Of a DNA stretch of 32,606 nt, positions 1 to 32,606 are shown piece after piece. Source of the stretch: Parcubacteria group bacterium GW2011_GWD2_38_11 (GTDB taxonomy: Bacteria > Patescibacteriota > Minisyncoccia > Moranbacterales > GWC2-37-73). How positions within the stretch are numbered: position 1 is the first letter of the stretch; each line of letters starts with the position of its first letter. Under the pieces are notes generated by a model. It saw only the letters and a program-made list of their open reading frames with translations. It was not told the DNA's origin and made no database searches. Made by a program: the position numbers and the translations under genes. Location of the stretch: positions 1 through 32,606 of the forward strand of contig LBTZ01000014.1 of the NCBI GenBank assembly GCA_000992325.1. The letters run 5' to 3'.

Positions 1-1786
1 TAACTACCGCCTGTCCTTTTGATGTTCGTGCGGATTCTGGAATTTCATAAGCCTTTGTTTGAAAAACTTTTCCGGTGTTAGTGAAAAACATCAAATTGTC
101 GTGTGACATCACGCTGGTAACCTTTTCGATAGAATCTCCTTCTCGCGTTGTTGCGCCAATCACTCCCTTGCCACCTCTTTTTTGTACCTTATATACGTCA
201 GGGTTCATTCGTTTGATATATCCGTCTTGAGAAATTGTGATGATAGCCTCTTCATTTGGAATCACATCTTCTTGTTTGAACTCTTCGATTCCAGTTTTGA
301 GCACTTTTGTTTTGCGCTCATCCCCAAATTTTTCTTTAAGCGCAATAAGTTCATCTTTAACCACGCCAAGAATTTTCTTTGGACTAGCTAACAAATCTTC
401 AAGCACAGCAATAAGGGCAAGTTTTTCCACGAGCTCGTCTTCAATTTTTTTGCGCTCAAGTCCAGCCAATGTTTGCAATCGCATTTCTAGGATAGCAGTA
501 GCCTGTCTTTCTGATAATTTGAATTTTTTCATCAAATTAGCATGCGCTTCCTCTCGAGTTGGAGATTTTTTGATGGTTTCAATAACAGCGTCAATGTTGT
601 CCAAAGCAATTTTGAGTCCTTCCAAAATATGAGCACGATCTTTTGCCTTGTTAAGTTCAAATTGTGTGCGACGTTTCACCACAATGTTTCGGTGCAAAAT
701 GTAGTGTTCCAAAATTGACTTAAGAGAAAGAATTTGTGGATCAATTCCATCCACCAATGCCAACATATTTACATTGAAATTCTTTTGCAAATCGGTTGCA
801 TTGTAAAGTTTGTTTAAAACTTTTTGTGCGTAAGCATCTTTTTTCAGTTCAATCACGATGCGCACTCCGTCTTTGTCAGATTCATCGCGAAGATCTTTGA
901 TGCCCAAAATTTTTCCTTCTTTAACCAAGTCCGCAATCTTGATGATCAAGTTTGATTTATTGGTCAAATAAGTTATTTCTGTGATAACAATATGAAAATT
1001 TCCAGATTTTTGTTCGATAATATCAGCTTTGGCTCGAGTGACAATTTTTCCACGACCGGTTGAATACGCTTCTTTAATTCCCGGAGTGTTATACATAATT
1101 CCTCCAGTTGGAAAATCAGGACCCTTGATAAATTGCATCAAGTCGTCCACATTAGCTTCTGGATTATCAATCAAGTGATTGATAGCATCAGCAAGTTCGT
1201 TTAAATTATGTGGAGGAATGTTGGTAGCCATACCAACTGCGATTCCCATAGTCCCATTAAGCAAAAGTTGTGGAAGTTTTGCGGGAAGCACGACGGGTTC
1301 CTTGTGAACGCCATCAAAGTTTGGAATGAAATCAACCGTGTCTTTTTCAATATCAAAAAGCATTTCTTCAGCAATGGCTTTTAATTTTGCTTCAGTATAA
1401 CGATAAGCAGCAGCACTATCTCCATCCATTGAACCGAAGTTTCCTTGTCCCCAAACCAAAGGATAGCGAAGGGAAAAATCTTGAGCCAAACGAACCATAG
1501 AATCATACACAGCAGTGTCTCCGTGTGGATGATATTTTCCTAGCACTTCTCCAACCACTGTGGCAGACTTTCTGAATTTTGCTGATGGACGAAGACCACT
1601 GTCCCACATAGAATACAAAATTCTGCGATGAACAGGTTTAAGGCCATCGCGAACATCAGGCAACGCGCGAGAAACAATAACGCTCATCGCATAATCCAAA
1701 TATGATTGTTGAACCTCTGCCACAATCTGACGAGGTTGAATATTTTCAGGTACAAAATCTAATTTTTTTTGTTGAGCTGCTTTCAT
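1..1786 (-). CDS. gyrA: DNA gyrase subunit A, C-terminal part cut off by the window edge
   Basis: Minus-strand translation from ATG at 1786: [135 protein letters not shown], the GyrA N-terminal signature. Frame stays open to the window start. Confidence 0.95.
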
Positions 1787-1974
1787 ATCGTGTTAGGAAA
1801 ATGCGTCTAAGCTCTGCTTATACGGATTTTTTTAAGTTAAACTTATCTGTAATTAAAAAATCTTCACAGTTAATGCTTTTTAAAAGGCACTATTGCGAAT
1901 AATATCTTTATAAAAAGTAAACATTTGCGCTTGCTAATATTTACTTAAATCAAGACACTATTTTTTTGTGCTAA

Positions 1975-2346
1975 TTACTCTGTTGGTAATTTAGAATAAG
2001 CGCTTGCTTGTGGAATTTCTGGTTCGTTAGCAGTTGCTGGATAATTAAATTCAGTTTCGATACTCGCATTGCTGATTCCCTCGTCACTATTAACTAAGGG
2101 TTGGTCACTAAAATCCTTAATTGAGGGAGCTTGTTGTTTGAGATCTTGCAATTGCTGCACTATGTCTGGAATATTGGACGATTCTGGATTGGAGATAATG
2201 CTATCACCTTGAAATAAGAAACCCATTGAAAAAATCCAGATTCCTACGATAAAAAACATTGAAATTGCCACAGCGCCCCAAACATATCGTAGGCGGATGT
2301 GCTCTGGCTCGAGCCTGATTTGTGCAATTTTTTCTTGGATATTCAT
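1975..2346 (-). CDS. hypothetical single-pass membrane protein
   Basis: ORF of 123 aa with one strong TM segment (VAISMFFIVGIWIFSMGFLF), lying just downstream of the MBL-fold gene on the same strand. Confidence 0.6.
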   Translation of the reverse strand: MNIQEKIAQIRLEPEHIRLRYVWGAVAISMFFIVGIWIFSMGFLFQGDSIISNPESSNIPDIVQQLQDLKQQAPSIKDFSDQPLVNSDEGISNASIETEFNYPATANEPEIPQASAYSKLPTE

Positions 2347-2363
2347 TATGACAAAATCTAAAA

Positions 2364-3026
2364 TTAAGCCTCATTGTCCATAAGCACAATCTCCATCTTC
2401 TTTTCTCCCAAATCTTTTTTCTTTACAGTGTATTTGGCTATTTTTTCCTTAGGACAATTTCCCATTTCATTGCAGAATTTGCTTTCGTCTTCTATTTCAG
2501 CCACTGAGCCATTGGTTTTATAATGCATCGGTATTATAATTGCAGGCTCAATTTTTCGCACTAATTCGGCTGCTTTTTTTCCATCGATAGTGCTAGTTCC
2601 ACCTACTGGAATAAAAAGAATATCCACGCCGTCAATTTCTTCAAGTTGTTTGCCGCTAAGATCTGAGCCTAAATCGCCCAAATGACAAATCTTAAGTTCC
2701 TCGGCTTCAAGAATATAAATGGTTGAACGTCCTCGCTCGGCACCTTCAACATTATCATGAAAAGAGTCCACGCCTACCACGTTAATTCCCTTTACTGCAT
2801 ATTCTCCTGCCGTTTCAATTATAACTGGATCTCCTTTAATAGCACTAATATTGCTATGATCAGGGTGGCTGTGAGAAACAAAAACAACATCAGCCTGTCC
2901 TTGTGGTGGTCTAATGCCCAACTCTTTGCCAAATGGATCGAAAAAAAGAGTGATATCTTCCGTGGCTCTTCCGCCGGGCTTGGTGGTTATTTTAAAACAA
3001 GAATGACCATAATATTGTATTTGCAT
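2364..3026 (-). CDS. MBL-fold metal-dependent hydrolase (UlaG/UPF0173-like)
   Basis: MQIQYYGHSCFKI start, metal ligand motif SHSHPDHS, and C-terminal IIPMHYKT. Confidence 0.85.
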   Translation of the reverse strand: MQIQYYGHSCFKITTKPGGRATEDITLFFDPFGKELGIRPPQGQADVVFVSHSHPDHSNISAIKGDPVIIETAGEYAVKGINVVGVDSFHDNVEGAERGRSTIYILEAEELKICHLGDLGSDLSGKQLEEIDGVDILFIPVGGTSTIDGKKAAELVRKIEPAIIIPMHYKTNGSVAEIEDESKFCNEMGNCPKEKIAKYTVKKKDLGEKKMEIVLMDNEA

Positions 3027-3197
3027 TTGTTTATCCTTAATTTGTTATATTTTTTCTTTCAGCTCAACCGCAGTATATCATAGCAAATTTTCCTTGTCGA
3101 GACAATTTTTGCTTAACCCCCCAGTTAAATAGCGAGAATTTAACGGGGCAGGCTTGCCAAAAAATCAAATATGGTATAAGATAATCAAGTGGTTAAT

Positions 3198-3277
3198 TTA
3201 TTAAGAAAATTTAATAGTGAAATGCTTTAATTTCACAGTGAATTTCTTGATAATTTCCCTTGAACAGGGATTTTTTT
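3198..3277 (+). ncRNA. putative small structured RNA ending in a rho-independent terminator
   Basis: TTATTAAGAAA (3198-3208) pairs with TTTCTTGATAA (3243-3253, one G-U) around an inner GTGAAAT/ATTTCAC hairpin; then TCCCT-TGAAC-AGGGA-TTTTTTT. No plus-strand CDS lies upstream. Confidence 0.3.
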
Positions 3278-3316
3278 GTGCATATAATTAATAAAATGCA
3301 GGTGGCACGCCTGTAA

Positions 3317-3392
3317 AAATACGAATACGCGAATTTATGCGTATGTTGCGAATATGCCAATGAATCTATTTGCATATTTGCGTATTAGCATA
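3317..3392. repeat. imperfect inverted AT-rich repeat (ATGCGTAT/AATACGCA type) upstream of rpsA
   Basis: TTATGCGTATGTTGCGAATATGC aligns imperfectly with the reverse complement of GCATATTTGCGTATTAGCATAA. Confidence 0.35.
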
Positions 3393-3424
3393 ATATTTGC
3401 ATCATTAGTATCGTGATTATAAAT

Positions 3425-4657
3425 ATGGCAATAAAGAAAACGGACATTCTCGACAAATTAGCCGAGGAAGTTGATAAAATCAAAGAAGACAACACTCCAA
3501 TAGCCACTAAGAAAGCAAAAAAGGCTGTTGTTAAGGAAGAAGAGGAAAAGGATATGTCTCCAATGGCAGTTCTTTTGGAAGAAAACCCAGTTAAAATTCC
3601 TCAAATCGGGGATGTTTTAGAAGGTACCGTAATCGATATTACTTCAAATTCCCTACTTTTAGATCTTGGTGCTCTTGGAACAGGTATTGTGCTTGGCAAA
3701 GAAATCAAGGATGGTCTTGCTGTTGGTAAAATTAAAAAGGGTGACAAAGTTGGTGCAACACTGATTGATCTTGAAAATGAAGATGGATATATTGAACTTT
3801 CTATTCGCGAAGCTTCATATGAAAGAGCATGGGATGATTTGGAATCTAAGAGAGATGCAATGGGCGCAGTTATGACTAAAGTTTTGGATGCAAATAAAGG
3901 TGGTCTTATGGTTGAAGTTAATGGAATCACTGGATTCGTGCCTGTTTCACAGCTTTCAAGCGAACATTATCCTCGCGTGGAAGATGGTGATAAAAACAAG
4001 ATTCTAGAATTGCTCAAAAAATTAGTTGGAAAGGAAATGTTGGTAAGAATTTTGGATGCAGACCGTGAAACTGAAAAATTGATTGTTTCTGAACGAGCAG
4101 CTTCAAGTGAAAAAGAAAAAGAAGTTATTTCTCAATTACAAGCCGGAGATGTTATTGAAGGTGAAGTAAGTGGAGTTGTGGACTTTGGTGCATTCATCAA
4201 ATTCTTGCCACCAGCTAAAATGGCATCGGACCGCGAAAGCGACAAATTGGAAGGTTTGGTACACATTTCAGAGCTTGCTTGGCAGCTTATTGATGATCCT
4301 AGAACTATTGTAAAAACTGGAGACAAAGTTAAGGCTAGAATTATCGGAATTGATGATACTAGAATTTCACTTTCTATGAAAGCTTTAGCCAAAGATCCTT
4401 GGAGTGAAATTGCTGAGAAATACAAAGTTGGAGATACTGTGCAAGGAAAAATTGACAAAATCAATCCTTTCGGAGCATTTGTGTATTTGGACAAAGATAT
4501 TCACGGCTTGGCTCACGTTAGCGAATTCCAAGAAGTGTACCCAGGAAAGAAAATGGATGAAATTCTTCGTGCAGGCGAAACTTATGATTGGAAAATCCTT
4601 TCTATTGAGCCAAAAGATCACAGAATGGGCTTGATGATTATCAAAGAAGAAAAGTAA
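3425..4657 (+). CDS. rpsA: 30S ribosomal protein S1 (multiple S1 RNA-binding domains)
   Basis: Repeated S1-domain signatures: GDVLEGTVIDITSNSLLLDLG, GDVIEGEVSGVVDFGAFIKF...EGLVHISELAW, GDTVQGKIDKINPFGAFVYLDKDIHGLAHVSEF. Track start 3413 is GTG; ATG at 3425 is the likelier start. Confidence 0.93.
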   Translation: MAIKKTDILDKLAEEVDKIKEDNTPIATKKAKKAVVKEEEEKDMSPMAVLLEENPVKIPQIGDVLEGTVIDITSNSLLLDLGALGTGIVLGKEIKDGLAVGKIKKGDKVGATLIDLENEDGYIELSIREASYERAWDDLESKRDAMGAVMTKVLDANKGGLMVEVNGITGFVPVSQLSSEHYPRVEDGDKNKILELLKKLVGKEMLVRILDADRETEKLIVSERAASSEKEKEVISQLQAGDVIEGEVSGVVDFGAFIKFLPPAKMASDRESDKLEGLVHISELAWQLIDDPRTIVKTGDKVKARIIGIDDTRISLSMKALAKDPWSEIAEKYKVGDTVQGKIDKINPFGAFVYLDKDIHGLAHVSEFQEVYPGKKMDEILRAGETYDWKILSIEPKDHRMGLMIIKEEK

Positions 4658-4679
4658 GCTTGATTTTTGTTTACTGTTA

Positions 4680-4709
4680 AAAAATCGCTCCAACAACGGG
4701 GCGATTTTT
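4680..4709 (+). terminator. rho-independent terminator after rpsA
   Basis: AAAAATCGC...GCGATTTTT stem-loop just after the rpsA stop. Confidence 0.75.
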
Positions 4710-4713
4710 GTTT

Positions 4714-4808
4714 GCCTATTTCCTTTTTGAGCACGCTTTTGGATAAATACTCAATATCCAAAAGCTCAAAAGCTACTGTCGTAGCTATTGGCCAAAAAGA
4801 AAACAGGC
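4714..4808. repeat. IR-terminated ~95-bp structured repeat, copy 1
   Basis: Ends GCCTATTTCCTTTTT...AAAAAGAAAACAGGC form a long stem; same ends at 19277..19373. Inner hairpins TTTTGGATA/TATCCAAAA and AGCTAC/GTAGCT. Confidence 0.6.
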
Positions 4809-4888
4809 AAATAAAAATATTAAGCTATTATACCCAAAATAATGTAAATGGGATAAAAAAATAATGTTTAATTTTTGTGCTTAAATGC

Positions 4889-4916
4889 TTGCTTTATGTT
4901 AAAATATGCGTATACT
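4889..4916 (+). promoter_or_regulatory. candidate sigma70-type promoter for gmk-tilS-ftsH
   Basis: TTGCTT - 16 nt - TATACT, 30 nt upstream of the gmk ATG. Confidence 0.35.
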
Positions 4917-4945
4917 TAGTTAACTCAATAAATGTGTAAATAGTT

Positions 4946-5509
4946 ATGCAAAAATCAAACATTTTTATCATTTCAGGCCCATCTGGCGCAGGAGAAGACT
5001 CTATTATAAATGGCTTAAAAGAACTTTTTCCAATAGAGCGTGTGATAACAACAACCACCCGTGGTATGCGATTAGGTGAGGATCAGGGTAACCCGTATTA
5101 TTTTATTTCTGAAAAAGAATTTAAAGGTGATATAGATAAAGGAAATTTTGCCGAATATGCGCAGCAGTATAATGAAAATTTGTATGGCGTGACAAAAACA
5201 GAGCTTGAAAGAGTTCAAAAATCCGGCAAAATAGGAATTTGGAAAATTGAATATAAAGGTGTGATGTCTGTTAAAAAAATATATCCAGAGATTGTTGCTA
5301 TTTTCGTGAATGCTGAAAGTCTTGAAATTCTTGAAAATAGAATCAGACAACGAGACAATGCTTCTGACGAATACATCAAAGAAAGAATGGAATATACAAA
5401 AGAATGGCTGAAGCACAAGGATATTTATGATTATGAGGTTGTTAATGAGGAGGGAAAATTAGATGAAGCAATAAAAAAGGTGGCGGACATAATTAAAGCA
5501 AGAGTGTAA
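4946..5509 (+). CDS. gmk: guanylate kinase-like protein with altered P-loop (GPSGAGEDS)
   Basis: IFIISGPSGAGEDSIINGL, GMP-binding TTTTRGMRLGEDQGNPYYFIS, and overall guanylate-kinase length and layout. Confidence 0.85.
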   Translation: MQKSNIFIISGPSGAGEDSIINGLKELFPIERVITTTTRGMRLGEDQGNPYYFISEKEFKGDIDKGNFAEYAQQYNENLYGVTKTELERVQKSGKIGIWKIEYKGVMSVKKIYPEIVAIFVNAESLEILENRIRQRDNASDEYIKERMEYTKEWLKHKDIYDYEVVNEEGKLDEAIKKVADIIKARV

Positions 5510-6475
5510 ATGGCTCAATTTATTAAAACAATTCAAAATTTTGCATTTGTAAATAATCTTTGGGAGAAAAATTCGAAGATTATTATTGGTGTTTCTGGTG
5601 GTTCTGACAGTGCTTGCCTTTTGGATATTTTGGCCAAACTTAAACCAAAATATAAGTTTGAGCTTCATATTGTGCATATTAATTATGCTCTGCGAGGTGA
5701 ATATTCACAAAAAGATGAGATTTTTGTAAAAGAGCTTTCCAAGAAATATAACATCCCATCAACCGTGTTTAAACCAAAAAAAGCTGATTATAAAGGAAAT
5801 CTTGAAAACAATCTGCGCGAAATCAGGTATGCTTTTTTTGAAAAAATGCGATTGGAACTCGGTTTTGACTTGGTGGCGGTTGCTCATAATCAAGATGACC
5901 AAGCTGAAACAGTGCTAATGCGAATTATGCGTGGCAGCGGGCTAAGTGGTCTTAGTGCGATGAAGGCCAAAACAAAAAAAATTATCAGACCACTTTTGCA
6001 GACTAGTAAAAAAGATATTTTGGCTTATGTAAAAGAAAATAAGTTGAAATATAGGACAGACAAATCAAATTCTGATACAAAATTTACCAGAAATAACATT
6101 CGGCACAAACTTCTTCCCTATCTTGAAAAGAATTTTAATCCCACAATTAAAAAGACATTAAGTGATTGGTCACAGTCAGTTGCAGACGACTATGCTTTTA
6201 TTGAACAAGAAGCGCAATGTTTTGTTGGCTTGGTATGTAAAAATAAATACGCCCATTTTTCAGTTAAGGAATTTGAACAACTTCATATGTCTATTCAGCG
6301 TCAAGTTTTACGCAACGTTACTCAGCAATTGAAAAACACCGCCAAGGATGTTGAGAGTAAGCAAATTGAGGAAATGATTAAATTAATCAAAAGTGTTAAA
6401 AGTAAGGATCAAAAAGCTCTCATTTGTGGCTTGAATATATCAAAAAAAGGTGGTAAAGTTGATATACGTTGTTAA
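5510..6475 (+). CDS. tilS: tRNA(Ile)-lysidine synthase
   Basis: PP-loop IIGVSGGSDSACLLDIL; HNQDDQAETVLMRIMRGSGLSGLSAM; TRNNIRHKLLPYLE. Confidence 0.93.
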   Translation: MAQFIKTIQNFAFVNNLWEKNSKIIIGVSGGSDSACLLDILAKLKPKYKFELHIVHINYALRGEYSQKDEIFVKELSKKYNIPSTVFKPKKADYKGNLENNLREIRYAFFEKMRLELGFDLVAVAHNQDDQAETVLMRIMRGSGLSGLSAMKAKTKKIIRPLLQTSKKDILAYVKENKLKYRTDKSNSDTKFTRNNIRHKLLPYLEKNFNPTIKKTLSDWSQSVADDYAFIEQEAQCFVGLVCKNKYAHFSVKEFEQLHMSIQRQVLRNVTQQLKNTAKDVESKQIEEMIKLIKSVKSKDQKALICGLNISKKGGKVDIRC

Positions 6476-6505
6476 TTTGTTTAAGTAAAGTAAAATTCAA
6501 AAATT

Positions 6506-8374
6506 ATGGAAAAATTATTAAAAAATATAGGCTTTGTCGTGCTATTTTTTTTGCTTGCATCAACTATAATGATTCTTTACAGTGGTCCCAAGCAAAAACC
6601 GGCAGAAATTTCGCTAAGCGAGCTGGCAAGTCAAGTTAATGATGGAAAAGTTAAAAATATTTCAGTTAATGGCAACGATCTTGCTATTGAGCTTAATGAG
6701 GGAACAAAAGAAAAATCAATCAAGGAACCACAAAGTTCACTGACCGAATCACTCAATAATTATGGCGTGGATAAAGAAAAAATCAAAGGAGTAAAAATTG
6801 ATATCAAACAAGCCTCTGGTTTCAGTGCTTTTGCTTCAAATATTTTGTTACCCTTTTTGTTGCCATTCTTGCTTATCGGAGCCTTTATTTGGTTTATGCT
6901 TCGACAAGCGCAGCGAGGAAATTCACAAGCAATGTCATTTGGGATGAGCAAGGCTAGAATGACTGATCCTAAGGATAAAAACAAAAGAACAACTTTTGCA
7001 GACGTGGCTGGTGCTAAAGAAGCCAAAGAAGAATTGGGAGAAATTGTGGAATTTTTGAAACACCCAAAGAAATTTATTGCTATTGGAGCTAAAATACCTA
7101 AGGGCGTGCTTCTTCTTGGTTCTCCCGGAACAGGAAAAACCTTGATGGCAAAAGCTGTGGCTGGTGAGGCAGGAGTTCCCTTCTTTAATATCAGTGGATC
7201 AGAATTTGTGGAAATGTTTGTTGGTGTGGGAGCTTCACGTGTGCGAGATTTGTTTAAGCAAGCCAAAAAAAGCGCGCCAGCGATTGTCTTTATTGATGAA
7301 ATTGATGCAGTGGGACGTCATCGTGGAGCAGGTTTGGGTGGCGGTCACGATGAACGTGAACAAACGTTAAACCAAATTTTAGTAGAAATGGATGGCTTCG
7401 AAGGAACAACCAGCGTGATTGTGATTGCAGCAACGAACCGTCCTGATGTTTTGGATCCAGCTTTGCTTCGTCCAGGACGTTTTGATCGTCGTGTGGTGAT
7501 GGATTTGCCTGATATTAATGAACGTGAAGAGATCCTGAAGATTCATATGAAAAACAAGCCGATTGAAAAAGCTGTTAATGTGCGAACACTTGCCGAAAGA
7601 ACATCTGGTTTTTCTGGAGCTGATCTTGCCAATCTTGTAAACGAAGCCGCAATTTTATCCGTAAGACGCGCCAAAAAAACAATCACAGAAGATGAGCTTA
7701 AAGAATCAATTGAAAAAGTGATCCTTGGGCCAGAAAGACGTTCAAAAGCAATCAACAAAAAAGAAAAAGAAATAATCGCCTATCACGAAGCTGGTCATGC
7801 TCTGATTGGTTCAATCCTTCCAAATGCAGATCCGATTCAAAAGGTTTCTATTATTGCTCGTGGTCAAGCTGGTGGTTATACACTTTCTGCTCCAACCGAG
7901 GATAAGAGTTTGCATTCCCGCGCATACTTTATTGATGAGTTGGCAACTTTGCTGGGCGGTCATGTGAGTGAGCAAATGTTTATTGGGGATGTGACAACTG
8001 GACCATCAAACGACTTGCAGCGCGCAACGCATATGGCTCGATCAATGGTGACACGTTATGGAATGAGCACGCTTGGACCAAGAACATTTGGCAAAAAGGA
8101 GGAAATGGTTTTCTTGGGTCGTGAGATAAGTGAGGAAAGAGATTATTCAGATCGCACCGCAGAGGCAATCGATGCAGAAGTATCTCGTTATATCGCTGAT
8201 GCGTATAAGACAGCTGAAAAAATCCTTACTGATAATGGCGATGTACTCAAAAAAATCGTAGCAGAGCTTCTTGAAAAAGAAACAATTGAACGAGATGAAT
8301 TTAATAAAATTGTTGGCATAGAATTGCCAGTAAAAAAAGAAGAGACTCCGACAGAAATTATTGAGCAAGCATAA
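6506..8374 (+). CDS. ftsH: ATP-dependent zinc metalloprotease FtsH
   Basis: N-terminal TM segments; AAA motifs [18 protein letters not shown] and [35 protein letters not shown]; zinc motif HEAGH. Confidence 0.97.
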
Positions 8375-8389
8375 AGTGCTTTCAGTTTG

Positions 8390-8428
8390 GGTGATCAATT
8401 TTAATAACAGTAAAGTTGATCACCTTTT
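8390..8428 (+). terminator. stem-loop terminator after ftsH
   Basis: GGTGATCAA (8390-8398) and TTGATCACC (8416-8424) followed by TTTT. Confidence 0.55.
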
Positions 8429-8461
8429 AGTGAAAACTAGCAATTACTAACTATTACAAAT

Positions 8462-9460
8462 ATGAATAAGGATGAAATGTCCGCCAGAGGCGGATCCGCC
8501 TTTGGCGGAAAAAAGATTCAATATCTTGATATGTTGAAGCAATCATTTTCAATCACATGGGAAAATAAGTTCCTATGGCTTTTGGGTTTTTTGATTTTTT
8601 TGGGTTCTGTTGGCACTAACTTAAACGTAAACAATAACAGCGCAATTGAACAAGGGAAAAAAATACAAGACATTGCTGCTTTGATGCAAAATAATCCTAA
8701 ATTGACAATAGCACTAGGTTTGGTTTTGATTGTGGTGATGCTGGCTTTATTTTTGCTACGCATTTTGGCAGTTGCAGGAACTATCAAGGCAATAAATGAC
8801 ATTAATCTGTATCGACAACTTTCGGTTATTGCAATTTTAAAAGAAGCAAAAAAATATCTTGGAAGATTGATTCTATTGGAAGTTATTGTTTTTGTGGCGC
8901 TTATTTTGGTTATGGTTGTGCTGGCAATTCCTGTCTTGTATTTATTTGCACTTAAAGCAAAATTATTGGCTGTGTTTATTTCGATTATTGCGATTGCAAT
9001 AATTGTTCCGTTAGCAATTTTGGCATACTATTTGCACAGATATGCTGCTATGTATATTATCTTGGGAGATGAAAAAATAAAAATGTCATTGGAGTCAGCA
9101 TATATTCTTTTTGCAAAAAATGTCAAAGAGAGTTTGATAATGGCACTAGTCGTTGTCGCCACAGGTTTGTTGATGATTATGGCTATTGTTATTTCGGCTA
9201 TTCTTTTGGCGATTGTTTTTGTACCACTGGGATTTGTCTTGTATTTGATCCTTGCTAAAACAGGAATAATGATTACTGCCGTGATTGCAATCCTGATTTG
9301 TGCAACAGCTTCGGTAATAGTTTTTTCTTGGTACGAAGCATTCTTGCAGACATTTTGGCTACTTTTTTTCAAACAAATTGCTTCAGAGAAAAATAATGAA
9401 AAAATGATTTTAGAAAAATTGGAGGTCGAAGGAAAAATCCCTAGCCCAGAGGTTGTTTAA
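8462..9460 (+). CDS. multi-pass integral membrane protein, function unknown
   Basis: 332 aa with about 6 hydrophobic segments. N-terminus contains a 30-bp in-frame palindromic insertion (8480..8509). Confidence 0.75.
   Translation: MNKDEMSARGGSAFGGKKIQYLDMLKQSFSITWENKFLWLLGFLIFLGSVGTNLNVNNNSAIEQGKKIQDIAALMQNNPKLTIALGLVLIVVMLALFLLRILAVAGTIKAINDINLYRQLSVIAILKEAKKYLGRLILLEVIVFVALILVMVVLAIPVLYLFALKAKLLAVFISIIAIAIIVPLAILAYYLHRYAAMYIILGDEKIKMSLESAYILFAKNVKESLIMALVVVATGLLMIMAIVISAILLAIVFVPLGFVLYLILAKTGIMITAVIAILICATASVIVFSWYEAFLQTFWLLFFKQIASEKNNEKMILEKLEVEGKIPSPEVV
8480..8509. repeat. 30-bp near-perfect palindromic element inside a CDS
   Basis: TCCGCCAGAGGCGGATCCGCCTTTGGCGGA; one mismatched pair against its reverse complement; encodes SARGGSAFGG. 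Confidence 0.75.
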
Positions 9461-9471
9461 AATAAGAAAAT

Positions 9472-9747
9472 ATGCAGCATGTTTACTTTTTGAAAAGTAA
9501 GAAAAATAAAAAGATTTATACGGGAAGTACAGAAAAATCACCTGCTATCCGTTTGAAAGAGTATAATGAAGGATCTAATAAATGGACAAGAGAAAATGGC
9601 CCATTTGATTTGGTATATTATGAGAAATACACCTGTGAGGAAGACGCACAGGCGAGAGAAGCTTTCTATAAAACTGGATTTGGTAGAATTATTAGAAATG
9701 CGATATTGGAAACAATTGAAAAAATAAATAAGAGTAGGGACTTATAG
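9472..9747 (+). CDS. GIY-YIG family endonuclease-like protein
   Basis: MQHVYFLKSKKNKKIYTGSTEKSPAIRLKEYNEGSNKWTRENGPFDLVYYEKY is the GIY-YIG fold signature. Its stop codon lies inside the following tRNA gene. Confidence 0.85.
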   Translation: MQHVYFLKSKKNKKIYTGSTEKSPAIRLKEYNEGSNKWTRENGPFDLVYYEKYTCEEDAQAREAFYKTGFGRIIRNAILETIEKINKSRDL

Positions 9748-9811
9748 CTCAGTTGGTTAGAGCGCTACATTGACATTGTAGAGGTCTGCAGTTCGAGTCT
9801 GCATAAGTCCA
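9738..9811 (+). tRNA. tRNA-Val(GAC)
   Basis: Acceptor GGACTTA/TAAGTCC, anticodon arm CTACA-TTGACAT-TGTAG, T-arm TGCAG-TTCGAGT-CTGCA. Confidence 0.9.
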
Positions 9812-9812
9812 C

Positions 9813-9910
9813 ATTGCTCAGTTTCAGCCATAGGCTGACCAGCCTATGGCTGGGGTTAGAGTATCACATTGACATTGTGGGGGTCGGTGGTTCGAGTCCA
9901 CTAGCGACCA
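9813..9910 (+). pseudogene. tRNA-Val-like copy with D-loop palindromic insertion and mismatched 5' acceptor
   Basis: GCTCAG...GGGTTAGAGTATCACATTGACATTGTGG...GGTGGTTCGAGTCCACTAGCGACCA matches the tRNA-Val 3' part. D-loop holds CAGCCATAGGCTG-AC-CAGCCTATGGCTG (9825..9852). No GGTCGCT 5' acceptor partner is present. Confidence 0.65.
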
Positions 9911-9918
9911 CTGAAAGT

Positions 9919-9960
9919 AATAGAAAAAGAACATCTTCTGATAGATGTTCTTTTTCTATT
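9919..9960. terminator. bidirectional rho-independent terminator
   Basis: AATAGAAAAAGAACATCT-TCTGAT-AGATGTTCTTTTTCTATT, perfect 18-bp stem between convergent units. Confidence 0.85.
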
Positions 9961-9989
9961 ATGACGCAATTCAATAAAAAATTTTGTTT

Positions 9990-11318
9990 TTAGTTGGCCA
10001 GTATGCATTTGGAGGCTGAACACTTAATTACGTTTCCTTTGCAGAGCGAGATTCCATTGCAGGCATCTTGACATTGTTTATCAGTGCTACACGTAATTGA
10101 AGGAACTGTAACATTTATAGATGGAGCCTTTATACTTCCATTCGACACAGAACCCTTTGGACAAGTTATTCTCTTTCCAGTAATATCAGTGGTTACTCCT
10201 TGTAGATCGACTGTAAAATTACCGCTGGCGCAAGTGTTACCAATTTGTAAGTCGCCACTAAATGCTCCTGCTCCAGTATTAACAGTAACACCTCCCGCAC
10301 TAATTCCAAGGCCACCGTTTAGACTGTAGGCCAAACTGAAAGGAAATTGATCGTTTTTGTTTCTGATGGCATCTTTTCCTGCAGTATCGGCCGACATATA
10401 ATTAAATGTTCGAGCTCCTATGTTTATTAATGCCCCTCCAGCAAGTTGTGCATAGGCGCCAGGAAGGTCCTTTGCTTCTTTTGCTTCAGTATTCATAATA
10501 ACTTGGGTTCCTAGTTGATCCACTTGAGATAAAGTGTTAAAAAGAATTGATGCGGGTCTAGTAATTTTTCCTCCAGATTTTTTTGGCAAAAATCCATTAA
10601 ACTGTTCATTCTTAGCTATTTCTTGAGCTTTGGCAAATTCTAAATTGTATCGCGCGGTTGAAGTAAGGCTATAGCAAGACACATTGTTGGCGCATTGCAT
10701 ATAGGTCATTATACCTTTCATATTTCCTCCGGCGAACATTTGTGTCGGATCAGTTACGAGATCTTGCAAGTTTGTCGTGAAAGGTTGACCAGCAATCGCC
10801 ATACGAGCTTGAGCTACAAGGTAGGCATCGTAGTTAGGTCCGATTCCCTCATAATTAAGTCGAGATAATCTTCCACGACTTGTGGTATTAAAAAAAGAGT
10901 TCATTTGTGCTATAGCTCGTTGTTGAGGCGAAACATAAAGATAATCATTCCAATCTGGTATAGCCCCCGCATCACCATCCCCAATAATGGCCTGAGTTAC
11001 TGTTTGAACAGCAAGCAATGTTAATATCTTGTAAGCAGTGAAGACCAAATTTAAAGTACTGGCACTGATATCTTTTGTTATAGTATAACCAAAAGCAGTA
11101 ATATCAACACCAGTACCAACGGTTGTTGCAGCAGCTGTTGTCCCAGTGGTACCCGTAATTGCTCCTTGAATAGGCAAGGCTGCACCAGTGGTAGCTGTGG
11201 TTGGAGGATCAAACGCAACCCATGCTTCAGTTCTTTGTGTTTGCAAAATAAATATTAAAACCACGCAAACAATAAGAAGGAGCGAAAAAAACTTGTTTTT
11301 GTTATTTTTTTTACTCAT
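9990..11318 (-). CDS. secreted/membrane protein, cysteine-containing C-terminus; possibly pilus or secretion associated
   Basis: 442 aa with an N-terminal signal/TM segment (FFSLLLIVCVVLIFILQTQ), Ala/Gly/Thr-rich, Cys-rich C-terminus CSTDKQCQDACNGISLCKGNVIKCSASKC. Confidence 0.7.
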   Translation of the reverse strand: MSKKNNKNKFFSLLLIVCVVLIFILQTQRTEAWVAFDPPTTATTGAALPIQGAITGTTGTTAAATTVGTGVDITAFGYTITKDISASTLNLVFTAYKILTLLAVQTVTQAIIGDGDAGAIPDWNDYLYVSPQQRAIAQMNSFFNTTSRGRLSRLNYEGIGPNYDAYLVAQARMAIAGQPFTTNLQDLVTDPTQMFAGGNMKGIMTYMQCANNVSCYSLTSTARYNLEFAKAQEIAKNEQFNGFLPKKSGGKITRPASILFNTLSQVDQLGTQVIMNTEAKEAKDLPGAYAQLAGGALINIGARTFNYMSADTAGKDAIRNKNDQFPFSLAYSLNGGLGISAGGVTVNTGAGAFSGDLQIGNTCASGNFTVDLQGVTTDITGKRITCPKGSVSNGSIKAPSINVTVPSITCSTDKQCQDACNGISLCKGNVIKCSASKCILAN

Positions 11319-11328
11319 ATAAATATGC

Positions 11329-12309
11329 TTACTCCTCTAGTTTTGAAGAATAATTTTGCAAATCAGTGGTTAAAAAATCGGAATAAAGATTTGTATAAGC
11401 ACTTATTTTTGTGCATATAGCCATACGTTCAATCGGATCGCTATCGTTTATATAGGAAAAGCCTTGAAAGGTTAGTGATAGGCCCTTTGTAATTCGTAAA
11501 AATTTAATATGCAATTCAAACATAGTCTCAGGAACTTCAACATCATTTGTCTGGTTTGTAAAAAGTTCTAGCCTATTTCCTAAGTCAACAAAATATTCCA
11601 AGTTGGTGTTCGGGTTAGAAATTGATATTAATTGGTTTTTAAAATTTTCATTAAAAGCTTCAAGATCAGTTGAGGTTAAAATAACTCCTGGCGCATTGCT
11701 TAGTAGGATATATTGCAATTTTGTGAAATACTTTTCCGCATCCGTAAACTTCTTTGTTGCTCTTTCTTCCTTGCTTAGGTTCGCATAGGGTTGCTTTAAG
11801 ATTTTGATCTGTGACGAATCGATTTCCGGCAGTGAATCAATGGTAACGGCTTGCCCTAATTTGTCAGACATAGTTCTAGTAACAAAATCATTGAGGTCTG
11901 AATTTGAAATTGGCTGACCATTCTTTGATGCGACAAATGATTGTAATTCATTTGCGAAGTTGCTAGTTAACGACTCGCTGGCGCTAGTACTACTTTGTGA
12001 ATCTGTCTCTGCTATTGAATTTGTAACTCTATCCCCTGGCGCAGGCTTCATAGGATCGTATCCACTCTTCACCTCAACTCCATCGGAATATCCGTCATTG
12101 TCGCTGTCTCCATTGCTTGCATTAGTTCCATATAGTTGTTCTTCTGCGTTAGTTAGTCCGTCGCAATCAGGATCAATAGCTTTATCACAGCTCGCCTGTC
12201 CGGCAGTTGAATCTTCAGCTTTAACATATGTTAAATAATTAAAGCCGGCAAAAAAAATACAAGCCGAAATAAGGAGAATTTTTTTGATGTGTTTTATTTT
12301 GATATACAT
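11329..12309 (-). CDS. secreted protein with thrombospondin type-3-like calcium-binding repeats
   Basis: N-terminal signal segment; DPDCDGLTNAEEQLYGTNASNGDSDNDGYSDGVEVKSGYDP. Confidence 0.75.
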   Translation of the reverse strand: MYIKIKHIKKILLISACIFFAGFNYLTYVKAEDSTAGQASCDKAIDPDCDGLTNAEEQLYGTNASNGDSDNDGYSDGVEVKSGYDPMKPAPGDRVTNSIAETDSQSSTSASESLTSNFANELQSFVASKNGQPISNSDLNDFVTRTMSDKLGQAVTIDSLPEIDSSQIKILKQPYANLSKEERATKKFTDAEKYFTKLQYILLSNAPGVILTSTDLEAFNENFKNQLISISNPNTNLEYFVDLGNRLELFTNQTNDVEVPETMFELHIKFLRITKGLSLTFQGFSYINDSDPIERMAICTKISAYTNLYSDFLTTDLQNYSSKLEE

Positions 12310-12354
12310 ATAGGATAATTATACTACATTTTTATTTTTTTGGACAATGCAATC

Positions 12355-12389
12355 TCATATAGCATATAGCATAAAACATATAACATAAA
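12355..12389. repeat. short degenerate AT-rich tandem repeat (ATATAGC/ATAAAAC)
   Basis: catatagcatatagcataaaacatataacataaat. Confidence 0.45.
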
Positions 12390-12443
12390 TAAAAATCCAT
12401 CAAAAAGGACAGTGTTATACTAAATTAAATGAATCTGCCGTAT

Positions 12444-12533
12444 GTCATTCCCGTGAAAACGGGAATCCAGGGCCAGGCCTCGCTCTGGATCCCCAGTCCC
12501 TCCATAGGCGGGCACGGCAAGCTGAGGATGACA
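12444..12533. repeat. ~90-bp MITE/REP-like element, copy A
   Basis: GTCATTCCCGTGAAAACGGGAATCCAGG...CTGGATCCCCAGTCCCTCCATAGGCGGGCACGGCAAGCTGAGGATGAC; inverted copy at 14559..14647. Confidence 0.85.
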
Positions 12534-12629
12534 ATGTACCAGTAAATAAGTTAATTTAGTATCAGTATGATGAGTATATATATCAATATAAATAAATATA
12601 TTATACACACCGATTGGATAATGCTGGTT

Positions 12630-14411
12630 CTATTTTTCCGTCAGGTGTTCTTGTTTATGTTGACTGGCTAGAAGTGCAAACAAGATCCATAGAATTATTT
12701 GTCCTTGTTGTATATCCCAAAAATAATGATCAAAAAACATAATAAAAACAAATGCAAGAAGAATTCCTTTTAAGTAAATCAAAATTGTATTGCTTTTTAA
12801 ATTGTTCCACGTGGAACAATCCGTATCGCCTTCTGGTTTAAATTGTTTCATATGAAACAATTTAAACAAAAAATAGATAAAGCCAAATAATAAAAAAAAT
12901 CCAAATTCGTTTAGTATAAGCAGAAAAACGTTGTGAACTGGTTGGTATAGCCATGCCTCCAGTCCGTAATTGTTTACCATGCTTGGAATAAATTGCCCTG
13001 CGCCAATTCCAGAGAATGGTTTTTTCGTAAATGCTTCAATGGATATATTGACGTAGAACATTCTCTCTCGCAGGCTCTTTAGAAGTAGTGAGTCGACATC
13101 TGGCTTTGCAATTAAAAATGATAATATAAATATTCCACAGAGAAGTATAATTTTTCTTTTAAATTGTTCCACGTGGAACAATTTAAACATGTTTTGAACT
13201 CTCTTGTAAATTGTTCCACGTGGAACAATTTGGTTTTTTGAAGCTGTGTAGATATAGAATAATCCTATAAATAAGCCAAAAATTGCAGATTTTGAAAAGG
13301 TCAATAGAAGTGCAAGGCATTGAATAAGGATGATAAATTGAAATAATGTTCCACGTGGAACATTATTGATTATTTTCTTTAACAAATTGTTCCACGTGGA
13401 ACAATTTGCTTTTGTGTGTAAATCAGCTTTTTGTGTAATATAAAATTGTTCCACGTGGAACAATATTAACATAATTGAAAAAACCAAAAATCCTCCTAGT
13501 ATGTTTGGATGAGGAAACAGCCCGTATGCGCGAATATAAACATCCCCATCTAAAATAATCTTGGCGACCCCAGGCATTATTGGTGATATTGTGCTTTCTT
13601 TAAGCCAAAAAAGACCAGCAGAAGATTGTTTAATAAATTGAATGACCCCAATAATGGACTGAAATACCCCTGTCCAAATTATTATTAAGGAAAGATTTTG
13701 TAAAATGTTCCACGTGGAACATTTATTTTTGCTGATAGTGTTATTTTTCTTTGTTTCTTTGTGATGTTCCACGTGGAACATTCTTGTCAGTGTTTTTGGA
13801 ATTTGTTTGAAATAATCTTTGAATGTTCCACGTGGAACAATTTGTATTATGTAAAAATACATCAAGATAAATTCAAATAACTTGATTGATCTGTATGTGG
13901 CAATCAGCTTGTTGGTTGTCCACAGTATTGATAAAAAAGAAAAAAAGGCTATAAATAAAGGAAATATTGTTAAATAATTGTTAATAAATAGTGTATAAGA
14001 TTTTTTAATCAACAATAATGTTCCATATGTAACATTATATGTGGTGTTTTTTAAATTGTTCCACGTGGAACAATTTAAACTTGGATTGGGTTTATTTTGT
14101 AATTGTTCCACGTGGAACAATTTAAGTTTTGCTTTTATTTTAACAAAATATATTCTTAAATTTGACAAGATATACTTAATATTGTATAATATATAAAATA
14201 AAAATGTTAAAATTAAGAAGATATCAGATAGGTAGATGTATACCCCCGTATATTCATTAAAGGAATTATTAATTGGTAGATAATATAAAATTTTCCTTAT
14301 TGATAATGCGCTGGTTAATAGGAACATATAAAAAAACCAGACATCGGGTCTTGCCTTGAATGAATCCCAGCTTTGCTTGATTATATCTGACATATTTTCA
14401 TTATAGCGCAT
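12630..14411 (-). CDS. O-antigen ligase/polymerase-like membrane protein (Wzy_C-like) whose coding sequence hosts a parS-type array
   Basis: Many TM segments; FTKKPFSGIGAGQFIPSMVNNYG...YQPVHNVFLLILNEFGFF is Wzy/WaaL-like. Contains 13 embedded palindromes. Confidence 0.85.
   Translation of the reverse strand: MRYNENMSDIIKQSWDSFKARPDVWFFYMFLLTSALSIRKILYYLPINNSFNEYTGVYIYLSDIFLILTFLFYILYNIKYILSNLRIYFVKIKAKLKLFHVEQLQNKPNPSLNCSTWNNLKNTTYNVTYGTLLLIKKSYTLFINNYLTIFPLFIAFFSFLSILWTTNKLIATYRSIKLFEFILMYFYIIQIVPRGTFKDYFKQIPKTLTRMFHVEHHKETKKNNTISKNKCSTWNILQNLSLIIIWTGVFQSIIGVIQFIKQSSAGLFWLKESTISPIMPGVAKIILDGDVYIRAYGLFPHPNILGGFLVFSIMLILFHVEQFYITQKADLHTKANCSTWNNLLKKIINNVPRGTLFQFIILIQCLALLLTFSKSAIFGLFIGLFYIYTASKNQIVPRGTIYKRVQNMFKLFHVEQFKRKIILLCGIFILSFLIAKPDVDSLLLKSLRERMFYVNISIEAFTKKPFSGIGAGQFIPSMVNNYGLEAWLYQPVHNVFLLILNEFGFFLLFGFIYFLFKLFHMKQFKPEGDTDCSTWNNLKSNTILIYLKGILLAFVFIMFFDHYFWDIQQGQIILWILFALLASQHKQEHLTEK
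12803..14119. promoter_or_regulatory. parS: parS-like ParB binding site array: 11 perfect TGTTCCACGTGGAACA and 2 variants
   Basis: Perfect 16-mers at 12803, 13165, 13212, 13347, 13388, 13447, 13706, 13765, 13824, 14057, 14104. Variants TGTTTCATATGAAACA at 12844 and TGTTCCATATGTAACA at 14019. Confidence 0.85.
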
Positions 14412-14474
14412 TTTTTGGCAATTTGAACATTGACCAGTGCGCTGTAGTTGCTATGATAGAAGGAGTTCAAATGA

Positions 14475-14545
14475 GGGCCCATAGTAAAATGGTATTACAC
14501 GACCATGGCATGGTTGAAGTTGGAGTTCGATTCTCCATGGGTCCA
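14475..14545 (+). tRNA. tRNA-Ala(GGC)
   Basis: Acceptor GGGCCCA/TGGGTCC, anticodon arm CGACC-ATGGCAT-GGTTG, T-arm GTTCGATTC. Confidence 0.85.
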
Positions 14546-14558
14546 CAGGTGGTATTTT

Positions 14559-14647
14559 GTCATCCTCAGCTTGCCGTGCCCGCCTATGGAGGGACTGGGG
14601 ATCCAGAGCACAGCACAAACCTGGATTCCCGTTTTCACGGGAATGAC
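14559..14647. repeat. ~90-bp MITE/REP-like element, copy B (inverted relative to copy A)
   Basis: GTCATCCTCAGCTTGCCGTGCCCGCCTATGGAGGGACTGGGGATCCAGAG...CTGGATTCCCGTTTTCACGGGAATGAC is the reverse complement of copy A apart from the centre. Confidence 0.85.
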
Positions 14648-14672
14648 AAAGTAATTATTTTTTTAAAAGTCT

Positions 14673-14746
14673 GTCTTCGTAGCTCAGTGGATTAGAGCGC
14701 CGCCGTCCTAAGGCGGGCGTCGTAGGTTCGATTCCTACCGAGGACA
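14673..14746 (+). tRNA. tRNA-Arg(CCT)
   Basis: Acceptor GTCTTCG/CGAGGAC, anticodon arm CCGCC-GTCCTAA-GGCGG. Confidence 0.9.
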
Positions 14747-14758
14747 CAATGTATCTCT

Positions 14759-16264
14759 ATGATAAGGAAAATTCCTTCGCAAGTTATTGAGGTTTTGAAA
14801 AAAATTCAAGAAAATAATTTTGAAGCGTACGTTGTTGGTGGATGCGTGCGTGATTTGTTGTTGGATAAAATTCCGAAAGATTGGGACATCACAACAAATG
14901 CCAAGCCATCCGAGATTGTCGAAATTTTTCCAGATAGTTTTTATGAAAATGATTTTGGCACTGTTGGTGTAAAAGTTGAAAAGTTTATTACCAATGGCAA
15001 TGGTTTGCTTAGGGAGAGTAGGGAACACGATGTGATTGAGGTTACAACATATCGAATTGAATCGATATATTCAGATCGCAGACGTCCTGATGAAGTTAAA
15101 TTTGCCAAAACATTGGCAGATGATTTGGGTCGCAGAGATTTTACAATGAATGCAATAGCGCTACAACTAACAACAAACAACGAACAACAGACAACAGAAG
15201 ATGCGGGATTTGAAATTGTGGATTTGTTTGCGGGGCAGGAGGATATAAAAAAGAAGATCATCAAAACAGTGGGAGATGCCAATGAGAGATTTGGCGAAGA
15301 TGCTCTCAGGATGATGCGAGCAATTCGTTTTCACGCACAGCTTAATTTTGAGATTGAAGAAAAAACATTTGAAGCTATTAAAAAAAACTCCGCTCTTATT
15401 AATCACATTGCTCTTGAGAGGATTAAGGATGAACTTACGCGCGTTATTCTTTCTGACAATCCGGCGGAAGGCATTGAAATGATGCATAAAACAGGGCTTT
15501 TGGTGCACATTATTCCTGAACTGGAAAAGGGTGTTGGCGTTGCGCAGAACAGGCATCATATTCATACGATATATACACATTGTATTTTGGCGCTTAAGTA
15601 TTGTCCTTCGAAAAAATTGGAGGTGCGTTTGGCTGCACTTTTTCATGACATTGCAAAACCACAAACAAAACGTGGAGAAGGATTATATGCAACATTTTAT
15701 AATCACGATCATATGGGGGCAAAAATAGTCAGGCAAATTTTGACAAGGCTACGTTTCTCAAATGAAGTGATCGAAAACGTATCAATGTTGGTTGATAACC
15801 ATATGTTTTATTATAATCCCGATGAAGTTGGGGAGGCTAGTGTGCGAAGGCTTATTAAAAAGGTTGGGCTGGAAAATATGAAAGATTTGATGGATCTTCG
15901 CATTTCTGATCGATTGGGAAGTGGAACTCCAAAAGCAAAACCATATAAACTTAGGCACTTGGAATATGTGATTGAAAAAGTTTCCAAAGATGCAGTGTCC
16001 GTGAAGATGTTAAAAATAAATGGAAATGATTTGATGAAGGATTTGAAAATAACTCCGGGTCCAAAAATCGGAGCAATTTTGGATGTGCTACTCGCTGAAG
16101 TTATTGAGGACACTGAGAAAAATAATCGAGAATATCTTTTGACTCGCGCCAAGAAGTTGGAAGTGGAAGATTTACCCAAACTTCGTGAAATGGCGAAAGA
16201 AAAAATTGAAGAAAAGAAAGAGGAGGATGATGAAGAAATAAAAGGGAAGCACTGGGTTAAGTGA
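14759..16264 (+). CDS. cca: CCA-adding tRNA nucleotidyltransferase with HD domain
   Basis: AYVVGGCVRDLLLDKIPKDWDITTNAKP; RRDFTMNAIA; GEDALRMMRAIRFHAQLNF; HD motif LAALFHDIAKP. Confidence 0.95.
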   Translation: MIRKIPSQVIEVLKKIQENNFEAYVVGGCVRDLLLDKIPKDWDITTNAKPSEIVEIFPDSFYENDFGTVGVKVEKFITNGNGLLRESREHDVIEVTTYRIESIYSDRRRPDEVKFAKTLADDLGRRDFTMNAIALQLTTNNEQQTTEDAGFEIVDLFAGQEDIKKKIIKTVGDANERFGEDALRMMRAIRFHAQLNFEIEEKTFEAIKKNSALINHIALERIKDELTRVILSDNPAEGIEMMHKTGLLVHIIPELEKGVGVAQNRHHIHTIYTHCILALKYCPSKKLEVRLAALFHDIAKPQTKRGEGLYATFYNHDHMGAKIVRQILTRLRFSNEVIENVSMLVDNHMFYYNPDEVGEASVRRLIKKVGLENMKDLMDLRISDRLGSGTPKAKPYKLRHLEYVIEKVSKDAVSVKMLKINGNDLMKDLKITPGPKIGAILDVLLAEVIEDTEKNNREYLLTRAKKLEVEDLPKLREMAKEKIEEKKEEDDEEIKGKHWVK

Positions 16265-16296
16265 ACAGGATTTAAATATTAAAAAAGGAAAAATAA

Positions 16297-17307
16297 ATGA
16301 CCTTTTCGGTGAAAAAAATCTTTTTGTTGGGATTGTTTTTTGTCGCATTGTTTTCGGCGCCTGCATTTTTTCTGTTTAGAAAAATTTCCTTTCAATGGGA
16401 TGTCAGAAAGACTATTGAAAAGGGATTGGTTTTTTTACAGACAAACCAATTGCCCAGTGGCGAAATGAAAGTCTTGTATTGCGAGGAGAAAGAGATGAAT
16501 AATTGTAAATTTGAAAGCTCAAGTGTTCCGACAGTTTTTGTCTTGGATGCAATATCTTTTTCCAAAAATAAGCAGGCAAAAGAAATATTTCAGAAAGGGC
16601 ATAAATTTGTTTTAGGGCAACAAAATGAAGATGGGCTTTGGAGTTATTGGTCAAAAGAAAGTAGTTTATTTGCGAGTCCTGATTTTGATGATACCGCAGT
16701 GGCTTCATTGTATTTGGAAAAAAATAATATTCTTTTTAGGGAAAATAAGAATAAGTTTGAAAAAAATCCCGACGGACTCTATTATACTTGGACTTCTGAA
16801 ACTGATGATTTGATGAAAAAGGTGGAAATTGATCCCGGGGTTAATGCTAATATATTAGCTTACTTGAAAAACAATGATGAAAAAGTATGTTCATTTGTGA
16901 ATAGTGCAGTAAAAAGGGATAATAAAAAGTTATTTTATTATCCAAATAAACAAGCGTTTTATTATATTATTTCAAAGGCATATTCAAGTGGGGCTTTATG
17001 TCTCTTGGAAAGCAAGGATGATATTATAAAAAAGACTATTTCCCTACAAAAGACCGATGGTTCTTTTGGAAATAATCTGGAGACTGCACTATCATTATCT
17101 ACCCTTTTGAATTATTCCTTTGAAAAAAGAGATATTATTGAAAAGGGAATAGGATCGTTGATGAAAACTCAAAATAAGGATGGATCATGGAATGCTCAAG
17201 CGATGTATGTTTCCGGAATTATTAAGCCTGTTATGTATTTTGGTTCAAATGAGCTTTCAACTGCAATCTCCGTTGAAGCAATAGAAAAATACTTGAGAAT
17301 GCTATGA
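16297..17307 (+). CDS. alpha/alpha-toroid (prenyltransferase/squalene-cyclase-like repeat) protein with N-terminal membrane anchor
   Basis: N-terminal TM segment; repeats FVLGQQNEDGLWSYW, ISLQKTDGSFGNN, LMKTQNKDGSWNAQ. Confidence 0.65.
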   Translation: MTFSVKKIFLLGLFFVALFSAPAFFLFRKISFQWDVRKTIEKGLVFLQTNQLPSGEMKVLYCEEKEMNNCKFESSSVPTVFVLDAISFSKNKQAKEIFQKGHKFVLGQQNEDGLWSYWSKESSLFASPDFDDTAVASLYLEKNNILFRENKNKFEKNPDGLYYTWTSETDDLMKKVEIDPGVNANILAYLKNNDEKVCSFVNSAVKRDNKKLFYYPNKQAFYYIISKAYSSGALCLLESKDDIIKKTISLQKTDGSFGNNLETALSLSTLLNYSFEKRDIIEKGIGSLMKTQNKDGSWNAQAMYVSGIIKPVMYFGSNELSTAISVEAIEKYLRML

Positions 17308-17322
17308 AAATTTTTTTCTTTT

Positions 17323-18929
17323 TTAAATAAAAGAGATAAGAAGTGTGAATATATGTAAAAACAATAGCAAAAAAATATATCTTTCCTGATAATGTTTTTT
17401 TGTAAAAAGGTAAAACGCAAAAAAGCTACAAAAAACAGAGAATAATATTAAATTATATAAGTGTAAACTTAAGGGTACTAAGATAAAGGAAAATGCAAAT
17501 AACCCAGCGATTATAAGTTTGGATTTTTTTAATCCAAAAACAACCGGGATCGTTCGCATATTTTCGTTTTTATCTCCTTTGAAATCCTTAATGTCTTTGA
17601 AATTTGAAATGAGTGCAAACGAAATTCCAATAATGAAAATTGTTTTTATTGGGAACGCCAGGATGTGTTGATCGGGGGAAACTAGAAAAAATCCAGCCAT
17701 GGCAATAAAAATTGCAGTTGCGCCAATCAATACGGATGAAAAGACAAAGTGCTGCTTTAATCTCAGTGGCCTTGCCGAATATAAATAGTAAGCAGTTTGA
17801 GCAAGGATAAGAAAAAATGCTGTCGTCATATTCATAATTGCTGTTCCAAAAAAAATCAAAACAAAAAGAATAAATTTGATTGAACCCCATTGTATCGTTG
17901 GGATTTCTTTTTTTGCTAGTGGTCGATCAGGGTTAGATATTGTATCGATGGACACATCTTCTTCGTCATTGATCATTACGGCAAGCCAAATATTGAGTGT
18001 AATTAGTATAAAAAATGTAAGTAGATAGATGACATTGACCGTATTTGAAATATTTATAGTGCCAAAGATACTTTTATTTGTGATAATTCCTATGGTAGCT
18101 ATAAGAAACCAAAATAAAATTCTTTCCATTCGGAGATTATTTTTCAGCGCGAGCCATAGCTTTTTGTTTGCAAAAAAAAGAAGCAACAATATTTGTACCA
18201 CTACTAATATCCATAATATGCAAGATAAAAAAATATCATTGGCTATGAGCATTTGTTCAGAGGTGTTTGCTGTTGTTGTGACTGTGATCCAACTTTGTTT
18301 AAGAAGTATGCTATATAGGGAAGATGCTGAAATTAATATTGTTTTTGAAAGGTGAGGGATAATAATATAGCTTGGTATTGTCGCATACAAAAACAATATT
18401 ATATATCCAGCGATAATTCCTAGAAGTGGTGGCAGTAGTTTTTTAGTTTTTTTGTATGTAAAGATGCTAATTGTGAGAAGAATAGAATAGGCGGCAATGT
18501 GCATCCCGATAGTGACTCCTGGATTATTAAAAGGGGACATCAACCTGAAGAAGAGATTAATGAATTGATCAGGGGTTGCAATAGTATAACCGATTGAACT
18601 TGCTTTGCTTCCAGTTATCATAAGATCAGCAATTGGGGGAACAAGAGTAAAAAGAAGTAATTTTGTTGTGAAATTTAAGACGTCAGTTATTGCATTTTTT
18701 GTCAATAGATATATCAAAAGTGTAAAAGAAAGAAAAATTGAAAAAAATGAAAGTGGAATGTGTATAAAGGTATCTATCCAGCTAAATAAGTATCCTGAGG
18801 GGTCAGGACTAGAGTATATTTCCAGAAAAACACGTATTAATGTTATACTGAACCATGTTATTATAATTTTTTCTAAAGAAAAAATTTCTTTTTTCTGCGC
18901 AAGGTTATTATTAGATGTTGACATATGCA
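17323..18929 (-). CDS. UbiA-superfamily membrane prenyltransferase with an N-terminal multi-TM extension
   Basis: Asp-rich motif 1 MINDEEDVSIDTISNPDRPLAKKEI and motif 2 NFKDIKDFKGDKNENMRTIPVVFG. Track ORF extends to 18999; MHMSTSNNN start at 18929 is likelier. Confidence 0.8.
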
Positions 18930-18973
18930 TTGATTGTCCTATTCTTAAGTTGTAATTAATATTTATTTGTATT

Positions 18974-19267
18974 ATGCGACTTAAAATCGAAAATATCAAG
19001 GAAAATCCGGTTAATCTGCTGAGAAGGGCGGGGTATACTTTTCAGCGCAATGAGCGGGATGAGATGAGTTTTGTGCGGCCGATGGCTAGAAGTGGATATC
19101 CAAGATTTCATATGTATGCGCATCTTGAAGGTTTGGCATTAGTGATTAATTTTCATTTGGATCAAAAAAAGGAGACATATGGACAGGGAACCAGGCATCA
19201 TGGGGAATATGAAGATGAAGGTGCTCTGCAAGTTGAAGCAAGGAGAATTCAGTCGTTATTGGCTTGA
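18974..19267 (+). CDS. hypothetical 97-aa protein
   Basis: Complete ORF with ATG start; sequence looks protein-like (MRLKIENIKENPVNLLRRAGYTFQRN...). Confidence 0.6.
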   Translation: MRLKIENIKENPVNLLRRAGYTFQRNERDEMSFVRPMARSGYPRFHMYAHLEGLALVINFHLDQKKETYGQGTRHHGEYEDEGALQVEARRIQSLLA

Positions 19268-19276
19268 TTTTGTCTC

Positions 19277-19373
19277 GCCTATTTCCTTTTTCGGCACGCT
19301 CAGCAGTCGGGGAGTTATGACTGCCTTGCTAAGAGTTCGCTCTCGCTCACTGTTGCCTCAAAAGAAAACAGGC
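19277..19373. repeat. IR-terminated ~97-bp structured repeat, copy 2
   Basis: GCCTATTTCCTTTTTCGGCACGC...CCTCAAAAGAAAACAGGC; same termini as 4714..4808. Confidence 0.6.
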
Positions 19374-19464
19374 TTGCAAAATCATTAATTCTTGAAACCG
19401 CCATACTTTTTGTGGGCTTGTCTAATCGTAATTAATGCCGTATACTCAGTATTGTATTGTAAAT

Positions 19465-19546
19465 GCCCAGGTGGTGGAATTGGTATACACGCCAGTCTTA
19501 GGAACTGGTAGAGCAATCTGTGGAGGTTCGAGTCCTCTCCTGGGCA
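19465..19546 (+). tRNA. tRNA-Leu(TAG)
   Basis: Acceptor GCCCAGG/CCTGGGC, anticodon arm CCAGT-CTTAGGA-ACTGG, variable arm present. Confidence 0.9.
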
Positions 19547-19547
19547 C

Positions 19548-19591
19548 AAATAAAAACAAACCTCTCTTGCAAGAGAGGTTTGTTTTTATTT
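19548..19591. terminator. terminator after tRNA-Leu, perfect 44-bp palindrome
   Basis: AAATAAAAACAAACCTCTCTTGCAAGAGAGGTTTGTTTTTATTT. Confidence 0.85.
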
Positions 19592-19855
19592 GTTTCGGAT
19601 GAGACTCGAACGGACAGAAGCTAAGCAAGATAATTTTCAGCAGAAAGTTATCGCAGTGTGCGTCAATGAATGCGAGGAATATGAGCATTCAGTGCTGTCC
19701 CCGACAAAGAATGAGCGAGCGACGGCGAGTGAATGATGCGGAAGTCTGACTAATGTTCTTAGCTATCTAGCTTGATTAAGACGATGTTTTATGTTAGGGT
19801 GGTAAATATTAAGGTTGGTATTTTGAAATCGTTCCACTTGGGGCACAATGATATT

Positions 19856-20800
19856 ATGAAAAAAATAATCGTAGAACAAAAAAACGCTGGAAAGCGCATT
19901 GATAAATTCCTGGCAGAGGAGTTTTTTTTGTATTCGCGGGCTGATATCATTAAAAGAATAAAAAAGGGCGAGGTTTTGGTTAATAATAAGCCAATTAAAC
20001 CAAGTTACATCCTGGAAGAAGAAAACGTGATAATGCTGGAAAATTTCTCCAGAGAGGAGCAGGATCATAGTTTAGTTGGAAATATTGATATACAATTGGA
20101 TATTATCTTTGAGAACGACGACATAGTGGTTATTGATAAGCAGGCGGGGTTGCAGGTGCATCCAAGTTTTAGTGAAAAGAAAAATACTCTGGTGAATGCT
20201 CTTTTGGCTCGTTATCCTCAAATTGTTGATGTGCACGATGGCAGTGTGGGCGCTGAGCTTAGACCAGGCATTGTTCATCGTCTAGACAGGGACACCTCAG
20301 GGGTGATGGTGATTGCGCGCAATATGGAGGCGTTTAATGCGTTAAAAGATAATTTTAAAAGTAGAAATATTGAAAAGAAATATTTAGCGATTGTGAAGGG
20401 AATTTTAAAAGAAAAAGAGGGGACGATAGATAAAGCAATTGCAAAAGCTTCTACCCATCGAAAGCAAATAATTGCGCGTAGCAATACTAGGACTGTAATC
20501 AGGCAAGCCGAAACGCATTTCAAGGTTCTTGATGAATTTAAAGGGTTTTCATTGATCGAAGTTACTCCAAAAACAGGCAGAACACATCAGATAAGAATAC
20601 ATTTAACCTCAATAGGGCACCCAATTGTGGGAGATAGGGTTTATGGTAATGCTGAAAAAGATGAAATTGGCACAATTTTGGCTTCAAGGCAGCTACTTCA
20701 TGCACAAAAATTGAAATTTGAGCTATTTGGCAAAGAGTATGATTTTGTTGCGCCAATCCCGCAGGATTTTGAAGATTTTTTGGCTTCAATAAAAGGATAG
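19856..20800 (+). CDS. RluA-family 23S rRNA pseudouridine synthase with S4 domain
   Basis: S4-like VEQKNAGKRIDKFLAEEF...VLVNNKPIKPSYIL; catalytic RPGIVHRLDRDTSGVMVIA; EVTPKTGRTHQIRIHL. Track start is 19772; ATG at 19856 fits the domain start. Confidence 0.92.
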   Translation: MKKIIVEQKNAGKRIDKFLAEEFFLYSRADIIKRIKKGEVLVNNKPIKPSYILEEENVIMLENFSREEQDHSLVGNIDIQLDIIFENDDIVVIDKQAGLQVHPSFSEKKNTLVNALLARYPQIVDVHDGSVGAELRPGIVHRLDRDTSGVMVIARNMEAFNALKDNFKSRNIEKKYLAIVKGILKEKEGTIDKAIAKASTHRKQIIARSNTRTVIRQAETHFKVLDEFKGFSLIEVTPKTGRTHQIRIHLTSIGHPIVGDRVYGNAEKDEIGTILASRQLLHAQKLKFELFGKEYDFVAPIPQDFEDFLASIKG

Positions 20801-20816
20801 GTAGCAGTGGGGGTTG

Positions 20817-20925
20817 ACCCCGCTAGAAAAATGACAAATATGGGCAAGTAATGATTATTGTTTATAAATACTAAGGCTATATAGCGAAAAAACCGCTTTA
20901 GCATTTTTCTAACGGGGTTGACTAA
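20817..20925. repeat. long hairpin element upstream of rplS
   Basis: CCCCGCTAGAAAAATG pairs with CATTTTTCTAACGGGG (one mismatch); GGGGTTGAC occurs at both edges. Confidence 0.45.
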
Positions 20926-21039
20926 TTTTCCTTTTGCTAGTATGATAGAAAAGCTTTTTAATTTAACTAATGAGTTTCCTATACCAGTGAGGGCTGAGGC
21001 CAAAAGATTTGCTCATTTGGGAGTGTGGGATCAAATGCT

Positions 21040-21507
21040 ATGAATAATAAACTACTGAATTTTAATGTTGGACAGAAAACATCTGAGATGCCTGCTTTTC
21101 GAGCTGGTGATGTCGTTAAGGTTTTTCGAAAAATTATTGAAGGAGGAAAAGAGCGAATCCAAGTTTTTGAGGGAATGATTATTGCTGTGAAAGGAAAACA
21201 AAGCTCATCAACAATGATAACTGTGCGAAAAGTTTCAAATGGTGTTGGGGTTGAGATTGTTGTACCTATCCAGTCTCCAAGTATTGAAAAAATTGAAGTA
21301 GTGAAGCGTGCCAAGGTTCGTCAGTCAAAACTATATTTCGTGCGTGAGCGAAGTGCAAAATCACTTAAAATGAAATATAGCGCACTTGCTGCATTTGCAA
21401 AAGTTGAAGAAGAAAAAGAAGTGAAGACTCCTACGGAAAAGATTGTAGGAGAAGTTAAAGAAGAAACTCCCCTGGCCGGGCAGGCTGTTGAAACAAAGGC
21501 TGAATAA
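21040..21507 (+). CDS. rplS: 50S ribosomal protein L19 with C-terminal extension
   Basis: MPAFRAGDVVKVFRKIIEGGKERIQVFEGMIIAVKGKQSSSTMITVRKVSNGVGVEIVVPIQSPSIEKIEVVKRAKVRQSKLYFVRER. Confidence 0.93.
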   Translation: MNNKLLNFNVGQKTSEMPAFRAGDVVKVFRKIIEGGKERIQVFEGMIIAVKGKQSSSTMITVRKVSNGVGVEIVVPIQSPSIEKIEVVKRAKVRQSKLYFVRERSAKSLKMKYSALAAFAKVEEEKEVKTPTEKIVGEVKEETPLAGQAVETKAE

Positions 21508-21532
21508 TAGGCAGGGTATACACGCCTTGGAT

Positions 21533-21615
21533 GCCCCGATGGTGGAATTGGTATACACACATGCTTGAGGTGCATGGCTTTTATCGGCATAGGGGTTCGA
21601 GTCCCCTTTGGGGCA
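21533..21615 (+). tRNA. tRNA-Leu(GAG)
   Basis: Acceptor GCCCCGA/TTGGGGC, anticodon arm CATGC-TTGAGGT-GCATG, variable arm. Confidence 0.88.
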
Positions 21616-21692
21616 CAAGTTGGGGCACAAGCTTGGAAATTGGAAATTGATTCGCCGGCTGGCGAATTGGAAATTACGCGCATAGCGCGGCA

Positions 21693-21767
21693 TGGGTGAT
21701 TAGCTCAGTTGGCTAGAGCACTTCTCTTACAAAGAAGGGGTCACTGGTTCGAGTCCAGTATCACCCA
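21693..21767 (+). tRNA. tRNA-Val(TAC)
   Basis: Acceptor GGGTGAT/ATCACCC, anticodon arm CTTCT-CTTACAA-AGAAG. Confidence 0.9.
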
Positions 21768-21780
21768 CATAAAATACGAC

Positions 21781-21852
21781 GCCTGAGTAGCTCAGTGGTA
21801 GAGCAGTGGATTGAAAATCCACGTGTCGTGAGTTCAATTCTCTCCTCAGGCA
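21781..21852 (+). tRNA. tRNA-Phe(GAA)
   Basis: Acceptor GCCTGAG/CTCAGGC, anticodon arm GTGGA-TTGAAAA-TCCAC. Confidence 0.9.
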
Positions 21853-21864
21853 CAATGTAAACTC

Positions 21865-21937
21865 GGGTCCTTAGCTCAGGGGTTAGAGCGGACGACTCAT
21901 AATCGTTTGGTCGCTGGTTCAATTCCAGCAGGACCCA
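21865..21937 (+). tRNA. tRNA with CAT anticodon, probably tRNA-Ile2 (lysidine substrate)
   Basis: TTAGCTCAGGGGTTAGAGCGGACGACTCATAATCGTTTGGTCGCTGGTTCAATTCCAGCAGG closely resembles E. coli tRNA-Ile2 as recalled, more than elongator Met. Confidence 0.82.
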
Positions 21938-21942
21938 CACGA

Positions 21943-22069
21943 ACAATTTTCAATTTTCAATTCACAATTTTCAAACAATTCTCAATTCTTTAATGAGTTT
22001 ATTTCTGAAACATTTGGAAATTTAGTCATTTGGATTTGTTTAGAAATTAGAAATTGGAAATTAAAAATT
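21943..22069. repeat. AT-rich MITE-like inverted repeat between tRNA genes
   Basis: CAATTTTCAATTTTCAATTCACAATTTTC... and ...GAAATTAGAAATTGGAAATTAAAAATT are roughly complementary ends. Confidence 0.55.
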
Positions 22070-22089
22070 CCATGCTTGCATGGGCACTC

Positions 22090-22161
22090 GCGGGTATCGT
22101 ATAGTGGCTATTATACGTCCTTGCCAAGGATGAGACGGCAGTTCGATTCTGCTTACCCGCT
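22090..22161 (+). tRNA. tRNA-Gly(GCC)
   Basis: Acceptor GCGGGTA/TACCCGC, anticodon loop TTGCCAA, U discriminator. Confidence 0.9.
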
Positions 22162-22167
22162 CCCTCA

Positions 22168-22195
22168 AAAAACACTGCATTTAAGCAGTGTTTTT
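22168..22195 (+). terminator. terminator after the tRNA cluster
   Basis: AAAAACACTGC-ATTTAA-GCAGTGTTTTT. Confidence 0.8.
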
Positions 22196-22333
22196 GTTTA
22201 CAAAATAAATACTAAAGAAGAACTTAGGAGAATTTAAAAATCATAAAACTTGCCTTCATTAGTATTAGATGATTAAATATATAATCAAGTTTTTTGACAT
22301 ATAAATAACTCAATTTTGCACTGGAGGTGCTAA

Positions 22334-22900
22334 GTGAAGACAGTCTATTTGACATCTGGACCTCGTGGTGCAGGAAAATCCACGTATGTGTCACTGGTTA
22401 GAAAAATCAGTCCTGAAATTTTGGTAATTGATAGAGATGAGATATATGCAAAAGAATTCAGTGGGTGCAGTTTCGATCCTTACACTGGTATGCATATAGT
22501 CGCCGCTCAATTTTTCAAACAACATATCAAAGAAGGGATAGATTCTGCGGACGAAGATGCAAAAATTATTATTGATGCTTGGAATGGTTTCGGGACGCAG
22601 CGCAAGGGATATATAAGATTACTGAGAGATCTTGGCGTGGAGACCATTGTTTGCTGGTATTTTGTTACGCCACTATCAGCTTGCTTGGAATGGTTTATGC
22701 AAAAACCAGATATACGTGGCTTTAGCGAAGGGAGCTGTATTTGGGATTACAATCTTTATCATGAGGAAGCTTCGGATATTAATTATCCAGAGCACAAAAT
22801 TTATCTTATTGAGAAAGATGATTTCGATGATTCAAACTTCGATATGATATGTAGAATAAATCCGTTGCAGTTAACTTTGCCAGGTGTTCCTTTGATTTAA
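22334..22900 (+). CDS. P-loop kinase (AAA_33/zeta-toxin/PNK-like), GTG start
   Basis: MKTVYLTSGPRGAGKSTYVSLVRKISPEILVIDRDEIYAKEF Walker A; GGAGG ribosome-binding site upstream. Confidence 0.75.
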   Translation: MKTVYLTSGPRGAGKSTYVSLVRKISPEILVIDRDEIYAKEFSGCSFDPYTGMHIVAAQFFKQHIKEGIDSADEDAKIIIDAWNGFGTQRKGYIRLLRDLGVETIVCWYFVTPLSACLEWFMQKPDIRGFSEGSCIWDYNLYHEEASDINYPEHKIYLIEKDDFDDSNFDMICRINPLQLTLPGVPLI

Positions 22901-22928
22901 AAATCAAATAAGATAAGGAGAAGCGATA

Positions 22929-23177
22929 ATGGAAGTCAATAAAGTTATTATCTTCAAGCATGAAGGAACAATGGAAGGAGAGTTATTTCTTGGTTATGTG
23001 GGAGAAGATATTAGGAATGGAGAAAAGGAGAATCCCTTTAGGTGGGAAAGTGTAAGAATTGGAGCGGTTGATGGAATAGCTGTTGGTCCTTGCTACCCCG
23101 TTTTTGTTAGTAAGGAAGAAATTCTTGCAACTGGTGCAATGTTAGTCAATCGTTTTGGTAATGCCATAAAATGGTAA
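22929..23177 (+). CDS. hypothetical 82-aa protein
   Basis: ORF with AAGGAGAAG ribosome-binding site, 28 bp after the kinase gene. Confidence 0.6.
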   Translation: MEVNKVIIFKHEGTMEGELFLGYVGEDIRNGEKENPFRWESVRIGAVDGIAVGPCYPVFVSKEEILATGAMLVNRFGNAIKW

Positions 23178-23300
23178 TATGACTCGTTTGCCCTGAAAAA
23201 TAGAAGGTACGCCCCAATCGGGAAACGGCCTTTTTTTATTTTCACTTAAATAAGTCTTTTATTTATGATTTCAACTTTAACAGTACTCACTAGCCAGCTC

Positions 23301-23345
23301 AAAAAAATTAAAAATCCTCTTACAAAGAGGATTTTTAATTTTTTT
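23301..23345. terminator. bidirectional terminator
   Basis: AAAAAAATTAAAAATCCTCT-TACAA-AGAGGATTTTTAATTTTTTT. Confidence 0.8.
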
Positions 23346-23361
23346 GAATTTTTGTAGGATA

Positions 23362-24252
23362 TTAGTGTTGCACGGAGAGTTTATAAAGAATTGCTTCCCC
23401 AAAATTATTGCCACTGCAGTCTGTTTCTTTTGAACAGTTTGATTGAGTGTATGCACCAGCTTTGAAATAATTTCCAGAACTAGATTTCTTCATTGTATAT
23501 GATGAGGTTGTGTTTCCATTGTAATAAACACTAATTTGTCCATTTGAGGCTAAAAATTTGACGGTAAATCTTTTCCCTAATTGATAATTAGGGTCTAGTG
23601 TTGGTCCTGTTTGGCCGTTGATGTCAACAAAAAGCTTGGGATATTCCAGTCTGATAACTATGACATCATCATTGGCATCATGAATTTGCCCAACAACTAT
23701 ATGTTTTTTTGTTTTTGGTACTGCGGTAATTGCTGCGTCAATGAACATAGAATGGGTGCCGGAAGTCGTCGCCCAGCTGGCAAGACTTTTCCCATCAGTT
23801 GTCATTTCACGTAATTCGCTGCGAGGGTAACCAGAGCCGCTAGTTGTAACACCATTAACTGGCGCTCTAAAAATAACCCCATCGCAAGAGGAATTTGCTT
23901 GAAAGTACGGATTTGCAGAATATGATGCAAGTGTTGCTTGTTTTATTTCTGTTGGTTTTTTGGTTGAGCCGGTTGGTAATGTTTCTTTCCATCCAGTAAG
24001 ATTTAAAACTTGTGAGGGATATTTACAGGAAACGATAACAGCCTTGTCGGGAGAAATGACTGTTTCAGTCGATTTTTTTGCAAGCTCCGTGGTTGGTTGT
24101 TCCTGACTCTTTGGTGTGTTATTGGCTTCTGTTAACCTGTTTCTACTGTTCTTTTTTGCTTGAGAGGAATTTTGGTATAGAAAAAGTCCCGCTATCAGCA
24201 TAAAGACAAAAAAACTAAAAATGGCTATTTTGCGTGTGTTTTGTTTTTTCAT
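23362..24252 (-). CDS. secreted polysaccharide lyase family 7 (alginate lyase-like)
   Basis: N-terminal TM/signal; PL7 motifs in order: YPRSELREM, GQIHDA, and NYFKAGAYTQS. Confidence 0.88.
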   Translation of the reverse strand: MKKQNTRKIAIFSFFVFMLIAGLFLYQNSSQAKKNSRNRLTEANNTPKSQEQPTTELAKKSTETVISPDKAVIVSCKYPSQVLNLTGWKETLPTGSTKKPTEIKQATLASYSANPYFQANSSCDGVIFRAPVNGVTTSGSGYPRSELREMTTDGKSLASWATTSGTHSMFIDAAITAVPKTKKHIVVGQIHDANDDVIVIRLEYPKLFVDINGQTGPTLDPNYQLGKRFTVKFLASNGQISVYYNGNTTSSYTMKKSSSGNYFKAGAYTQSNCSKETDCSGNNFGEAILYKLSVQH

Positions 24253-24452
24253 TTGGTATTTTTAATTATTAGTAGCTCGAGAGTCATTTTTTATGACAGT
24301 TCAGCACCAGGGAAAGACTACACTGGCCCATTAAGAGTGTCAAATACATAGAAATTGATTTTTCTTAATTTAATATCGAGTAGTTATTAAGTAATGATGG
24401 CAATAAAATAAAGATTTTATTGTATTAAATAACGCTGTTAATAAACAACCAT

Positions 24453-25475
24453 ATGAAAAAAGCAAATTCAAAAAAAATAGCTATCATTGGCAGTGGAATT
24501 GTTGGGCAAGCTACTGGGAAGGGGCTTGCAAGGGCTGGTCATAATGTTTTGTTTTATGATAAAAATCCCAACATTATTAAAACATTGAAAAATGATGGTT
24601 ATCACGCCGATCATATCGAAAATCTTTCCACCGTCGAGACCGATGAAATAGAGATTTTTATGATAAGTGTGCCGACTCCAACGAAAGAGGGGCGGGTGGA
24701 GTTAAGTTTTTTAAATGAGGCACTTACTAGTCTCGGAAAGGCAATAAAAGAAACAGAAAAAAACCCAATTTTTGTGGTCAGGAGCACAGTTCCTCCTGGT
24801 ACAACAGAAAATTTAGCAGTTTCTGTTTTGGAAAAAGAATCTGGGAAAAAAGCAGGGAAAGACTTTGGAATTTGCATGAACCCGGAATTTTTGCGAGAAG
24901 TTAGTGCTGAAAAAGATTTTATGAATCCATGGATGGTGGTTATTGGCTGTGATGATAAATCAGCTGGATTAGCATTGGCAAAAATTTATAAAATATTTAA
25001 ATGTCCAATTGTGCATATGTCTCTTAAGGAGGCAGAGATGATGAAATATGCTCATAACCTCTTAAACGCAACAAAAATATCTTTCTTCAATGAAATGCGT
25101 CTTGTTGGAGACAAGATGGGGGTTGATTCGGAAGTTTTTTTCCCTGCGGTAGTCAAAAGCGCAGAGGCGATGTGGAACCCTGAATATGGGACTAAAAATT
25201 TTGGACCTTATGGCGGAGTCTGTCTTCCAAAGGACACGGAGGCATTTTTTACTTGGGCCTTGGAAGTAGCTGATTTTGAAATGCCAGTTTTGAAAGGCAC
25301 AATTGCTACCAATAAGTTGATGCAAGAAAGTGTGACGGTTGAACAACAAATCAATGTCCATTCTTATCATATTGTTCCTGCATTAAAAAATAATTTTTTA
25401 CAGAGGGAATTTTCAAAAAAAACAAAAAATAAAAATACTTTTCAATTTGATGGTGCTAGCAGTATTCCGCTATAA
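24453..25475 (+). CDS. UDP-glucose/GDP-mannose dehydrogenase family protein (AlgD/UGD-like), lacking an obvious C-terminal domain
   Basis: KIAIIGSGIVGQATGKGLARAGHNVLFYD; SVPTP; RSTVPPGTTENL; NPEFLREVSAEKDFMNP; catalytic GPYGGVCLPKDTEAF. Confidence 0.88.
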   Translation: MKKANSKKIAIIGSGIVGQATGKGLARAGHNVLFYDKNPNIIKTLKNDGYHADHIENLSTVETDEIEIFMISVPTPTKEGRVELSFLNEALTSLGKAIKETEKNPIFVVRSTVPPGTTENLAVSVLEKESGKKAGKDFGICMNPEFLREVSAEKDFMNPWMVVIGCDDKSAGLALAKIYKIFKCPIVHMSLKEAEMMKYAHNLLNATKISFFNEMRLVGDKMGVDSEVFFPAVVKSAEAMWNPEYGTKNFGPYGGVCLPKDTEAFFTWALEVADFEMPVLKGTIATNKLMQESVTVEQQINVHSYHIVPALKNNFLQREFSKKTKNKNTFQFDGASSIPL

Positions 25476-25494
25476 AAATGCTAATAGTAAAAAA

Positions 25495-28269
25495 ATGAAC
25501 GAGGAACTCATTCGATATTGGAATATGGTTATTTTTTTTATACCGCTTGGGTTGGTGGGTATTTGGAGATGGTCAATTTGGTTGGTAAAGAAAAGTATTT
25601 CTTTTTTTTATCGTGATCCAAATGGAAATTTTTATTCAACGCTTTCCATTGTGACTCCTGTATATAATGAAGATCCCGAGATGTTTCGCTTGGCGCTAGA
25701 ATCATGGAAATTGAATTCGCCGAATGAAATTATTGCCGTTGTAGACCAGAGTAATTCTGAGTTGATTAAACTTTTTGAAAATTTTGCAGCTGATTTTGTT
25801 GGAGCAAAATTGATAGTCACAAATATTCCAGGAAAACGGGCAGCGTTGGCTGATGGGATCGAGGCGTCTAGCGGTGAAATTATTGCATTGGTGGATAGTG
25901 ATACTATCTGGGATTATGACATAAAATGGAAATTGCTGGCACCTTTTTCAGATGAAAAATTGGGAGGACTAACAACTCGTCAGGATGTTTTGGAAACAAA
26001 TACGCTTGCCAGAAAACTTTTTAAAATACTTTTGGATGAAAGATATCTACTGGAATATCCTTTTCTGACAACTATTTCAGATGCCTTGCTGTGTCTTTCT
26101 GGACGAACGGCGGTTTACAGAAGAGCGGCCATAATAAACAAAACAGATGAGTTGGTAAATGAAACTTTTTGGGGGCAAAAAATGATAAGCGGTGATGATA
26201 AGACGCTGACTAATTTGGTGCACATTGATGGCTGGAAAACAATTTTTTTAAAAAATGTTAAAGTGTACACGCCAGGAGCTTTTAATCTAAAAACTTTTTT
26301 TGAACAAAAATTGCGTTGGGCAAGGAATGGTCTGCGGTCTGATTCAAAGGTTTTGTTGAGCGGTTGGATATGGAAAGATCATAAAATATTAGCTCTTTAT
26401 ATGTTAGATAAGATGGTAGCGCCTATCGCGCTTTTGCTGGGCCCTGTTTATTTGGGTGTTTCTCTGTATTTTGGACATTGGGAAATCGCTGTGATTATTT
26501 TGGCTTGGTGGCTGGTAAGTCGAACAATTAAAATTCTGCCACATCTCAAAGAAAAACCCGCAGACATCTTTCTTTTGCCAGTGTATATATTGATGACATA
26601 TGTGATGGCGGTAATTAAAATTTATGCCTTCTTTACTTTGGATAAGCAGGGTTGGATTACTCGTTGGGATGCAGCTCGCTTAAATGGTCTTCCTTTGTTT
26701 AGACAGCTGGTGGCTTTTTTGTTGATTATTCTTTTTATCGGCGGCTATTTTTTTGCTGTCGGTTCATATTACAATAATGTTTCATCGCCACCATTGGCAA
26801 AAACGAAAACAAAAATTTTTGTAAGTGTAATTTCTGAAGAGCCACGATTAATTTCAAATAATGAACTTTTGCAAAAAAGAAATGCTACACTTGCCAGCAA
26901 AAGTGATGCCTATGGATTCTATTTGATTAGACCGGGAGATTCGCTGTCTGTTTTGCAAAAAAGATTCAATCTTGGCAATATAACCTCAATAATGTATGCA
27001 GGAAAAGTGCCAATAAAAAATATTAATCGTATTCTTGTTGGCGAGAAAATTATGATTCCTGTGACTGAATTGCTCAGGCCCCTGGATGCCAATAACTTGC
27101 TTAGTAATGAATTTGGACAACGTCCGCCGCTAATTTCTTTTAATAAAAATTCAAATACTATTTATATCAAAGGTGGTGGCAGTGTGGTAACTCTAACCAA
27201 AATAAGAACGGCTTTGCAAAATAATAAGGATATGCTAGAAGAACAAAAACCAGGAGAATGGATCTTGCGTTCCAATCTTTATATCGGGAAAAATGTTACA
27301 TTGGTTGTTGATAAAAGCGAGACTTCTTATCTGAAACTTAAAAGTGATGATAGTGGGCATATTTGGGTTCGCTCACAAGGAGGAAATATTCTTATTTCAA
27401 ACACGAAGATCACTTCTTGGGATGAAACAAAAAATTCTCCTGATATGAAATACATTGATGGGCGTAGTTTTATTGTGGCAAAAAGCAGTGGCAGGATGGA
27501 TGTGATAAATTCTGAAATTGGTTTTCTTGGCTATGAAGGTTTGCCAAGAAGAGGGGGGCCTTTTGGAGGATCATATGGATTGTCCTGGAAAATAACCAGT
27601 GGCACCTTTGAAAATAATCTTTTAACAGGTTCGTTAGTAAACAGCTTGATTCATCATAATTATTTTGGCGTATACACTTTTGGTGTCACGGGGCTGGTGA
27701 TAAAAAATAATAAGGTTTTTGAAAATATTCAATACGGAATTGATCCACACGATGATTCTAATAATTTATTAATTACCGCTAATGAATCTTATAGCAATGG
27801 CAATCACGGTATAATCATTTCTAAGAGATGTGTCAATAATGAAATTTCACAAAATATTTCACGCAACAATCGATTACACGGAATAATGCTAGACCGCAAT
27901 TCAAACAATAATATCGTGAAGGACAATGTGATATTTGGAAATGTTGACGGCATTGCACTTTATGAATCAAATAATAATTTGGTTTTTCAAAATAATATTT
28001 ATCAAAACAAGCAAGGAATTCGTCTTAATCAAAAATCATCATTAAATTATATTGAAAAAAACAAAATTACAACCAATGTGAGTGGCGTTCATCTGTATGG
28101 CGAAGCCAATAAGAATATTTTTTTGGAAAATGAAGTAACAAATAATGGTGTTGGTGTTTCAATTCAAAATGCCTTTGCAAATGCGCTTTATGATAGTCTA
28201 AAGTTTCTGGGAAATAAAAAAGATGCGTATATAACTGTTAATAATAGCGAAAATGAAATTAAGCGATAA
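25495..28269 (+). CDS. fusion: Alg8-like membrane GT2 synthase + LysM + AlgG-like mannuronan C5-epimerase (right-handed beta-helix)
   Basis: GT2 motifs SIVTPVYNEDP, ALVDSDT, ISGDDKTL, QKLRW; LysM YLIRPGDSLSVLQKRFNL...ILVGEKIMIPV; AlgG-like YGIDPHDDS, HGIIISK, HGIMLDRNS, DGIALYES. Track start is 25447; ATG at 25495 is the likelier start. Confidence 0.88.
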   Translation: MNEELIRYWNMVIFFIPLGLVGIWRWSIWLVKKSISFFYRDPNGNFYSTLSIVTPVYNEDPEMFRLALESWKLNSPNEIIAVVDQSNSELIKLFENFAADFVGAKLIVTNIPGKRAALADGIEASSGEIIALVDSDTIWDYDIKWKLLAPFSDEKLGGLTTRQDVLETNTLARKLFKILLDERYLLEYPFLTTISDALLCLSGRTAVYRRAAIINKTDELVNETFWGQKMISGDDKTLTNLVHIDGWKTIFLKNVKVYTPGAFNLKTFFEQKLRWARNGLRSDSKVLLSGWIWKDHKILALYMLDKMVAPIALLLGPVYLGVSLYFGHWEIAVIILAWWLVSRTIKILPHLKEKPADIFLLPVYILMTYVMAVIKIYAFFTLDKQGWITRWDAARLNGLPLFRQLVAFLLIILFIGGYFFAVGSYYNNVSSPPLAKTKTKIFVSVISEEPRLISNNELLQKRNATLASKSDAYGFYLIRPGDSLSVLQKRFNLGNITSIMYAGKVPIKNINRILVGEKIMIPVTELLRPLDANNLLSNEFGQRPPLISFNKNSNTIYIKGGGSVVTLTKIRTALQNNKDMLEEQKPGEWILRSNLYIGKNVTLVVDKSETSYLKLKSDDSGHIWVRSQGGNILISNTKITSWDETKNSPDMKYIDGRSFIVAKSSGRMDVINSEIGFLGYEGLPRRGGPFGGSYGLSWKITSGTFENNLLTGSLVNSLIHHNYFGVYTFGVTGLVIKNNKVFENIQYGIDPHDDSNNLLITANESYSNGNHGIIISKRCVNNEISQNISRNNRLHGIMLDRNSNNNIVKDNVIFGNVDGIALYESNNNLVFQNNIYQNKQGIRLNQKSSLNYIEKNKITTNVSGVHLYGEANKNIFLENEVTNNGVGVSIQNAFANALYDSLKFLGNKKDAYITVNNSENEIKR

Positions 28270-29536
28270 GATAGCTTTATTGGGGTTTGCATTACTGCTG
28301 GTTGCATTAGCAATGGGTTTTGTATGGTGGAAAAAAATTAATAAAGAAGGAGTGCAAGTAGAAATTAAAATAGATGAAATTGAAGATGAAAGGGGATTGG
28401 GATATTCTGGTCAAAGAAAAATTGTTGTTGATAAAAATGGCGATGTTTTTGTGGCTTATCGAAAAAAGTATGAAGGAAAGTCGGAGATATTTGTGGCAAA
28501 GGTTTTTAGTGACAAAAACGAATGGAAAATATCAGGAACAGAAAATCCAATTTCTGCAGTTGACAGAGACTCTGATCAAAGGGTTCCCTCTATCGCAGTT
28601 GATAATAAAAACAATATTCACGTTGTTTGGTATGGTAGCGATACGATAAGTCAGACAAATAATCGCCAAATTAAATATTCCAAATCACAAGATGGTGGAA
28701 CAAGTTGGACAGTATGGAAGAATATTTCTTTTGTCGATGGTTATGATAAAAAAGATGATTATTGGCAAGAACATCCTTATCTTCTTGTTGGTGCAAACGG
28801 AGAGTTGTTTGCTGTATGGGAGGGAAAAGATAAAGAAAATAAGCATCAACAAATAAAATTTTCCAAATCAATTGATGATGGAGAGACTTGGAATAGTTGG
28901 AAAAATATCAAAGCAACACCAGAAAACACTCAATCTCGGCCGACCCTTGTCCAAAGCAAAGCGGGCAGATTATTGTTGTTTGCATATTCTTCTATTGGCA
29001 GTGAAAACGGCAATCAGCAAGTTGTTTTTTCTTGGTCGGATAATGGAGGGGATGATTGGAGTGATTGGGAAATAATTTCTGATCCATCATATGATTCGCG
29101 ACATGTGAGCGCGACTATGGATAATAAAGATAATTTACATTTGGTTTGGCGCTCGCAAAAATCTTCAGAACCTTCCGCCATTTTGTATCGTTCATTGCGG
29201 GGTGGATCCTGGTCTGAGATAAAAGAAGTTGCTTTTTCAAATCGGTATCAATTTTTTCCTAGTATTGGTGGCACTGAAAATGGGAAAATAAATATCACCT
29301 GGATGGAGTCTGAAAAAAAATCTAATCTCCCCACTGAAAACCCTGAGGGTGGAAAAATTTATAGAACAGTTTTGAATTCCAATGAATTTTTCAAGCCCAT
29401 TGAAATTAGCAAGGGAAATAATAATCTGTATCCTCATATTCCTGAAACATTTAAAACAAGTGTTGTGCCAGCAGTGTATGAATCAGGCGAACCCTCTTCG
29501 AAAAATTTTGGTTTAATACTTCAACTGGTTAGATAA
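28253..29536 (+). CDS. membrane-anchored Asp-box/BNR-repeat (sialidase-fold beta-propeller) protein
   Basis: N-terminal TM IALLGFALLLVALAMGFVWW; repeats SQDGGTSWTVWKN, SIDDGETWNSWKN, SDNGGDDWSDWE. Overlaps the upstream gene by 17 bp. Confidence 0.75.
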   Translation: MKLSDKIALLGFALLLVALAMGFVWWKKINKEGVQVEIKIDEIEDERGLGYSGQRKIVVDKNGDVFVAYRKKYEGKSEIFVAKVFSDKNEWKISGTENPISAVDRDSDQRVPSIAVDNKNNIHVVWYGSDTISQTNNRQIKYSKSQDGGTSWTVWKNISFVDGYDKKDDYWQEHPYLLVGANGELFAVWEGKDKENKHQQIKFSKSIDDGETWNSWKNIKATPENTQSRPTLVQSKAGRLLLFAYSSIGSENGNQQVVFSWSDNGGDDWSDWEIISDPSYDSRHVSATMDNKDNLHLVWRSQKSSEPSAILYRSLRGGSWSEIKEVAFSNRYQFFPSIGGTENGKINITWMESEKKSNLPTENPEGGKIYRTVLNSNEFFKPIEISKGNNNLYPHIPETFKTSVVPAVYESGEPSSKNFGLILQLVR

Positions 29537-29660
29537 TGTTTTGCTGATGCCAGGATCAACAAGGGCAATTAAGTATGCAAAGAAGCCAATAAATAAATTT
29601 ACTCTTTTGATAATATGGGCAAGCTTGTTTTTCTAAAAGATAATTTTTGTAAAATGCCTT

Positions 29661-29684
29661 AATAGAGCCGTAAATGGCTCTATT
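29661..29684 (+). terminator. terminator downstream of the exopolysaccharide operon
   Basis: AATAGAGCC-GTAAAT-GGCTCTATT followed by TTGTTATTTTT. Confidence 0.7.
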
Positions 29685-30026
29685 TTGTTATTTTTAAAAC
29701 AAAAAAAGGCTTATATAAAGCAAATGTCGGTGTCTATGATTGACTGCGGGCTGATGGTGTGCTATTATATCCGGTCGACCATTGATTTGAGTGTCGGCCC
29801 GGTTTATCAGCAAAGTGCAATGCAGATGCTGGCTAAGAAGTAAAATTTATTAAATGCGTATAATCAGGCTTGTTGTAGCCTTGCTAGTAATGTTAGCAGT
29901 AATGCTTCCATTTGTAACACTGGCAAGCGAATAAAAACTAATATAAATTTTGATACAGTTAGAAATTTCTTTTTTCCAGCTCCAGCGCTTGCTGATGAGC
30001 AAAAAGAAGAAATTATTGAGCCAGTT

Positions 30027-30413
30027 GTGGTTGTTGAGCCAGTAAAAACAGACGAGGAAATCAAAAATGAAAAGATTTTAGCTCGTTGGAAAGAAAAACA
30101 AACTGCCAAATGGGCAAATCTTTCAAAAGAGCAATTCGTGATCAATGCCTCTGCTTATACGGCTTCGGCTGATGAGTGCGATAATGATCTTGGAATTACT
30201 GCTTCTGGAATCAAGGTTCAAGAAAAAAGAACTATTGCTTGTCCTCCCGAATTTCCTTTTGGTGCCAAATTGAGCATTGAGGGATATGGAACGTTTATTT
30301 GTGAAGATCGTGGTGGAGCAATCAAAGGAAATCACATTGATATCTATATGGAAACTAAAGCTGAAGCATTTGCTTTTGGACGAAGAAACCTTATAGCTCA
30401 AGTGGTAGAGTAG
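30027..30413 (+). CDS. 3D-domain (YabE/RpfB/MltA-type) protein; 5' end uncertain
   Basis: INASAYTASADECDNDLGITASGIKVQEKRTIACPPEFPFGAKLSIEGYGTFICEDRGGAIKGNHIDIYM is the 3D-domain pattern. A signal-peptide-like ORF in another frame lies upstream. Confidence 0.75.
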   Translation: MVVEPVKTDEEIKNEKILARWKEKQTAKWANLSKEQFVINASAYTASADECDNDLGITASGIKVQEKRTIACPPEFPFGAKLSIEGYGTFICEDRGGAIKGNHIDIYMETKAEAFAFGRRNLIAQVVE

Positions 30414-30418
30414 TTTAT

Positions 30419-30446
30419 AAAACACCCCGATTAATCGGGGTGTTTT
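30419..30446. terminator. terminator, perfect palindrome
   Basis: AAAACACCCCGATTAATCGGGGTGTTTT. Confidence 0.85.
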
Positions 30447-30505
30447 GCATTTTATGGCTGGATTGACGATGGTGACTATTATTGGTAAGCTTATATAAGT
30501 TAAAA

Positions 30506-30577
30506 GGTCGCATGGCGGAGTGGCTTACGCAGCGGTTTGCAAAACCGCGCACACTGGTTCAATTCCAGTTGCGACCT
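30506..30577 (+). tRNA. tRNA-Cys(GCA)
   Basis: Acceptor GGTCGCA/TGCGACC, anticodon arm GCGGT-TTGCAAA-ACCGC, U discriminator. Confidence 0.9.
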
Positions 30578-30608
30578 CATAGAATGAAATTTAAAAAATT
30601 TATGAAAT

Positions 30609-30691
30609 GCCGCGGTGGTGGAATGGTATACACAAGAGGCTTAAAACCTCTCGGGCGCAAGCCCTTGCGAGTTCGAGTCTCGCCCGTGGTA
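30609..30691 (+). tRNA. tRNA-Leu(TAA)
   Basis: Anticodon arm AGAGG-CTTAAAA-CCTCT, long variable arm CGGGCGCAAGCCCTTG, acceptor GCCGCGG/CCGTGGT with wobbles. Confidence 0.88.
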
Positions 30692-30697
30692 CAAATT

Positions 30698-30724
30698 AAA
30701 AAAAGAGCATTAATGCTCTTTTTT
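30698..30724. terminator. bidirectional terminator
   Basis: AAAAAAAGAGCATTAATGCTCTTTTTT. Confidence 0.8.
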
Positions 30725-31292
30725 ATTTTTTCAATAAGCTTGGAATTTTTGCGAAATCTTCTTCAAAAAGTGTGCGTGTTTTTCGAGAGATGCGGGCGGC
30801 GGCGGGATGGTGGAGTGGAAAAATTTTCAGTTCTCCTAGCTTTGGAATATTTATTTTTAAAATTTTTCCATGTACTTCGGAAATTTTTACGTTGGGAACA
30901 AAACTGTTGAGTGCATATTTTCCAAGGGTCACAATTATCTTTGGCTCTATGATTGCAATTTGTTTTTCAAGCCATGGCCAACATTCGCTAACTTCTTCTG
31001 GAAGGGGATCGCGATTTTCTGGTGGACGACATTTGCAAATGTTAGTTAGGTACACATCTTCGCGTTTTATTTTTATGCTCGCTAGCATTTTGTCTAAGAT
31101 TCTTCCGGTGCTACCAACAAAAGGAATCCCAAGTTCATCTTCTTTTTTTCCAGGAGCTTCACCAATAAAAATAATTTCAGCTTCGGGATTTCCATCGCCA
31201 AAAACAACACGCGAACAATTTTTATAAAGTGTGCAGTTATTGCATGCAGACATCTTCTTATTTAATTTTTCCAGTTGTTCTTTTTTCGTCAT
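30723..31292 (-). CDS. type-4 uracil-DNA glycosylase (Fe-S)
   Basis: ACNNCTLYKNCSRVVFGDGNPEAEIIFIGEAPGKKEDELGIPFVGSTGRILDKML; LTNICKCRPPENRDPLPEE; HHPAAA. Confidence 0.92.
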   Translation of the reverse strand: MTKKEQLEKLNKKMSACNNCTLYKNCSRVVFGDGNPEAEIIFIGEAPGKKEDELGIPFVGSTGRILDKMLASIKIKREDVYLTNICKCRPPENRDPLPEEVSECWPWLEKQIAIIEPKIIVTLGKYALNSFVPNVKISEVHGKILKINIPKLGELKIFPLHHPAAARISRKTRTLFEEDFAKIPSLLKK

Positions 31293-31303
31293 TTTTTTGT
31301 GTT

Positions 31304-31418
31304 GTCATTCCGGGCTTGACCCGGAATCCAGGATTTAACGCCTTATGTTTTAAACAATATATTTCTTAATTTAATACTCACAATATAAATCCTGGATTCC
31401 CGCCTACGCGGGAATGAC
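31304..31418. repeat. 115-bp MITE/REP-like element, copy C
   Basis: GTCATTCCGGGCTTGACCCGGAATCCAGGATTTA ... TAAATCCTGGATTCCCGCCTACGCGGGAATGAC; shares ends with copies A and B. Confidence 0.85.
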
Positions 31419-31430
31419 AATAGGTATTTT

Positions 31431-31961
31431 TTATTTTAATCCATTTATGAGTATTAGTTGAAATTTATAATCATTATCATTCCAAACCGCAAAAGTTGGG
31501 GGATAATATTGGTTGGCGACATTGCCAGGGTTTAGCATTTCGCATTCCTTTATATTTCCGTATCGCTCGCCTTTGACAATTTCTGTCCAAGGCTTGTGAG
31601 TGTGGCCATAAAAAACATAATCGAATTTTCCTTCCTCGGCAAGTTTGCGGGCATATTCAGGAAAATGCACAAAGGCCATTTTTTTGTTGGCAATTTCAAC
31701 TTCGCCGTGTTTTGAAAAAATATTAACTGATTTGTATTTTCCATCAGCGAATGGATAATCTGCAGCATGTCCTCGATCCATATTGCCAAAAGTCCAAAAG
31801 ATGTCGCCCACAAAATTCTCACGCAGAAAATCCAGCGTTTCAATTTCCGCCAAATCGCCGCAGTGAATCATTTTTTCAATTTTATGCTCGCGACAATAAT
31901 CCAAAACCTTTGTTATGTTCGGAATGTTGTCGTGTGTGTCTGAGATGATAGCGATTTTCAT
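31431..31961 (-). CDS. metallophosphoesterase, YfcE/MJ0936-type phosphodiesterase
   Basis: MKIAIISDTHDN, HCGDLAEIETLDFL, GNMDR, YGHTHKPW, LNPGNVA. Confidence 0.92.
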   Translation of the reverse strand: MKIAIISDTHDNIPNITKVLDYCREHKIEKMIHCGDLAEIETLDFLRENFVGDIFWTFGNMDRGHAADYPFADGKYKSVNIFSKHGEVEIANKKMAFVHFPEYARKLAEEGKFDYVFYGHTHKPWTEIVKGERYGNIKECEMLNPGNVANQYYPPTFAVWNDNDYKFQLILINGLK

Positions 31962-31966
31962 ATTTT

Positions 31967-32606
31967 TTACTTCCTAAAGTTTTTGAGAATTTCAATGTCA
32001 TCTTTGACAAAATCATATTCGGTTTCAAGAATCATATCAATGTTTTTTTCTTGGGCGAATTTTGTGATGTCCTCGAAAGCTTTTTCGCCGATGAGGCCTT
32101 TGCCAATGTGTTCGTGGCGATCTTTGCGGGAAGCAAGTTCTGTTTTTGAATCGTTGGCATGAATTAGTTTGATGTTTGCAAGTCCAATTTCAGAGTCGAT
32201 TTTTTGAAGAGTATTTTGAAAATCTCGCCAGTCGTAGCCAGAAGCAAAGGAATGTTGAGTGTCCAGGCAAATACCTACCAATTTAGTATGATTAACAAGC
32301 TTTATAATTTCGGCTAGTTGCGAAAATGTTGCGCCGATTATTTTTCCGGAGCCGGCGGCATTTTCAAGAAGAAGTTCAGCGGATCCCGTGTATCCATCGA
32401 GAGTTTTTTTGAGCATCTCGGCAACTTTTTCTGAAGCTTCATTCTCAGAAAGCTCGCCGGCAGATCCGAGATGAGTCATGACATATTTTGCGCCAAGCAG
32501 ACTTGCTCGTTCAAGTTCGTCGCGCACAATGGCAACAGTACTGTGACGGATGCGATTGTCGGCAGAGGCGTAGTTGATGTAAAAAGGAGTATGCACGACA
32601 ATAACT
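31967..32606 (-). CDS. nfo: endonuclease IV (AP endonuclease family 2), N-terminus beyond the window edge
   Basis: VHTPFYINYASADNRIRHSTVAIVRDELERASLLGAKYVMTHLGS; LLENAAGSG; GICLDTQHSFASGYD; IHANDSK; RHEHIGKGLIG; LETE. Confidence 0.93.
   Translation of the reverse strand, partial: VIVVHTPFYINYASADNRIRHSTVAIVRDELERASLLGAKYVMTHLGSAGELSENEASEKVAEMLKKTLDGYTGSAELLLENAAGSGKIIGATFSQLAEIIKLVNHTKLVGICLDTQHSFASGYDWRDFQNTLQKIDSEIGLANIKLIHANDSKTELASRKDRHEHIGKGLIGEKAFEDITKFAQEKNIDMILETEYDFVKDDIEILKNFRK

Follow-up and report, generated by a model that had tools for sequence, protein, structure and literature searches.

A gene of Parcubacteria group bacterium GW2011_GWD2_38_11, predicted to encode a WaaL-like O-antigen ligase, contains a dense array of parS sites that is, with high likelihood, the ParB-loading (ParABS) centromere of the chromosome. 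The window analyzed here is a 32,606-nucleotide stretch of DNA from this organism. It carries the array, a feature without strand, at 12803..14119. The array is 1.3 kb long and has 13 sites (11 exact and two variants), all within the ORF at 12630..14411, which we confirmed to be a minus-strand ORF of 593 aa. Searching the window recovered all 11 exact copies of TGTTCCACGTGGAACA reported in an earlier note on this DNA, with starts at 12803, 13165, 13212, 13347, 13388, 13447, 13706, 13765, 13824, 14057, and 14104. This 16-bp palindrome fits the parS consensus. The remaining two sites, also strandless, have a CATATG core; these are TGTTTCATATGAAACA at 12844..12859, which encodes LFHMKQ, and TGTTCCATATGTAACA at 14019..14034, which encodes NVTYGT and has three mismatches to TGTTCCACGTGGAACA. 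The positions of all 13 sites given earlier are correct, but these two are better termed degenerate or decayed.

In the 936-kb assembly (39 contigs, 90% complete), there are 11 copies at two or fewer mismatches and every one is in the ligase ORF. The palindrome is not scattered evenly around the chromosome but is confined to one gene, and the array holds the only copies in the genome. Base composition predicts approximately 1.2e-4 exact copies genome-wide compared to the 11 seen. Similarly, dinucleotide-shuffled versions of the window had a mean of 0.08 matches and a maximum of 1, whereas the real window has 12. The gyrA gene, which had been placed about 11 kb from the array, was confirmed at 2..1786 on the minus strand where it is cut by the window edge.

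The genome contains one gene predicted to encode ParB (306 aa) that adjoins the gene for ParA, and this single ParA-ParB pair is on a different contig than the array. ParB proteins and Noc are distinguished by R173 and G201 in ParB and by Q and R in Noc (PMC7383237). Alignments to solved structures showed that this ParB carries R and G at the positions of R173 and G201. With these residues in place of the Q and R of Noc, it is predicted to recognize parS and not NBS. Neither TIGR00180 nor PF02195 detected a ParB in four f10/g23 genomes (G081, G087, G090, G093) that are 94-100% complete and have 6-17 sites, and in family f11, ParB is present and exact parS is almost absent. These patterns may result from assembly gaps and drifted sites, or they may be real losses. 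No full-length match to the SMC model was found in the window's genome (G000). SMC homologues were found in 11 relatives and are approximately 770-855 aa long in ten of these and a 238-aa piece in G006. The short SMC proteins (G001, G004, G005, G007, G009, G011, G016, G026, G027, G036) are below the cut-off of the SMC model, with both halves of the head matched and the central part unmatched.

The in-gene arrangement is conserved over much of Candidatus Moranbacteria. Among 97 genomes from the order, 81 contain TGTTYCACGTGRAACA, with 1 to 18 copies that are mostly clustered. Within the window's family, the array is inside the orthologous ligase in seven genera and the order TSP3 protein, ligase, CCA nucleotidyltransferase is conserved. 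An eighth genus, g7, lacks the ligase, and its array is in intergenic DNA at the same locus. Other families with the array in the ligase are f2, f3, f6, f7, f8, and part of f10; the array is outside any long ORF in the rest of f10 and in the f4, f5, and f9 arrays that we examined. Approximately 50 named ligase loci bear sites, nearly all within the ORF, and the ligase relatives are mostly named Candidatus Moranbacteria or Moraniibacteriota. A quick tree made with the site codons masked placed 37 site-bearing ligases in one group (SH-aLRT 96). Sites are few or decayed in the groups next to it in this tree, and remote homologues lack them. Ligase orthologues in many genera carry arrays.

Several other features of these loci were observed. 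Ligases L143, L149, L151, L152, and L157 lack exact parS, and each retains at least two degenerate sites. Most of these recur at two or three shared positions with a shared frame, as if the centromere decayed and the peptide stayed. The f5 noncoding arrays L024 (G094:C86:6520-7024), L022, and L026 are spaced almost regularly, at about 61 bp, which distinguishes them from coding arrays. We considered whether intergenic arrays L233 and L234 contain remnants of a ligase pseudogene and ruled this out; the matches are the parS peptides themselves. The 1137-bp contig L144 is assigned to a Brevundimonas MAG and has ligase and parS positions matching those of the Moranbacterial contig L141; it is probably binning contamination.

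In seven genomes of relatives whose contigs permit the comparison, the distance between the array and dnaA is 0.36-34 kb. A switch in GC skew is no more than about 6 kb from the array in G007:C16, and in G036:C4, the switch is at dnaA, 14 kb from the array. The window's genome has dnaA on contig C4, separate from the array contig. The origin-proximal position proposed in the earlier note was thus observed in relatives, by dnaA distance and in one by a skew switch, whereas for the window's own genome we infer it from these relatives. The proposal that this gene serves as the chromosomal centromere is supported by the exclusivity of the locus, the ParAB pair, the proximity to dnaA in relatives, and the orthologous arrays. 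From these sequences we predict that the array binds ParB and functions in segregation. ParB, whose gene adjoins that of ParA away from the array, would bind the parS palindromes and presumably spread or clamp on the DNA around the array. ParA would then move the complex of ParB and array so that the origin region segregates first. The unusual element of this model is that the array is written in the coding sequence of a WaaL-type ligase, in three frames, at loops and helix ends.

The predicted protein contains a Wzy_C domain (Pfam PF04932, above cut-off). An AlphaFold model built with 50 orthologues had a pLDDT of 81.6 and a pTM of 0.84. The closest PDB structure to this model is WaaL 7tpg (probability 1.00, E 2e-3) with a moderate TMt of 0.44; a sequence search of the ligase profile against the PDB gave no match. 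The domain and the fold match bear out the earlier description of the host gene as O-antigen-ligase-like, and we predict that the product is a ligase of this type with the corresponding activity. The host protein and WaaL have in common the Wzy_C family and the best fold match, but the host protein differs in having loops enlarged by centromere-encoded peptides. Outside of the sites, dN/dS was 0.37 for G004 and G005 and was 0.23 and 0.30 for two further moderately close pairs. The range overall was 0.1-0.4, with more divergent pairs near saturation. These values indicate that the ligase outside the sites evolves as a functional protein. The conserved syntenic neighbors of the ligase are genes for a TSP3-repeat protein on one side (11329..12309, minus strand) and a CCA tRNA nucleotidyltransferase on the other (14759..16264, plus strand). 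A 99-nt inverted repeat that is 90% complementary is found on both sides of the ligase gene (12443-12541 and 14550-14648), and the genome has about 40 matches to parts of it.

The sites are read in all three frames to encode FHVE[QH], CSTWN, and V[PS]R[GE]T. There were 0-4 synonymous differences per pair inside the sites, compared to 13-49% of unchanged-residue codons outside, in a one-sided test where sites were defined in one species only; this test replaces a circular synonymous count at shared sites. We projected the sites onto homologues that lack exact sites; 0.3% fell in TM-like columns compared to 28% of random positions. In the window's protein, the sites are in five loops or the adjoining helix ends, where the mean block pLDDT is 62 versus 85. 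By helix counting in the model, the five loops all seem to lie on the opposite face from the conserved R294, H301, R450, and H493 regions. The loops with sites would be cytoplasmic, provided that the catalytic face points to the periplasm, as it does in WaaL. With sites in three frames and in loops and helix ends, the same DNA would be selected both as a centromere and as protein. The sequence comparisons show double selection on one stretch, with the sites selected as DNA and the protein constrained too.

In some ligases (L100, L102, L103, L106, L107, L112, L113, L120, L126, L133, L134, L137, L141), GC-rich inserts 20-45 bp long that resemble hairpins interrupt parS palindromes exactly at the center (CAC^GTG). 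In coding arrays, 20 of 22 center inserts are multiples of three; noncoding arrays contain one weak case. The insert resembles a small palindromic element targeting the parS dyad or a product of hairpin-tip copying.

We considered other explanations for the sites. One is that the repeated peptides FHVEQ, CSTWN, and VPRGT are selected protein motifs and the DNA palindrome is a by-product. The peptides are recurrent and in loops, and some positions (YLNVSRGT) are kept across genera. However, one 16-mer gives three unrelated peptides in three frames, synonymous positions are frozen, and identical 16-mers are found in noncoding arrays. This idea is already contradicted and we give it almost no credence. 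It is very unlikely that the sites are a selfish palindromic repeat of the Rickettsia palindromic element type that is tolerated in loops and resembles parS incidentally. The sites are in permissive loops, blocks of sites have been copied between loops (L107, L128), and the genome has other palindromic repeats such as the approximately 40 matches of the ligase-flanking repeat. By contrast, Rickettsia-type elements are dispersed through many genes, whereas the Moranbacterial copies are all in one gene; the sites are at one locus in the window's genome and clustered in the relatives examined, their sequence is exactly parS, and the array persists as an intergenic array at the same locus and near dnaA. 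We regard as slightly less improbable, although still unlikely, that the sites bind ParB chiefly to regulate the ligase or origin firing locally, and not for segregation. The array is origin-proximal in relatives and ParB from Pseudomonas aeruginosa can repress promoters near parS (PMC7022226), which we count in favor of local control. Yet, the sites fill the coding region and not the promoter, and arrays are also present where the ligase is absent. Additionally, the genome has no parS copies besides those in the ligase gene, which leaves no other centromere candidate of that sequence.

Neighboring sites in coding arrays rarely share a reading frame. We compared 48 coding arrays with 29 noncoding arrays. 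For consecutive sites less than 60 bp apart, 2 of 100 shared a frame in coding arrays whereas 16 of 41 distances were multiples of three in noncoding arrays (Fisher 2e-8). At less than 120 bp, the corresponding values were 8 of 137 and 39 of 111 (Fisher 3e-9), and beyond 120 bp there was no contrast (61 of 164 coding versus 19 of 58 noncoding). Permutation of frames within genes gave a mean of 40.5 and a minimum of 25, compared to 7 of 131 observed. Because blocks of sites have been copied between loops, site pairs are not independent; the contrast survived the collapsing of duplicates (2 of 60 versus 14 of 34), and 6 of 78 pairs were same-frame in 16 spread representatives.

One tentative explanation, to which we give somewhat less than even weight, is that housing in a gene stabilizes the array and the reading frame is a lock against collapse of the centromere. 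Array units would be lost when identical sites that lie close together recombine or when slippage occurs between them. A deletion between unlike-frame sites would cause a frameshift in the ligase and be purged, so that the frame would lock the array. The scarcity of same-frame neighbors at short distances is the signature that this model predicts. An in-frame indel of 189 bp distinguishes G004 from G005; it is bounded exactly by two frame-1 sites, and G005 retains a single site at the junction. This suggests that in-frame recombination removes same-frame neighbors and that frame protects unlike-frame ones. A second explanation, which we consider to be evenly balanced between true and false, is that the centromere reading is correct but the housing has no function. 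According to this, the flexible loops of an origin-proximal gene tolerate extra sites in a compact genome, and frames alternate because repeated peptides within one loop are disfavored in the protein. Consistent with this, the loops also accept the 20-45 bp GC-rich inserts, the frame effect ends at 120 bp, which is near the length of a loop, and intergenic arrays evidently work as well. Against this, the 189-bp in-frame indel between same-frame sites indicates that such recombination or its reverse happens. Also, six of six unlike-frame transitions occur, so that there is no fixed loop grammar; a strict order of FHVE then CSTWN then VPRGT is ruled out.

The earlier note considered a dense array inside one gene to be unusual. 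This holds for an array in one gene, but dense parS clusters (PMC3899335) and parS in genes (PMC4368675, PMC9040568) are already known, including single in-gene sites. Myxococcus xanthus has 22 parS in 3.1 kb (PMC3899335), or 22-24 sites (PMC3899335, PMC3778016). Like the Moranbacterial array, this cluster is dense and origin-proximal with many parS and a chromosomal ParB; it differs in that it covers about 3.1 kb beside parAB, whereas the array here is 1.3 kb in one gene, in three frames, and away from parAB. In P. aeruginosa, 9 of 10 chromosomal parS are predicted to be within coding sequences (PMC4368675), but these are single sites in different genes rather than an array within one gene. 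The parS of repABC replicons can be within ORFs such as cas genes and have been proposed to be selected there (PMC9040568). These differ in being few sites on secondary replicons, in several independent cases with no conserved host gene. Our literature search, which included few subscription papers, turned up neither an account of a centromere with many sites that is embedded in a single gene in several families, nor one of frame alternation of parS sites. No paper in this search linked parS to Patescibacteria, Moranbacteria, or the candidate phyla radiation.

The repeated inserts in Moranbacterial ligases should be treated as DNA elements and not as protein domains. The array also offers a natural setting in which to test how repeat arrays withstand recombination. 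If our reading is true, this is a bacterial centromere array kept in a protein-coding gene over long evolution, where selection on a single stretch of DNA maintains a functional membrane protein and, in three frames, ParB sites. It would provide a centromere for a large uncultured radiation in which our literature search found no segregation studies. These parS sites very probably direct the separation of chromosome copies in the tiny, uncultured Candidatus Moranbacteria.

Follow-up and report, generated by a model that had tools for sequence, protein, structure and literature searches.

Centromere sites are usually viewed as something apart from genes, or as solitary matches that fall inside one. 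Palindromic DNA that lies in frame inside coding genes, and that the encoded protein tolerates, is familiar from the Rickettsia palindromic elements, which are dispersed and are longer than the sites described here. The copies in the window (the whole stretch of 32,606 nucleotides that was analysed) instead all lie in a single gene, inferred to be origin-proximal, and correspond to a binding site for a protein. In the chromosomal ParABS systems of Bacillus subtilis, Pseudomonas aeruginosa and Myxococcus xanthus, as in the present case, a 16-bp palindromic core occurs in several copies clustered near dnaA, and the genes for ParA and ParB are adjacent (PMC7022226, PMC3899335). The difference is that here up to 18 sites lie in one membrane-protein gene, where they form the main or only array, and that they dictate three recurrent peptides, staggered in reading frame. 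Putative parS sites within ORFs, including cas genes, have also been described near the partition operon in repABC replicons of Alphaproteobacteria (PMC9040568); the likeness to our locus is the position of the sites within ORFs, whereas the motif, the type of replicon and the small number of copies are different. We found no description of a dense parS array in one conserved gene family across an order in the open-licence literature searched.

Our data make it very probable that the 13 palindromes of the window represent the origin-proximal chromosomal centromere (parS cluster) of a member of the Moranbacteria, a large group of very small and mostly uncultured organisms, located inside a functional gene of the WaaL/Wzy_C ligase type, with both ParB binding and segregation being inferred. 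Much of a bacterial order would keep its main parS array in one gene family, and the locus would add evidence on chromosome segregation in Patescibacteria, a topic on which essentially nothing was found in the literature searched.

The palindrome array in the window

Eleven exact copies of TGTTCCACGTGGAACA, a 16-bp parS consensus, are clustered within 1.3 kb of a single ORF on the minus strand, which holds two degenerate copies as well and thereby reaches 13 parS-like palindromes. The features are as follows, the sites being given without strand.

12630..14411, minus strand: host ORF, 593 aa, O-antigen-ligase-like membrane protein of the WaaL/Wzy_C type, with all 13 sites
14104..14119: parS-like site 1, exact, read as LFHVEQ; cluster A, loop residues 102-129
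14057..14072: parS-like site 2, exact, read as NCSTWNN; cluster A
14019..14034: parS-like site 3, degenerate with 3 mismatches, TGTTCCATATGTAACA, read as NVTYGT; cluster A
13824..13839: parS-like site 4, exact, read as IVPRGT; cluster B, loop residues 192-233
13765..13780: parS-like site 5, exact, read as MFHVEH; cluster B
13706..13721: parS-like site 6, exact, read as KCSTWNI; cluster B
13447..13462: parS-like site 7, exact, read as LFHVEQ; cluster C, loop residues 324-353
13388..13403: parS-like site 8, exact, read as NCSTWNN; cluster C
13347..13362: parS-like site 9, exact, read as NVPRGT; cluster C
13212..13227: parS-like site 10, exact, read as IVPRGT; cluster D, loop residues 396-413
13165..13180: parS-like site 11, exact, read as LFHVEQ; cluster D
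12844..12859: parS-like site 12, degenerate, TGTTTCATATGAAACA, at the centre of a perfect palindrome of 32 bp, read as LFHMKQ; cluster E, loop residues 520-533
12803..12818: parS-like site 13, exact, read as DCSTWNN; cluster E

When up to three mismatches to TGTTCCACGTGGAACA were allowed, 12 matches were seen against 0.08 expected from shuffles of the window, and the degenerate site at 14019-14034 was recovered by the search. The site that completes the 13, at 12844-12859, has four mismatches and forms the centre of the 32-bp palindrome, the most diverged site of the array thus sitting in its longest perfect palindrome. A preliminary description, made from the window alone, had arranged the sites in groups of two, two, three, three and three, with centre spacings of 38-59 bp (59 bp three times) within groups and gaps of 135-321 bp between them, and had them read in three frames as LFHVEQ, NCSTWNN or (I/N)VPRGT within an ORF that stays open across all 13. 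Mapping, measurement and translation of the sites bear this out, whereas the accompanying statement that the DNA is identical at every site is true for 11 of the 13 and fails for the two degenerate ones. The spacings within groups are 41, 47, 41, 59, 59, 59, 38 and 47 bp, and the gaps between groups are 321, 135, 259 and 195 bp; all eight within-group spacings equal 2 mod 3, a regularity that had not been mentioned before. No exact copy of TGTTCCACGTGGAACA was found outside the host ORF in the assembly (936 kb in 39 contigs, 90% complete), all 11 of the 11 copies lying within it.

At positions ±1 to ±3 the neighbours of the 16-bp core are for the most part A or T and show palindromic covariation, in genic and intergenic arrays alike. 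Its excess over within-genome shuffles is strong at ±1 alone (0.78 against 0.60 in genes), and it is weaker out to about ±6. A long covarying hairpin was considered and rejected on these grounds, and since the excess is limited to the near flanks, what we describe is a motif extended by its A/T flanks to about 22 bp, not a general long hairpin.

Outside the array, the window has perfect palindromes of terminator-like appearance at 19546-19593 (48 bp), 30419-30446 (28 bp) and 30699-30724 (26 bp), two of which come right after, or overlap, the ends of tRNA genes (19465-19547 and 30609-30692).

The host gene and selection on the sites

The host ORF matches the Pfam family Wzy_C (PF04932, E=6.5e-10, 39.4 bits against a curated cut-off of 31.7). 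Its AlphaFold2 model, built on 67 homologues, has a pLDDT of 81.9 and a pTM of 0.85, and the only significant match of this model to a solved structure is WaaL 7tpg (E=1.9e-4, probability 1.00), with TM-scores of merely 0.28/0.39. With the WaaL/Wzy_C O-antigen ligase family the host shares the Wzy_C domain, a multi-helix architecture and the conserved R and H in presumed periplasmic segments, and given the low TM-scores the 7tpg match points to the WaaL fold only tentatively. It differs in length, exceeding the parS-free homologues by about 140 aa, most of which is due to the loops that hold the parS sites. We regard the product as a membrane ligase of WaaL/Wzy_C type, although its ligase activity is inferred and a polymerase or another Wzy_C transferase is possible. 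Three further Wzy_C genes are present in the same genome, and none of them contains an exact site.

The low-confidence segments of the model, at approximately residues 102-129, 192-233, 324-353, 396-413 and 520-533, coincide with the five site clusters, in agreement with the earlier proposal that the clusters occupy loops between TM segments, and a few sites form the turn with which a TM helix ends or starts. Sites read as LFHVEQ tend to close a helix in the model and sites read as VPRGT tend to open one, which explains why some site residues are classed as TM by hydropathy (a fraction of 0.21, versus 0.42 for the whole protein). The conserved segments 262-301 and 436-494 of the host presumably correspond to periplasmic segments in WaaL, and since helix alternation puts the site-bearing loops opposite these segments, the model would place all five on the cytoplasmic side, away from the catalytic side, with the reservation that the loops themselves are modelled at low confidence.

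Alignment of the hosts with parS-free homologues shows to what extent the sites have been inserted. The mean length is 604 aa in 41 hosts against 463 aa in 26 parS-free homologues, and the number of sites is correlated with protein length (Spearman 0.59). By alignment column, 48% of 335 sites fall in columns that are nearly absent from the parS-free homologues, 30% in intermediate columns and 22% in columns present in most of them. In many relatives an NVSRGT site has been substituted at equal length into the conserved segment 'RxFYLnvsrgtFxxNP', after 'RxFYL'; this site is absent from the window. From the split of the columns and from this substitution, it appears that the loops have largely expanded, yet that sites were also written into existing sequence. 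The suggestion that the sites sit where the protein tolerates insertion finds support in this comparison, which had been called for at the outset, through the greater length of the hosts and the 48% of sites in columns nearly absent from parS-free homologues; insertion by itself is nevertheless too simple an account, given the 22% in shared columns, some of them in a conserved segment.

At the level of the bases, the exact 16-mer underlies 264 of the 305 site-peptide occurrences in 41 host genes, and a variant still recognisable as parS underlies nearly all the others. If codons were chosen as they are outside the sites, the exact 16-mer would be expected in 1.35%, 0.21% and 0.25% of cases for the three readings, and because the observed use is so far above this expectation, selection acts on the bases. 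Four close pairs provide a second line of evidence, as shared sites are 91-100% identical in nucleotides, with 0.00-0.12 synonymous differences per site. The DNA-level selection that had been suspected from the window is upheld by both results. When dN/dS was calculated by region for these four pairs, a comparison that had been proposed at the outset, it was 0.15-0.26 in the protein core versus 0.5-0.7 in the loops, and judging from these ratios the ligase core is under purifying selection.

The codon data also bear on the possibility that LFHVEQ, CSTWNN and VPRGT serve the protein as a functional repeat, for instance as a binding or sorting motif, in which case selection would act on the peptides and the palindrome would merely follow. 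Such an explanation could account for the recurrence of the site peptides at homologous loop positions across genera. However, one palindrome yields three unrelated peptides, the arrays persist where the gene is missing, and the 264 of 305 exact 16-mers stand against a prediction of 0.2-1.4%, so that peptide-level selection is refuted unless an unknown codon-level constraint exists, and we find it scarcely credible. Under the centromere interpretation that we prefer, a single stretch of DNA would answer to two constraints, the exact bases of the sites being required by ParB, and an open frame with conserved TM and catalytic segments by the ligase, which would accommodate the sites mainly in the five loops inferred to be cytoplasmic. 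Nature would here provide a clean example of two independent codes acting on the same DNA, for which the intergenic arrays of sister genomes offer built-in controls.

A tRNA-Ala gene is located just upstream of the host gene, at 14475-14546. In two relatives, L056 and L065, the open frame of the host runs back through a tRNA-like stretch, and their listed ORF starts are for this reason probably too early. The host gene of the window is also flanked by a 99-nt inverted repeat (12443-12541 and 14550-14648, 90% complementary) that contains a REP-like CATTCCCGTGAAAACGGGAAT hairpin and might permit inversion or mobility of the gene.

The array and the partition proteins across the order

A profile search identified the relatives as Candidatus Moraniibacteriota (Patescibacteria), and our sample of the order comprised 96 genomes, including metagenome assemblies. 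The exact motif was found in 65 of the 96 and a degenerate form in 82, versus 2 for a reversed control. In these relatives the arrays are either intergenic or genic, and every genic array belongs to one homology family, that of the window's ligase, with 33 ligase ORFs carrying at least three sites, and up to 18, among the loci compared. In a second, overlapping set of loci, 44 host ORFs hold 349 of the 356 sites. No sites were detected in or around 27 more distant parS-free Wzy_C homologues, taken from Falkow-, Magasanik-, Peregrini-, Doudna-, Curtissbacteria and others. Most hosts cluster together in the gene tree, largely by family, although basal support is weak and G080 is a long-branch exception. 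Close relatives differ from one another through gain and loss of individual sites.

Intergenic arrays without the ligase gene, in the same slot and with the same neighbours, occur in genus g7 (G011, G015) and in genus g23 (G055, G089), where congeners of G055 and G089 do have the gene. No ligase remnant was detectable in these gene-less arrays once the parS peptides had been masked. A decayed ligase gene was therefore rejected, the unmasked tblastn matches having come from the parS peptides themselves.

The distribution of the sites is difficult to reconcile with a selfish palindromic repeat of the Rickettsia kind, inserted in frame and similar to parS only by coincidence. Palindromes in frame within the loops of coding genes, in several frames, are superficially what such a repeat would produce, and the turnover of sites between close relatives could be expected as well. 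Dispersed insertion in many genes, which is a trait of the Rickettsia elements, is nevertheless not met, since the exact copies are found in one place per genome, which in the window's genome is one ORF. Moreover, what is repeated is the parS core of 16 bp, the arrays follow dnaA in their position and occur in intergenic DNA too, and a ParB with parS-type specificity residues is present. We consider this explanation largely refuted, with only a very slight chance of being correct.

The ParB in question (306 aa, L142 6424-7344) adjoins a ParA of 284 aa (L142 7434-8288) in the same genome, on a different contig from the array, and it matches the Myxococcus ParB 7bnk (E=1.4e-52). An arginine (R173) and a glycine (G201) define parS specificity in a study of ParB and Noc (PMC7383237). 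At these contact positions (Caulobacter numbering) the protein keeps GKSR...N...G, with GKSR and EGHA in the helix-turn-helix region; the specificity positions were counted by hand along the ungapped helix-turn-helix stretch. The ParB family is represented in 90 of the 96 genomes. Neither parA nor parB was found in the assemblies of G080, G089 and G092, all of genus g23 and with 8-17 array sites each, while parB is incomplete in G095 and parA in G086. A loss of ParB in genus g23 was rejected, as these fragments fit assembly gaps, which are the most likely cause of the three absences even if this is not proven.

In 29 genomes with both on one contig, the array is located 0.3-62 kb from dnaA (median 20 kb); on the two contigs that are nearly complete (826 and 939 kb) the distance is 23-24 kb, and in one family the array is directly beside dnaA. 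The assembly of the window's genome has dnaA on another contig than the array, and the origin proximity of this particular array is thus inferred from its relatives. ParB would load at each 16-bp site and form a partition complex, which ParA would then segregate, neither step being more than an inference. The view of the locus as a dual-use coding and centromere-like sequence, first put forward in the preliminary description, finds support in the synonymous-codon test, the regional dN/dS, the persistence of arrays without the gene, the proximity to dnaA and the ParB residues, in the absence of any binding data.

In Pseudomonas, genes close to a parS site can be repressed by the ParB bound there (PMC7022226), and the sites of our array could by analogy serve mainly to regulate the ligase gene, silencing or tuning it through ParB spreading, without being the principal centromere. 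However, there is no other exact site in the genome, relatives without the gene at this slot retain the array, and other Wzy_C genes exist in each genome tested, those of the window's genome being without an exact site. We judge a mainly regulatory function to be most unlikely.

Staggered reading frames

The use of three frames is not random, since neighbouring sites avoid sharing a frame. Among neighbours less than 80 bp apart, 5 of 113 are in the same frame in genes versus 34 of 88 in intergenic arrays, and with one genome per genus the genic figure is 3.5 of 47.8 (p about 5e-5). Over all genic pairs, the same-frame share grows from 4% below 80 bp through 19% at 80-130 bp to 35-42% at larger distances, whereas in intergenic arrays it is flat over distance, at about one third. 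The pooled statistic and its p-values are overstated because related genomes share orthologous sites, which do not count as independent. A weak spacing signal near 10-11 bp (p about 6e-5 in genes, 0.02 in intergenic arrays) is confounded by relatedness and by a few favoured spacings, and we make no claim on such a periodicity.

Short-range deletions between direct repeats are presumably frequent; the protein would tolerate those that leave the frame intact, so that same-frame pairs would be lost to drift, whereas a deletion by slippage between staggered copies would break the ligase gene and would be purged by selection. The gene could in this manner guard the centromere, the staggered frames acting as a reading-frame lock that stabilises a parS array otherwise prone to contract, a proposal that we put forward tentatively and do not regard as probable. 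The climb of the same-frame share with distance in genes, next to a flat share in intergenic arrays, is what such a lock would lead one to expect.

The staggering could also be a by-product of ancestry, if a founding multi-site block had been copied into several loops, without any need for selection against deletion. The step between frames is nearly constant in direction within each family (mostly 2 mod 3 in f1, 1 mod 3 in f10), as would be expected from such copying, and spacers are alike in several relatives, pointing to multi-site block copying in some of them. In the window, however, the spacers are no more alike than in shuffles (11.8 vs 11.9), two lineages with opposite directions both avoid zero, and simple in-frame tandem duplication predicts 0 mod 3, which is precisely the missing class. 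Given the resemblance of the spacers in several relatives, block copying stays quite possible, though short of probable. The locus makes it possible to test by what means genomic repeat arrays are protected from deletion, how many parS copies are needed per chromosome and in what way peptides imposed on a membrane protein are accommodated by it.

Some parS sites are split at their centre by small GC-rich hairpin inserts in host genes of relatives, namely L054, L056, L058, L063, L118, L120, L121, L125, L127 and L135. These inserts are mostly 21, 30, 36, 42 or 45 nt long and in frame, 19 of the 24 raw matches being 0 mod 3, and a single candidate was seen in the intergenic arrays. A mobile palindromic element with the parS palindrome as its target is one possible explanation.
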